This document shows positions 1 through 64,000 of a stretch of DNA of 64,000 bases, piece after piece (within the stretch, counting starts at the first letter, position 1; each line of letters opens with the position of its first letter). Under the pieces are notes generated by a model, which saw only the letters and a program-made list of their open reading frames with translations, was not told the DNA's origin and ran no database searches. The stretch covers positions 1-64,000 of the forward strand of contig NZ_GL877881.1 in the NCBI RefSeq assembly GCF_000194155.1, given 5' to 3'. This DNA is from Saccharopolyspora spinosa NRRL 18395 (lineage in GTDB: Bacteria > Actinomycetota > Actinomycetes > Mycobacteriales > Pseudonocardiaceae). The position numbers were made by a program, and so were the translations under genes.

Positions 1-263
1 CGATCATCCCTGCGGTCGTCACGCTTGAAGCCACCACGGTCGTCACGGCCACGGTCGTCACGGCGGGAATCATCGCGACGCGGCCGGTCATAGCGCCGGA
101 AGTCGTCGCGCCCGCGGTCGTCTCGACGGTCATCGCGACGGAAACCACCACGATCGTCACGGCGATTGTCGAAGCCTCGACGGCCGCCCTGGTCGTCGAA
201 CCGGCGGGGCCGGTCATCGCGGTTGCGGTCGTCCCGACGCCCCTCCCGCATGGTCGGGGGCAT
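1..263 (-). CDS. Arg/Asp-rich repeat protein, 5' part only (runs off the left edge)
   Basis: The minus strand is open from an ATG at 263 (a second in-frame ATG lies at 251) to the window edge, about 87 codons with no stop. The translation is made almost entirely of short RRDDRG-like units with occasional Gly-Gly-Phe or Phe/Tyr, so it is highly charged and probably disordered. Such RDDR/RGG-like tails are known from RNA-binding proteins and some RNA helicases, but no folded domain is visible here. No Shine-Dalgarno precedes either ATG. The start lies less than 30 bases behind an rRNA-type leader motif, which is an odd place for a coding gene. Function not assignable; the open frame is clear, its expression is inferred. 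Confidence 0.5.
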   Translation of the reverse strand, partial: MPPTMREGRRDDRNRDDRPRRFDDQGGRRGFDNRRDDRGGFRRDDRRDDRGRDDFRRYDRPRRDDSRRDDRGRDDRGGFKRDDRRDD

Positions 264-690
264 AAAAGAACACTAACCAAAACAGTCCGCTGTTGAGTTC
301 TCAAAGAACACACCCACACCATCACCCCCAGCCAACGGCCAGGAAGCTCCGGGGAGCATTTCCTCTTGTGCTTTTGCTATCGACCAGAGTAGCAGGCCCT
401 TTTTCGGGCTCACCGGGGGGTCACCCCACCGGATCACCGCCGAATTTCGGCTCGCTATTCCACTCGGCCACAGCCAAGCACTGTTGTATCAAAGATCTGG
501 TTGGAAACCGCAACCTCGTCCTGCGGACGAAAAGCCCGCCAGAAATTTCGGTTTTCCATCGGGGCACCCACTCTACCACCAGAAGGCAGGAGCTTGGTTC
601 GCGACCCGTGTCAGTGCCCGTTCCGTTTTCATCGGCCCGTTCCGCGCTGACCTGAAATAATTTACGCGTTGATCCGCACCAAGTCAAATC
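264..690 (-). promoter_or_regulatory. rRNA-operon-type promoter and antitermination leader
   Basis: Reading leftwards, a near-consensus promoter is visible: -35 TTGACT at 687-682, a 17-base spacer, and -10 TAAATT at 664-659. A second TTGACT sits just upstream. Further down, at 310-290, is TGTTCTTTGAGAACTCAACA, which matches the boxA-like element in the leaders of actinobacterial 16S rRNA genes. A small GC hairpin with an A-rich loop lies near 397-414. This is what is expected directly upstream of 16S rRNA, but no 16S sequence follows in the window. The rest of the 490-base gap holds no gene. Confidence 0.7.
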
Positions 691-756
691 GGCTCAAGTC
701 AACCCCGGAAGGAACCGAACATGCAGCTCAGCGCCCTTTCCGGTGCTGATTCCAGG

Positions 757-2031
757 CTAATGCACGACCCTGACGCCCGCAGTGTGACGCTTGCCACGGC
801 GAATTACCAGCCAGCGGCCGTGCAGCAGGTCGTCCTTGTCCGGCGACCACTCCTCATCTGCGATTTTGTCGTTGTTGACGTACGCGCCGCCCTCCTTGAT
901 GGTGCGCCGCGCCGCGCCCTTCCCGGTCGCGAGGCCGGTTTCGACGAGCAGGTCCACGATCGTCAGAGCATCCGCAAGACGGACCTCCGCGGTCGGCACC
1001 GCGGCCATCGCGGCGTCCAGGGTCGCCTCGTCGAGATCGGCGATCTCGCCCTTGCCGAACAGCGCCTGGCTGGCCGCGACGACCTTGCGGGTCTGGTCCG
1101 CGCCGTGCACCAGCGTGGTCAGCTCCTCGGCGAGCCGACGCTGGCCGGCCCGCAACTGCGGCCGCTCCGCCGTGGTCCGATCAAGTTCGTCGATCTCCTC
1201 GCGGTCGAGGAAGGTGAACAGCCTCAGGTACTTCGCGACGTCGGCGTCGGCCGCGTTGACGAAGTACTGGTACCAGGCGTACGGCGTGGTCATCGTCGGG
1301 TCCAGCCAGACGTTGCCGCCGCCGGTGGACTTGCCGAACTTGCGGCCTTCCGAGTCGGTGACCAGCGGCAGGGTCAGCGCGTGCGCCGCGACCGACTCCT
1401 GCTTCCGGACCAGGTCGACCCCGGCGATGATGTTGCCCCACTGGTCGGAGCCGCCGAGCTGCAGCCGGGTGCCGTACTTCCGGTACAGCTGCACGTAGTC
1501 GTTGGCCTGCAGCAGCATGTAGCTGAACTCGGTGTAGGACATGCCGTCGGTTTCCAGCCGCCGCTTGACGGTTTCCCGCGCCAGCATCGTGTTCACCGAG
1601 AAGTGCTTGCCGATGTCCCGCAGGAACGCCGTGACCGGCAGGTCGGCGGTCCAGCGCGCGTTGTTCTCCACGATCGCCCCGGTCGGCGAATCGTCGAAGT
1701 CGACGAACGCGGACAGCTGGTCGCGGATCTTGTCCGTCCACTCCAGCACGGTGTTCTCGTCGTGCAGGTTGCGCTCGCCGACGTCGCGCGGGTCGCCGAT
1801 CAGGCCGGTGGCGCCGCCGGCGAGGACCACCGGCCGGTGCCCGGCCTGCTGGAAGCGGCGCAGGGTCAGGATCGGGATCAGGTGCCCGGCGTGCAGGCTG
1901 GGGCCGGTCGGGTCGAAACCGGCATAGAGCGTGAGCGGCCCGTCGTCGAGTTCCCGCCGCAGCGAGTCGAGGTCGGTGGATTGCGCGATCAGGCCGCGCC
2001 AGGTCAGCTCGTCAAGGATGTGCTCGCTCAC
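757..2031 (-). CDS. tyrS: tyrosyl-tRNA synthetase
   Basis: Cytosolic class I aminoacyl-tRNA synthetase that charges tRNA-Tyr with tyrosine. I place the start at the GTG at 2031, giving 424 residues, the usual bacterial length; an upstream ATG at 2058 would overlap mpg and add nine atypical residues. The HIGH-type signature is [11 protein letters not shown] at residues 41-51. The KMSKS-type loop reads KFGKS near residue 230. The C-terminal ~65 residues form an S4-like RNA-binding domain ([19 protein letters not shown]). It follows mpg by about 30 bases on the same strand and is probably co-transcribed with it. It ends immediately before the rRNA-type promoter region. Confidence 0.97.
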
Positions 2032-2064
2032 GACGTTCAGTTTCGCGCATCCCCGCAACCGGGT

Positions 2065-2688
2065 TTACGTCCGGGCCTGGATGCGGCGACGCCCGCCACG
2101 CCGGTACGAGCTGACCGCCGACGAGCCGTCGACCCAGGTCCGCCACGGCAGGTCCATCGCCGCGGCGACGCCGACCCGGGGCCCGCTGCGGATGTCGTCC
2201 TCGCCGACCGGAGTGCCATTGAAAAGCCGGATCGGCGACTCCGGACTGGTGAGGTCGACGCCGTTGTGCTCGCGGGTGATGCCGAGCACCCCGGCCAGTC
2301 GCGCGGGCCCGCTGGCGAGCTGGACGTCTTTGCGGACGGCTGGCCGCCGGGAGCGGGCGAGCTCGGTACCCGTGGTGACCTCCCCGGCGCGCAGCAGGAC
2401 CGCGCCGGGGACACCGTCGGTGAGGCACACGACGTTGATGCAGAAATGCATCCCGTACACGAAGTACACGTACAGGTGGCCGGCCGGGCCGAACATCACC
2501 GCGTTGCGCTCGGTGCGCCCGCGGTAGCAGTGCGACGCGGGGTCGTCCATGCCGCGGTAGGCCTCGACCTCGACCAGGCGCACTCCGACCGCCCCCTGCG
2601 GGCTCGTCGAACGCAGTTCGCAGCCGAGCAAGCGGCGCGCCACCCACAGCGGGTCGAGGGCTAGTTCGTCGCGTGTCACCTGACTCAC
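2065..2688 (-). CDS. mpg: 3-methyladenine DNA glycosylase (AAG/MPG family)
   Basis: Base-excision repair enzyme that removes alkylated purines. The 207-residue product from the GTG at 2688 carries the family core VEVEAYRGMDDPASH, the RG.TERN..MFGPAG segment and YVYFVYGMHFCIN. AGGG lies six bases upstream of the GTG. A longer frame to 2811 exists but would overlap argH and adds non-conserved sequence. The gene lies between argH and tyrS on the same strand with short gaps, so it may be read from the arginine operon transcript. Length and motifs are normal for the family. Confidence 0.93.
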   Translation of the reverse strand: MSQVTRDELALDPLWVARRLLGCELRSTSPQGAVGVRLVEVEAYRGMDDPASHCYRGRTERNAVMFGPAGHLYVYFVYGMHFCINVVCLTDGVPGAVLLRAGEVTTGTELARSRRPAVRKDVQLASGPARLAGVLGITREHNGVDLTSPESPIRLFNGTPVGEDDIRSGPRVGVAAAMDLPWRTWVDGSSAVSSYRRGGRRRIQART

Positions 2689-2722
2689 ACGCTCGACCCT
2701 ACCGGTCGTGCCCAAACCGTGA

Positions 2723-4151
<1,429 letters not shown>

Positions 4152-4300
4152 TCAGTCGTGTCAGGTTGTTGATGTCGGTGCGGTTCGTGCCGGGGGTGCC
4201 GAATTCGCGAGGAATCGACGTTCACCCGGGTCGCGGTCGAATTCTCGCGAAATGGCGCTCGCACCGGGTGATGGGGTGGTGCGCGCCCATCCTGCCGGTG

Positions 4301-4552
4301 TCAGACGCGCTGGGTGCGCCGGGCAGCGATCTTGCTGGGCAGGCCCAACAGCTGGCCGAAGCCCCCGGCCAGGCGCTGGTCGAAGGAGTCGTCCGCGCAC
4401 GCCGGGGCCCGCTTGCGGACCGCCTCTAGGTCCTCTCCGCCCTGCCCGACGGCGACCGCCACGACCGCGGCGCCGGTCTCCCCGGCGGTCCAGCCGATGG
4501 CCACGGATGTGTCCAGGCCACCGGAGTAGGCCAGCACTACCCGCTCACTCAT
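4301..4552 (-). pseudogene. argG: argininosuccinate synthase with large internal deletion
   Basis: Only 83 codons remain of a gene that normally encodes about 400 residues. Residues 1-48 are a good ArgG N-terminus, including the ATP-pyrophosphatase loop SGGLDTS. Residues 54-83 ([21 protein letters not shown]...) are the family's C-terminus. The two ends are joined in frame near 4395-4405, so about 315 residues, covering most of the citrulline- and aspartate-binding parts, are missing. The product cannot be a working synthase. A GGGAG-type ribosome site precedes the ATG. A full argG elsewhere in the genome, or an assembly collapse, would explain how the pathway survives. Confidence 0.85.
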
Positions 4553-7204
<2,652 letters not shown>

Positions 7205-7205
<1 letters not shown>

Positions 7206-8122
7206 CAGTTCTCGCCCTTCTCTGCCTGCACCGGCAGCACCATCGTGCCGACTCCGGCGCTGGTGAATACCTCCAGCAGGACCGAGTGCGCGAGGCGGCC
7301 GTCGATGACGTGCGCCCGCGGCACTCCACCGCGCACCGCGCGCAGGCAGGCCTCCATCTTCGGGACCATGCCGCTGGACAGGCCGGGCAGCAGTTCCGCC
7401 AGCTGGTCGGCGTCCAGGCGCGACACCAGCGAGGAACGGTCCGGCCAGTTCGTGTAGAGGCCCTCGACGTCGGTGAGCACCACGAGCTTCTCGGCACCGA
7501 GCGCGACTGCCAGCGCCCCGGCGGCGGTGTCGGCGTTGACGTTGTGCACCACGCCGTCGGCGTCGGGGGCGACGGTGGAGACGACCGGGATGCGCCCGGC
7601 CTTGATCAGGTCGCACACGGCGTCGGCGTTGACCGACACCACGTCCCCGACGAGCCCGACGTCCACGGCTTCGCCGTCGACCGTCGCGGTGCGGCGCTCG
7701 GCGGTGAACAGCCGGGCGTCCTCGCCGGACATGCCGACCGCGAACGGCCCGTGCTGGTTGATCAGCCCGACGAGCTCCCGCCCGACCTGGCCGACCAGCA
7801 CCATGCGCACGACGTCCATCGTCTCCGGGGAGGTCACCCGCAAGCCGCCGCGGAACTCGCCTTCCATGCCGAGCCGGTCGAGCATCGCGGTGATCTGCGG
7901 GCCGCCGCCGTGCACCACCACCGGGTGCAGCCCGGCGAGCCGCAGGAACACCATGTCGTGCGCGAAGGCGCGCTTGAGCTCGTCGTCGATCATCGCGTTG
8001 CCGCCGTACTTGACCACGACGGTCGCGCCGTGGAAGCGCTGTAACCACGGGAGGGCCTCGACGAGGACGCTGGCCTTCTCCGCCGCGGTGGCCAGCCGGT
8101 TGCTGGCTTCTTGCTGGGTCAT
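7205..8122 (-). CDS. argB: acetylglutamate kinase
   Basis: Phosphorylates N-acetylglutamate, usually the arginine-inhibited step. The 305-residue protein shows the amino-acid-kinase fold: [10 protein letters not shown] near residue 37, the glycine-rich [12 protein letters not shown], and the C-terminal [12 protein letters not shown] loop. The long N-terminal extension (residues 1-30) is typical of arginine-sensitive hexameric forms. The ATG at 8122 overlaps the argJ stop by four bases (ATGA), implying coupled translation. Confidence 0.96.
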
Positions 8123-9279
8123 GACGAGTACGCGCTGTTCTCTTCGACGTAATCGTGGGACAGGTCGGTGGTCAGGATGGTCGCCGCGTGCTCGCCGAGG
8201 TGCAGGTCCACGACGATCTCGATGGCGCGGCCGGAGAGGTCCGCCTCGCTGCGGTCGCGGGCTTTGGTGCCGTCGGCGTAGAGCGTGACGCCATTGGTGG
8301 CGATCTCCAGCTTGGCCACGTCGATCTCGGCGTCGACCCGGCCGAGCGCCATCGCGATCCGGCCCCAGTTCGGGTCGGAGCCGAACATCGCGGTCTTGAC
8401 CAGGTTGTCCTCGGCGATGGTGCGGCCGATGGCGACCGCGTCGGACTCGCTGGCGGCGCCGCGCACGGTGATGTCGATCGTCTTGGTGGCGCCCTCGGCG
8501 TCATCCTGCAGCTGGCGGACCAGGTCCATGCAGACCGCGGTGAGCAGCTCGGTGAAGTCCTGTTTGGACGGTGCCACGCCGGAGGCACCGGAGGCCAGCA
8601 CCAGCACTGTGTCGTTGGTGGAGGTGCCGCCGTCGACATCCAGCCGGTCGAAGGTGACCCGGCTGGCCGCGCGCAACGCCTCGTCGAGGTCGTCGCCGCC
8701 GATCATCGCGTCGGTGGTGATGACGCTGAGCATGGTCGCCAGGTTCGGCGCGAGCATCCCGGCGCCCTTGGCGAACCCGCCGATCGACCAGCCCGCGTCG
8801 TGCTTCCCGAGGGCCTGCTTGGGCTTGCTGTCGGTGGTGAGCACGGCGGTGGCCGCGTCGAGACCCGCTTGGTCGTCGTTGGCCAGCGCCTTGGCCGCGG
8901 TGTCCACACCGGACAGCAGTGCGTCCATCGGCAGCCGCTCACCGATCAGCCCGGTGGAGCAGACCGCGACCTCGATGGCACCGACGCCGAGCACATCGGC
9001 GACCTTCTCGGCGGTGGCGTGGGTGTCCTGGAAGCCCTCCGGGCCGGTGCAGGCGTTGGCGCAGCCGGAGTTGAGCACCACCGAGCGGAGCTTGCGCTCC
9101 TTGAGCACCTGCTGCGACCACAGCACTGGTGCGGCCTTGACCTTGTTGGTGGTGAACACCCCGGCCGCGGCCTGCTGCGGGCCGTCGTTGACGACCAGCG
9201 CGACATCCCGCGCGCCCGCGGCCTTGATCCCGGCGGCGACCCCGGCCGCCCGGAAACCGGCAGGTCCGGTCACGCTCAT
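8119..9279 (-). CDS. argJ: glutamate N-acetyltransferase / ornithine acetyltransferase
   Basis: Recycles the acetyl group from acetylornithine to glutamate and may also make acetylglutamate from acetyl-CoA. The 386-residue product from the ATG at 9279 is preceded by a good GAGGAG site. [14 protein letters not shown] includes the Ala-Thr bond at which ArgJ proteins cleave themselves to expose the catalytic Thr. Upstream in-frame starts to 9369 would overlap the ACT-domain gene and are not favoured. Presence of argJ indicates the cyclic acetyl pathway, so no separate argE is needed. Confidence 0.96.
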
Positions 9280-9346
9280 TGGCTCTCCTCTGCTTTGCGG
9301 GACACCCGCACCCGGGGCATCTTGCGGAACGGGCGGCTTACCACGC

Positions 9347-10875
<1,529 letters not shown>

Positions 10876-11071
10876 TCAATCGTCCCACCGCATGGCCGCC
10901 CCACGGGGGCGAGTTCCAACACCAAAACACCCTGATGGGGTGAGCGAGGCCACTCGACTCCGGCCGACCGTTTCCGCAGGTACGGGGCCGTGAGGCTGTT
11001 GGGGCGCTATAACAGTCGCCATAGCTGCCCTAAGACTCAGGGCCCCGTGACCAGAGGCGAGGCGCGCTCCG

Positions 11072-11374
11072 TCAGAGCCAGACCAGACGTAGGTCGCGGA
11101 TCAGCGAGAAGCACTCCAAGGCGCCTTCGGCCGAGTCGGAGTTACCCGTCCAGCCGTGTGGACTGACGAACACCGCCCCAGGGCCATCGCCGCCCGGAGC
11201 GCGGCTGAAGTCCAAGCCCCACAGGTAGATCCGCGCGTCGGCGACCTTGTCGCCGTCGCGGTCGACTTCGCACAGCGCGAACTTCTTCGGCTGGTAAGCC
11301 CCGGCCAAGTTCTCCAGCACCGCCGGAAGCTCGTCCTCACCCCAAGGCCCCAGCGAAAAACGCCGCTCCAACAT
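11072..11374 (-). CDS. hypothetical protein
   Basis: A 100-residue open frame with actinomycete-like codon use. The ATG at 11374 follows a GGGAGTGGGG ribosome site; an ATG at 11386 is also in frame. The sequence includes LPAVLENLAGAYQPKKFALCEVDRDGDKVADARIYLWGLDF and ends DLRLVWL. It is acidic, with no signal peptide or membrane helix. I do not recognise a family. It is divergent from the XRE regulator next door, with about 115 bases between them. Confidence 0.55.
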   Translation of the reverse strand: MLERRFSLGPWGEDELPAVLENLAGAYQPKKFALCEVDRDGDKVADARIYLWGLDFSRAPGGDGPGAVFVSPHGWTGNSDSAEGALECFSLIRDLRLVWL

Positions 11375-11488
11375 CCCCACTCCCATCTGCCGATCAACGT
11401 GGAGCCGAAGTTAGTAGGAATCATTCCAGTAGTCATTTACCGAATCAGGTGATCCGCTGGGGACGCTCAACCTGCCAGGATGTACCGC

Positions 11489-12346
11489 ATGCCGCCGTCA
11501 CTTGATCCACGCATGCTGCGCATCCAGCTCGGCATCGAACTGCGCCGCCTCCGCGAAAAAGCCGACCGAAGCACGTTCGAAGCGGCGGACGTCCTCGGCT
11601 GCAAGCAACCGAAGATCAGCAAGATCGAGAACGGCCACCAGGGCATGAAACCGGACGAAGTTGCGCAGCTGCTCGACTTCTACGGCGCGAGCGCGCAGCA
11701 ACGCAAGTACCTGCTCGGCCTCGCCGAACGCCTCCCCAAGCGAGCCAGGCCGAAGGTATACCACCGGGATTCCGTTCCGGACTGGGTGCAGCGATTCTTC
11801 GCTCTGGAATCCGAAGCAACGGAGATGAAGATCCACGAAGTGGAGATCATCACCGGTCTCTTCCAGACCGAGGACTACGCCCGCGCGACGTTGCGCGCAT
11901 GGGAGCCGGCTGCTGACCCTCGCCTGGTGGAGAGTCACGTAAAAACCCGGATGGAGCGACAAACAGTGCTCACGCGGACCAATCGGCCGCTGGACCTCCA
12001 GGTCGTGTTGGCCGAGTCCGCTTTGCACCGCGTTCAGGGCAGCAACGACGTCATGCGTGAGCAGCTCGATCACCTGCTGGAACTCTCGGAACTTCCGAAC
12101 GTTAGACTGCAGGTCTTGCCATTCGAATCGAGCCGGATTGCGGTTACTTCGTCAGTTGCGTTGATGCACCTCGCCGACCAGCAAGTTTCGACGGTGTATC
12201 TCGAAGACTTCTTTGGTGCCACTTACCTCTGGGAACCAGCGGAATACACTCGGTACAGCGTCATCTTCGAGCGACTGAGCACTGCCGCGCTGTCTGTTCC
12301 GGAGACGCGACAACTCATCGCTCGCATGATCAAGAAATACCGGTGA
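11489..12346 (+). CDS. XRE-family regulator with DUF5753 ligand-type domain
   Basis: A 285-residue protein of the very common actinomycete helix-turn-helix/DUF5753 type. Residues ~10-65 are the Xre helix-turn-helix (LGIELRRLREKADRSTFEAADVLGCKQPKISKIENG). The remainder (from about residue 90: WVQRFFALESEATEMKIHEVEIITGLFQTEDYARA, and the VQVLPFESSR-like part later) is DUF5753. AGGA lies eight bases before the ATG at 11489. It is followed after 15 bases by a DUF397 gene, the usual partner. Such pairs are known from Streptomyces development (BldB/WhiJ-like), but the target here is unknown. Confidence 0.88.
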   Translation: MPPSLDPRMLRIQLGIELRRLREKADRSTFEAADVLGCKQPKISKIENGHQGMKPDEVAQLLDFYGASAQQRKYLLGLAERLPKRARPKVYHRDSVPDWVQRFFALESEATEMKIHEVEIITGLFQTEDYARATLRAWEPAADPRLVESHVKTRMERQTVLTRTNRPLDLQVVLAESALHRVQGSNDVMREQLDHLLELSELPNVRLQVLPFESSRIAVTSSVALMHLADQQVSTVYLEDFFGATYLWEPAEYTRYSVIFERLSTAALSVPETRQLIARMIKKYR

Positions 12347-12361
12347 CCGCTGGGAGGAAAC

Positions 12362-12553
12362 GTGCCCGTCTTAGACCTTCACCGCGCCGTATGGCGCAAG
12401 AGCAGCCACAGCCAAGGCAACGGCGGCGTGTGCGTCGAAGTGGCTGTCCAGCCGACCGCTGTCGGCGTTCGGGACTCCAAGGATCCCGGTGGCCCGGTGC
12501 TGGTCTTCAGCTCCGGCGCCTTCGCGCGGTTCCTCGGCACCTTGAAGGGTTAG
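12362..12553 (+). CDS. DUF397-domain protein
   Basis: A 63-residue protein starting with GTG behind a strong GGAGGAA site. It contains the DUF397 core: AVWRKSSHSQGNGGVCVEVA, then VGVRDSKDPGGPVLVFSSGAFARFL. Members usually sit next to an XRE/DUF5753 regulator, as here, and are thought to modulate it. The pair is probably one transcript. No other domain is present. Confidence 0.9.
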   Translation: MPVLDLHRAVWRKSSHSQGNGGVCVEVAVQPTAVGVRDSKDPGGPVLVFSSGAFARFLGTLKG

Positions 12554-12582
12554 GCGCAACAAATCGCCTGGTCAGGGTGCGG

Positions 12583-12637
12583 CGTCAGCGGCCGGGTGGT
12601 GTCCACGCCGCTTGATCATGGTGCCGCGCCGCTGACG
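12583..12637. terminator. possible bidirectional terminator hairpin between convergent genes
   Basis: CGTCAGCGGC at 12583-12592 and GCCGCTGACG at 12628-12637 are exact 10-base inverted copies with a 35-base loop. They lie between the convergent DUF397 gene and the pRiA4b-type gene. There is no T-run, so this is a weak terminator call. Confidence 0.35.
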
Positions 12638-12649
12638 TCGGACCCGGTC

Positions 12650-13669
12650 TCAGTTGGTGCCGGGAATCCTGATCGCGGCCAGTACGGAGTTGATCGCCGC
12701 CAGATCGACGGCGGCCGGATCGAATGATTCGCCGAGTACATCCTCGTATTGGTCCCGGTGGGGATGCCGGGGATCGGTCGTCGCGTCGAGAAGATCCTGG
12801 TAGCCGTAGATGCCGCCACAGTCCTCGGGCGGCCCGGCGCGATCGGCGTCCAGGCACACCACGTGGGCTTCGCCTTCGGCCGGCTCGATGGCCTCCACCA
12901 CAAGGTCATGGATCCAGTCGTCGCCGAAATCGTAGGTGTAGCGCACCCGGTCGCCCTTTCGCGGGGCGACGAGGCTGAGGGTCGCCCTGCGTTCGTCATG
13001 GACACCGCGCCTGGATCCACCGCTGACATCGGTGTAGCGCCTGCCCTTAGCCTCGAACTCATGCAGGTGCCAGCCCTCCCAGCCGAAGGAGACCTGGAGG
13101 ATGTGGTGCAGCTCGTCGAGCGGCGTGTCGCCGGGCAGGGAAAGCCTCCGCCAGATCAACGGTTCGCTGCCGACGATACCGACCTTGACCTGGTAAGTGG
13201 TGTGGCTTCGCCGGACACGTGTGTTCGCGGGCTCGTGTCCCAGGTCGTTCAGTGCCCGCCGGTAGGCGTCGAGGTCGACCAGTCTTGAGGCGGTCAGGGC
13301 GTCGTGCAGATGTTCGACGCCCACGCTCATCAGTTCGTGCAACACGTCATGCCGGTCCATCCCGAGATCCAGCATCCGACGGGCGGCGTGCCACGCTTCG
13401 ATCGGCTCACCGTCCCACAACTGGTTCGCGACCATCTCGTGCAGCGTCACGTGCAGCCGCGGGTTGACCCCGTCTATCTCCCCTTCCCACGCCGGATCCT
13501 CCAGCGCACGGCGGTATTCCGGGTGCTCTCCCTTGATCAGGATGCCGCGCTGGTCGGGGTCGGCGGGGTTGAGCCTGCCGAATTCCGCGCCCCGGAAGGT
13601 GGTGTCGCGCTCGGGCACGGCGAACAACCGCCGGTCCAGAATGTCCTTGACTTCCGTCTTGGACAACAC
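12650..13669 (-). CDS. DUF1841 plus plasmid pRiA4b ORF-3-like two-domain protein
   Basis: A 339-residue protein with two parts. Residues ~20-150 (RGAEFGRLNPADPDQRGILIKGEHPEYRRAL, HVTLHEMVANQLW, ARRMLDLGMDRHDVLHELMS) fit DUF1841. Residues ~160-335 (YQVKVGIVGSEPLIWRRLSLPGDTPLDELHHILQVSFGWEGWHLHEF, then YTYDFGDDWIHDLVVE and CGGIYGYQDLL) are the PRiA4_ORF3 family, known mainly from plasmids and islands and without a proven biochemical role. The start is GTG at 13669. It is divergent from the SNF2 ATPase gene, about 215 bases away, and could share regulation with it. Confidence 0.82.
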   Translation of the reverse strand: MLSKTEVKDILDRRLFAVPERDTTFRGAEFGRLNPADPDQRGILIKGEHPEYRRALEDPAWEGEIDGVNPRLHVTLHEMVANQLWDGEPIEAWHAARRMLDLGMDRHDVLHELMSVGVEHLHDALTASRLVDLDAYRRALNDLGHEPANTRVRRSHTTYQVKVGIVGSEPLIWRRLSLPGDTPLDELHHILQVSFGWEGWHLHEFEAKGRRYTDVSGGSRRGVHDERRATLSLVAPRKGDRVRYTYDFGDDWIHDLVVEAIEPAEGEAHVVCLDADRAGPPEDCGGIYGYQDLLDATTDPRHPHRDQYEDVLGESFDPAAVDLAAINSVLAAIRIPGTN

Positions 13670-13884
13670 CGGTGAAAGGTCACTCAGGTAAGCCGCCGCA
13701 TCGAATTCGCTCCCGGGCGACGGCGCTCCAGACAGCGATCCGGACGACCGCTCTTCCGCCAGCCTTTCGCGGGTTTGCGCTTGCGTCGCTTACTCACCGG
13801 ACTCACCTGGATAGCCTCCCACAACACCGTCGCAGCACCGCTGGGCAGGTCGACCGGTTGTCCCCGCTATCGGTCGTCCCCGCT

Positions 13885-15621
13885 ATGGTGGGCCCGATGT
13901 TGGTGACGCAGCGCGATGATCCCGGGGACGCCGGGCCGCAGGCCTTGCCCGAGACCTTGCTCAACCTACTCGGCCAGTTGTCCCCGGCCGCGCCCGTCGA
14001 CCCGGCCCGTTCGGCGCTGGTGGACCAGGCGGTCTCGGTCTTGCGGCGGCCCGGGTTCGACACGCTGTTGTCTTTGCCGCAGTTGGCATTCGAGCCGTTC
14101 GACTACCAGCGGGAGACCGCGTCCACCGTATTGCGGCGCATGAGAGGCCGGGCGATCCTCGCCGACGAGGTCGGGCTGGGCAAGACCATCGAAGCCGGAC
14201 TGATCGCCTCCGAGCTACGGCTTCGGGGCTTGGCCGACCGGACATTGGTGATCACCCCAGCTGGCCTGGTCGAGCAGTGGCGGGACGAACTGGAACGCAA
14301 GTTCGGCCTGCCCACCGCGATCGTAACCGGCAAGGATCGGGCGATCGATGAACGCGGAAACCGGCCGGTGCTGCTGGCCTCGCTGGCCGCGGCCCGCCGG
14401 GACCCGCTGAAGGCCGAACTCACCGGCGCCGGATGGGACCTGGTGATCGCCGACGAGGCACACCGGCTGCGGTCCGCGCGCAGCGCATCGGGAAAACTGA
14501 TCCGGGCGTTGAGTGCGCGGTTCCTCCTGCTGTTGACGGCCACCCCGGTGGAAAACCGTCTGCAGGATCTGTACGAGATGATTTCCCTTGTCGCACCCGG
14601 ATTGCTCGGCACACCGGCGCAGTTCCGCGCCCGGCACGTCGCCGCCGGTGGCGACGTGAACAGCCCTCGCAATCTGGCGGAGCTGCGGAGCAGGACCCGC
14701 CAGGTGATGGTGCGCCACCGGCGCAGCGAAGTCGCGCTACGGCTACCGCAACGCCTGGCCGAGACCACGCTGGTCACCCCGGACACCGACGAGCAGGCTC
14801 TGTATGCGGAGCTGACCGAGCGAATCCGAGTCGAGGCAAAGGAAGCGCCCGCCGCACGGCGACTGGCGCTGCGCGCGGTCGCTAGGCTGGCCGGTTCCAC
14901 ACCGGCGGCGGCCGCGCCGACCATGACCAAACTCGGCTGGACCGATCTGGCGGCCACGGCGAAGTCGATCACCTATCCGGCCAAACTTCGCGTGCTGACG
15001 GCGAAGCTGGGCGAGTACGCGGCGCGCGGGGAGAAGGTGCTGGTGTTCACCGCTTTCCGGCAGACCCTGGACACGGTCGCCGAAGCGGCACGGGCGGCGG
15101 GGATCAGCGCCGTCGTCTACCACGGCGGCCTGCCCCGGGCAGAGAAGGAGCGGGTGATCGGAGCCTTCCGCGACACCGAACAGGTGTTGCTGTCCACGGA
15201 ATCCGCCGGCGAAGGCCGCAACCTCCAGTTCTGTCACGTCATGATCAACCTCGACTTGCCGTGGAACCCCATGCAGATCGAACAGCGCCTCGGCCGTCTG
15301 CACCGGGTCGGCCAGACCCACGATGTGCTGCTGACCAACCTGGCCTGCCGGGGAACCATCGAGGAACGGGTCTTGCACGTTCTGGAGACCAAAATCAACA
15401 TGTTCGAGCTCGTCGTCGGGGAACTCGACATGATCCTTGGCCGGATCGACGAGGATTTCGACTTCGAAAAGGCGGTGTTCGAGGCCTTCGCCTCGACCGA
15501 GAACGAATCCGCATTCGCCCGCCGCATGGACGAAATCGGCGAAGAACTCGCGGCGGCACGCACGTCCTACCTGGCGGATCGGCGCAATGTCGATGCCCTG
15601 GCCGGGGAGGACAACGAATGA
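13885..15621 (+). CDS. SNF2/RapA-like helicase-type ATPase
   Basis: A 578-residue superfamily 2 ATPase. Motif I is DEVGLGKTIEA at residues 94-104, motif II is DEAH at 190-193, motif III is LLTATP. The C-terminal lobe shows VLVFTAFRQTLDTVAEAA, LSTESAGEGRNLQFCHVMINLDLPWNPMQIEQRLGRLHRVGQ, which is the SNF2/HepA pattern. There is no obvious extra DNA-binding domain, so targeting may come from its partner. The start is ATG 13885 or 13897. It overlaps the next gene by four bases (ATGA), so both are made together. Such ATPases move along or remodel double-stranded DNA; a defence or repair role is possible but unproven. Confidence 0.85.
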   Translation: MVGPMLVTQRDDPGDAGPQALPETLLNLLGQLSPAAPVDPARSALVDQAVSVLRRPGFDTLLSLPQLAFEPFDYQRETASTVLRRMRGRAILADEVGLGKTIEAGLIASELRLRGLADRTLVITPAGLVEQWRDELERKFGLPTAIVTGKDRAIDERGNRPVLLASLAAARRDPLKAELTGAGWDLVIADEAHRLRSARSASGKLIRALSARFLLLLTATPVENRLQDLYEMISLVAPGLLGTPAQFRARHVAAGGDVNSPRNLAELRSRTRQVMVRHRRSEVALRLPQRLAETTLVTPDTDEQALYAELTERIRVEAKEAPAARRLALRAVARLAGSTPAAAAPTMTKLGWTDLAATAKSITYPAKLRVLTAKLGEYAARGEKVLVFTAFRQTLDTVAEAARAAGISAVVYHGGLPRAEKERVIGAFRDTEQVLLSTESAGEGRNLQFCHVMINLDLPWNPMQIEQRLGRLHRVGQTHDVLLTNLACRGTIEERVLHVLETKINMFELVVGELDMILGRIDEDFDFEKAVFEAFASTENESAFARRMDEIGEELAAARTSYLADRRNVDALAGEDNE

Positions 15622-17525
15622 CCAGCCGCCGCAACCCCGCCTTCGCTTTCTGGCTGGACTACCTGGACTCCCGGGGCGGGCTGTGGGAACCCTCGGGCGA
15701 GGCGGTGCTGACGGTTCTGCCCGACCAGTTGGCCGCCGCGCACGACCTGCCGGAGTCCACGCTGATCACCGATGATCCGGACATCGCCCGGGAAGATGGC
15801 GTGCAGTTCCTCGGTGCCGGACATCCCGAGATCGACTCGGCCGCCGGAGCCGTCATCGACGCCGCCGACGTCGGGACACTCACCCTGCCCCACGGCTCGA
15901 AACCGATGTCCACCGAAGACCTGCTTGCGTTGATCCGCGACCGCATGCCCGTCGACCACGGCCGGATCGACGCGACCGGCGCACCGATCCGGACCCATCG
16001 TGCGACGCTGCGACTGGGTGCGCTGGTCAGCCACACCGTCTCGGCCGAGGAGCAGTTCACCGAAGTCTCCGAATGCATGCTCGACGTCGCGTCGCTGATC
16101 GCCTGGCCCGAGCACGCCGCGGCCCGGGTACGAGACGTCATGGCCGCCACCGACACCGGACCAGCGCGCCACATCCCGGGAAACGCCCTGATCCCAGCGC
16201 TAGCCGCCACGCATTCGGTACTCGACGAGGCGGCCGTGTCGCGAGGCCGAGTACTGGCCCAGACTGCGGATGCCGAGCGCGCCGCCGAGACCACCCGGGC
16301 CAACGAGTACTACGCCGCGGCGCTCGCCGCCATCGAAAAACGCCGCACCGATGCCGATCCAGACCGCGCGGCCCTGCTGGACGCCCGCGCCCAGGCCACG
16401 ATCGCCGAGCGTGATCGACGGCTGGCCGAGATCGGCGAGAAATACCGCCACCAGCACAAGCTGCGGCCCTACCGGCTGCACATCATCGACCTGCCCGCCT
16501 GGCGTCTGGCCACCGATATCCGACGTGGCGACCGCCGCTGGCCCGTCGTCTTCGACTACCTGCCATTGCTAGGTGACCTCGCTCCCACTCGCTGCCCGAA
16601 CTGCGACGTCCGCGCGCCGCTGGTGGCGACGAAGACCCACCTCGGTTGCAGTGCCTGTTCCCCTGTCAAAACGACGCCGCCCCCGGCTGCGCCTTCGCCA
16701 CCATCCCGGAACCAAGCCGCCCAGCCGACGCGGGAAAATCCCGGCAAGACACCTAAAACGGTGCCTACGAAAGAGAAGGCGGCTGCACCCCCGCGAGCCG
16801 ACCGGAAGCAGCCTGTCGCCCAGCCGGTTCTGCCGGGCAAGGCCGAGGAACTGGAAGCCGCGGCATTCTGGAACTACATCGGCGCGGGTGAAAACCGGAA
16901 ACTCGCCCGGCTCATCGCTCCGGACTCTCCGCTGGCCGCTCTCACCCGCCTCTACGGCAGCGCCGGCGCCCTGCGCGGAATCGGCGTCCCCACCGGCCAC
17001 ACGCCGATGAAATTCACCTGCCAGAACTACGACCATCCGGTCTCCGGACAACGCGGCGGCACCGCGGGCACGCTTTACACCGACCATGGCACTTTCCCGT
17101 ACCTGCTGCTGTGGTCACCCGATCGGCTGCTGGAAGAAATCTTCCCCTACGCGGCCCCCTGGCATCTCGGGATGGCCGCCCGGATGCGACTCAAGCCAAT
17201 CACCCACGCTCCACCCGCACATCACAAGCTCGACACCGTGGCCGGGCTCCTCCTCGACCGCACGACCGCACGCCACGGCCTGACCTTCACCGCCCGCTGC
17301 CTGGCGGCCTGGTGGCGCCTCCCGAGCCCCGAAGACCTCCTCACCCGGTTCTCACCCCGGGTCATCGCGGCAACCGTCGACCGGGCGATCCGCTACTGGT
17401 CCGGCACCGGAAACGCCACCTACCCCGACGCAGCCGTTGCCTTCAACGCGGACGAGTCCGCCGTCCGCAAGGCCACCGCCGTGCTCCAGAAACAACTCCG
17501 ACTCGACAGCACCCGGAACTGGTGA
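15618..17525 (+). CDS. zinc-ribbon/coiled-coil partner of the SNF2-like ATPase
   Basis: A 635-residue protein I do not recognise as a named family. Residues 1-200 form an acidic N-terminal region. Residues ~215-285 are strongly helical and charged (DPDRAALLDARAQATIAERD), a likely coiled coil. Residues 326-347 carry CPNC...CSAC, a probable zinc ribbon. A Pro/Lys-rich linker follows (about 350-405), then a C-terminal domain with aromatic motifs (FWNYIGAGENRKLARLIAP, PYLLLWSPDRLLEEIFPYAAPWHLGMAARMRLKP). The ATG overlaps the ATPase stop, suggesting a stoichiometric complex. No nuclease motif is evident. What it binds is unknown. Confidence 0.75.
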   Translation: MTSRRNPAFAFWLDYLDSRGGLWEPSGEAVLTVLPDQLAAAHDLPESTLITDDPDIAREDGVQFLGAGHPEIDSAAGAVIDAADVGTLTLPHGSKPMSTEDLLALIRDRMPVDHGRIDATGAPIRTHRATLRLGALVSHTVSAEEQFTEVSECMLDVASLIAWPEHAAARVRDVMAATDTGPARHIPGNALIPALAATHSVLDEAAVSRGRVLAQTADAERAAETTRANEYYAAALAAIEKRRTDADPDRAALLDARAQATIAERDRRLAEIGEKYRHQHKLRPYRLHIIDLPAWRLATDIRRGDRRWPVVFDYLPLLGDLAPTRCPNCDVRAPLVATKTHLGCSACSPVKTTPPPAAPSPPSRNQAAQPTRENPGKTPKTVPTKEKAAAPPRADRKQPVAQPVLPGKAEELEAAAFWNYIGAGENRKLARLIAPDSPLAALTRLYGSAGALRGIGVPTGHTPMKFTCQNYDHPVSGQRGGTAGTLYTDHGTFPYLLLWSPDRLLEEIFPYAAPWHLGMAARMRLKPITHAPPAHHKLDTVAGLLLDRTTARHGLTFTARCLAAWWRLPSPEDLLTRFSPRVIAATVDRAIRYWSGTGNATYPDAAVAFNADESAVRKATAVLQKQLRLDSTRNW

Positions 17526-17730
17526 ATCCGTAGCCCCTACCGAGGCGCACGCGGACTCTCGTGGTCGTCGCGGTTGTCCACTACGCATGCCCGCAGTCGC
17601 GGCATGTGCAGGACATGTTGGCCGCGGTTGTGTTGCGCCACCGCCCCGGCCTTAACGAGGCGGTCACGCGCCCGGCTTTTCGGCACCCCGCTTCGAGATC
17701 GATGGGGCCCGACCGGCATCATCGTTGCCG

Positions 17731-18315
17731 ATGACGATGACCCCACCCCGCCCCGGCAAGGTGGCCCACCGCGATTCAACGTCGAGTCCGGTCGGTCGGC
17801 GGGTGCGGTTGCGGCAGGTCGAGCCTGCGGACCGGCGCACCCTGATGCGGTTCGACCGGGAGTCCTCGCGCGAACACTTCCCGAGATTCGACGGATTCCG
17901 GCATTGGGCGGCGCACCGGGCGAACCACCCGGAATCCGGCGACGACATCCAGCTCGCCATCGAGACCCTGCACGACCGAACCCTGGTCGGCTCGATGTTC
18001 ACCAGCCAGGCCGAACCCGGGTCCGGCCGGTTCAGCTACGGCATCGGGATCGGCCCGCAGCACCGTCGGCGCGGCTACGCCGCCGACGCGATCCGCACCC
18101 TGCTCGCGCACATGTTCGGGCGGGGCCGCTACCGCAAATGCGAGGTCGGGATCTACGACGGCAACCTCGCTTCCCTTGCGCTGCACGGCAAACTCGGCTT
18201 CCGCGAGGAAGGCCGCCTGCGCGACCCGGAGTTCCTGTGCGGCGGGGCCCAGTACCTCGTGCTGATGGGTATCACCGCGACCGAGTTCGGGGCCCACAAC
18301 TTCACTCGCCGATGA
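17731..18315 (+). CDS. GNAT-family N-acetyltransferase
   Basis: About 194 residues from the ATG at 17731 (a TTG at 17725 and an ATG at 17737 are also possible). RLRQVEPADRRTLMRFDRE starts the fold, and the acetyl-CoA loop is IGIGPQHRRRGYAADAIRTLLAHMF (Q/R-x-x-R-G-Y-A). The C-terminus KCEVGIYDGNLASLALHGKLGFREEGRLRD is typical of RimJ/RimL-like enzymes that acetylate N-termini or small amines. The substrate cannot be told. Its 3' end overlaps that of the convergent ATPase gene by 14 bases. Confidence 0.85.
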   Translation: MTMTPPRPGKVAHRDSTSSPVGRRVRLRQVEPADRRTLMRFDRESSREHFPRFDGFRHWAAHRANHPESGDDIQLAIETLHDRTLVGSMFTSQAEPGSGRFSYGIGIGPQHRRRGYAADAIRTLLAHMFGRGRYRKCEVGIYDGNLASLALHGKLGFREEGRLRDPEFLCGGAQYLVLMGITATEFGAHNFTRR

Positions 18316-20053
18316 CCGGCGGCGCCGACCCGTGCGTGCCGCCGCCGAAGAAGTCCTCCGTGCCCTGGTACAGGTGCAACGCCCCTCGGTGCTCCTGATC
18401 TTCGAAGGCGCGCGAACCACCACCGGAGAGGGCGATTCCGCCGTCCAGCGGCTGGCCGTAGCCGGACTGCTCCAACCGCCGCCGGAGATACCGCTGCAAC
18501 CCGGTGAGCTCCAATGCACCGTTGTTCGCGACGAAGCGATGCAGATCCCGCACGCATGCGACGACGACTGCTGCGGCGGAATCCCTTGCGGCTTCGACGA
18601 ACATGTCGAACCAGGACTGCGCGGTCGCGGCATCGACGTCACACGCCGCCGCGCAGTGCTCCAGGGCGGCCGGCAACCAGCGGTGCGCAGCCCAGCACAG
18701 CCGGTGGTAGAACTCCTCGACCAGCAGCGCCCGCCATTCCCAGTCGTACCAGGCGGATTCACCCGGCAACGCGAGTTCCTCGCGGCACCGCTGGAAGTGC
18801 TCGGCAAGCGTTTGGTGGCGCTGCCGGAAGCGCCGCGGCGCGCGGCCGCGTTCGTAGCGCACCATCGTCTCCCGGACCACCTGGTGGTACTGGAGACGGC
18901 CCTGGTGTTCGTGGACGAACGGCCGGTCGCGCAGCCACCGGAACAGATCGCCGGTGGCATTCTCGGAGCCCAACGCGGCCAGGACGTCTTCGTCCAGCGC
19001 CCGGGGAAGCGCCGCCAGCACGGCGTCGTCGCGGCGCTGCTGCTCGGGAACCCAGTTCAGGAATCGCGCGACCGCCATACCCGTCGGGTCGTGCGCATCG
19101 TGCCCTGACTCAGCCAGGGTCGCGACCAGCAGCGGAAGCCCACCTGACAGTTCGACCACGACGTCCACGAACTCCGGATCGCGGACGCCCCTGCGGTCCA
19201 GCAGGGTTCTGGCTTCCTCGGAAGTGAACGGGTCGAGCCGCCAGGTCACGCTGATCGACGAGTACTCGCCCCAGTTGTTGGGATCCAGCGGGTGCTGTCC
19301 GGCGATGCCGAGGAGCAGGGTGAGGGGAAGTTCGCCGTAGTGCCCTTGCAGCATGCGCAGCAGCCACGGCTCGATGACCTCGGAGGTGCGCTCGTAGTTG
19401 TCGAACAGCATCACCAACTGCCGGTGCTGGGCGATTTTCCGCAGGTCGTCGACCAGGAACGGGGTGAGCTCCTCGACGGGCGACAGCAGCAACCGGACAT
19501 CGGCCTGGCTGCCGAACTTCCGCGCGAAGTAGGCCCGGCACTGCTCCATCCACGCCTGGAGCTTCTCCGGTGGGACGGCGTCGGCAACCGGTCCGAGCCC
19601 CGGCGCGGCCATACGCACCACACCGAGGCCGAACCGGATCGCCGTCGACATCACCAGTTCCCGGGCCTCCGACGGCGCCTGCGGATCGGACAGCACGTCG
19701 TCGTGCCTGCGTTCGTATTCGGCGAGGCGCTGGGAGAAGCCGCGGGTCTCGCCGCCCTGGCCGGCCAGTTGGCGGGAGATCGCGCCCATCGCCGCCACCA
19801 GGTTGGACTCGTTGTCGTCGGTGACGGCGACCAGCGCGCCGTGCTGCAGCGAGATCTCCCGGAGCTGGCGCAGCAGGAACGTCTTGCCAATACCCGCCTG
19901 CCCATGCAGGCCGAACACGAACTTGCGTTGCACCGGCGGCAATTGCAGGTTCGTGCGGAAGATGCCGCACTGCAGGCCGCGACCGACGAACTCGCCGCCC
20001 TGCCGCTGCCGCAGGATCTCCTGCAGGCTCCGTGCGCCCCCAGCTCCGACCAC
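18302..20053 (-). CDS. STAND-type AAA+ ATPase
   Basis: A 583-residue protein with an N-terminal P-loop NTPase. Walker A is GQAGIGKT near residue 52, and the likely Walker B is LVMLFDNYE near residue 215. LPLTLLLGIAGQHPL and LSGGLPLLVATLAES resemble the sensor and GLPL motifs of STAND signalling ATPases. An all-helical C-terminal half (residues ~330-520) would be the winged-helix and repeat region. The last ~60 residues are Gly-rich and unlike a domain, so the C-terminus may be truncated. STAND proteins often act as sensors in regulation or phage defence; no effector domain is visible. The start is GTG 20053 with AGGA about nine bases upstream. Confidence 0.75.
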   Translation of the reverse strand: MVGAGGARSLQEILRQRQGGEFVGRGLQCGIFRTNLQLPPVQRKFVFGLHGQAGIGKTFLLRQLREISLQHGALVAVTDDNESNLVAAMGAISRQLAGQGGETRGFSQRLAEYERRHDDVLSDPQAPSEARELVMSTAIRFGLGVVRMAAPGLGPVADAVPPEKLQAWMEQCRAYFARKFGSQADVRLLLSPVEELTPFLVDDLRKIAQHRQLVMLFDNYERTSEVIEPWLLRMLQGHYGELPLTLLLGIAGQHPLDPNNWGEYSSISVTWRLDPFTSEEARTLLDRRGVRDPEFVDVVVELSGGLPLLVATLAESGHDAHDPTGMAVARFLNWVPEQQRRDDAVLAALPRALDEDVLAALGSENATGDLFRWLRDRPFVHEHQGRLQYHQVVRETMVRYERGRAPRRFRQRHQTLAEHFQRCREELALPGESAWYDWEWRALLVEEFYHRLCWAAHRWLPAALEHCAAACDVDAATAQSWFDMFVEAARDSAAAVVVACVRDLHRFVANNGALELTGLQRYLRRRLEQSGYGQPLDGGIALSGGGSRAFEDQEHRGALHLYQGTEDFFGGGTHGSAPPVIGE

Positions 20054-20123
20054 TCGAGCATCCTGCCAGGAAGTCGATCGAACGGGTGGCGGTTCGGGGA
20101 AAGATCCACTCCGGCCGCGCGCG

Positions 20124-20270
20124 TCAACGGGATTCGACCCGGCCCTGCCGCTCCAGGGCGTATTCCGTGGCGATTCGCAGCAGCATCTCCTTCTCCACTC
20201 GCAGGAGGTGGTTCTCCCTGCGGAGCCGGTCGAGTTCCGCTCGTTCCGCCGAGGTCAGGTCGGTGCTCAT
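20124..20270 (-). CDS. 48-residue coiled-coil protein coupled to dadA
   Basis: The ATG at 20270 overlaps the stop of the DadA-like gene (ATGA). The product, MSTDLTSAERAELDRLRREN then HLLRVEKEMLLRIATEYALE, is a single heptad-rich helix. It resembles the leucine-zipper end of IS3-family OrfA transposase proteins, but no transposase catalytic gene or terminal repeats are present, so it is either a transposase relic or a small oligomerisation protein. It ends about 70 bases before the STAND ATPase start and might belong functionally to either neighbour. Confidence 0.55.
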   Translation of the reverse strand: MSTDLTSAERAELDRLRRENHLLRVEKEMLLRIATEYALERQGRVESR

Positions 20271-21520
20271 CGCAGCGGGTCGAACGGTCGCAGGAGCGCC
20301 GGGCGCTTGCCGGTGGCGATCTGCTCCGCCAGCAGACGGCCGGTGAGCGGCCCCAACGTCAGGCCCCACATGCCGTGGCCGCCAGCGACGTAGACGCCGG
20401 TCATCTTCGTCCGCCCGATCAGCGGTAGCCCGTCGGTCGTCACCGGTCGGCCGCCGACCCACTCGTCGTGGCGCACGTCCCAGCCGACGCCCTGCAGCAG
20501 CGGTCGCGCGGAGCGCACGATCGCCTCGATGCGGCCGCGGTCCAGCGGGTCGTCCGCCGGGCGGAACTCCATCGTTCCCGCGACCCGCAGCCCGCCCTGG
20601 TACGGCGTGCAGGCGACGCGCACCGCGGGCAGGTAGATCGGGCCGGGAACGGGCTGCTCGGTCGGGACCGTGAAGGAATAGCCGCGCCCGGCGCGCACCG
20701 GGGTGCGGACGCCCAGCGGTTTCGCCAGGCGGCTCAGCCAGGAACCGGTGGCCAGCACGACCGCCTCGGCCGACACCCGCTCCTCCTGCTCGGACTTGAT
20801 GATCACCTGCTCGGCGCCGCGCAGCACGTCCCGCACCCGGAACCCGGTGCGCAGCTTGCCGCCGCGTTCGACCACCGCCTTCGCCAGGCTCCGGGTGAAC
20901 TCACCCGGGTCGACGTAGCGCTGCCCTGCCACCCGGAGCACCGCCGCGATGCGCGGCGACAGCTGCGGCACGTCAACATCCGAAGTGGACAGTTCGTGGA
21001 CTTCGATTTCCTGGCCGCAGCGGCGGATCTGCTCGAACTCGTGCCGCAGCTCGGCGACCTGCTCGGGCCTCTCGAACGCCGCCGTGATCGGCGCCAGCAC
21101 TGTCGACGCGGACACCCCGCCCGCCGTGAGCGCGTCGAAGGCGTCCAGGCACTCCGCGTTCATCGGGACGAACGCGCGCATCGACCGCTGCCAGGCCCGG
21201 GGCGTGCACCGCCGGGCGAAACCGATGAGGAACGACCACAGCCCGGGATCCACCGAGGTCGGCACGTACAGCGGGGCATCGCGGTCGAACAGCGACCGCA
21301 GCCCGTAACGCAGCACGCCCGGCTCGGGCAGCGGGATCGAGAAACCCGGCGACAGGTAACCGGCGTTGCCCCAAGACGCACCGGCCGCCACGTCCTCGCG
21401 GTCCAGCACCGTGACCTCGACGCCGTGCTCCTGCAAGAACCAAGCGGTCGACAAGCCGACCACGCCGGCACCGACCACCACCGCCCGGCGCGGAACCCCG
21501 TCGATCCCGTCCTCACGCAT
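20267..21520 (-). CDS. FAD-dependent D-amino-acid dehydrogenase/oxidase (DadA-like)
   Basis: A 417-residue flavoprotein with the dinucleotide-binding motif VVVGAGVVGLSTAWFL near residue 13 and the second FAD segment LDREDVAAGASWGNAGYLSPGF. The C-terminal VTTDGLPLIGRTKMTGVYVAGGHGMWGLTLGP is typical of DadA. It probably oxidises small D-amino acids to keto acids at the membrane. A strong GAGGAGG site precedes the ATG. A PucR-type regulator lies directly upstream on the same strand with about 100 bases between, suggesting control of D-amino-acid use. I leave the symbol blank because related enzymes act on glycine or sarcosine. Confidence 0.85.
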   Translation of the reverse strand: MREDGIDGVPRRAVVVGAGVVGLSTAWFLQEHGVEVTVLDREDVAAGASWGNAGYLSPGFSIPLPEPGVLRYGLRSLFDRDAPLYVPTSVDPGLWSFLIGFARRCTPRAWQRSMRAFVPMNAECLDAFDALTAGGVSASTVLAPITAAFERPEQVAELRHEFEQIRRCGQEIEVHELSTSDVDVPQLSPRIAAVLRVAGQRYVDPGEFTRSLAKAVVERGGKLRTGFRVRDVLRGAEQVIIKSEQEERVSAEAVVLATGSWLSRLAKPLGVRTPVRAGRGYSFTVPTEQPVPGPIYLPAVRVACTPYQGGLRVAGTMEFRPADDPLDRGRIEAIVRSARPLLQGVGWDVRHDEWVGGRPVTTDGLPLIGRTKMTGVYVAGGHGMWGLTLGPLTGRLLAEQIATGKRPALLRPFDPLR

Positions 21521-21622
21521 GCTTCCTCCTCAAACGTCCTTGAGGTTGAGCTTGCCCGGCCCGCGCCGCCCGACCAGTGTCGGAATCACACAAATCCCGG
21601 CCGCCGGATTGGCCGGAACGGA

Positions 21623-23140
21623 CTACACGGCGAGCGCGATGATCATCGCGAGCCTGGCGTCGGGATCGTCGAGGGCCAGCGGCGTCAGCTCGGCCATCTT
21701 CCGCATCCGGTACCGGACCGTGTTCGGGTGGACCGCCAGCCTCGCCGCCGCAGCACCCAAATCGCCCTGGCACTCCAGCCACGCGCGAAGCGTTTCGACG
21801 TAGCTGGTGCCGTGCTCGCGGTCGTGGCGGCGGAGCGCGACCACTGGGCCGCGATCCGGGGCGCGGCCGGTCGCTGCGGCGTGCCGCAGCCGCCGCAGCA
21901 GGATCTCGTGCCACGCGTCGTCGTAAACCACGGCCGGGACCCGGTCCACCCTCGTCGCATGGATCGCCAAGCTCTCGTCGGCTTCCCGCCTGCTGTCCAC
22001 CAGCTCCATCGGCTCGGCCGGTCCACCCACGCCGACGAGGACAGTAGCGTCGCCGGCGAGCTCGCGGACCAGGGCTCGCGCCCAATTGCAGGCGGGCTCG
22101 GCGTCGTCGTGCGGCAGGATCGTGTAGACGGTGTTCGCGAACAGTGCGCTGCGACCGGGTCGTGACCAGCCGAAACCCGTTGTCGCACGTTCGAACGCGA
22201 GCAGCGGGACGGCCTCCGGCGCGCCGCCGACGTGCACCTGCACGGCCACCACTCGGTACCTCCGGCTGCGCAGGCCCAGGCGGCTCAGCACCGCGGCGGC
22301 GTCCGCATGCCCCTCCAGCAGGCCGATGACCAGGTCGGATTCGACCTGCCGCTCCAGGTCAGCGCTGGCCCGGGCGCGCAGTAGGTGCAGCGCGGCGGTA
22401 CGAGCGCCGCTGACCAGCGCGGCCCGGTGCGCGCCGGTGAGCTCGTGCTCGGTCAGGACCCAGATCGAGCCCAGCAGTTCCTTGCCCGCCCGGACCGCCA
22501 CCACGGCCCGGCCCTGCACGGACTCCGGTTCTAGCGGAGCCACGAAGATCGGCTCGTCGGAAGTCTCAAGGTGCCGGAAAGTCCCGCGCTCGACGAGCTT
22601 CCGGCGGATCTCCGCAGGCACCTGCCGCCCCAGGATCGTGGCCATCCGGGCGCGGTCGGCACTGTGCTGCCGGCTGGAATACGCGAGCACGCCGGAGCGG
22701 TGGTCCTCGATCGTCACCGGGCCGCCGACGGAGTCGGCGAGCGCGTCAGCCAGCGCGAACAGGTCGGTCGGGCCCCGCCCGGCCTCGGTTTCCCGGCCTT
22801 CCAGCACCAGCCCGTAGACGACGCCCGCGAGCTGCCCCCACGACACGGCCGGGTCGACGAGCACGACCGTCACGTCTCGTGCCCGGGCCGCCGCGAGCGC
22901 CTGCTCGTCGAGGTCAGCGCAGCGGAACACGACGACGCTGGCGTGGGCTGCCGAGAGCAGTTCCGCCGCCCCGCCCGGCTCGACGCCGACGGCGAGCAGC
23001 ACGTCCTCACCGCCTGGGGCGGGATCGGCCGGGTCGTGCAGCGCCACCGAACGCAGCTCCGTCGACCTGCTCCGGGGCGGGCTGCCCAGCCGGGCCCCGA
23101 AGCCGCCGAGAACGTTGATCAACCGATCGAGCTTGACCAC
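21623..23140 (-). CDS. PucR-family transcriptional regulator
   Basis: A 505-residue regulator starting GTG at 23140 behind GGGAG. The N-terminal ~130 residues fit the PucR purine-catabolism-type domain (LAVGVEPGGAAELLSAAHASVVVFR). The middle holds a GAF/GGDEF-like region (TIEDHRSGVLAYSS ... RAVVAVRAGKELLGSIWVL). The C-terminal helix-turn-helix is WLECQGDLGAAAARLAVHPNTVRYRMRKM, the PF13556 hallmark. It lies upstream of and parallel to the DadA-like gene, and a perfect palindrome lies just before its own start, which could be an operator or the pheT terminator. Confidence 0.9.
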   Translation of the reverse strand: MVKLDRLINVLGGFGARLGSPPRSRSTELRSVALHDPADPAPGGEDVLLAVGVEPGGAAELLSAAHASVVVFRCADLDEQALAAARARDVTVVLVDPAVSWGQLAGVVYGLVLEGRETEAGRGPTDLFALADALADSVGGPVTIEDHRSGVLAYSSRQHSADRARMATILGRQVPAEIRRKLVERGTFRHLETSDEPIFVAPLEPESVQGRAVVAVRAGKELLGSIWVLTEHELTGAHRAALVSGARTAALHLLRARASADLERQVESDLVIGLLEGHADAAAVLSRLGLRSRRYRVVAVQVHVGGAPEAVPLLAFERATTGFGWSRPGRSALFANTVYTILPHDDAEPACNWARALVRELAGDATVLVGVGGPAEPMELVDSRREADESLAIHATRVDRVPAVVYDDAWHEILLRRLRHAAATGRAPDRGPVVALRRHDREHGTSYVETLRAWLECQGDLGAAAARLAVHPNTVRYRMRKMAELTPLALDDPDARLAMIIALAV

Positions 23141-23161
23141 GGCGACTCCCTGATGGCCAAG

Positions 23162-23211
23162 GCCGCAATTTCCATTGAAATCGGATCTTCAATTTCAATG
23201 GAAATTGCGGC
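23162..23211. terminator. perfect 20-bp inverted repeat, terminator or operator
   Basis: Bases 23162-23181 and 23192-23211 are exact inverted copies of 20 bases with a 10-base loop. The arms are AT-rich (AATTTCCATTGAAAT core) in a very GC-rich region. It lies eight bases after the pheT stop and 21 bases before the pucR-type start on the same strand. It lacks a T-run, so it may be a factor-assisted terminator for pheT or a binding site controlling the regulator. Confidence 0.7.
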
Positions 23212-23218
23212 TGAACAA

Positions 23219-25711
23219 TCACGCGCGAAGGCTGGCGCCGAGGCGTTCGGTGGCGGCGCGCACGGCCGCGTCCCGGGCCTCGGTGGCCTCCTCCTGCTTC
23301 AGGGTCCGGTCCGAAGCGCGGAACCGCAGGGCCAAGGCCAGCGACTTCTTGCCCTCGCCCACCTGCTCGCCCGCGTAGACGTCGAACAGCCGCACATCCT
23401 CCAACAGCTCGCCGCCGCCGGTGCGGACCGCGTCGACCACGTCGGCCGCGGCCACCCCGTCGTCCACCACCAAGGCGATGTCCATCAACACCGGCGGATA
23501 TGCCGAGATCTGCGGTGCCGGGCGTCGGTCGGACAACGGCAGGGCGTCCAGGTCGAGCTCCATCGCGCAGGTCCGCTTCGGCAGGCCCAGCGCCTCGACG
23601 ACCTTCGGGTGCAGCTCACCGGCGTGACCGACCACGGTTTCGCCGACCTTCAGCTGCGCGCACCGGCCCGGATGCCACGGCGCGAGCTCGCCCGCGGCCA
23701 TGTTCAGCTCCGCCCCTGCCGCCGCGGCGACCACGCGCGCGGCCTGCACCGCGTCCGCCCAGCTCACCTCGCGGCCCTTGCCCCACCAACCGGCCTGCTC
23801 GCGCTGGCCGCCCAGCATCACGGCGACGTGCGTCGGCTGCGCCGGCAGCGATGCGTGCAGCGCGGCGATCTGCTCGTCGGTGGGACGTCCGTCGACGCCG
23901 ACCTCCGGCACCGCGGGCTGGTTCTCCGCGGGCTGCACGATCTGTCCGATGTGGAACAGCGCGAGGTCGCGCTGGCCGCGAGAAATGTTGCGCTGCAAGG
24001 TTTCCGCCAGCCCCGTCAGCAGCGTCGTGGTCAGCAGCGCCCGGTCGCTCTCCAACGCGTTGAGCACCGACATGGTGCGCCGCCGCGGGTCGTCCTCGGC
24101 GAGACCGAAGGCGTCGAGCATCGCCGTGCCGACGAACGGGAACGGCAGCACCTCGACGTAGCCCTCAGCGGCGAGCGCGCGGGAGACCGCACGCTCGCGG
24201 CGCTGGAGGTCGGTGAGCCCGCGCCCGGACGGCGCGGCGGGCAGCACCGAGGGGATCGTGTGGTACCCCTCCAGGCGCAGCACTTCCTCGACCAGGTCGT
24301 ACGGCTGCTTCAGGTCCGGCCGCCAGGTCGGCGGGGTCGCCGTCACCAGGCCGACGCCCGTGTCGGAGGTGCCGACCTCGATGCGGCAGCCGATCTGGCT
24401 CAGCCGCCGGGCGGTCACACCGCGCTCGTAAGACACCCCGGCGATCTTGTCCGGCAGCGCCAGCGGCATGGTCACCGGCTGGGGCTGCTTCGGCTCGCCG
24501 ACGTCCGTACGACCCGGGGCGATGGTGCCGTCGCCGTAGCGGACCAGCAGCTGCGCGGCCAGTTCAGTGGCCACCGCGGCGATGGCCGGGTCCACCGACC
24601 GCTCGAACCGCTTGCCCGCCTCGCTGGGCAGCTTGTGCCGGCGGATGGCGCGGGCGATGCTGGCCGGATCCCAGTTCGCCGCCTCCAGCAGCACGTCGTG
24701 CGTGTTGTGGCTGATCTCGGTGGACTCGCCGCCCATCACCCCGGCCAGCGACACCGGGCCGGACTCGTCGGCGATCACGATGTCGTCCGGGTCCAGTTCG
24801 CGGCTCAGGCCGTCCAGGGTGGTCAGCTTCTCGCCCTGCTCGGCGCGGCGCACCACCAGGTCGCCGGTCAGCTTCGTGGTGTCGAACGCGTGCAGCGGCT
24901 GGCCGAGTTCGAGCATCACGTAGTTGGTGACGTCCACGGCCAGCGAGATGGAGCGGATGCCGGCCAGCGCCAGGCGGCGGCGCAGCCACCACGGGCTCGG
25001 CGCGGTCGGGTCGACGCCGGTGACCCGGCGCAGCACGAACCGCCGGCAGGCGCTCGGGTCGCGCAGCTCCACGCGGCGCGACGGCCGGTCGTCCGCCGGG
25101 ACCGGGCGGGTGCCCGGGTCGCCGAACGGCACGTCCAGCGCGTTGGACAGCTCGCGGGCCAGTCCGCGCACCGAGAAGCAGTAGCCGCGGTCCGGGGTGA
25201 TGGACAGCTCGATGATCGAGTCTTCCAGCCCCACCAGCTCGACCGCGTCATCGCCGGGGTCGGCAGAGCCGGACGGCAGCACCAAGATGCCGTCGTGGTC
25301 TTCGCCGATGCCCAGCTCCTTGGCCGAGCAGATCATGCCCTCGCTGACCTTGCCGTAGGTCTTGCGCGAGGTGATCTCGAAGTCGCCGGGCAGCACCGCA
25401 CCGGGCAGCGCGACCACGACCAGGTCGCCCTCCTGGAAGTTGCGGGCGCCGCAGATGATGCCCTGCACGCGCTGCTCGCCGGTCTCGGTCTCGCCGACCT
25501 CGACCTGGCAGAACCGGATCGGCTTCTTGAACTCGGTGAGTTCCTCGATCTCGGCGACACGACCGGCCACGAGCGGCCCGCGCACCTGGGTCAGGTGGGC
25601 GACCTCCTCGACCTCCAACCCGATCCGGACGAACGCTTCGGCCAGCGTCTCCGCGGTCGTCTCCTCGGGCAGCTCAAGGTGCTCGGCCAACCAGGAAACC
25701 GGAATCCGCAC
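23219..25711 (-). CDS. pheT: phenylalanyl-tRNA synthetase beta subunit
   Basis: Beta chain of the alpha2-beta2 PheRS. It is 830 residues, the normal actinobacterial length. The tRNA-binding (EMAP-like) domain is at residues ~40-150 (VAGRVAEIEELTEFKKPIRFCQVEVG). The B3/B4 editing domain follows, then the B5 region (SYERGVTARRLSQIGCRIEVG), the catalytic-like core, and a C-terminal FDX-ACB anticodon-binding domain (PPVLMDIALVVDDGVAAADV). It follows pheS by about 45 bases. Confidence 0.97.
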   Translation of the reverse strand: MRIPVSWLAEHLELPEETTAETLAEAFVRIGLEVEEVAHLTQVRGPLVAGRVAEIEELTEFKKPIRFCQVEVGETETGEQRVQGIICGARNFQEGDLVVVALPGAVLPGDFEITSRKTYGKVSEGMICSAKELGIGEDHDGILVLPSGSADPGDDAVELVGLEDSIIELSITPDRGYCFSVRGLARELSNALDVPFGDPGTRPVPADDRPSRRVELRDPSACRRFVLRRVTGVDPTAPSPWWLRRRLALAGIRSISLAVDVTNYVMLELGQPLHAFDTTKLTGDLVVRRAEQGEKLTTLDGLSRELDPDDIVIADESGPVSLAGVMGGESTEISHNTHDVLLEAANWDPASIARAIRRHKLPSEAGKRFERSVDPAIAAVATELAAQLLVRYGDGTIAPGRTDVGEPKQPQPVTMPLALPDKIAGVSYERGVTARRLSQIGCRIEVGTSDTGVGLVTATPPTWRPDLKQPYDLVEEVLRLEGYHTIPSVLPAAPSGRGLTDLQRRERAVSRALAAEGYVEVLPFPFVGTAMLDAFGLAEDDPRRRTMSVLNALESDRALLTTTLLTGLAETLQRNISRGQRDLALFHIGQIVQPAENQPAVPEVGVDGRPTDEQIAALHASLPAQPTHVAVMLGGQREQAGWWGKGREVSWADAVQAARVVAAAAGAELNMAAGELAPWHPGRCAQLKVGETVVGHAGELHPKVVEALGLPKRTCAMELDLDALPLSDRRPAPQISAYPPVLMDIALVVDDGVAAADVVDAVRTGGGELLEDVRLFDVYAGEQVGEGKKSLALALRFRASDRTLKQEEATEARDAAVRAATERLGASLRA

Positions 25712-25756
25712 TTGGTCAGGCCTCTCTCTCGTTCAGGTGGGTGGTGTCAGTGGGCA

Positions 25757-26881
<1,125 letters not shown>

Positions 26882-27032
26882 TCAGGTCGGCGAACCTGCT
26901 CGTTGGCATACGACTCAAGCCGCAAGCTAGCCCCCAGAGTCTATGCGACGAGCCCAACCGCTTTTCGCCGAGATCCGGTGATGGGCCACTCCCCCGAGCT
27001 GCGCCGGTCGCCGATTTCACGCGAAATCGCCA

Positions 27033-27887
27033 TCACTGGCGGTGCTGGGCGCGGGCTGAGGCGTAGAGGCAAACCGCTGCGGCGGTGGCGAGGTTGAGGC
27101 TTTCGGCGCGCCCGTAGAGCGGGACTCGGAGCGTGGTGTCCAGTTCCGATTTCACCTCATCCGGTAGCCCGTGGGCTTCACCGCCGAACACCCACGCCGT
27201 GGGCTCGGCGAGCTCGCCGCCGCGGTCGGCCGTGTCGAGGTCGCCGGTGGCGTAGCCGTCGGCGCCGACCAGGCGGAGCCCGGCCGCGCGGCAGGCGGAA
27301 AGCACGGCGGCGACGTCGCGGTCACGCGCGACGGGCAGGTGGAAGAGGCTTCCGGTGGACGCCCGCACCGCCTTGCCGTTGTAGGCGTCGACGGTGTCGC
27401 CGGCGAACAGCACCGCACCGGCACCGGCCGCGTCGGCGACCCGGACCACGGTTCCCGCGTTGCCCGGATCGGCCACGCCGACCAGCACCGCGACCAGCTT
27501 CGGGCGCGCGGTGAGCGCGGCGGACAGCGTTGTGTCCGGCAGGTCGCAGACCGCGACCAGGCCTTGCGGGGTCACCGTCTCCGACAGCGACGCCGCGGCC
27601 CGCTCGGTGACCAGGTGGACCGGCACCGACTCGGCACGGGCCCGGTCCAGGAACTCGGCGTGCCGGGATTGCTCGGTGGCGAAGACGTCGCGCACCCGTA
27701 GCACCCCGTCGGCGTGCGCGGTGAGCGCCTCGCCCACCGCCTGGGCGCCTTCGGCGAGGAACGCCCCGGCCTTCTCCCGGCCGGCGCGGCGGGTGAGCTT
27801 GCGAGCGACCGCGACCCGGGACGATCGCTCCGTGAGCGGAGTCGTCGTCCCGGGTCGCGGCGCAGCGGAGGGGCCTTCGGTGGTCAG
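27033..27887 (-). CDS. TrmH/SpoU-family 23S rRNA 2'-O-methyltransferase
   Basis: SPOUT-class SAM-dependent RNA methyltransferase, about 284 residues. The N-terminal substrate-binding part ([26 protein letters not shown]) is followed by the knotted SAM domain: [27 protein letters not shown], then [14 protein letters not shown] and [21 protein letters not shown], which match SpoU motifs 1-3. The start is uncertain. The frame is open back into rplT without ATG or GTG; a CTG at 27887 overlapping the rplT stop is the best candidate. The same position in M. tuberculosis carries a gene named tsnR. Confidence 0.88.
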
Positions 27888-28252
27888 GCCGCACTCTCCG
27901 GCAGGTTCTTGCGAGCCACCTCGACCAGCGCGGCGAAGGCCTGCGGGTCGTTGACCGCGAGCTCGGCCAGGATCTTCCGGTCGACCTCGACCTCGGCGGC
28001 CTTCAGGCCCTGCACGAACCGGTTGTAGCTCAGGCCGTGCTGCCGGGTCGCGGCGTTGATGCGGGTGATCCACAGCTTCCGGAAGTCACCCTTGCGGGCC
28101 CGCCGGTCGCGGTAGGCGTAGGTCATCGAGTGGAGCATCTGCTCCTTGGCCTTGCGGTACAGCCGGGAGCGCTGACCGCGGTAGCCGCGGGCCGACTCGA
28201 GAATGGTGCGGCGCTTCTTATGGGCGTTGACTGCCCGCTTGACGCGTGCCAC
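27884..28252 (-). CDS. rplT: 50S ribosomal protein L20
   Basis: A 122-residue protein of the large ribosomal subunit. It starts [23 protein letters not shown] and [21 protein letters not shown] are the family signature. It lies in the conserved infC-rpmI-rplT order and ends overlapping the presumed start of the rRNA methyltransferase. Confidence 0.98.
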
Positions 28253-28351
28253 GGGGTCCGTCCTGTTATCTCATCGGGGGCGGGGAACCGCCCGTGCGGG
28301 TTGCTGGAACTGCGTTGCTGACCTGCTGCTTCGGGCGCAGCGGGTCGGGGT

Positions 28352-28546
28352 TCAGCGACCCAGCAGTCGGTTGATGCGCTTGACGTCGGCCTTGGCCACC
28401 GCTTCGGTGCCCTCTAGCCGGCGGGTGACACGGCTGGACTTCTTCTCCAGGATGTGCCGACGACCGGCCTGCTCGCGCCGCAGCTTGCCCGTGCCGGTCA
28501 CCTTGAAGCGCTTCGAGGTGCCCTTGTGGGTCTTGTTCTTCGGCAT
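28352..28546 (-). CDS. rpmI: 50S ribosomal protein L35
   Basis: A 64-residue basic ribosomal protein, [20 protein letters not shown] at the start and [10 protein letters not shown] at the end, both typical. It lies between infC and rplT on the same strand, so all three should form one transcript. Confidence 0.98.
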
Positions 28547-28628
28547 CTTCTCGTCCTCGTTTCGTACTGATGCCGGGCGGGGCGCGGACTGCGTCCCGGC
28601 CCGGCGTCACATCACGAGCCCTGCGGCC

Positions 28629-29168
28629 TTAAGCGTTCGCCTTGGGCTTGGTCTTGTTCGTCTTGTGCGGCGCAAGAACCATGATCATGTTGCGACCGTC
28701 CTGCTTCGGGTTCGCCTCGATGAACCCGAGCTCGGACACGTCGTCGGCCAGTCGCTGCAGCAGGCGGAAGCCCAACTCGGGACGCGACTGCTCACGACCG
28801 CGGAACATGATCGTCACCTTGACCTTGTGACCCTGGTTGAGGAAGCGGGACACGTGGCCCTTCTTCGTCTCGTAGTCGTGCGGGTCGATCTTCGGCCGGA
28901 GCTTCTGCTCCTTGATGACGGTCTGCTGCTGGTTGCGACGCGATTCGCGAGCCTTCTGCGCGCTCTCGTACTTGAACTTGCCGTAGTCCATGAGCTTGCA
29001 GACCGGCGGGCGCGCCTGCGGGGCGACCTCGACAAGGTCCAGATCCGCTTCCTGGGCAAGCCGGAGCGCGTCCTCGATGCGGACGATCCCGACCTGTTCA
29101 CCGTTCGGTCCGACCAACCGGACCTCCGGAACCCGGATGCGGTCGTTGATGCGCGTCTCGGAGCTGAT
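28629..29168 (-). CDS. infC: translation initiation factor IF-3, non-AUG (ATC) start
   Basis: Keeps ribosomal subunits apart and checks the start codon. The 179-residue product has the N-domain ([20 protein letters not shown]) and the C-domain ([20 protein letters not shown], then [16 protein letters not shown]). The conserved N-terminus begins at ATC (29168-29166), four bases behind a perfect GAGGAGG site, and no ATG, GTG or TTG is suitably placed. A rare start codon is the known basis of IF-3 autoregulation in other bacteria. The 277-base upstream gap to the divergent DUF1844 gene should hold the promoter; a small CCCC/GGGG hairpin is visible near 29401-29418. Confidence 0.93.
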
Positions 29169-29445
29169 GGGCCCTCCTCGGTTCGATGGCTGTAGTTGAC
29201 TGCACCGCGGCGCGTAGAGCTCACCCCGGAATGCAGAGGTCCCGTCGTTCCGCCTGCGCGGACCGCGGGACCCTGACTCCATACCGATCGAACCGGTACC
29301 GCAATACCGTTCGTGCCACCGACGGCTCGCACCGTCGGCAGGACCGGGACCCGGAAGCCTGTGGCGGCTACTCGGGTGGGAGCGGGACTCCACTTTGCCG
29401 CCCCCGCTAGAGCAGGGGCTGGTCGTGCGTGTCAGGGTAGCAGGC

Positions 29446-29847
29446 GTGACCGAACCGCAGCCAACCGCGCCCCCGACCACGTCCGACCTGCCGGGTGAGC
29501 AGGCGCACGACGCAGACATGGAACTCAACGTCCGCGAGCTCGCCGATGTTCCCAGCGTCGAGGTGATCAGCCGCGCGGCGGTCATGTTGATGTCCGCGGC
29601 GGCGGAGAAGCTGGGGCTGGCCGCCGACGACCCGGACACCGCGACGGAGCGCGACCTGGACGAGGCGCGCCGGTTGATCACCGCGCTGGCCGGGCTGGTC
29701 ACCGCCTCCGTCGAGTACCTCGGGCCGCACGCTGGTCCGGTCCGCGACGGTCTGCAGACGCTGCAGCGCGCGTTCCGCGAGGCCTCCACCCACCCGGACG
29801 CACCGGGGCAGGGCCCGGGCGAGAAGTACACCGGCCCCGTCTACTGA
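29446..29847 (+). CDS. DUF1844-family protein
   Basis: A 133-residue protein from the GTG at 29446. The core, [24 protein letters not shown], is followed by [16 protein letters not shown], matching DUF1844, a small mostly helical family conserved next to infC in actinobacteria. The N-terminal ~35 residues are Pro/Thr-rich and the C-terminus Gly/Pro-rich. Function unknown. It is divergent from infC. Confidence 0.85.
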
Positions 29848-29859
29848 TCCCCGAGCGGG

Positions 29860-30519
29860 TCATGCCGCACCCGGTCCCGTCCAGTCGAACGGGATGTGCG
29901 CGCTGGAGTTGCCCACCCGCTCCCAGCTGAAGCCGAACGCGTCGGCCCGGTCGAGAGTCGTCCGCCCCCAGGTCGCGGGCGGCTGACCGGGGCCGACCTC
30001 CGCGCCCGGCAGGTTGTGCACCTGGACCCGGACGCCCTCGGCGGAAGTTGGACCGGTGAGCGCTTCGACGGTCGCCTCCGCGTATCCGGGGAGCCGGACG
30101 CTCCAGCCGGCCAGGTCGTCGGCGATGCGGACCTCGATCGGGCTCGACTCCACGGCCGCGATCTCCGGCCGGAGCATCTCGACGAACCGCTGCGGCCAAC
30201 CTCCGGCCCGCCCGGTGAAGATCACCCGAAGTGCCGCGAGTTGTGCCTCGCCGCCGCGCTCGTCGAAGAAGAACGCGGCGCGCGCATCGTGGTGCTCCCC
30301 CGTCCAGACGTTCCCGGCGTAGGAAACCAGCATCGCGACGTTGAGGCCGCTGAGCCCCAGGTCGCCGTAGTCCCCGGTTCGGATGTGCCACAGCCGGATG
30401 CCGTCGCAGTCGCCGTAGGTCGGCGGCTGCGCGAAAGAGCACGGGCACGGGATCTCGCACTTGCACGTGTCGAACCAGTAGCCCGCCACATGCCATTTCG
30501 CAACGCCCGGCACACCCAC
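29860..30519 (-). CDS. DUF1326-family protein
   Basis: A 219-residue protein. The N-terminus WHVAGYWFDTCKCEIPCPCSF carries the Cys-x-Cys...Cys-Pro-Cys cluster that marks DUF1326. The internal FTGRAGGWPQRFVEML and GPGQPPATWGRTT are also family-like. The cysteines could bind metal, but no activity is established. It is convergent with the DUF1844 gene, 12 bases apart. Confidence 0.85.
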   Translation of the reverse strand: MGVPGVAKWHVAGYWFDTCKCEIPCPCSFAQPPTYGDCDGIRLWHIRTGDYGDLGLSGLNVAMLVSYAGNVWTGEHHDARAAFFFDERGGEAQLAALRVIFTGRAGGWPQRFVEMLRPEIAAVESSPIEVRIADDLAGWSVRLPGYAEATVEALTGPTSAEGVRVQVHNLPGAEVGPGQPPATWGRTTLDRADAFGFSWERVGNSSAHIPFDWTGPGAA

Positions 30520-30949
30520 ATCAGCCCTCCGGAAGCGGATCGGCTCGTGCTAGGCGCCAGGATCCCCGTTCCGCGGAAAAACCGGCACGGCCGAAAGACC
30601 CGCGCAACCAAAGACATTGCACCCACGCAATGCACAGTGGACAGTCAGTACCCGAAACCGTTGCCCCGCTGAAAGATCTTGACCACGAGTCAGGACCCTT
30701 AGCTACGGCGATCTTCATGCAGGCGAATTGCGCACGAACGTACCGCATGCACCCGGACGACATTCAGCAAGAAGAAACGCCACCGGCAGTTCATTCCGTT
30801 CACCGGCCAGAAACTTCGCGCGAAGAAGATTTCACGCCGGAAGGCCCCGGTCCGACTACCATCTTCATTTTCGTCTACTGTGGACACAAAGAACACACCG
30901 ACGAGAACGCGGCTCTGATCATCCGTGATCGGGGATTGAGCACCGCAGG
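30520..30949. other. gene-free stretch of lower GC
   Basis: About 430 bases with more A/T than the neighbours and no frame showing normal actinomycete codon use. An inverted repeat CATTGC/GCAATG lies near 30618-30635. I see no recognisable gene or RNA; the base composition hints at foreign or decayed DNA. Confidence 0.4.
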
Positions 30950-31330
30950 TCGGTACCAGCGTTGGCGCGGGACTGGGTCGGGGTGTTCGCGGTGCCGGGC
31001 GCGATCACGATCATCGGCCCGATCCTCCCCCTCTTCGCAAGCCGCCGATCCTGATCCGATGAGGGGCGTAGGGCACCTACCACCGATTTGGCCGCAAACG
31101 ATTTGGCCTGTTTGTCGTGGGCCGGCGCATGGCAGGCGCACCGCGCTGACCAGCGTCGTCGGCAATGCCATCGGGTGCTGCCTGGTGGCCGTCGCGGTAG
31201 CGCTGGGCGTCGGCGCGGTGGTGGTGGCGTCCCGGTGCAGATGCTGCTGCTCGGGCTCATCCCGATCGCCAGCGCGCCGGTCCCGGACAGCATGTGCGGC
31301 CTGTCCGCGGCCGAAATCGCCCTTGAGTGA
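30950..31330 (+). pseudogene. membrane-transporter-like remnant
   Basis: Three short hydrophobic stretches occur in different frames: ARDWVGVFAVPGAITIIGPI near 30975-31050, TALTSVVGNAIGCCLVAVAV near 31140-31215, and QMLLLGLIPIASAPVPDSMC near 31230-31300, ending in a TGA at 31328. The middle stretch resembles the late helices of dicarboxylate/amino-acid:cation symporters. The pieces cannot form one protein without several indels. This is a weak call resting on hydrophobicity and faint family resemblance. Confidence 0.3.
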
Positions 31331-31400
31331 CGTTCCGCCGCCTGCTCCACACGTCACGTGCATTTGTCACCGGTGGCATCGGGCAAGCGGAACATTCGAA

Positions 31401-31787
31401 TCAGTCGAGGACCGCGAGGGCGTCGATCTCGACGAGGAGGCCGGCGGGGAGGCCTACGTAGACCGTGGTGCGGGCCGGGAAGGGTGCACCGACGACGCGG
31501 GCGTAGGTCTCGTTCATCTCCGCGAACTGCGAGGTGTCCGTCAGGTACACCCGCAGCATCAGCACGTCCTCGAGCGAACCGCCCTCGGCCGCCAGGATCG
31601 CGATGACGTTGCGCAGGCACTGCTCGGTCTGCTCGGCGACGCCGCCCTCGACGACCTTGCCGGTCTCCGGGCTCACGGCGGTCTGTCCCGAGACCTGTAG
31701 GATGTTGCCCTTGCGAACGCCCTGCGACAGCGGGATGTTCGCGGCCGGCTTCGGGGCCTTGTCGGTGCTGACCACGGTCCTGGCCAT
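31401..31787 (-). CDS. RidA-family enamine/imine deaminase
   Basis: A 128-residue YjgF/YER057c/UK114-family protein. It hydrolyses reactive enamine/imine intermediates from PLP or amino-acid oxidase chemistry. ILQVSGQTAVSPETGKVVEGG, LEDVLMLRVYLTD and FPARTTVYVGLPAGLLVEIDALAV carry the conserved Arg and the C-terminal substrate-site segment. Its ATG shares one base with the iclR-type stop (TGATG). Opposite lies a decayed D-amino-acid locus that would have produced such imines. Confidence 0.92.
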   Translation of the reverse strand: MARTVVSTDKAPKPAANIPLSQGVRKGNILQVSGQTAVSPETGKVVEGGVAEQTEQCLRNVIAILAAEGGSLEDVLMLRVYLTDTSQFAEMNETYARVVGAPFPARTTVYVGLPAGLLVEIDALAVLD

Positions 31788-32566
31788 CAGACTTCCTTTC
31801 CTCTAGGGTTTTCCGGCTGCCACCCCAGCTCGGCGGAAACCCCGCCGGCGGCGCGCAGCACGTCGTCGGCGAGGCCGAGCAGCCCGTCGAAGTCCAGCAG
31901 TACCTTCGGCACCGAAAGCGACAGGGCCGCGACGACCTCGCCCCGGTGGTTGCGGATCGGCGCGCCGACGCAGTGGATGAAGTCCTCGTGCTCGCTGCGG
32001 TCCACCGCGTAGCCCTGGGTGCGCACCCGATCCAGTTCGGCCAGGAACCGCTCGGCCGAATCGATGGTGTTGGTGGTCAGCTTCGGATAGTTGAGCTGTT
32101 CGGCGAACCGGCGGCGCTGCTGCGTCGGCCAGCCGGCCACCAGCACCTTGCCCACCGCCGTGCAGTGCACCGGCACGCGGCGGCCGATGCGGGAGTACAT
32201 CCGCACCGGGTGCTGGCTGTCCACTTTGTCGATGTAGACGACCTGATCGTCTTCGAGGGTCGCCAGGTGCACGGTGTGCCCGCTGATCTCCCCCAGCGCC
32301 ACCAGGTGTTGCCGGGCCACGCCGCGCACATCGAGGTCTTCCAGCGCTTGGTGGGCGAGGTCGAACAAGGTGCTGCCGAGGCGGTAGTGGTGCACGTCCT
32401 CGCGGCGCACGAAGCGGCCCGCCTCAAGGGTGCGCAGCAGGCGCATCGCGGTTGATTTGTGCACGCCCAGGCGTTGCGCGAGCTGGTCGAGCGTCTGCGG
32501 CCCGGCGGCCAGCGCGGTCAGCACCGTCAGACCGCGTTCCAAGCTCTGGCTCACCGGCCACTCCAT
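31787..32566 (-). CDS. IclR-family transcriptional regulator
   Basis: A 259-residue regulator from the ATG at 32566. The N-terminal winged helix reads SLERGLTVLTALAAGPQTLDQLAQRLGVHKSTAMRLLRTLE. The C-terminal effector domain (GEISGHTVHLATLEDDQVVYIDKVDSQHPVRMYSRIGRRVPVHCTAVGKVLVA) is typical. A longer frame to 32641 would cover the operator region and is not favoured. It probably controls itself, ridA and the divergent D-amino-acid genes. Confidence 0.92.
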   Translation of the reverse strand: MEWPVSQSLERGLTVLTALAAGPQTLDQLAQRLGVHKSTAMRLLRTLEAGRFVRREDVHHYRLGSTLFDLAHQALEDLDVRGVARQHLVALGEISGHTVHLATLEDDQVVYIDKVDSQHPVRMYSRIGRRVPVHCTAVGKVLVAGWPTQQRRRFAEQLNYPKLTTNTIDSAERFLAELDRVRTQGYAVDRSEHEDFIHCVGAPIRNHRGEVVAALSLSVPKVLLDFDGLLGLADDVLRAAGGVSAELGWQPENPRGKEV

Positions 32567-32607
32567 CCGTTGACGCGTCGCGCGGGCTGATGGTACACAC
32601 CAATCCG

Positions 32608-32641
32608 GCATTCTACGCAACCGATGTTGCATTTTACGCAA
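32608..32641. promoter_or_regulatory. tandem direct repeats, likely IclR operator
   Basis: GCATTCTACGCAA (32608-32620) and GCATTTTACGCAA (32629-32641) differ at one base and are 21 bases apart, two helical turns. They lie in the divergent promoter region between the iclR-type gene and the decayed aldolase/dehydratase. Two same-face sites suit a dimer-of-dimers regulator such as IclR; binding is inferred. Confidence 0.55.
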
Positions 32642-32649
32642 TACCGGCT

Positions 32650-33665
32650 ACCGGTTCGTGGGGCATCACCGCGGCGAACGTCAGCCAGCTGCGGGTTTAC
32701 CGCGCCTTCGGCGTCGAGCGGATCATGCTCGCCAACCAACTGCTGGACCCCAGCGGGCTGGCCTGGCTGGCCGACGAACTGGACGCCAACCCCGAATTCG
32801 AGTTCAGCTGCTTCGTGGACTCGGTGCGCGGAGCGCAGCTGATGGCCGAGGCACTGGCCCACCACGGCGCGTCCCGGCAGGTCGACGTGCTGGTCGAGCT
32901 CGGCAGCGACGGCGCCCGGCCCGGTGCGCGCACGATCGCCGAGGCGCGCGAGATCGCCGACCTGGTGCTGGAAAGCCCGATGCTGCGACTGGTCGGGTCG
33001 GCGGCTACGAGGGCGCGCTGGGGCACGACGTCAGCGAGCAGTCGCTGTCCGCTGTGGACAGATACCTGGGGCGGTTGCGCGACCTCGTGGCGGAACTGGC
33101 CCAGGCGGGCCACTTCTCGGGCCTGGACGAGGTGATCGTCACCTGCGGCGGCAGCGCGTACTTCGACCAGGTCGCCGAGGCGTTCACCGAGCCGTGGCCG
33201 GCCGGGCTGCCGGTCGTGCCGGTGCTGCGCAGCGGCGGATACCTGCTGCACGACGACGGTTTCTACCGGGTCCGCTCGCCGTTCGGCCGCGAGCACCGGC
33301 TGGCGGGCGCGGAATCGCCGTTCCGCCCCGCGATGCGGGTGTGGGCGCAGGTCACCTCCCGGCCTGAGCGGGGCCTGGCGCTGCTGACCGTGGGCCGCCG
33401 GGACGTGTCGTTCGACCAAGACCTGCCGGAACCGCAGGTGATCCGCGGCGCGGAGGGCGAGATCCGGGAGCTGGCCGCCGGTTCGTGCGAGGTGACGTCG
33501 CTGGCCGACCAGCACACGCTCCTGACCATGCGGTACACCGATCCGCAGATCGGCGACTGGATCGGCTTTGGCCTCTCCCATCCCTGCACGGTTTTCGACA
33601 AGTGACCCCTGATCCCGGTCATCGACGACGACACCGTGATCGACCTGGAGCGCACGTTCTTCTAA
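32650..33665 (+). pseudogene. DSD1/D-threonine-aldolase-like PLP enzyme, decayed
   Basis: Conserved sequence starts abruptly at GITAANVSQLRVYRAFGVERIMLANQLL, equivalent to about residue 70 of the family, so the N-terminus with the PLP-binding Lys is missing. At about 32997-33000 one base is lost: LRLVG continues as GGYEGALGHDVSEQSLSAVDRYL in the next frame. At 33603-33605 a TGA replaces the expected Trp codon, after which PLIPVIDDDTVIDLERTFF still reads to a TAA. Three independent lesions make this a pseudogene. It faces an intact iclR-ridA pair and precedes a decayed D-aminoacylase gene, so the locus once degraded D-amino acids. Confidence 0.85.
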
Positions 33666-33712
33666 TTGGGACGACCGCTGCGCAAGAACTCCTAGCACGG
33701 GGAGGTTCCGGC

Positions 33713-34250
33713 ATGGAGATCGTGGTCCACGGGGCGAGCGTCGTCGACGGAGACGGCGGGCCTGGCTACCGCGCCGACGTCGGGATCGAGCGCGGGCGGA
33801 TCGCCGAGATCGCCGAACCCGCACAGTTGAGCGGAAAACGCGCGATCGACGCCGACGGCCTAGTGCTCGCGCCCGGTTTCATCGACATGCACGCACACTC
33901 CGACCTGCAGATCCTTGCCGCACCCGACCACACGGCGAAGGTGTCGCAGGGCGTGACGCTGGAGGTCATCGGACAGGACGGGTTGTCGTACGCCCGGTAA
34001 CCGACGCCACGCTGGTCACCGTGCGCACCCAGATCGCGGGCTGGAACGATGATCCGCCGGGGTTCGACTGGAACTGGCGCAGCGGTCGCGGAATACCTCG
34101 ACCGGCTCGACACCGGCATCGCCGCCAACGCCGCCTACGTCGTGCCCCAGGGCACCCTGCGGTTGTTGTGCGTCGGCTACGACGACCGGGCGGCGACCGG
34201 AGCCGAGCACGACCGGATGCGGGATCTTGGCCCTGGAGCAGCCGCGACCG
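33713..34250 (+). pseudogene. N-acyl-D-amino-acid deacylase, decayed fragment
   Basis: The first ~94 codons from the ATG at 33713 encode a normal D-aminoacylase N-terminus, including the metal site GFIDMHAHSDLQ. A missing base near 33990 ends the frame after LSYAR, and homologous sequence resumes one frame over (VTDATLVTVRTQIAGWNDDPPGFDWNW). A second shift near 34080 leads to AEYLDRLDTGIAANAAYVVPQGTLRLLCVGYDDRAAT. Beyond about 34215 the remaining ~300 residues of the enzyme are absent. The following bases to 34410 are open in one frame (DVRRRLVDHHLPRLDAFGVE) but not recognised. Confidence 0.85.
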
Positions 34251-34480
34251 CGGCTTCGCGGACGTCCGGCGCCGCCTGGTCGACCACCACCTGCCCCGGC
34301 TGGATGCCTTCGGCGTCGAGTACCGCCCGCTCGGGGCCCGCACCCGTGGCAAACCCGCCCCGGCGTACCCGGCCGACCGAGGTAGCCGGGGCCGCGGGGA
34401 AAACCCTTGAAACAGGTGTGAATCCGCCATCCCGCCCGGTAACGTCGCATTGAATGATCGATCAGTCACCGGGGGTGAAG

Positions 34481-37018
34481 ATGACGGAAGCATCGGTGGG
34501 CCAGGGAGTTCCGGTCTCCCAGCTTCCATCGGGCCTCGGCCGGCGGTGGATCAGGCGACGTCGCGTGGAGAAGATCCCGGATCAGCCGATCGTCCACCTG
34601 CTGCGCGACAGCGACTCCGGTGCCCTCGTCGATCAGCTCTCCGACCACCTCGGAACCGTCGTGCCGCACGTGAGGCTGGACGTCGGCGGGACGCCCGCCG
34701 AAACCCCACGGCAGAAGTCGGTGCAGATCCGGGAGCTGCTGGACAAAGCGGCCCAAGGGCTGCGCGACGCCGATTCGTGGCCGCGGATCGGCCGGCTGCG
34801 TTTCCGCCGCTACGCGCTGCTGAGCTGGCTGCTGAAGAAGAACTTGCCACCGACGAACCTGGCCCAGGCCCCGCATTCGCACACCCGGCAGCTGCTGCGC
34901 GAATACCTCCGAAGCCGCCGACCCCGGCGAGACAGGCAACAGCCCCAGCAGGAAGCCGCGCTCTGGGAGTCGGCCGCCCAGAGCCTGCCCTGGTATCTCT
35001 TCGCGCTTTCGCTGACGTTCTTCCCGCTCTACTACGCGTGGTGGGTGCGCCAGGGCCGCGTCGCCCGCTGGTTCATGCGGCAGCGCTACCTGTCCCCGCG
35101 CGAATCGGCGGACTTCCCCAGCTTCGCCCAGCGCCTGATCACCACGCCATCGCGCTGGGAGAACGCCGAACAGGTGCGGAAACTCCTGGTGCACGCGTTC
35201 CTGACCGACCTGGCCGAGTCGTACACCAGGAGGCTGTGGCGGTGGCAGTGGGTGCCCAAGGACTGCTACCCGGTGCTGCTGCTGCGCAACCTCGGGGATG
35301 AGACCGCCGGCAAGGTCCTGGTGCGGCTCATCAACGACGTCCGCAACGAGACCGGCGTCCCCGACCCGCTGCTGGTGATCGGCAGCGGCGCGCAGCCGCT
35401 ACAGGACAGCGAGACGCCCAGCGCACCGGTCACCCTCGAAACCTGGCCGGAGACCCTGCAGGAAGCGCGGCGCAAGCGCTCGAACACCGCCTGGTACGTG
35501 ACGCTGCGGGTGGCCGACGAGCCGCATTCGGCGGACGACGAACCCGGTGTCTCGCTGGGCCAGACGAGCCTGCCGCTGAAGCGCTCGAAGCTGCTGCGGC
35601 GCATCCCGATCCTGCTGGTGGTCCTGCTGGTCCTCGGCGGCGGCGCCGTCTACCTCCAGCAGTACCAGCAGCACTGCGGCCGGAGTTGGTGGCCGTGGAC
35701 GAACACCGATCTGTGGTCGGCTGGCGACGAATGCGTCGGTATCGCCGACCCCGGTTACCACTTCTCCAGTGACATCAAGGATGAGAACCTGCGCAATCGG
35801 CTCATCAACGCGCAGCAGGCGATCGAGGGCGAAAACGACCTGGCGGAGGGCAAGAACCGGGTGGACCAGGACCAGCCGCTGCCCTACATCTCGATCGTCT
35901 ACTTCAGCACGCTCACCGGCAAGGACCCCGATTCGTCGACTCTGGACGGAGTCGCCGCCGAGTTGGAGGGCTTGGCGAAAGCGCAGGAGAAGGCGCGGAT
36001 GGACGGCGGCGTGGCGATCCGGGTCGTGCTCGCCAACGGCGGCGCCTCGATGAGCCACGCTCCCGACGTCGCCGAGCGCATCGTCGAATACGCCAAGGGC
36101 ACGTCGCCGGGGGAACCGCCCGTGGTGGCGGTCGTCGGGTTGGGCGGCAGCTGGGACGGGACCGCGAAGGCGATCAGCACGCTGGGGCACAGCGGGCTGG
36201 CCATGATCGGCACGGTGACCTCGGCCGACGTCTTCCCCAAGCTGAGCAGGCTCTACCACCAGGTGGGTCCGACCAACCTCTGGGAGTCCCAGGTCGTCGC
36301 GCAACACGTGCGCAACATCGGCGTCCACGACGTCACCGTGTACTACGAGGAAGGCGACCTCTACAGCAAGAACCTGGCCGAGGACATCGGGGCGCAGCTG
36401 GGTGATTCGGCGCGGTTGGTGGACCCGCAGCGCTCCAACCCCTCCGACGCCGTGCGGTGCAGTCCCGATTCGCTGGTCTTCTTCTCCGGAAGGGCGGACC
36501 AGTTCGGGAAGTACCTGAACACGGTGCAGGACAAGTGCGTCGACCCCGAGATGCGGCCGCGCCTGATGGCCGGGGACGACACGACGAAGTTCCTCCTCGA
36601 CCGTCAGCTGCCGCCCGGCGTCCAGCTGGACTACATCGACTTCACCGGCCTGCGCGTGCAAGAAGGCACCGACGGCCTGGTGGGGCGGGGACTGCTCGCG
36701 TTCGACGCGGTCGACCTCGTCCGGCAGGCGGTGCGGAAGGTGACCGACGGGCAGGTGGAGGTCGACACGACGCCGCTGAACGGCCAAGCCGTCTGGTATG
36801 GGATCGCCCGGCTCGGCGAGAACCAGGGCGGTATCCGCGCGAACAGCGGCCCCATCGACTTCGGCGCCCCGGCCGGACAGGTCCCGGTCCGCAAGGCGAT
36901 CTCGGTGATGCGAGTCGTGGAGGCGGGCTCGGACGGCGCTCAGCCCAACGACCGGAAGCCCGTGCTCGTAATGCACTGCGGGAACACCCCACGCCAAACC
37001 GGCCAATGCCCCCCGTGA
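34481..37018 (+). CDS. two-helix membrane protein with extracellular periplasmic-binding-like domain
   Basis: An 845-residue protein from the ATG at 34481, chosen for the GGGGGTG site; an ATG at 34454 is also in frame. Residues ~1-170 are cytoplasmic and Arg-rich. A membrane helix follows (LPWYLFALSLTFFPLYYAWW). A cytoplasmic region with PVLLLRNLGDETAGKVLVRLINDVRNETG and PLLVIGSGAQPL comes next, then a second helix (IPILLVVLLVLGGGAVYL) near residue 390. The C-terminal ~440 residues (PYISIVYFSTLTGKDPD, VVAVVGLGGSWDGTAKAISTL, GLAMIGTVTSADVFPKLSRLYH, VTVYYEEGDLYSKNLAEDIG) look like a type I periplasmic-binding (LivJ-like) fold. No permease gene adjoins. I infer an outside sensor with an inside relay; the ligand is unknown. 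Confidence 0.75.
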   Translation: MTEASVGQGVPVSQLPSGLGRRWIRRRRVEKIPDQPIVHLLRDSDSGALVDQLSDHLGTVVPHVRLDVGGTPAETPRQKSVQIRELLDKAAQGLRDADSWPRIGRLRFRRYALLSWLLKKNLPPTNLAQAPHSHTRQLLREYLRSRRPRRDRQQPQQEAALWESAAQSLPWYLFALSLTFFPLYYAWWVRQGRVARWFMRQRYLSPRESADFPSFAQRLITTPSRWENAEQVRKLLVHAFLTDLAESYTRRLWRWQWVPKDCYPVLLLRNLGDETAGKVLVRLINDVRNETGVPDPLLVIGSGAQPLQDSETPSAPVTLETWPETLQEARRKRSNTAWYVTLRVADEPHSADDEPGVSLGQTSLPLKRSKLLRRIPILLVVLLVLGGGAVYLQQYQQHCGRSWWPWTNTDLWSAGDECVGIADPGYHFSSDIKDENLRNRLINAQQAIEGENDLAEGKNRVDQDQPLPYISIVYFSTLTGKDPDSSTLDGVAAELEGLAKAQEKARMDGGVAIRVVLANGGASMSHAPDVAERIVEYAKGTSPGEPPVVAVVGLGGSWDGTAKAISTLGHSGLAMIGTVTSADVFPKLSRLYHQVGPTNLWESQVVAQHVRNIGVHDVTVYYEEGDLYSKNLAEDIGAQLGDSARLVDPQRSNPSDAVRCSPDSLVFFSGRADQFGKYLNTVQDKCVDPEMRPRLMAGDDTTKFLLDRQLPPGVQLDYIDFTGLRVQEGTDGLVGRGLLAFDAVDLVRQAVRKVTDGQVEVDTTPLNGQAVWYGIARLGENQGGIRANSGPIDFGAPAGQVPVRKAISVMRVVEAGSDGAQPNDRKPVLVMHCGNTPRQTGQCPP

Positions 37019-37033
37019 TCGCCCAGAAGCGGC

Positions 37034-37076
37034 GAAAGGCACCTTTGAACAACGAGGTTGCTCAAAGGTGCCTTTC
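37034..37076. terminator. bidirectional hairpin terminator
   Basis: GAAAGGCACCTTTGA (37034-37048) and its exact inverse (37062-37076) form a 15-base stem with a 13-base loop. It lies 15 bases after the large membrane protein and 11 bases after the convergent small secreted-protein gene. The A/T ends of the stem give both strands short T-runs, so it can serve both genes. Confidence 0.75.
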
Positions 37077-37087
37077 AGGCCGCAGCC

Positions 37088-37252
37088 CTATGGGGCGAGG
37101 CAGCCGGTCAAGTCGGCCGGGGCGACCGCTGTCACGGCCTCCGACGCACATGTGACGAGGGCCACGGGGTCTACCACCGCACTTGCAGGTGCTGCCGCAG
37201 CAGCCATCACCAGGCCACTCATCAGGAACGCGGCCGCAGCGCGACGCAACAT
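37088..37252 (-). CDS. small secreted protein
   Basis: A 54-residue product with a strong AGAGGAGG site four bases before the ATG at 37252. Residues 1-25 are a classic Sec signal peptide (MLRRAAAAFLMSGLVMAAAA, cleavage after ASA). The mature part is about 29 residues with two Cys (VTCASEAVTAVAPADLTGCL), perhaps forming a disulfide. Tiny secreted two-Cys proteins are frequent in actinomycetes; this one is not assigned to a family. Confidence 0.65.
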   Translation of the reverse strand: MLRRAAAAFLMSGLVMAAAAAPASAVVDPVALVTCASEAVTAVAPADLTGCLAP

Positions 37253-37409
37253 GAAGCCTCCTCTGGGGGAGAACTCGAATCCCGACCGATCCGAATAAGC
37301 CAGGGAATCCGGGCATTCGCCGCACGAGTAACCGGAATGAGCGTCACCCACCACGACTTGAGCGGGCGACCAACCGACCGAAGGCTGCGAACAGGCCCCG
37401 AGCGCCAGC

Positions 37410-37745
37410 AGCCCCCGGCGACGCCCTGCAAGCCGAACGTGACGAGGTCGACCACGAAGTGGGCGGCCACCGGGACCGGCAGGAACAGCGCGGATCTGCG
37501 GTAGGCAAGCACGATGAGCGCGGCGAAGCCGACGGGGCAGGCGACGGCGATGGGCCGCTCGACCCGGGGGAGCAGGGACGTCCACCACGGACTGCCCGAC
37601 AACCGCTCGGCCGCCCCGGACGGCAACTCCTGCGGCAGCAGCCACACGACCACCATCCCCAAGGCTTATTGCAGTCCGAACAGGACGGACGCCGCGCCGC
37701 CGTGCCCGACCCCGGCGGCGAGCGCGCCGGCTGCCGTCGGGCAGG
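37410..37745 (-). pseudogene. YhfC-family intramembrane protease remnant
   Basis: Reading leftwards, GVGHGGAASVLFGLQ, the motif region of YhfC-type glutamic intramembrane proteases, is followed by an in-frame TAA at 37668-37666. The same frame then continues with family-like ALGMVVVWLLPQELPSG, RVERPIAVACPVGFAALIVL and AAHFVVDLVTFGLQG. The N-terminal half of the protein is missing and is replaced by the abutting SRPBCC gene. Truncation plus a nonsense codon make it non-functional. Confidence 0.65.
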
Positions 37746-38192
37746 TCAGCCGTGCTCGCCCTCCAGGTATGCCTTGAGGCGCTGCAGGGTGGCGTCGATC
37801 GACCGCTGGTTCTGCTTGGGCAAGCCGGTGCGGGCCAACAGCTTCGGCATCATCGCGGTGTAGTCGTAGGTCTCGGTGACCCTGGTCGCCGAGTCGCCCT
37901 CCGGCGCCAGCTCGTACCGCCACCGGCCGGGCAGCATGTGCCGCCACGCGATCAGCCGGTTCTCCTCGTACTCCACGACGGTGTTGGTGATCCGGTAGCC
38001 GACGCCCCTGCGCATCCGCATCCCGAACTTGGATCCGAGCACCAGCCGCTGCGGGCCGCTCATCTCCCCCTGCACCGTGCCGGAACCGTCGATGACCGAA
38101 TGCTTGCGCGGATCCGCCAGCACCGCGAACACCGCCTCCGGCGGAGCCTGCACGACCACGCTGCCCGAAACCGAGAACTCGTTCTGCACCAT
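37746..38192 (-). CDS. SRPBCC-family (polyketide cyclase/dehydrase-like) protein
   Basis: A 148-residue START-fold protein from the ATG at 38192. FSVSGSVVVQAPPEAVFAVLADPRKHSVIDGSG is the usual opening of the family; GSKFGMRMRRGVGYRITNTVVEYEENRLIAWRH is the central sheet; TRVTETYDYTAMMP and the C-terminal helix RSIDATLQRLKAYLEGE complete the fold. It binds or sheds a hydrophobic ligand in known relatives; here the role is unknown. Confidence 0.82.
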   Translation of the reverse strand: MVQNEFSVSGSVVVQAPPEAVFAVLADPRKHSVIDGSGTVQGEMSGPQRLVLGSKFGMRMRRGVGYRITNTVVEYEENRLIAWRHMLPGRWRYELAPEGDSATRVTETYDYTAMMPKLLARTGLPKQNQRSIDATLQRLKAYLEGEHG

Positions 38193-38379
38193 GCCGCCGA
38201 ACGTAATCGCCCCGGATAACGAACCCGAAACAGCAAACGGGGGCAACCTCGGCCAGCACGCCGAAACGGCCTTACCACTCGTCCCCGTCGACGCCGTCCG
38301 ACCACGTCCGGACAGAAGCTGCCCCGCGAAATGACCCACGAGATCAACATCCGTGCTCGACGCGGCTATCCAACGCGGG

Positions 38380-38756
38380 CTAGCGTGCCCTTCCCCGGGC
38401 TCGCCGACGGCGACCGGCTCGCGCATACCGACCTTCACGGGGAACAGTTCCTTGTGGACGGCGACGATGTGCGCGTGATCGATTGGGGATATCCCGGATG
38501 TGGTGCGCCTTGGGTCGACTCGGCGTTCATCGTGCTTCGGCTCGTCGAGTCCGGGCACGCGATCACCGACGCCGAAGCATGGGCGAGTACCCACCTTGAC
38601 CACATGCCCGACGACGAGTCCCTGACGGCGTTCGCCGCTCCGGTGCCTGACTGGCTGGCCGTTGACGCCCGGACTCAGTGGGGCATGGACGTGACCAGCG
38701 ACCGTCTCACGACAATGTGCGCGTGCAGCTCGTCCAGTGACGTTCCATATCAGTGA
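38380..38756 (+). pseudogene. phosphotransferase (APH) C-terminal fragment
   Basis: An open frame from about 38331 to 38756 contains HTDLHGEQFLV and VIDWGYPGCGAPWVDSAFIVLRLVESGHAI, the catalytic loop and metal-binding motif of aminoglycoside/choline-phosphotransferase-type kinases. The ATP-binding N-lobe, about 150 residues, is absent, so this is a relic. The C-terminus degenerates after WGMDVTS. An intact paralogue lies immediately downstream. Confidence 0.7.
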
Positions 38757-38820
38757 TCGATCGCTGCGGGCGACTTGGTGATTATGCCGGGCCGCCCGCT
38801 CCCTCACATAAGGGCTACCG

Positions 38821-39624
38821 TTGGCGAAACGTATTCAGTGGGCCGAATTGCCCGCCACTCTGATCGAGTCGATCAGTGCCCGGACAGGGCCTATCCTCGC
38901 GGGCCACGCCGTGACCGCCGGACAGAACTCACCGTTGGCCGCCGTTCTAGCGACCCGCAACGGCAAGGTCTTCGTCAAAGGACTGCCGTCGGATCACAGG
39001 ATGGTGATCACCCAGGCCCGTGAGGCCGCTGCGGCGCCGCTGGTCAAAGGGCTCTCCCCGGAACTGCTGTGGCAGTTTGACGAGGCTGGCTGGACCGTCC
39101 TGGCTTTCGAGTACATCGACGGCCGGGCAGCGTGCTACCAGCCCGGCTCACCGGACATTGATCTGGTCGTCGAACTCATGGCCGCACTGAGTGTCATCGA
39201 GGTCCCGGCTGGACCGTGGAAGCCGATCGAGAGGCGGCTACGTACCTACGTTGAGGATCCCGTCGACGCGGCGCACTTCGCCGGATCGTCGTTGACGCAC
39301 ACGGACTGGATGCCGGACAACGTCTTGGTCTCGCACGGTCAGGCGTGGCTGATCGACTGGGCCTGGGCGACCCCGGCACAGTCCTGGACCGACCCGGCGT
39401 TCTGGTTGCTAAGACTCGTGGCCCACGGCCACACCATCAAGCAAGCCGAGACAATCGCCGCACGGCTTCCCGCCTATGCCGCTGCTGATCCTGATCATGT
39501 CGCCGTGTTCGCCCGCGCAAACACGAACATGTGGACCGAGATTGAGCGGGATCACCCGATTCCCTGGGCAAAGACGATGGCGGCGACCGCCCGCGCATGG
39601 TCAGAGAGCCGACACGACCGTTAG
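38821..39624 (+). CDS. APH-family phosphotransferase
   Basis: A 267-residue kinase-like protein. The best start is TTG at 38821, with no clear ribosome site. The N-lobe carries GKVFVKGLPSDHRMV with the probable ATP-anchoring Lys. The catalytic loop is LTHTDWMPDNVLV and the Mg-binding motif WLIDWAWATPAQSW. Family members phosphorylate aminoglycosides, macrolides or small metabolites; the substrate cannot be read from sequence. A decayed relative lies just upstream, consistent with local duplication. A good intrinsic terminator follows. Confidence 0.82.
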   Translation: MAKRIQWAELPATLIESISARTGPILAGHAVTAGQNSPLAAVLATRNGKVFVKGLPSDHRMVITQAREAAAAPLVKGLSPELLWQFDEAGWTVLAFEYIDGRAACYQPGSPDIDLVVELMAALSVIEVPAGPWKPIERRLRTYVEDPVDAAHFAGSSLTHTDWMPDNVLVSHGQAWLIDWAWATPAQSWTDPAFWLLRLVAHGHTIKQAETIAARLPAYAAADPDHVAVFARANTNMWTEIERDHPIPWAKTMAATARAWSESRHDR

Positions 39625-39651
39625 CGAGCCCCGATCGTCTCTCTACCAACC

Positions 39652-39680
39652 GCAGGTCGCACCGGGTGCGACCTGCATTT
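39652..39680 (+). terminator. intrinsic terminator of the phosphotransferase gene
   Basis: GCAGGTCGCAC (39652-39662) and its exact inverse (39666-39676) form an 11-base GC stem with a three-base loop, followed by ATTTT. It starts 28 bases after the stop codon, the expected layout. Confidence 0.8.
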
Positions 39681-39709
39681 TCCAGGTCAGCGCCAAGCCA
39701 CGTAGAAAA

Positions 39710-39767
39710 GGGCACCTCTTGCCGAGCACGTCGGCTGCACAGCCGAGCACGTCGGCAAGAGGTGCCC
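39710..39767. terminator. long hairpin downstream of uvrA
   Basis: A 16-base stem (39710-39725 with 39752-39767) encloses a second small hairpin. It lies 15 bases beyond the uvrA stop, and the A-run at 39706-39709 gives a T-run on the minus strand, so it should terminate uvrA. Its arm resembles that of the 37034-37076 terminator (AAAGG(G)CACCT). Confidence 0.75.
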
Positions 39768-39781
39768 TCCACCTCGACGGG

Positions 39782-42643
39782 TCAGTCCCTGGACAGCACC
39801 GGGGCGAGGAAGCGGCCCGTGTGGCTCTCGTCGACCTCGGCGAGCTCCTCCGGGGTGCCCTCGGCGACCAGGGTGCCGCCGCCCGAGCCGCCCTCCGGGC
39901 CCATGTCCAGCACCCAGTCCGACGTCTTGATGACGTCCAGGTTGTGCTCGATCACGATCACCGTGTTGCCCTTGTCCACCAAGCCGTTGATCACGCCGAG
40001 CAGTTTGCGGATGTCCTCGAAGTGCAACCCGGTGGTCGGCTCGTCAAGGATGTAGACCGTCTTGCCGGTGGACCGCTTCTGCAGCTCGCTCGCCAGCTTC
40101 ACGCGCTGCGCCTCACCGCCGGAGAGCGTCGGCGCGGGCTGCCCGAGCCGCACGTAGCCCAGACCGACGTCCACAAGTGTCTTCAGGTGCCGGTGGATCG
40201 CGTTGATCGGCTCGAAGAAGTGCGCGGCCTCCTCGATCGGCATGTCGAGGACCTCGGCGATCGTCTTGCCCTTGTAGTGCACCTCCAGGGTCTCCCGGTT
40301 GTACCGGGCGCCCTTGCAAACCTCGCACGGCACGTACACGTCCGGCAGGAAGTTCATCTCGATCTTCAGCGTGCCGTCGCCCGCGCACGACTCGCACCGG
40401 CCGCCCTTGACGTTGAACGAGAACCGGCCCGGCTGGTAGCCGCGCACCTTCGCCTCGGTGGTCGCCGCGAACAGCTTGCGGATGTGGTCGAACACGCCGG
40501 TGTAGGTGGCCGGGTTCGACCGCGGGGTGCGGCCGATCGGCGACTGGTCGACCTGCACCAGCTTGTCGACGTGCTCCAGGCCCTTGATCCGGGTGTGCCG
40601 GCCGGGCACCTGCCGGGCACCGTTGAGCTTGTTCGCCAGCACCGACGCGAGGATGTCGTTGACCAGCGTTGACTTGCCCGATCCGGACACGCCGGTGACC
40701 GCCACCAGGCAACCCAGCGGGAACGACACGTCGATCTTGCGGAGGTTGTGCTCGCGCGCCCCGACCACCGTCAGCTGCCGCTTGCGGTCGCGCGACCGCC
40801 GCACCGCGGGCAGCGGGATCTGCTTGCGCCCGGCCAGGTAGTCACCGGTCAGCGACTTCTTGTTGTCCAGCAGCGCCTTGTAGGGTCCGCTGTGGACGAC
40901 CTGGCCGCCGTGCTCGCCCGCACCGGGGCCGATGTCGACCACCCAGTCCGCGCTGCGCACGGTGTCCTCGTCGTGCTCGACGACGATCAGCGTGTTGCCC
41001 AGGTCCCGCAGCCGGCTGAGCGTCTCCAGCAGCCGGTGGTTGTCCCGCTGGTGCAACCCGATCGACGGCTCGTCCAGCACGTACAGCACGCCGACCAGGC
41101 CCGAACCGATCTGGGTGGCCAGCCGGATGCGCTGCGCCTCACCGCCGGAGAGCGTCCCGGCCGCGCGGTCCAGCGACAGGTAGTCCAGGCCGACGTCGAG
41201 CAGGAAACCCAGCCGCGCCTGCACCTCCTTGAGCACCCGCCCGGCGATCATCTGCTCGCGCGGGCCGAGCACCAGCCCGTTCAGGAACGCGGCGCACTCG
41301 CTCACGCTCAGCGCGCTGACCTCGGCGATGGACAGCTCACCGAACTCGTCGTTCTCCATCGTCACGGCCAGGATCTCCGGCTTGAGCCGGGTGCCGTCGC
41401 ACGCGGGGCACGGCACGTCCCGCATGTAGCCCTCGTACTTCTCGCGGGCGTAGTCGGACTCGGTCTGCTCCAGCCGCCGCTCCAGGAACGGGATGACGCC
41501 CTCGTAGTTGGCGTAGTAGGAGCGGGTCCGCCCGTAGCGGTTCTTGTATCGGACGTGCACCTGGTCGTTGGTGCCGTGCAGCACCGCCTTCTTGACCTTG
41601 GTGGACAGCTGCCGCCACGGCGTGTCCATCCGGAAGCCGATGGCCTCCGACAACGAGGTCAGCAGGCGGGTGAAGTACTCCGCGGTGTGCCCGCCCGCCC
41701 ACGGCGCGATCGCGCCGTCGGCCAGCGACAAGTACTCGTCCGGCACGACCAGTTCGGGGTCGACCTCCTTGCGGATGCCCAGCCCCACGCACTCCGGGCA
41801 GGCGCCGTAGGGCGAGTTGAACGAGAACGACCTCGGTTCCAGCTCGTCCACGCCCAGCGGGTGGCTGTTGGGGCAGGCCAGGTTCTCGGAGAACTTCCGC
41901 TCCCGGTTCGGGTCGTCCTCGTCGAGGTCGATGAACTCGATCAGCACCAGGCCATCGGCCAGCCGCAGCGCGGTCTCCACCGAGTCGGTCAGCCGCTGCT
42001 TCGCACTGGCCTTCACCGTGAGGCGGTCGATGACCACCGCGATGTCGTGCTTCTCCTGCTTCTTCAGCTTCGGCGGCGCGTCCAGCGAGTGCACCACGCC
42101 GTCGATGCGGGCACGCGCGTAGCCCTGCGACTGCAGCTGCGCGAACAGGTCGGCGTACTCGCCCTTGCGCCCGCGTACGACCGGGGCCAGCACCTGGAAC
42201 TTGACCCGGTCGGGCATCTCCAGCACCTGGTCGACGATCTGCTGCGGGGTCTGCTTGCTGATCGGTTCGCCGCATGTCGGGCAGTGCGCCTTACCCGCCC
42301 GCGCGTACAGCAGCCGCAGGTAGTCGTACACCTCGGTGATGGTGCCCACCGTCGACCGCGGGTTGCGGTTGGTGGACTTCTGGTCGATCGACACCGCCGG
42401 GGACAGGCCCTCGATGAAGTCCACATCGGGCTTGTCCATCTGACCAAGGAACTGCCGGGCGTAGGCGGACAGCGACTCGACGTAGCGGCGCTGCCCCTCC
42501 GCGAAGATGGTGTCGAAGGCCAGGCTTGACTTCCCGGAGCCCGACAGCCCGGTGAACACGATCAGGCTGTCACGGGGCAGGTCGAGGTCGATCCCGCGCA
42601 GGTTGTGCTCACGGGCGCCGCGAACGACAAGGCGGTCAGCCAC
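39782..42643 (-). CDS. uvrA: excinuclease ABC subunit A
   Basis: Damage-recognition ATPase of nucleotide excision repair, 953 residues from the GTG at 42643 behind AAGGG. Two ABC modules have Walker [13 protein letters not shown] near residue 32 and [13 protein letters not shown] near residue 640. Signature and Walker B segments [16 protein letters not shown] and [16 protein letters not shown] are present. Zinc-binding cysteines occur at [12 protein letters not shown] and [16 protein letters not shown]. Length and motifs are normal; it can be trusted as a chromosomal housekeeping anchor. Confidence 0.98.
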
Positions 42644-42951
42644 TGTGATCCCTTCGAAAAGTTCTGGTGTTGACGTGGACGCGCGCCGACTGCAAGCAGT
42701 GCATCGGCAGGTACGCGACGCCGCCCGCCCATCGTATTCGGGGCCCCTGACAGACCCGGATCGCGTGCCGCGCGCAGTCCGCGCAACATCCACCCACCCA
42801 CTCGGACGAGTGACATGCGGGTAGGTCGACCACGGCTCTCCCGACGATACGCAAATTCCCCCGGAATGGGCACTGTCGCCGCTGTGGCCTGCGCAATTAA
42901 GCTCGACACTTCACCGGTCGCGAAACACCCCCTGCATGCAGAGGTTCACTC
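42644..42951. other. divergent promoter gap between uvrA and the isomerase gene
   Basis: A 308-base gap with divergent genes on both sides. No open frame with convincing codon use and no strong hairpin. A LexA-type box for uvrA was looked for and not found with confidence. Confidence 0.4.
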
Positions 42952-43731
42952 ATGGCTGACATCGCCCTCGGGACCGGTGGCCGCAGCAGTACCCAACCGG
43001 CGGCCGCCGCGCATCTCGCCCACCAGATCACCACCCAGCTGGCAGCCGTCGAGCGGGCCAGCAGTCGGCTGCTGGACACCGTCGCTGAGCTGGACGAGCT
43101 GTCCGTGCGCCAGCCCAGTCTGCTGCCCGGCTGGAGCAGGGCGCACGTCATCACGCACCTGGCGCGCAACGCCGACGGCTTCCACAACCTGCTGATCTGG
43201 GCGCGGACCGGGATCGAGCACCCGATGTACGCCAGCGGCGACGACCGGGACGAGGCCATCTCCGAAGGTGCGCTGCGCAGCCAACGACTGCTGTTGGAGG
43301 ACCTGGCGGCGTCCTGCGAGCGCTTCGGCCACGCCGCCGACTCGCTGCCAGCCGCCGCGTGGACGGCGGAGATCGCCGACGCGGTCGGTGCCCCGATGCC
43401 CGCGCACCACATGCTGCGCCTGCGCCTGCTGGAGGTCTGGGCGCACCTGGTCGACCTCGATCACGACGTGGATTTCGCCGACATCCCACAGCCGGACGCC
43501 GAGCAACTGCTGGAGGACGTGGTGCAGCAGTTCGGCGGTCGGCCTGACGTGCCAGCGCTGTCGGTGGAGGTCGACTTCGGCGACCACCAGCGGAGCTGGG
43601 ACCTGCGCGGGACCACCTCGCCGCCGAGCCTGGTGCGCGGTGAGCCGGGTCCGATGCTCGGCTGGCTGCTGGGCCGCACCGGCCCGGACCGGCTGGACGG
43701 CGACTTCCCGAACCTCCCGCGCTGGCTCTGA
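42952..43731 (+). CDS. maleylpyruvate-isomerase/mycothiol-dependent family protein
   Basis: A 259-residue DinB-like helical-bundle protein. SRLLDTVAELDELSVRQPSLLPGWSRAHVITHLARNADGF carries the N-terminal metal-site His and the WSRAHV..HL motif; MPAHHMLRLRLLEVWAHLVDLDHDVDF supplies the later His residues. The family includes mycothiol-dependent maleylpyruvate isomerase, and the lack of a gentisate cluster makes a general mycothiol S-transferase role as likely. It is divergent from uvrA. Confidence 0.85.
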   Translation: MADIALGTGGRSSTQPAAAAHLAHQITTQLAAVERASSRLLDTVAELDELSVRQPSLLPGWSRAHVITHLARNADGFHNLLIWARTGIEHPMYASGDDRDEAISEGALRSQRLLLEDLAASCERFGHAADSLPAAAWTAEIADAVGAPMPAHHMLRLRLLEVWAHLVDLDHDVDFADIPQPDAEQLLEDVVQQFGGRPDVPALSVEVDFGDHQRSWDLRGTTSPPSLVRGEPGPMLGWLLGRTGPDRLDGDFPNLPRWL

Positions 43732-44019
43732 GGACAGCCGTTTCCGCAGTTCACCGAACGCGAGCGCTCCTTGGCGCACACGCACGGCACCTGACCAGGC
43801 GAAACGCCGATCCGCAGCCGTGCTGGTCACGTTCGGGGAAGGGCGTGATCACGCGGAGCCCCCGCACGCCGCGACCTGCCGTCGCGTCCACGGTGGACGC
43901 TCGCGCTGCTCGGTTCCGCAGAGCTGCCGATCTGAGCACCCGGTCGAGCTGCGCGAATGCCCCGAAAGCGCGACTCTGGCGGTGGACACGTCATCGAGCA
44001 ACTTGAGGGGGGCGGCACG

Positions 44020-44514
44020 ATGTCCAGTCCGCAGACCGGGCCCGAGTCCCAGGCGAAGGCCGAGGGGACGACAACGCCCGAACAGACGACAGCACCCGAA
44101 CAGCAGAAGCAGTGGGCGATGGCGCCTGCACAGCCAGCTGCCGCGATGTCCGGGTGGATGGCGTTCGCCGGCTCGCTGATCGCGATGGTCGGCGTCTTCA
44201 ACATCATCGGGGGGATCACCGCGCTGTTCCGTCCCACCTACTACCTCGTCGGAACGGCTCAGCTGCTGGTCTTCGACTTCAACGCGTGGGGCTGGTTCTG
44301 GCTGGGGCTGGGCATCTTGCAGGTGGCGGCCGGCGTCGGCTGCCTGTACGGGCAGATGTGGGCGCGGATGACCGGCATCGGTCTGGCCGCGCTGAGCGCG
44401 ATCGCGCACCTGGCGTTCCTCGCCGCGTTCCCGCTCTGGTCGCTGCTGGTGATCGCGCTGTCGGTGCTGGTGATCTACGGCCTGATGGTGCCGCCCAGGG
44501 GGGCGACCGCCTGA
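44020..44514 (+). CDS. four-helix membrane protein (DUF7144-like)
   Basis: A 164-residue membrane protein from the ATG at 44020 with a GAGGGG site. A Gln/Thr/Pro-rich N-terminus of ~40 residues is followed by four hydrophobic helices: MAFAGSLIAMVGVFNIIGGI, WGWFWLGLGILQVAAGVGCL, GIGLAALSAIAHLAFLAAFP and LLVIALSVLVIYGLMV. The pattern FNIIGGITALFRPTYY fits a common actinobacterial family of unknown function. The upstream 288-base gap holds no gene. Confidence 0.82.
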   Translation: MSSPQTGPESQAKAEGTTTPEQTTAPEQQKQWAMAPAQPAAAMSGWMAFAGSLIAMVGVFNIIGGITALFRPTYYLVGTAQLLVFDFNAWGWFWLGLGILQVAAGVGCLYGQMWARMTGIGLAALSAIAHLAFLAAFPLWSLLVIALSVLVIYGLMVPPRGATA

Positions 44515-44562
44515 CCGGCGATCATCCGTCGGGGCCGCGAGCCGGGGCGTTAGGCTCGGCCC

Positions 44563-45240
44563 GTGGAGCCTCAAGGAGAGTACACCGGACACGTCGAACC
44601 GGGCGGCGCCCCGGCGCGGCGCGAGCTCGACGCGCTGACCATCACCAAGGTCTCGGTCGGCCCGATGGACAACAACGCGTACCTGCTGGTGTGCCGACGC
44701 ACCGGCGACGCGCTGCTGATAGACGCCGCCAACGACTCGGAGCGGCTGGCCGACCTGCTCGGCCATGACGCGCAGCGCCCGCGCCTGCGCACCATCGTGA
44801 CCACCCACCAGCACGCCGACCACTGGCAGGCCCTCGGCGCGGTCGCCGGCCAGACGGGGTGCTTCACGCTGGCGCACCCGGCCGACGCCGAGGCGCTGCC
44901 GGTGCCGCCGGACCGCCTGATCGAGCACGGCGACACCATCGACGTCGGCGAATCCCAGCTGTCGGTGATCCACCTGCGCGGCCACACGCCGGGTTCGATC
45001 GCCCTGCTGTACCGCGACCCGAACGGGCACCCGCACCTGTTCACCGGCGACTCGCTGTTCCCCGGCGGCGTGGGCAAGACGGGCTCCCCGGAGAACTTCC
45101 GGTCGCTGATCGACGACGTGGAGAACCGGATCTTCGCCGAGCTGCCGGACGACACCTGGTTCTACCCCGGACACGGCGACGACTCGACGCTGGGCGCGGA
45201 ACGCCTAAAGCTCGCCGAGTGGCGGGAGCGCGGCTGGTGA
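44563..45240 (+). CDS. MBL-fold metallo-hydrolase
   Basis: A 225-residue glyoxalase-II-like enzyme, GTG start. The dinuclear metal motif is TTHQHADHWQAL, with later ligands in GHTPGSIALL, HLFTGDSLFPGG and FYPGHGDDS. This arrangement is usual for hydroxyacyl-thiol hydrolases. Next to a mycothiol-type isomerase, a role in thiol-ester detoxification is plausible but inferred. The stop overlaps the next start (GTGA). Confidence 0.9.
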   Translation: MEPQGEYTGHVEPGGAPARRELDALTITKVSVGPMDNNAYLLVCRRTGDALLIDAANDSERLADLLGHDAQRPRLRTIVTTHQHADHWQALGAVAGQTGCFTLAHPADAEALPVPPDRLIEHGDTIDVGESQLSVIHLRGHTPGSIALLYRDPNGHPHLFTGDSLFPGGVGKTGSPENFRSLIDDVENRIFAELPDDTWFYPGHGDDSTLGAERLKLAEWRERGW

Positions 45241-45623
45241 AAACTGACGTCACGACCGAAGTCGAGCGGGTACACCGGCTGCTCGCGAAGTGGATGGGCT
45301 CGGACGGCGAACCCGCGGTGCTCGAAACGCTGCGGGCCGCGCACGCCGACGACTTCACCATGATCACCACCGACGGTCGGCAGATGACCGTCGACGACCT
45401 CTTCGGTGCTCTCTCCGGCGCGCGGAACGCGGCACCGGGCCTGGGCATCGAGGTCGACGAGGTCACCGTAGCCGAGGACGCGGCCGATCTCGTGGTGGTG
45501 CACTTCCGCGAAACCCACCAGCACGAGGGCAGGACCACCCAGCGCAGGACCACGGCGGTCCTGCACCGCACACCGCAGGGCATCCGCTGGCGCCACCTCC
45601 ACGAGACGGCGGTAGCGGGCTGA
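45237..45623 (+). CDS. SnoaL/NTF2-like (DUF4440-type) protein
   Basis: A 128-residue protein whose GTG overlaps the MBL-gene stop by four bases. The fold is indicated by VHRLLAKWMGSDGEPAVLETLRAAHADDFTMITTDGRQ and the sheet strands DLVVVHFRETH, RRTTAVLHRTPQGIRWRHLHET. Such proteins are small isomerases, hydrolases or binding proteins; no catalytic set is diagnostic here. It is coupled to the MBL hydrolase and probably acts with it. Confidence 0.75.
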   Translation: MKTDVTTEVERVHRLLAKWMGSDGEPAVLETLRAAHADDFTMITTDGRQMTVDDLFGALSGARNAAPGLGIEVDEVTVAEDAADLVVVHFRETHQHEGRTTQRRTTAVLHRTPQGIRWRHLHETAVAG

Positions 45624-45634
45624 AGCCGCCTCCC

Positions 45635-45676
45635 GTGAGCCTTTCGGGGTTGCCGTGGCAGCCCCGAAAGGCTCAC
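45635..45676. terminator. shared terminator of convergent genes
   Basis: Bases 45635-45649 and 45662-45676 form a perfect 15-base stem with a 12-base loop that can pair further (TGCC/GGCA). It lies between two convergent genes; its right arm includes the stop codon of the AI-2E-type transporter gene. No T-run. Confidence 0.65.
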
Positions 45677-46755
45677 GTGGATCTTGCCGGGTGTTCGGCC
45701 CGGTACTGGCGGATGAGGACCTTCAGGGCAGCCGCGATGGGCAGCGCCGTCAGCGCGCCGAGAACCCCGGCCAGCGCGGCACCGAGCAGGATCGCGAGGA
45801 ACGCGCCGAGGGGGCTGAGCTCCACCGTCTTGGCGAAGATGCGCGGCGCGATCAGGTAGTTCTCCACCATCTGGTACAGGCAGAAGAAGATCAGCGTCGC
45901 CACCGCCAGCCAGAGGCTTTGGCTCAGGGCGACGAAAATCCCCACCAGCGACGCCAGCGTCGCCCCGACCTGCGGTACCGCGTCGAGCACCGCGACGACC
46001 AGCGCCAGCAGCACCGGGTAGGGCACGCCGGCGATGAGGAAGAACAGGTACGAGGCGATCCCGGCGCACAGGCAAACCCCGGCTTGCCCGGTGACGTAGC
46101 CGCCGACGCGGCCCATCGCGGCGCGCAGCGCCTCGGCCCGGCCCGGGTGGCCGACCGCGCCGCGCTGCATGGCGCCGGCGATCCGGGGCATCGCCAGCGA
46201 GAAGTAGACCATCAGCGCCCCCGCGGTGCAGGCGGCGAAGATTCCGCCCAGGAAGACTCCGATCGCGGCGAATCCTGCCGCCAGGCTGCTCGTCACCACG
46301 TTCGAGATGGCGCTGACGGTGTTCTTCACCTGCTCCTGAACGCTCGGGTCGTCGAGGTGCTTTCGCAGCTCGGCGCCGCCGCCGAACTTCGCGCCGATGC
46401 TGGAGAGGTATTCCGGGATGTGCGCGGCGAGCTGCCCGAGCTGTCCCACGGCGGGCACCACCGCGAGCAGCACCAGCGCGCCGACCACCAGCGCGATCCC
46501 CACGACCAGCACCAGCAGCGCCAACCCGCGCCGCCAACCGTGCCGGTGCAGCCACGCGACGACCGGTTCCACACCGAGCGCCAGGAAGAAACCCAGGAAG
46601 ATCAGGACCAGCATCTCGCGGACGTTGAAGGCCAGCACCGCGAAGACCCCGACCAGCAGGTACACGCAGGCGATCTTCGCGTGGTCGAGGAGCGTGAGCC
46701 CCGGTCGACCGCTCGCGGAGCTAGCCGGGACCTCGCCGTCGTCGGCACCGTTCAT
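45673..46755 (-). CDS. AI-2E family transporter
   Basis: A 360-residue membrane protein from the ATG at 46755. It has about eight helices, including the paired N-terminal helices (IACVYLLVGVFAVLAFNV, LVLIFLGFFLALGVEPVV) and the conserved C-terminal YPVLLALVVAVLDAVPQVGATLASL and NYLIAPRIFAKTVELSPL. The family (PF01594, YdiK/PerM-like) exports small molecules or sodium; the name does not prove autoinducer transport. A cytoplasmic or external helical segment is at residues ~125-170. Confidence 0.9.
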   Translation of the reverse strand: MNGADDGEVPASSASGRPGLTLLDHAKIACVYLLVGVFAVLAFNVREMLVLIFLGFFLALGVEPVVAWLHRHGWRRGLALLVLVVGIALVVGALVLLAVVPAVGQLGQLAAHIPEYLSSIGAKFGGGAELRKHLDDPSVQEQVKNTVSAISNVVTSSLAAGFAAIGVFLGGIFAACTAGALMVYFSLAMPRIAGAMQRGAVGHPGRAEALRAAMGRVGGYVTGQAGVCLCAGIASYLFFLIAGVPYPVLLALVVAVLDAVPQVGATLASLVGIFVALSQSLWLAVATLIFFCLYQMVENYLIAPRIFAKTVELSPLGAFLAILLGAALAGVLGALTALPIAAALKVLIRQYRAEHPARST

Positions 46756-47082
46756 GCCAGCCACCTCCCCGGCCGAGGTTCGGCGGACGCGTCGAACGCC
46801 TTTCGCAGTACAGCCGCTACCCGGCTGCCACGCACGGTGCGGAAACACGAACGAGTGAAGGCTGCTGACGTTCGTGGTCTTAGCCGCCTGCGGTCCGCCT
46901 GCACCGAACGCTGAGGCCGCCGGGCATGGGCATTCGGCTTGCCGTCGAACAGACCGGAAGGCCCGCGACCCCTCACTCTTTCGGGTTTGGTTTGGGGTGC
47001 GTGGGGGGCGAGTGGGCGGTTCTACTGGGCGAGCTGGGTACGCCCAGCTTCGCGTGGAATCGCTGAGGTCCGAGGAGAACCG
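46756..47082. other. intergenic gap
   Basis: A 327-base gap between divergent genes. It should contain both promoters. No coding frame, RNA or repeat is convincing. Confidence 0.4.
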
Positions 47083-47589
47083 ATGGCCACTTTGACCGCC
47101 TGGAAGTTCGACAGTCCGGAAGGCGCCGAGGCAGCGGTGCAGAAGCTGCAGGCCCTGCAGAAGGAGCAGTTGATCACCATCCACGACGCGGCCACCGTGA
47201 CGTGGCCGGAGTCGGCGAAGAAGCCGAAGACGCGGCAGCTGCACGACCTGACCGGGGCCGGCGCACTCGGCGGCATGTTCTGGGGCCTGCTGTTCGGGCT
47301 GATCTTCTTCGTGCCGATCCTCGGCGCCGCCATCGGGGCCGCGACCGGGGCGCTGGCCGGCTCGTTGACGGATGCGGGCATCGATGACGACTTCATCGAC
47401 GAAACGCGGAGCAAGGTGGTGCCCGGCACCTCGGCGCTGTTCCTGCTCAGCGACAACGCGGTGCTGGACAGGATCAAGGAGCGCTTCCCGGGCGACCACG
47501 CCGAACTCATCCACACGAACCTGTCGAACGAGCAGGAAGCGGCGCTGCGCCACGCGTTCGAGGACACCGAGGCCAAACCGGCCGGCTGA
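47083..47589 (+). CDS. DUF1269-family membrane protein
   Basis: A 168-residue protein with a GAGGAGAA site before the ATG. FDSPEGAEAAVQKLQALQKEQLITIHDAATVTW is the N-terminal ferredoxin-like part. A Gly/Ala-rich hairpin of two helices follows (GALGGMFWGLLFGLIFFVPI, LGAAIGAATGALAG), then IDDDFIDETRSKVVPGTSALFLL. This is the standard DUF1269 layout, a family linked loosely to stress and of unknown function. A strong terminator follows. Confidence 0.9.
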   Translation: MATLTAWKFDSPEGAEAAVQKLQALQKEQLITIHDAATVTWPESAKKPKTRQLHDLTGAGALGGMFWGLLFGLIFFVPILGAAIGAATGALAGSLTDAGIDDDFIDETRSKVVPGTSALFLLSDNAVLDRIKERFPGDHAELIHTNLSNEQEAALRHAFEDTEAKPAG

Positions 47590-47608
47590 GGCGCGCGACC
47601 GACAGCCA

Positions 47609-47645
47609 CCCCGGAGCCCGCTGCCGATCGGGCTCCGGGGATTTT
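47609..47645 (+). terminator. intrinsic terminator after the DUF1269 gene
   Basis: CCCCGGAGCCCG (47609-47620) pairs exactly with 47629-47640 across an eight-base loop and is followed by ATTTT. It lies 20 bases after the stop codon. Confidence 0.88.
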
Positions 47646-47696
47646 CACCTCGATGTCCGTCCACATGAGACTTCCGCGACCTCCGGAGGGTCTGGA

Positions 47697-48620
47697 ATGA
47701 CCGGCCAGCGCGTCCGCTCCAAGCACCGAAACCGCCCTTGGTTGCGCATCTTCGGCATCGGTTTGCTGCTGTGGGTGCTGACCGTCGTCGTGACCGGCCT
47801 GACCGGGAACACGAACCTGGTGCCGACCGTCGTGCTCCTGGGCAGCTTCCTGGTGCCCGTCACCTTCGTTGTCTGGCTAACCCAACGCCCGTCACCCGAC
47901 TTCTCGGCGGGCCGCGTCGTCGAGGCGTTCATCGTCGGCGGCGTGCTCGGCGTGCTGGCCGCGTCGCTGCTGGAGACCTACCTGCTGTCGCCGTCGGTGT
48001 GGATGTACCTCGGCGTCGGGCTCATCGAGGAACTCGTCAAGGCACTGGCGCTGCTGTACGTCGCGCGCGGCATGGCCCGGCGGACCCTCCGGGACGGGCT
48101 GGTGCTCGGCGCCACCGTCGGATTCGGCTTCGCCGCCTTCGAAAGCGCCGGCTACGCCTTCAACGCGCTGATCACCATCCACGGTCTTTCCCTGTGGCAG
48201 GTGGTGGAGACCGAGATCCTGCGGGGCGTCCTCGCCCCGGTCGGGCACGGGCTCTGGACGGCCATCCTCGGCGGGGCCCTGTTCGCGGCCACCCGCAACG
48301 GCCGATGGCGCATCACCGGCGGCGTGGTGCTGGCCTACCTCGGTGTCGTCGTCCTGCACTCGCTGTGGGATTCCATGCACGGCATCGCCCTGCTGCTCGT
48401 GATGGCGCTGACCGAAACGCCCGGCCAGCACCTGCTGCTCCAGCTCGGCTACGTGCCCAAGCCGACCGTTCTGCAGACGCACCTGTTCACCCTTATCAAC
48501 TGGGTCGGGCTGATCGTCGTGTCCGCGCTCGGGCTGGCTTGGCTGGGCTCACTGCGCCACCGGGCCGAGGGCGTTACGCCGTACCCGCCTGCGACGACCC
48601 AGCCCCATCCCGGGCAGTAG
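47697..48620 (+). CDS. PrsW-family intramembrane metalloprotease
   Basis: A 307-residue membrane protein with about eight helices. The PrsW active-site motifs are present: LIEELVKALALLYVARG (EExxK), FGFAAFESAGYAFNAL, and VLHSLWDS. In Bacillus, PrsW cleaves an anti-sigma factor; no anti-sigma gene is adjacent here, so the substrate is unknown. The C-terminal ~30 residues are Pro-rich. Confidence 0.9.
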   Translation: MTGQRVRSKHRNRPWLRIFGIGLLLWVLTVVVTGLTGNTNLVPTVVLLGSFLVPVTFVVWLTQRPSPDFSAGRVVEAFIVGGVLGVLAASLLETYLLSPSVWMYLGVGLIEELVKALALLYVARGMARRTLRDGLVLGATVGFGFAAFESAGYAFNALITIHGLSLWQVVETEILRGVLAPVGHGLWTAILGGALFAATRNGRWRITGGVVLAYLGVVVLHSLWDSMHGIALLLVMALTETPGQHLLLQLGYVPKPTVLQTHLFTLINWVGLIVVSALGLAWLGSLRHRAEGVTPYPPATTQPHPGQ

Positions 48621-48649
48621 TAGTCCTCGACCGAGTAGTCCTCGACCGG

Positions 48650-50446
48650 TCAGGGCGTCACGATCGGGAAGTTCGGGTCGGGCTCGTCCACGAGGCCGAG
48701 CAGGCGGCCGAGGGTGGCGCGGTCGCCCCGGTAGTCGATGCCGTCCGGCTGCTGACCGGCGATCAGCCCGAGCAGCTGGGCCTTCGTCAGGGTGAGGGCG
48801 AGGTCGGCCGGTTCGTCGTCCCGGACGGGCTCCTGGCTCAGCGCGCCGTTGGACAGCGTGGTGCGCACGTGCTCGTCGACGTCCGTGACGTGCCAGTCGA
48901 TGACCAGCCTGGTGTCCGCGGCGCGCGGCCCGTCGACGCGGATCGCCACCGAATCCAGGATCTGCTCGACCGTCAACGCCGCGGCCATCCCGCCGGAGAT
49001 GCTGACCTGCGTCGGGACGATTCCACTCCGGAGCTCGTGCGCCCCGGTGAGGTAGTAGTTGCGCCACGTCGCGTTCTCCGAGCCGAACCCGAGGCGCTGG
49101 TAGGTGTCCGCGAGCAGCTCCTTGGCGGCGGCGTGGCCTGGCTCGGCGAACACGGCGTGCTTGAGAAGCTGCGCGGCGAACCGCAGGTCCCCCGCCGACG
49201 CGTACTCGCGGGCCTTCTCCACGACGCGGTCCACGCCGCCGATGCACTCGACGTAGCGCTTCGCCGACTCCGTCGGCGGGTGCTCCCAGAGCGAGGCCGG
49301 ATTGCCGTCGAACCAGCCCATGTAGCGCTGGTACACCGCCTTGACGTTGTGGCTGACCGAGCCGTAGTAGCCGCGCGCGTGCCAGGCGTTGTCCAACGCC
49401 GGGGGCAGTTCGATCCGCTCGGCGATCTCCAAGCCCGTGTAGCCCAGGTTGGTCAGGCGCAGCGTCTGGTCGTGCAGGTAGGCGTAGAGGTCGCGCTGCT
49501 CAGTCAGGAACTTCCGGACCCGATCTCCGCCCCAGGTGGGCCAGTGGTGAGACGCGAATGCCACGTCGGTGTGCTCGCCGTACCGCGCGATGGTCTCCGT
49601 GAGGTAGCGCGACCACATCCGGGCGTCGCGGACTTCGGCACCGCGCAACGTGAGGACGTTGTGCATGTTGTGAGTCGCGTTCTCCGCCAGGCACAGCGCG
49701 CGGTGTTCCGGGAAGTAGAAGTTCATCTCCGCCGGCGCCTCGGTGCCCGGCGTGAGCTGGAACTGGATGCGCACCCCGTCGAGCGTCTCCTCCTGCCCGG
49801 TGCGGGTGATGTCCGTTGTGGGCGGGATCAGCGAGACTCGGCCCGTCGACACGTTCTGCCCCAGCCCCGTGCCGACCTGCCCGTCCGGCCCGTTCGGCAG
49901 CAACATCCCGTACTGGTAGGTGCCTCGTCGCGCCATCGCGATGCCGGCGTAGACGTTCTCCGACACGGCGTGCGCCATGAATCCCGCCGGGGCCAGGACC
50001 GGCACCTCGCCGGACACCACGCCTTCGACACCGCCGAAGTGGTCGACGTGGGAGTGCGTGTAGATCACCGCGGTGACCGGGCGTTCGCCGCGGTGCTGCC
50101 GGTACAGGGCCAGCGCCGCCGCGGCCGTCTCGACCGACACCAGCGGGTCGATCACGATCACCCCGCGCTCGCCTTCGACCAGGGTCATGTTCGACAGGTC
50201 GAGCCCGCGGACCTGGTAGATCCCCGGAACGACCTCGTAGAGCCCCTGCTTGGCGCACAGCTGGGACTGCCGCCAAAGGCTGGGATCGACCGTGGCCGGG
50301 CAGTCACCGGCCAGGAAGTCGTACGCGTCGTTGTTCCACACGACGCGCCCACGGTCGTCCTGCACCGCGCCGGGTTTCAGCGCGGCGATGAATCCGCGGT
50401 CGGCGTCGTCGAAATCGGCGCGATCGGAGAAGAGCAGTTCACTCAC
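48650..50446 (-). CDS. alkyl sulfatase (SDS hydrolase, SdsA1-like)
   Basis: A 598-residue class III sulfatase from the GTG at 50446 behind AGGAG. The MBL domain carries THSHVDHFGG at residues 130-139 and later metal ligands around LCLAENATHNMHN and ASHHWPTWGG. The alkylsulfatase dimerisation domain (GYYGSVSHNVKAVYQRYMGWFDGNPASLWEHPP) and a C-terminal SCP2-like lipid-binding domain (QILDSVAIRVDGPRAAD onward) complete the known architecture. No Sec signal is seen, unlike the Pseudomonas enzyme, so it may act in the cytoplasm on primary alkyl sulfates. Confidence 0.92.
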   Translation of the reverse strand: MSELLFSDRADFDDADRGFIAALKPGAVQDDRGRVVWNNDAYDFLAGDCPATVDPSLWRQSQLCAKQGLYEVVPGIYQVRGLDLSNMTLVEGERGVIVIDPLVSVETAAAALALYRQHRGERPVTAVIYTHSHVDHFGGVEGVVSGEVPVLAPAGFMAHAVSENVYAGIAMARRGTYQYGMLLPNGPDGQVGTGLGQNVSTGRVSLIPPTTDITRTGQEETLDGVRIQFQLTPGTEAPAEMNFYFPEHRALCLAENATHNMHNVLTLRGAEVRDARMWSRYLTETIARYGEHTDVAFASHHWPTWGGDRVRKFLTEQRDLYAYLHDQTLRLTNLGYTGLEIAERIELPPALDNAWHARGYYGSVSHNVKAVYQRYMGWFDGNPASLWEHPPTESAKRYVECIGGVDRVVEKAREYASAGDLRFAAQLLKHAVFAEPGHAAAKELLADTYQRLGFGSENATWRNYYLTGAHELRSGIVPTQVSISGGMAAALTVEQILDSVAIRVDGPRAADTRLVIDWHVTDVDEHVRTTLSNGALSQEPVRDDEPADLALTLTKAQLLGLIAGQQPDGIDYRGDRATLGRLLGLVDEPDPNFPIVTP

Positions 50447-50657
50447 GGGACACTCCTGGAACACCTCGCGCGGGCCCCGAATGCCTTCGCCGACTCGCGC
50501 CCCGGACCATCGGGTTCCAGTACAACCGCTGCACGGTATGACCGCATCGCGAACAGCGCGAGCAGCTGTGGGCCGGGGAAGAGCGTCCGAACATGCCTGC
50601 GACGGGGTCGTCGGCGACCTACGCTTGCGGCGTGACCGAACGGGCGGAGGGTCGGCG

Positions 50658-51656
50658 ATGAGCGAAGGCGTCACGTTGGACGTCGGGGGCACCGAGGTTT
50701 CGGTGTCGCACCCCGACAAGGTCTTCTTCAGCCAGCGCGGCGAGACGAAGCTCGACCTAGTCCGCTACTACCAAGCCGTCGCCGGTCCGCTGCTGGGCAC
50801 CTTGCAGGGGCGGCCGCTGCTGCTGGAGCGGTATCCGGACGGTGCCGGCGGCAAATCGTTCTTCCAGAAGCGGGTGCCGAAGTCCGCCCCGCCGTGGTTG
50901 CAGACCACCGTCGTCGCCACCCCGAACGGCACCGCCAGCGACGCGCTCGTCGCCGCCGACCTGGCGCACATCATCTGGGCCGTGAACCTCGGGTGCCTGG
51001 GGTTCCACGTCTGGCCGTACCACGCCGACACTCCGGAGATCGCCGACGAGCTGCGCATCGACCTCGACCCCTCCCCCGGCGTCCGGTACCCGCAGGTGGT
51101 GGAGGCCGCCGCGGCCACTCGGGAACTGCTCGCCGAGCAGGGCATCGAGGCGCACGTGAAGACGTCCGGATCCCGGGGCCTGCACATCTACGTTTCGCTG
51201 CAACCGCGTTGGAACAGCTACGAGGTGCGGGCCGCGGCGGTGGCGCTGGCCCGCGAGCTGGAGCGCCGCCACCCCGACCTCATCACCGCGCAGTGGTGGA
51301 AGGAGGAGCGGGGCTCCCGGGTGTTCGTCGACTTCAACCAGAACGCCCCGCACAAGACGGTTTTCGGCGCGTGGTGCGTCCGGCCCCGGGTGGGGGCGCA
51401 GGTGTCGACCCCGATCGGCTGGGACGAACTCGCCTCGACCGAGCCCAACGAGCTCACCATCGCGACGGTGCCGGGCCGGGTCGCGGAGCGCGGCGACCCG
51501 TGGGCCGACCGGCAGCCGCAGTCGATCGAGCCGCTGCTGGAGCAGTCGCAGCGGGACATGGCCAGCGGACTGCAGGACGCGCCGTGGCCGCCGGTGTACC
51601 CGAAGCAGCCCAACGAGCCGCCCCGCGTCGCCCCGAGCCGCGCCAAGAAGTCCTGA
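50658..51656 (+). CDS. LigD-type DNA polymerase/primase domain protein
   Basis: A 332-residue stand-alone polymerase domain of the archaeo-eukaryotic primase class used in non-homologous end joining. A GGAGG site precedes the ATG. VSHPDKVFFSQRGETKLDLVRYY opens the domain. The catalytic Asp pair is in LRIDLDPSPGVRY; the SGSRGLHIYV and RVFVDFNQNAPHKTVFGAWCVRPR segments are conserved. No Ku, ligase or nuclease domain adjoins. Comparable stand-alone PolDom proteins accompany separate LigC/Ku in actinobacteria. Confidence 0.92.
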   Translation: MSEGVTLDVGGTEVSVSHPDKVFFSQRGETKLDLVRYYQAVAGPLLGTLQGRPLLLERYPDGAGGKSFFQKRVPKSAPPWLQTTVVATPNGTASDALVAADLAHIIWAVNLGCLGFHVWPYHADTPEIADELRIDLDPSPGVRYPQVVEAAAATRELLAEQGIEAHVKTSGSRGLHIYVSLQPRWNSYEVRAAAVALARELERRHPDLITAQWWKEERGSRVFVDFNQNAPHKTVFGAWCVRPRVGAQVSTPIGWDELASTEPNELTIATVPGRVAERGDPWADRQPQSIEPLLEQSQRDMASGLQDAPWPPVYPKQPNEPPRVAPSRAKKS

Positions 51657-51662
51657 CCGGCG

Positions 51663-51785
51663 TCACGTCACCAGCTTCGCGAGCTCGACCCGGGAGCGGA
51701 CGCCCAGCTTGGCGAAGACGTTGCGCAGGTGGTATTCGACCGTGCGGTGGCTGCTGTAGAACTGTTCGGCGATCTCCCGGTTCCC
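51663..51785 (-). pseudogene. LuxR-type response-regulator DNA-binding remnant
   Basis: The minus strand encodes NREIAEQFYSSHRTVEYHLRNVFAKLGVRSRVELAKLV and a stop, the last two helices of a LuxR/NarL helix-turn-helix. Upstream sequence does not continue into the rest of the domain or a receiver; the frame reads unrelated residues. About 350 bases away lies a broken histidine kinase on the other strand, its possible former partner. Confidence 0.7.
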
Positions 51786-52129
51786 ACCTACGGGTTCAGC
51801 GCCGCCGGTCCGATGTGCGCGACGAACATGCCCAGGAGGGCACGGGCCAGATCGACACCGTGCAAGCGTTTCTGCCGGGTGGGGCACGGCTGCGTCGCGT
51901 GCGCCGGACATCTCGAAAGCACCGGGCGGGCGCTGCTGTTGGATTTTCGTGCGCGTGGACCATGCGACAAAGCTATGGCGCGCTCCACTGCGCGGGCGTC
52001 GCCCGCGAGTTCGATCCTGTGATCAGTCCCGGATCGCAAGAACTCCGCAGTCGGCGGGGCGGTGTCATACCCAGGTAGTACGACCGCAGGCTAATTCGGT
52101 CCGCGCGCGTTTCCCATAGTCTTCCAGGT
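51786..52129. other. non-coding debris between regulator remnant and kinase
   Basis: A 344-base stretch with no frame of normal composition. It probably holds decayed sequence from the response regulator and the kinase promoter. Confidence 0.35.
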
Positions 52130-53319
52130 GTGGCAATGCGAAACCTGATCGCGAACCTGCCGGGCAGGTTCGACCCGGAGGAGCCGCAGTACTTCCTCGG
52201 CACCCGACCGGCCCGGCTGGCGCGCGTGCCGAGGTGGATGATCCTGGCCGCCATCAGCGGAATCGTCTTCCTGATCTCGGCGTATGACATCCTGCAGAAC
52301 CAGCCCGGCTGGAACGTCGACGTGATCCTGCCGATGGCGGTGGCGCTCGCGGGTTCGCTTGCCCTGCTGGCGATGCGGCGGTTCCCGGCCACCGTCACCG
52401 TGGTCACGGTGGCCGCGCACCTCGCGAATACGTATTTCTGGGGCACCCCGTTCGCTCTGTACGCACTAGGGCCTGTTTCAGAAGTTGATCTGGAGTCGTG
52501 TTGAGTCCCGGCCTGCTGCTCAACGGCTTCGCGTTCGTAACCCGCGGTTCCTTATTCTCCCTCGCTATCTACGTGCTCTTCACCCTGTTCCCCGTGGTCG
52601 TAGGGCTTTACATGGCCGGTCGCCGGGCGCGACTGGCCCACTGGGTCGAGCGCGCCGAACGAGCCGAGCGGGAGCAGGCCCTAATCGCCGACCGGACCCG
52701 CGCCGAGGAGCGCGCCCGCATCGCGCGCGAGATGCACGACTCCATTGCGCACCAAGTGAGTCTGGTCGTGGTGCACGCTGGCGCGCTGGAGCTGCTCGCG
52801 AACAAGGATCCCGAGAAGGCGGCCCAAGCCGCCGCGACCATCCAGGACGTCGGTCGCGGGGCGCTGAACGAACTGCGGCAGATGATCGGCGTGCTCCGCT
52901 CAGACCCCACCGACCAGGCACCGGAGCCGCCCCAGCCGACCTTGCAGGACGTCGAGGCGCTGGTTTCCGCCTCCCGCGATGCGGGGCTGGCCGCCGAACT
53001 GCGGATCGAGGGAAAACGCCGGCAGCTGCCCGACCACATCGAACGCGCCGCGTACCGGGTCATCCAGGAGGCGCTGACCAACGTGCACAAGCACGCGGGC
53101 GGCTCCCGGGCCGCGGTCGCGCTCACCTACCAACCCGAACGCCTGGCCGTCTCGGTCCACAACAGCCGTCCCGCCGCGGACTTCCGGCGCGCCCTGCCCA
53201 GCGGCGGGCAGGGCTTGATCGGTCTCGGCGAACGCGTGCAGCTGGCCGGCGGGGACCTCGATTCGGGACCGCTGCCCGACGGCGGTTTCCGCGTGACCGC
53301 AACGCTTCCCGCCGTCTGA
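52130..53319 (+). pseudogene. NarL-type sensor histidine kinase, split in two frames
   Basis: Bases 52130-52504 encode an N-terminal membrane part (helices WMILAAISGIVFLISAYDIL, ILPMAVALAGSLALLAM and a third) that ends SEVDLESC. Bases 52498-53319 encode, in another frame, a further helix, then HisKA_3 with the phospho-accepting His in REMHDSIAHQVSLVVVHAGA and a HATPase (RVIQEALTNVHKHAGGSRA, GGQGLIGLGERVQLAGG). The two frames overlap by seven bases. At the join lies GGGCCTGTTTCAGAA, resembling an insertion-sequence end, directly after a TA. The second piece alone could be a soluble-type kinase, but the sensor is interrupted. Confidence 0.7.
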
Positions 53320-53370
53320 GGCCGGAAGAATCCACAGTGGCCGCGGCCGGGTAGCAGCGATGCTTCGCGG

Positions 53371-54288
53371 TCAGCCCAGCGCTTCGGCGACGATACGTGC
53401 GGTTTCGGCGTGCAAACCGTTGTTCACCTCGTCGTCCTTCCTCGGCCGGGTGGTCAGGACCGCGATGACGATCGGGTGGCCCTTGTCCGTCCAGGTCACC
53501 GCTACATCGTTGGCCGAGGCGTAGTCGCCGGTGCCGGTCTTGTCGCCGGTGCGCCAGGTTGGTGGCAAACCCGCGCGGATCCGCTTGCCGCCGGTGGTGT
53601 TGGTGAAGAGCCACCCAGTCAGCCGGTCGCGCTCGGGCCCGCCGAGGGCATCGCCCACCACCAGCGCGCGGTGGCCTGCGGCGATTCCGCCCGGGGTGGT
53701 GGTGTCGCGCTCATCGCCGGGGATCGCCGTGTTGAGGTCTGGTTCCCAGCGGTCCAGGCGGGTGCTGCCGTCGCCGATCGAGCGCGCGAACGGGGCGATC
53801 GCCGCCGGGCCGCCGAGCTCCGCGAGCAGTAGGTTGGCCGCCGTGTTGTCGCTGCGGTTGATCGCCGCGGCGCACAGCTCGTGAACCAGCATGCCGGTGC
53901 CCGCACTGGGCTTGGTGATCGGCGAGCCAGCCACCAGATCTGCCTCGGTGTAGTGGATCAACTTGTCGAAGTAGCCGCTGTCCAGCCCGTGCTCGCGCAG
54001 CAGGGCGGCGGCCGCGTAGGTCTTGAACGTCGAGCACATCGCGAACCGCTCGTCGGCGCGGTGGTCCAGGACGTGTCCGGTGTGGACGTTGACCGCGAAC
54101 AGCCCCAGCCGGGCGTCGTAGCGGCGCTCCAGGTCGGCGAACACCGGGGCGTACTTGCCGTTCGGGGCGGGCCCCGCGCCGCTGGGTGCTGCCGCCACAC
54201 CGCTCGAACCGCACGCGACCACCACCGGGGCGGCCAGGAACGCGCCCAGGGTCGCTCGACGACCGACGCGGTTTTCGTTGTGCCGCAA
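53371..54288 (-). CDS. bla: class A beta-lactamase, Tat/lipoprotein-type signal
   Basis: A 305-residue serine beta-lactamase. The start is TTG at 54288 with AGGAAG upstream. The N-terminus NENRVGRRATLGAFLAAP has a twin-Arg motif, and VVVAC at residues 22-26 is a lipobox, so it is likely exported folded and lipid-anchored. Active-site motifs: STFK at 86-89 (Ambler 70-73), SDN at 146-148 (130-132), EPDLN at 182-186 (166-170), KTG at 250-252 (234-236). All catalytic residues are present. It hydrolyses penicillins and perhaps cephalosporins in the family. A decayed relative lies directly upstream. Confidence 0.95.
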   Translation of the reverse strand: MRHNENRVGRRATLGAFLAAPVVVACGSSGVAAAPSGAGPAPNGKYAPVFADLERRYDARLGLFAVNVHTGHVLDHRADERFAMCSTFKTYAAAALLREHGLDSGYFDKLIHYTEADLVAGSPITKPSAGTGMLVHELCAAAINRSDNTAANLLLAELGGPAAIAPFARSIGDGSTRLDRWEPDLNTAIPGDERDTTTPGGIAAGHRALVVGDALGGPERDRLTGWLFTNTTGGKRIRAGLPPTWRTGDKTGTGDYASANDVAVTWTDKGHPIVIAVLTTRPRKDDEVNNGLHAETARIVAEALG

Positions 54289-54429
54289 GGAAGTCTTCCT
54301 TTCGGGTTGGCCTGCCGGACGAGCTGGCCTGCCGCCCAAAGAAGCAGCCCCGGGACGATAGCGCCAATCCGCGCCAGCCTCTCGCACGATAGCGGATCGA
54401 TATGGATCCAGGTTCCGCGCGCCGCACCA

Positions 54430-54700
54430 CGCGCCGAATCCGCGAAAAAACTCGATCACAACCGGCCGGAACGCAGGTCCGAGTGCCGAGTCAGCTCGGG
54501 CCGCGAGCGTGCACACCGCCACGGCGACCGGCGTTTCGCTGTCGAACTCCACCACGGTCGTTGCGCACGTCCCAGGTCCGCGAGGGTCGCGGCGAGGGCT
54601 TCGAGCCCCACCTCGCCGAGGGATCAGGTCCGCGGCGGCGCTGTCGGAGACGCTGATCATCGAAGCCGCCGGCCCGCGCCAGGACACCGTGACGGGGTCC
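54430..54700 (-). pseudogene. second beta-lactamase-like serine hydrolase, remnant
   Basis: Fragments of the family are read on the minus strand in alternating frames: WRGPAASMISVSDSAAADL (the SDN region as SDS), then one frame over EVGLEALAATLADLGRAQR, then TPVAVAVCTLAARADSALGP, the usual C-terminal strand. The N-terminal part with the catalytic Ser-x-x-Lys is absent. At least one frameshift and two deletions are implied. The remainder of the 540-base gap between bla and dnaK holds nothing else recognisable. Confidence 0.55.
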
Positions 54701-54830
54701 TACAAGACGGTGCGAGCACCAGCCTCCGTTGGGCGGGCCGAACGGTCCGTTCGCTTCACAGCTCCTTCCGAGGCCGCCTCTACCGCACCCGAGAAGCTAT
54801 CGCCTCGATCATCCACTGTAGATGGACAGG

Positions 54831-56459
<1,629 letters not shown>

Positions 56460-56869
56460 CACGCACTCCTCTCCGACCCGCCGCCGGGCGAGTCCTGTGA
56501 GGCCGACACCTTCAGTATGGGAAGCCCCCACGAACGCGTCCACCTGGGCAAAGTGCGCCCGGTACGTGAGGGATATACCCGCGTTGCGCGGTGCGGCGAG
56601 GCCGCCGTCCCCACCGGGTCAGCGGGGGCGGCAGGCCGTGGCCCGGAGCGCCGCCCGGCGAGCAGTGGAAGCAGGTCGACGCGCGCCTGGTGGGGCGGCT
56701 GGGCCGGTGGGGTCGCGGTATCGGATGCCGTCGTGGAGGCATCGCTGCCCGACTCCCCCGATGCGGTCTCGGTGCCTGCCGGGCTGCTGGTCGGGCTTCC
56801 GACACCGACCATGCCGCAACGCAGGCCGTGCCGGTGGCCCCGCAGCATCCCCGCATCTCGCTGGCAGTG

Positions 56870-57336
56870 ACGCCGACCCCGCGCAGGTCGCGGCTCTGCT
56901 CGGCAGCTTCCCGCCGAGCTGCGAGCTGGTGCCGATCGGGCCCGCGACGGCGGACGGCCGAGTGGCTACGGAAGGTGCCGTCACCGCCGGGCACGACGTG
57001 CTCACCACCACCGGGCCGCCTGCCGCACCGTCCGAAACGGGCACCAACGTCGTGGTGACCGACGAGGAGGGTCACCCTGCGTGGCGGGCGTTCGCTGCGG
57101 TGCTCCGGCACGCGCCGACCGGTCAGACGCACGTGGTGCGGGCCGGTCCGCCGCCCGAACGTTGGACCCATTGCGGACCGTTGCAGTACCGGTGGCGCGC
57201 CGACAACGTTGTCACCCGGGTCGTGCCCGCCAGGTTGGTGCCGATCACGGCATCGCAGATGGCGCAGCACGAGATCGTCGACCGGCTCCCCGAGCTTCCC
57301 CGTTTCGAGGAGACCTGCCGAATCACGGCACAGTAG
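56870..57336 (+). CDS. hypothetical protein, 5' end uncertain
   Basis: A frame with good codon use runs to 57336 and reads ADPAQVAALLGSFPPSCELVPIGPATADGRVA, then TNVVVTDEEGHPAWRAFAAVLRHAPTGQTHVVRAGPPPERWTHCGPLQYRWRADNVVTRVVP. Upstream of about 56870, coding-like sequence continues only in other frames (VVEASLPDSPDAVSVPAGLLVG, ATQAVPVAPQHPRISLAV), so the 5' end may be frameshifted. No family recognised. It is divergent from dnaK. Confidence 0.4.
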
Positions 57337-57379
57337 AGCGCGGGCCGTGGGGCAACCTTATTGCCGAGGGTGGCGTGGG

Positions 57380-57823
57380 ATGGGCATGCCGCATTCCGTG
57401 CCTGATCCCGGAGGAAGTGCCAACAAGGACCTGCCGATCCGGGCACGTAGCGCTCCGCAGGCCCAGCGTGCGTTGCGGCAGCAGCGGCGCGACTACTCCG
57501 ACCACGGGCGCAGATGGCGACTCGCGAGAAGAGTCGGTGAGCTTTTCGGCGAGTTCCTCGCCGAGGCGCTCTTGGCGTCGGTGGCGCTGGCCTTGTTCGC
57601 CGGCGTGCTGGCAGCAGCTGCCTGGGGCTGGCAGCACAGTCCTGCCGCAACGGTCGTCCTGGTGGCGGGAATCGTTCTCTTCCTGGCCTTCGGCGTGCAC
57701 CAACTCGCTACCCGGCGGGCCGGGCAGCGGAAACGAGGACGTCTTGCCGCGGCGGCGGTCGGCACCGTCGTCTTCGTTCTCGTCTGGGCGATGTATCTCG
57801 TGATCTACCTGCCCTCGCCCTGA
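57380..57823 (+). CDS. small membrane protein
   Basis: A 147-residue protein. A polar, Arg-rich N-terminus of ~50 residues (SAPQAQRALRQQRRDYSDHG) is followed by three hydrophobic helices: LLASVALALFAGVLAAAAWG, ATVVLVAGIVLFLAFGVHQL and AAVGTVVFVLVWAMYLVIYL. ATG at 57380 or 57386. No family recognised; codon use and helix pattern support a real gene. Confidence 0.6.
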   Translation: MGMPHSVPDPGGSANKDLPIRARSAPQAQRALRQQRRDYSDHGRRWRLARRVGELFGEFLAEALLASVALALFAGVLAAAAWGWQHSPAATVVLVAGIVLFLAFGVHQLATRRAGQRKRGRLAAAAVGTVVFVLVWAMYLVIYLPSP

Positions 57824-57863
57824 TCGGGAGGTGCCCGGTCGCCCGGTGCCGATCACATCTCGC

Positions 57864-58010
57864 TCAGGGGGCGAGGGATTCCAGGTTAGGGACCAGGTCC
57901 GCCGGAACCGGCATCGCCGCCATTTCCTCGCGGACTTCCCTTGCCACAGCCTGCACGTCGGAGGACACCGGTTTCAGGGACGTTCCGGTGCTGTGGGCCA
58001 CCGGCGGATT
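57864..58010 (-). pseudogene. possible 3' remnant of an unidentified gene
   Basis: One minus-strand frame with strong codon bias reads NPPVAHSTGTSLKPVSSDVQ and then AVAREVREEMAAMPVPADLVP, ending NLESLAP and TGA at 57866-57864. It looks like the C-terminus of a protein whose upstream part is missing; the frame has no start and no continuation beyond about 58010. Family not recognised. Confidence 0.3.
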
Positions 58011-58142
58011 CCGGGGATTCCTGGCCGTATGTCACATCGGCGTAGAACTTGTTTTCCCGCCGGGCCCGCCAGCCGACCCGCCGGGAATCCAGCTGGAACT
58101 TCGTGATGGTCGACCATTCCGAACCATCCGGTCTATGGTTAG

Positions 58143-58156
58143 TGAAACGTGTTCCA
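58143..58156. promoter_or_regulatory. KstR-type operator
   Basis: TGAAACGTGTTCCA matches the published KstR motif TnnAACnnGTTnnA at every fixed position. It lies 31 bases before the fadE26-like start and just downstream of a plausible -10 (TATGGT, 58134-58139), where a repressor would block transcription. KstR controls cholesterol catabolism in mycolic-acid actinobacteria and relatives. Confidence 0.75.
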
Positions 58157-58186
58157 CACGCTCCCCCGCCGATGCAGGAGGGATGC

Positions 58187-59365
58187 ATGCGCATCGCCTA
58201 CACGCCCCAGCAGGAGCAGCTGCGCAAGGAGCTGCGCCGCTACTTCGGCAAGCTCATGACGCCGGAGCTCCGCGAGGAACTGACCGCGCACGGCGACTAC
58301 GGCGACGGAGTGGCCTACCAGCGGTTGGTCCGGCAGATGGGCGCGGACGGCTGGCTGGCGCTGGGCTGGCCGTCGGAGTACGGCGGGCAGAACCGGAGCA
58401 TGCTGGACCAGCTGATCTTCACCGACGAAGCGGCGATCGCAGGCGCCCCGGTACCGTTCCTGACGCTCAACAGCATCGCGCCGACCATCATGCGCTTCGG
58501 CACCCCAGAGCAGAAGTCGTTCTACCTGCCTAAGATCGCCTCCGGCGAGATCCACTTCTCGATCGGCTACTCCGAGCCGGAGGCGGGCACCGACCTCGCC
58601 TCGCTGCGCACCACCGCCGACCGCGACGGCGACGGATACGTGATCAACGGCCAGAAGATGTGGACCAGCCTCATCTCGTACGCGGACTACGTGTGGTTGG
58701 CCTGCCGCACCGACCGGGACGCGAAGAAGCACCGCGGCCTGAGCATCCTGATCGTGCCCACCGCCGCGCCCGGCTTCTCCTGGACCCCGGTGCACACGGT
58801 CGCCGGGCCATCCACCAGCGCCACCTACTACCAGGACCTGCGCGTGCCGACGTCGGCACTGGTGGGTGCCGAGAACGAGGGCTGGCCGCTGATCACCAAC
58901 CAGCTCAACCACGAGCGCGTCGCGCTCACCTCGTCGGCTCCGCTGCGGCTGGCATTGGACGAGGTCCTGGAGTGGGCGCGCGAAACGCGGCTCGCCGATG
59001 GGCGGCGGGTGCTGGAGCAGGAGTGGGTGCGGCGCCACCTGGCCCGCGTGCACGCCGGGGTGGAGTTCCTCAAGCTGGTCAACTGGAAGATCGCCGCCAC
59101 CGTCGAGGAGCAGCCTGCGCCGGCCAGCGCGTCCGCGACCAAGGTGTACGGCACGGAGTTCGCCATCGAGGCCTACCGGCTGCTGATGGAGGTGCTCGGG
59201 AGCGCCGCCTACGTGCGGAGCGGCTCGCGGGGCGCTGCGCTGCGCGGCCGGATCGAACGCATGCACCGCTCCTCGCTGATCCTGACCTTCGGCGGCGGAG
59301 CCAACGAGGTGCAACGGGACATCGTCGCCGCGGTCGGCCTCGGCCTCCCCCCGGCCAAGCGCTGA
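58187..59365 (+). CDS. fadE26: acyl-CoA dehydrogenase FadE26 (ChsE4)-like
   Basis: A 392-residue flavoenzyme with a GCAGGAGG site before the ATG. The sequence matches what I know of M. tuberculosis FadE26 over its length: MRIAYTPQQEQLRKELR, GWLALGWPSEYGGQ, FSIGYSEPEAGTDLASLRT, GQKMWTSLISYADYVWLA, TNQLNHERVALTS and RSSLILTFGGGANEVQRDI. In Mtb, FadE26-FadE27 form a heterotetramer that dehydrogenates the C26 steroid side-chain CoA ester. The FAD-site and C-terminal residues look intact. A KstR box precedes it and the fadE27 partner follows after 60 bases. Confidence 0.9.
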   Translation: MRIAYTPQQEQLRKELRRYFGKLMTPELREELTAHGDYGDGVAYQRLVRQMGADGWLALGWPSEYGGQNRSMLDQLIFTDEAAIAGAPVPFLTLNSIAPTIMRFGTPEQKSFYLPKIASGEIHFSIGYSEPEAGTDLASLRTTADRDGDGYVINGQKMWTSLISYADYVWLACRTDRDAKKHRGLSILIVPTAAPGFSWTPVHTVAGPSTSATYYQDLRVPTSALVGAENEGWPLITNQLNHERVALTSSAPLRLALDEVLEWARETRLADGRRVLEQEWVRRHLARVHAGVEFLKLVNWKIAATVEEQPAPASASATKVYGTEFAIEAYRLLMEVLGSAAYVRSGSRGAALRGRIERMHRSSLILTFGGGANEVQRDIVAAVGLGLPPAKR

Positions 59366-59425
59366 CCCCCGCTGCAACTCCCGAGAGCGCTCAGGGGTCG
59401 GCGACAGGACTTCAACGGAGGATTC

Positions 59426-60523
59426 ATGGACTTCTCATGCACCGAGGCCCAGGGCGATCTGGCCGGGCTGACCAGGGAGATCCTCGACGATCACGTGACC
59501 GCCCAGCGGCTGCGCGAAGTCGAAGAAGAGCCGGACCGCTTCGACCGTGCACTGTGGAAACAGCTCGCGCGCGCCGGGGTGCTGTCGGCCGCGCTGCCGA
59601 GCACCGCCGGAGGCGGCGGTTTCGGACTGCTGGAGCAGTGCTCCGTGCTGATCGAGCTGGGGCGCGCGGTCGCCCCCGTGCCCTACCTCGCCTCGATCAC
59701 CACGGCCGCGGCGGCGCTGGCGCAGTTCGGCACCCCGGGCCAGCAGCAGCGCTGGGCCGTCCCGGCGGCGAAGGGCGAACTGGTGCTCACCGCCGCGCTG
59801 GCCGAGGAGAACAACCCCGACCCGGACCGCCCCGCGTGCCGCGCCGAACGCGTGGCCGACGGCTGGGTGCTCACCGGCACCAAGACCACTGTCCCGGCCG
59901 GCACCGTCGCCGACCTCGTGCTGGTTCCGGCGTCCACATCGGACGGATCGAGGGTGTTCCTCGTCGAGCCCGAGCAGTTGTCGATCGAGCGGCAACGCAT
60001 CGTCGACGCCGACAGCGAAGCGTGGCTGACGCTGGACGGCGTGCGGGTCGGCGACGACCGGGCGCTCGGCGACGATTCGGCGGTGCTAGACTGGCTGCTC
60101 ACGCGAGCGACCGTCGGCGCGTGCGCCCACCAGGTGGGCGTCGTCGAGCGGGCGTTGGAGCTGACCAGCGAATACGCCCGCGAGCGTGTCCAGTTCGGGC
60201 GGCCGATCGGCAGCTTCCAGGCCGTCGCGCAGCGGCTGGCGGACGCGTTCATCGACGTCGAGGCCGCGCGGCTGACGCTGTGGCAGGCGGCGTGGCGAGC
60301 CGATGAGGGGCTGCCGTGCGCGGCCGAGGTCGCCACCGCGAAGTTCTGGGCCGCCGAATCCGGGCACCGCGTGGCGCACACCGCCGTCCACGTCCACGGC
60401 GGCGTCGGCATCGATCTCGACCACCGGCTGCACCGCTACTTCGTCGCGGCGAAGCGGAACGAATTCTCCCTCGGCGGTGCGGCTGCGCAGTTGGGGCGGC
60501 TCGGCGACGTGCTGGCGGGCTGA
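59426..60523 (+). CDS. fadE27: acyl-CoA dehydrogenase FadE27 (ChsE5)-like
   Basis: A 365-residue partner subunit; MDFSCTEAQGDLAGLTREIL, FDRALWKQLARAGVLSAALPS, ERALELTSEYARERVQFGRPIGSFQAVAQRLAD and AESGHRVAHTAVHVHGGVGIDLDHRLHRYF match FadE27. In the ChsE4-ChsE5 type only one subunit carries the catalytic Glu and each contributes half an FAD site, so neither works alone. An AACGGAGG site precedes the ATG. The third operon member expected here, fadD17, is decayed. Confidence 0.9.
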   Translation: MDFSCTEAQGDLAGLTREILDDHVTAQRLREVEEEPDRFDRALWKQLARAGVLSAALPSTAGGGGFGLLEQCSVLIELGRAVAPVPYLASITTAAAALAQFGTPGQQQRWAVPAAKGELVLTAALAEENNPDPDRPACRAERVADGWVLTGTKTTVPAGTVADLVLVPASTSDGSRVFLVEPEQLSIERQRIVDADSEAWLTLDGVRVGDDRALGDDSAVLDWLLTRATVGACAHQVGVVERALELTSEYARERVQFGRPIGSFQAVAQRLADAFIDVEAARLTLWQAAWRADEGLPCAAEVATAKFWAAESGHRVAHTAVHVHGGVGIDLDHRLHRYFVAAKRNEFSLGGAAAQLGRLGDVLAG

Positions 60524-60526
60524 CCG

Positions 60527-61160
60527 ATGACGCTACGGTGACCGAGCTCCTGCTGGCCCGTGCCGACGACGACAGCTAAGGGCTGCGGTTCGAGGACCGC
60601 TCCTGGTCGTGGGCCGCGCAGGTGCGCGATTGCGGCGTGTACGCCTCGCTGCTGAAGTCTCTGTGCCGCCCGGACTCCTTCCACATCGGCGTCCCGCTCG
60701 GCAACGTGCCGGAGTTCGCGTTCCTGCTCGGCGGCGCGGCGCTGCCGCCGACGCGGAGCGGATCCGCGACGGCATGTACTGGAGCGGCGACCTCGCATAC
60801 CTTGCCGCGAACGGCTTCTGCCACTTCGCGGGCCGCTCGGCGGACCGGCTGCGGGTGGACGGCGAGAACTTCGGCACCGCGCCGATCGAACGAATCCTGT
60901 TGACCCACAACGAAATCACTGAAGCCACCGGGTACGGCACCCCGACCCGAAGGTCGGCGACCAGGTGGTGGCCACGCTGGTCGCGACGCCGGCGTTCGAC
61001 GCCCGCGACCCCCGGCGACTTCCTCGCCGCACAATCGGATCTGGGTCCGAAGCACTGGCCCCGCTACGTCCGCCTGACCGCGGAACTGCCCCGAACGGCG
61101 ACAAACAAGATCGTCAAACGCCAGCTGGCCACGGAAGGCTGCGAAACGCCGGACCCGATC
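60527..61160 (+). pseudogene. fadD17: steroid-CoA ligase FadD17-like, decayed
   Basis: From the ATG at 60527 the reading MTDDATVTELLLARADDDS stops at TAA, then GLRFEDRSWSWAAQ continues in frame. After LGNVPEFAFLLGGAAL the whole central part of the enzyme (ATP/AMP-binding core, ~300 residues) is missing, and sequence resumes as ERIRDGMYWSGDLAYL, GRSADRLRVDGENFGTAPIERILL. Two further frame changes lie around 60945-61015 before DFLAAQSDLGPKHWPRYVRLTAELPRTATNKIVKRQLA. The order fadE26-fadE27-fadD17 is that of the Mtb cholesterol operon. CoA activation must be supplied elsewhere. Confidence 0.82.
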
Positions 61161-61195
61161 CGGCACCGCCCGGGCACCCACTACTCACCGGTGTC

Positions 61196-61340
61196 CAATC
61201 AGGCCAGGTACCCGCCGTCGACGTCCACGACGGCACCGGCAATGAAGGATGCCCCGGCCCGGCCAGGAACGCGATTCCCGCCACGACCTCCTCCAGCTTG
61301 CCGAAACGACCCATCGCGTTGGCCGCGCGCTGAACCTCCG
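61196..61340 (-). pseudogene. short-chain dehydrogenase C-terminal remnant
   Basis: The minus strand reads RAANAMGRFGKLEEVVAGIAFLAG and, one frame over, ASFIAGAVVDVDGGYLA with a TGA at 61198-61196. This is the last ~45 residues of a classical SDR. The Rossmann N-terminus and Tyr-x-x-x-Lys are absent, and a one-base shift near 61255-61265 splits the remainder. It abuts the MarR gene promoter, so an ancestral SDR-MarR divergent pair was probably truncated. Confidence 0.7.
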
Positions 61341-61416
61341 CGAACGGGCCGTCCGAATTCGGATGATGTGAACTAGAACTACCACGGTTTCGAATCATCG
61401 CCGCTAGACTCGGGAC

Positions 61417-61845
61417 ATGGTGAGGAATCCGTCGGCGAGCAGCCAGATCGACCGGGACGTGCGCAAGCTGGTACACCAGTTCGTGCAGGCCCTCGACGTC
61501 CACGTGCGCCGCGTCGCCGGAAAACTGGGCCTGACCGCATCGCAGGTCGTCGCGCTCCGCGAGCTGTCCGAGCCGATCACCGCCCGCGAGTTGGCCACCA
61601 GGATGTCCTGCGAGGCCTCCAATGCGACGTTCGTGCTGGACAAGCTCGAACAGCAGGGCCTCATCGAGCGCAAGCCGCACCCGACGGACCGGCGCGCCAA
61701 GCAGATCGTGCTGACCCCGAGCGGCCGGCGCAGCCGGACCACCGTGCTCAAGCACCTGAACGTCCGGTCGCCGCTGATCCCGCTCACCAAAGCCCAGCAG
61801 GAAACCCTGCGCGATCTGCTGCAAGTCCTCGTCACGCGACGCTAG
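61417..61845 (+). CDS. MarR-family transcriptional regulator
   Basis: A 142-residue winged-helix regulator. LGLTASQVVALRELSEPITARELATRMSCEASNATFVLDKLEQQGLIERKPHPTDRRAKQIVLTPSGR covers the recognition helix and the DxRxK wing. A -10 TAGACT (61405-61410) lies six bases before the ATG, so the mRNA is probably leaderless. It is divergent from an SDR remnant, its likely former target. Confidence 0.9.
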   Translation: MVRNPSASSQIDRDVRKLVHQFVQALDVHVRRVAGKLGLTASQVVALRELSEPITARELATRMSCEASNATFVLDKLEQQGLIERKPHPTDRRAKQIVLTPSGRRSRTTVLKHLNVRSPLIPLTKAQQETLRDLLQVLVTRR

Positions 61846-62016
61846 GCGGCCGTCGCGCAGATTTCCTGTCCAATGTGGAGTTAACGTCGCGCGACACACC
61901 CGCGAAGTGACAGTGATCACATCCAACCGGGAAATTCGAGTGCGATGTCAACCGGACCGTCGTAGCCGGAGTACACGGTTCATGACGGACACCGCACGGG
62001 GGTAACGCGAACCTTG

Positions 62017-62260
62017 ATGGTCGAGGAGTTCTACGCGCTGTCGGCCCGGCAGCCGATCGGACAGCTGTACCTGGTCACCGGTGACGCCCAAGAAGCCTAA
62101 GACGTGGCGCACGAAGCATTCGCGCGGGTGTGTAAGCACCCGGAAGCGCCGCTCCACGACGGCGCACCGGAGGCGTGGATGCGCGTCACCGCCACGCGGG
62201 TGGCCGTCAGCAGGTGGCGGCCCGGATGGGCGGCATGTCGAGTGCGGAGGATCACGACGG
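62017..62260 (+). pseudogene. ECF sigma factor (SigE-like) fragment with nonsense codon
   Basis: From the ATG at 62017 the frame reads MVEEFYALSARQPIGQLYLVTGDAQEA, then TAA at 62098-62100, then DVAHEAFARVCKHPEAPLHDGAPEAWMRVTATRVAVSRWRPGW. This is region 2 of an actinobacterial ECF sigma factor (normally GQLYAVTGD..EAEDAVQEAF...). Region 4 is missing; beyond about 62250 the frame is Ser/Pro-rich and unrelated. The stop and loss of region 4 make it non-functional. Confidence 0.72.
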
Positions 62261-62465
62261 TGCCTGACCCCCGCCTCGTCCCCGACCACCAAGCGCGCCC
62301 CTCGGTGGCGGTACACAGCCGCGATCCGCAGCCCCTGATCCCGGCCGGTCCGTCCTCGTCGCGGCTCACCACGCCTTCCGCGTCCCTCCTGCCCTCGAAC
62401 TCCTCCCCCTCGTCCACCTCGCAACCGCCCGCCTCCTCCAACACGCTGACCCCGACGGAGTTCCG

Positions 62466-63881
62466 ATGAGTACGACCACCTTCGTTCCCACCACTGCCGC
62501 GAACTCCGACCGCCGCGCGGTGTCGAACCAGGCGGTCCTGTTCCTGCTGTGGGCGGCGTTCTTCGCCTGCTACGCGTGGATCTCGCTGGAGCGCTACGCC
62601 GGGTACGCGTCCATGTCGTTCGACCTGGGGATCTTCGAGCAGGTCGTGCGGTCCTACGCGGAGGGCCGGACGCCGGTGGCGGACCTGCTGGGCCCCGGGT
62701 TCGTCATCTTCGGCGACCACTTCAGCCCCGCGCTGGCACTGCTCGCGCCGCTCTACTTCCTGTTTCCCTCCGCGCAGACGCTGCTCGTCGCGCAGGCGGC
62801 CCTGTTCGCGCTCTCGATCGTTGCGGTGACCAGAGCCGCAACGCGGTTGCTCGGCGACACCAGGGGGTGGTCCGTGGGCGTGGCCTACGGCTTGTCCTGG
62901 GGAGTGCAACGGGCCGTTGACTTCGACTTCCACGAGATCTGCTTCGCGGTCCCGCTCGTCGCGTTCGCGCTCGAAGCGGCGCTGTCGCAGCGGTGGTGGC
63001 GCGCCCTCCTCCTGACCGCACCGCTGGTGCTGGTCAAGGACGACCTCGCGCTCACCGCCGCCGCCATCGCACTCGTGCTCGCCTGGCTAGCCAGGCAGCA
63101 TGACAAGCGGTTCGCCCGGGTCGCCGTGGTGAGCGCAGTGCTGTTCGTCGTCGCCTGGTTCTGCATCACCCTGCTGGTCATCCCGTCGTTCAACCCGACG
63201 GGCGCATACCGGTACTGGGACAAGATCTCCGGCGACGTGGGGTTTCCCGCCTCGCTGCTGGAAGGCTGGGACGAGAAGTCCGGCACCGCGCTGTGGCTCC
63301 TGATCCCGACGACGGGGCTGCTCGCGCTCCGGTCGCCGGTGCTGCTGGCCATCCTCCCGACGCTCGGCTGGCGGTTCGCCTCCCTCGAGGAGCACTACTG
63401 GAGCACGGACTGGCACTACAACGCGGTGCTGATGCCGATCCTCACCCTCGCGATGGTCGACGCGATCGCCCGGCTGCGCGCGACCCACCCGTCCTGGTTG
63501 CGGGGCTACGCGTCGCACCTGCCGGGGCTCGTCCTGGCGGCGGCGGTCGCACTGGCCGTCACGCTGCCGATCGGCAAGCAGATCCAGAGCGGCAGCGACC
63601 GCTTCCAGCAGGACCCCGAGGCCGCGTCGAGGGTGCTCGCGATGATCCCGGACGGCGCGACGGTCGTCGCCAACAATTCGACGATCGCGCACCTCACCGG
63701 GCGCTGCCGGGTCTTCTGGCCCGGCAACACCGACGGGATCGTCCCGGACTACGTCGCCATCCACGAGCCGGACAAGACGGCCGCGGAAGTGCGCGAGGAA
63801 GCAGACGGGTGGAACCCGGGAACCACGTACCAAGTCCTGCTGGAGGACTCGGGATTCTGGGCCCTGGGCCGCACCACCTGA
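62466..63881 (+). CDS. DUF2079 membrane protein
   Basis: A 471-residue polytopic protein with about nine helices. MSFDLGIFEQVVRSYAEGRTP and LGPGFVIFGDHFSPALALLAPLYFLFPSAQTLL are the first extracytoplasmic loop typical of DUF2079, a family resembling GT-C glycosyltransferases; RAVDFDFHEICFAVPLVAFALEAAL and LVKDDLALTAAAIALVL follow. The C-terminal ~110 residues (DGATVVANNSTIAHLTGRCRVFWP) form an external domain. Lipid-linked sugar transfer is a guess from fold resemblance. Confidence 0.88.
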   Translation: MSTTTFVPTTAANSDRRAVSNQAVLFLLWAAFFACYAWISLERYAGYASMSFDLGIFEQVVRSYAEGRTPVADLLGPGFVIFGDHFSPALALLAPLYFLFPSAQTLLVAQAALFALSIVAVTRAATRLLGDTRGWSVGVAYGLSWGVQRAVDFDFHEICFAVPLVAFALEAALSQRWWRALLLTAPLVLVKDDLALTAAAIALVLAWLARQHDKRFARVAVVSAVLFVVAWFCITLLVIPSFNPTGAYRYWDKISGDVGFPASLLEGWDEKSGTALWLLIPTTGLLALRSPVLLAILPTLGWRFASLEEHYWSTDWHYNAVLMPILTLAMVDAIARLRATHPSWLRGYASHLPGLVLAAAVALAVTLPIGKQIQSGSDRFQQDPEAASRVLAMIPDGATVVANNSTIAHLTGRCRVFWPGNTDGIVPDYVAIHEPDKTAAEVREEADGWNPGTTYQVLLEDSGFWALGRTT

Positions 63882-64000
63882 TGCCGGAAGGACTCAGGGG
63901 CGTCGGGCAAGCGACGTGAGCGACTGCAAGGGTGTGCCAAGCGCCTTCGGCGCCTAAAGGGAGGAACGGAGCTCAGCCGGGTTCGGCGGCGGTCTCGCGC
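63882..64000. other. right-edge intergenic sequence
   Basis: No gene recognised in the last 119 bases. A short GCGCC/GGCGC hairpin at about 63950-63963 may terminate the DUF2079 gene. Confidence 0.4.

Follow-up and report, generated by a model that had tools for sequence, protein, structure and literature searches.

Single-chain SNF2 motors of the RapA, BrxHII, and HmaA type are the closest described relatives of the locus reported here. RapA (HepA) of E. coli is an RNA polymerase (RNAP) recycling factor whose single polypeptide of 968 amino acids includes motor, spacer, and CTD together. BrxHII, from BREX type 3, is likewise a single chain in the three proteins examined (969-988 aa), as is HmaA, the BREX-related (BR) helicase, in the eight examined (1129-1195 aa). 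According to the accessible part of PMC12839542, the type 1 BR helicase usually has an added C-terminal nuclease. DISARM DrmA-DrmB offers an analogy only: there, a neighboring gene of its own encodes the zinc-binding accessory half of the helicase (PMC12458937, accessible part), although the helicase family differs (YprA/DUF1998). No split SNF2 helicase of the kind described below appears in the open-access text searched, including the accessible parts of PMC12839542, PMC12458937, PMC4158269, and PMC8501970.

We analyzed a 64,000-nucleotide stretch of the Saccharopolyspora spinosa NRRL 18395 genome (hereafter the window). Two overlapping genes within it, for an SNF2 ATPase and a partner protein, very probably each supply one half of a single RapA/BrxHII/HmaA-type SNF2 translocase, judging from sequence profiles and a predicted structure. 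The pair and its neighbors are arranged as follows.

11480-12346, + strand: HTH_31/DUF5753 regulator (Pfam)
12650-13669, - strand: PRiA4_ORF3 (PF07929) neighbor (Pfam); an occasional companion, not a core part
13897-15621, + strand: SNF2 ATPase of 574 aa, the motor core beginning near residue 70
15618-15621, + strand: ATGA stop/start overlap, read from the sequence and recurring in related loci
15618-17525, + strand: partner, 635 aa, from ATG 15618 to the stop
15618-16565, + strand: first half of the partner (hhalign to the HmaA and BrxH C-terminal region; AF2 model; VIA-align to RapA)
16593-16658, + strand: putative zinc ribbon CPNC-x14-CSAC, residues 326-347 (sequence pattern)
16671-16835, + strand: Pro/Lys/Ala linker, predicted disordered, residues 352-406 (low pLDDT)
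16839-17174, + strand: tentative NTF2-like domain, residues about 408-519
17226-17522, + strand: tentative cyclin/TFIIB-like helical domain, residues about 537-635, with a C-terminal Trp
17725-18315: GNAT, a label from the first-pass annotation's reading of the sequence
18302-20053, - strand: STAND-like AAA ATPase (weak, below Pfam cut-offs)

The ATPase consists of the motor and little else. Its open frame spans 13672-15621, and the likely start, ATG 13897, gives 574 residues. The first-pass annotation had described complete SNF2 motifs, and the frame bears this out: DEVGLGKT, DEAH, and GRLHRVGQ are present, with Pfam matches to SNF2-rel_dom (residues 70-312, E 3.6e-33) and Helicase_C (369-472, E 2.5e-23). 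The chain lacks the C-terminal spacer and CTD of RapA, BrxHII, and HmaA. Its top defense-model matches in PADLOC are BrxHI, DrmD, and HmaA, all over pieces of the core, and its NCBIfam scores fall far below curated cut-offs. We found no match to it in viral contigs.

By profile and model comparison, the first half of the partner is the C-terminal half of RapA/BrxHII/HmaA-type motors, encoded as a separate gene. Residues 1-295 of the partner model align to RapA 708-968 (VIA-align), and the spacer and CTD fold of RapA is present. The C-terminal 260 residues of RapA also match the partner weakly in sequence, in the same register. A combined partner profile aligns to three BrxH proteins (hhalign prob 95.7, E 1e-8) and to the HmaA C-terminal modules (prob 86, E 5e-6); set against single-chain sequences singly, without profiles, the partner gave nothing significant (best E 0.0024, prob 12). 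The partner had earlier been proposed as a new targeting or regulating factor, which does not hold for this first half. It does match a well-characterized family, although only over the RapA C-terminal half. A derivation from the C-terminal half of DrmD was rejected: two DrmD-like proteins gave no match.

The coiled coil, CPNC...CSAC ribbon, and Pro/Lys linker previously read in the 635-residue partner are all visible in the sequence and the AF2 model. Two long helices (188-244 and 248-275) form the predicted coiled coil, and pLDDT is below 50 throughout the linker save at residue 370. The zinc ribbon is invariant in all 22 aligned actinobacterial-type partner rows. Its CPNC...CSAC pattern occurs in 26 of 27 actinobacterial-type partners, and CxxC is absent from all 12 single-chain relatives scanned, RapA among them. 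Two partners (L046:7980-9050 and L048:8007-9110; 356 and 367 aa) end shortly past the ribbon, as in the non-actinobacterial forms. The partner has no significant match in Pfam (best PF12760, E 0.27; no match to DUF1998), PADLOC, NCBIfam, or PDB sequences, and none was found in viral contigs or phage records. In a BFVD search, the best 50 of 226 rows include none at or below E 0.001. As a single-sequence query against plasmids or genome contigs the partner recovered nothing; its relatives were reached only through the ATPase search and an alignment of three partner sequences.

Haloarchaea and a diverse range of bacteria carry the split form. A search of 84,980 species genomes with the three-partner alignment returned 26 partner loci, each with an ATPase homolog just upstream (26/26, 52-83% identity). 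Their titles name Mycobacterium, Streptomyces, Frankia, Pseudonocardia, Nitriliruptoraceae, Acidimicrobiaceae, and others, together with one acidobacterial MAG and one Melainabacteria. The last, a 5505-base contig (L052; compare L008), matches G032:C388 from the host's family in size and in its identities to the pair, and is probably a mislabeled copy of it. A plasmid search with the ATPase found SNF2 matches in cyanobacteria, Rhodovastum, and haloarchaea, and a partner was detectable for 22 of the best 23 plasmid SNF2 rows. Partner searches gave 22 plasmid records (6 from a cyanobacterial query, 16 from a haloarchaeal query), all of which adjoin an SNF2 match by coordinates. Ten extracted plasmid partners are 342-397 aa long, and plasmid partner profiles align to columns 14-331 and 10-350 of the actinobacterial partner (hhalign prob 97.6 and 95.8). 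In Halorhabdus tiamatea, the partner (L025:6701-9988) is annotated at 1095 aa and has a long C-terminal extension with no Pfam or PADLOC match. The first-pass annotation had asked whether the pair is conserved or the genes rarely co-occur; they are together at all 26 genome loci and in all 22 plasmid records.

The stop at 15621 and the start at 15618 share ATGA, the four-base overlap first noted in the window. With start codons picked by the analyst, the same overlap is found in 20 of 26 related loci, the remainder having gaps of -11 to +5. Because it recurs so widely, the overlap is more than chance, and translation of the ATPase and partner may well be coupled at ATGA.

Pair motors may trace to a single event. 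We find that 24 pair motors separate from 11 single-chain motors, HmaA included, along one branch (support 96/93) in a tree built without seven near-duplicates and without RapA, whose end branch measured 6. In an earlier tree that held RapA and not HmaA, which a motif rule had dropped, the pair motors did not fall on one side. The SNF2 proteins L038 and L049 are in neither tree. A single split is plausible, and so, equally, is a fusion in the single-chain motors.

The pair is accessory in its distribution. It occurs in 2 of 22 genomes of the host's genus, and the partner has a match in 4/61 relatives and 2/101 genomes of the order (G000 counted in each). Ten same-genus genomes satisfied our criterion for a pair-free site, with flanks within 15 kb: both flanking genes lie on one contig, 0.9-11.7 kb apart, with no ATPase, partner, or pRiA4b gene between them. 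In the other same-genus genomes except G005, the flanks are on separate contigs or far apart, or one is missing. G005 carries in the same variable interval (L007:3919-8496) a helicase of 1525 residues; this protein has REase_MTES_1575 as its C-terminal domain and matches the candidate defense models PDC-S37 and Mokosh-type. Both G000 and G005 have a decayed second copy elsewhere in the genome (L011:8430-8800 and L010:8600-9000), in which the coding sequence for the ATPase N-terminus adjoins that for the partner C-terminus; a pRiA4b paralog lies alongside.

The window's neighbors do not themselves argue for defense. The reported XRE and pRiA4b-ORF3 genes have their HTH_31/DUF5753 and PRiA4_ORF3 matches, and the reported STAND ATPase stands as a STAND-like AAA ATPase, albeit one matched weakly and below Pfam cut-offs. 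The reported DUF397 had no Pfam match in the single frame tested (11072-11386, - strand). At the pair-free sites, a GNAT gene is found in 10/10, a STAND ATPase in 5/10, and an XRE gene in 3/10. As they occur without the pair, these genes are site furniture rather than pair companions, and the defense-like neighborhood first described for the window loses its force.

An association with defense genes is visible in haloarchaea; the actinobacterial counts below do not support one. In five of nine haloarchaeal loci opened, the pair has a DUF499 gene, a DUF1156 gene, or both in its vicinity, and five such proteins scanned gave partial HmaB or HmaC matches. There the pair seems to fill the HmaA (helicase) slot of a BREX-related system. 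Among the other four loci, two have an Mrr-type restriction endonuclease gene nearby and one has PD-(D/E)XK and UvrD genes. Annotated PD-(D/E)XK nuclease family and UvrD-helicase genes lie downstream of the pair on the haloarchaeal plasmids L015, L026, and L027. Two haloarchaea have an annotated TATA-box-binding protein gene directly 3' of a BrxHII-type helicase gene (L020:6836-7384 and L063:3787-4332), abutting it in one and overlapping it by four bases in the other; a third (L062) has none.

Around the actinobacterial copies, 84 PADLOC models matched at least one neighbor ORF, and among the 25 of them listed none matched more than 3 of 125. The commonest Pfam families there are ordinary. This set holds 125 of 126 listed ORFs, chosen by a GC-frame rule with approximate gene calls; it leaves out L030, L033, L036, and L051 (near-duplicates or too short). 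A defense-island claim for these copies is unsupported by such counts, which come without matched control loci. Four window neighbors scanned with PADLOC and Pfam include none of the BREX partners BrxC, PglZ, and PglX, nor a DUF499 ATPase or DUF1156 methylase as in Hma/BR. Related genes lie near the pair in L040 (10057-10755) and L039 (11389-12069); the L039 member is a Uma2-type putative endonuclease, and its L040 relative starts 28 bases past the partner stop.

We favor, with somewhat better than even confidence, a split translocase most likely used in DNA surveillance. Subunit A would be the ATP-driven motor. Subunit B would supply the spacer (a degenerate nuclease fold) and coiled-coil CTD that single-chain relatives carry in cis, adding a zinc ribbon and, in the window's lineage, flexibly tethered domains of NTF2-like and cyclin-like type. 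B presumably binds A in the way that RapA's CTD packs against its motor. The complex would then track along duplex DNA, with the added domains of B choosing the target. Its most likely use is as an accessory, horizontally spread surveillance motor of the BREX/Hma/DISARM helicase kind, which would engage foreign DNA and either strip it or deliver it to a nuclease. Some haloarchaeal pairs seem to hold the position of the helicase next to DUF499/DUF1156 genes; actinobacterial pairs may act alone or with nucleases encoded elsewhere. Because of the haloarchaeal setting, defense is our leading guess for the pair, at roughly even chances, and a RapA-like transcription role comes next.

Under that reading the pair would be a split transcription factor that binds RNAP and either recycles stalled polymerase or clears it away, serving the host or a plasmid instead of defense. 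The zinc ribbon and TFIIB-like cyclin domain would be docking parts, and their combination recalls TFIIB. The RapA alignment of the partner's first half fits this reading, as do the best PDB sequence matches of the ATPase, which are RapA. However, such sparse distribution and 22 plasmid records are unlike housekeeping, and the ATPase scores only 185.3 bits against the RapA model (NCBIfam PRK04914; cut-off 576 bits). Its motor match also begins at residue 70 rather than 157, after 69 residues instead of RapA's 156, which would leave little space for the N-terminal domain that in RapA contacts RNAP (PMC8501970, accessible part). We consider this role unlikely. The same domains might instead serve defense: in a very unlikely version, the actinobacterial partner would be a bacterial recruiting subunit akin to TFIIB. 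The partner's tethered zinc ribbon and cyclin-box domain, joined to the RapA-type C-terminal half, would guide the separate SNF2 motor to find and dislodge transcription complexes, for example phage or plasmid-directed RNAP on foreign DNA. If true, this transcription-targeted machine would be of a kind yet undescribed.

Mobile DNA could also carry the pair for its own benefit, as a maintenance or DNA-repair motor of plasmids or other mobile elements. Genes for partition, relaxase, integrase, or transposase functions are found close to the pair in the three cyanobacterial plasmid loci that were opened, and the window's site varies between sister genomes. Yet no mobile-element gene is a constant neighbor across 29 genome contexts, and many haloarchaeal copies adjoin restriction-type genes, which makes this quite unlikely. 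A three-gene system that includes the divergent pRiA4b-ORF3 protein is hardly credible. PRiA4_ORF3 adjoins the pair or lies close to it in the window, G058, L039, and L043, and a paralog accompanies the decayed copies; this nonetheless amounts to 4/29 contexts, or 5 if a weak match in L035 is counted, and in G005 a deletion cuts the pRiA4b gene while the pair is intact. We therefore rejected pRiA4b as a third component on these counts.

The split translocase bears on annotation and on mechanism. "Hypothetical proteins" beside short SNF2 genes in bacteria and archaea look like the motor's missing half, and the split may explain why such motors score low against family models built on one long chain. 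A naturally split motor also gives a handle on the role of the C-terminal half, a question shared by BREX, Hma, and RapA, because a separate subunit can be removed, swapped, and purified.

The pair shares the SNF2 core and C-terminal region with RapA; RapA has a longer N-terminal region, no CxxC, and no linker/NTF2/cyclin-like extension, and is one chain where the window, like all 26 loci, has two genes. The domain order from the motor onward is shared with BrxHII (PMC12839542, accessible part), whose three examined chains lack CxxC. The window ATPase matches BrxHII over core pieces only, at 180.2 bits; L020, by comparison, reaches 570.7 bits with a match of nearly full length. HmaA shares its C-terminal modules with the partner. 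DrmD has a related motor core, although the ATPase reaches only 232.5 and 222.2 bits against its NCBIfam models, far under their cut-offs (950/610). As the first-pass annotation had supposed, no named system in the model libraries and open-access literature searched has exactly this pair. The pair is real, conserved, and unnamed, and it represents a known motor family in split form, not an entirely new system.
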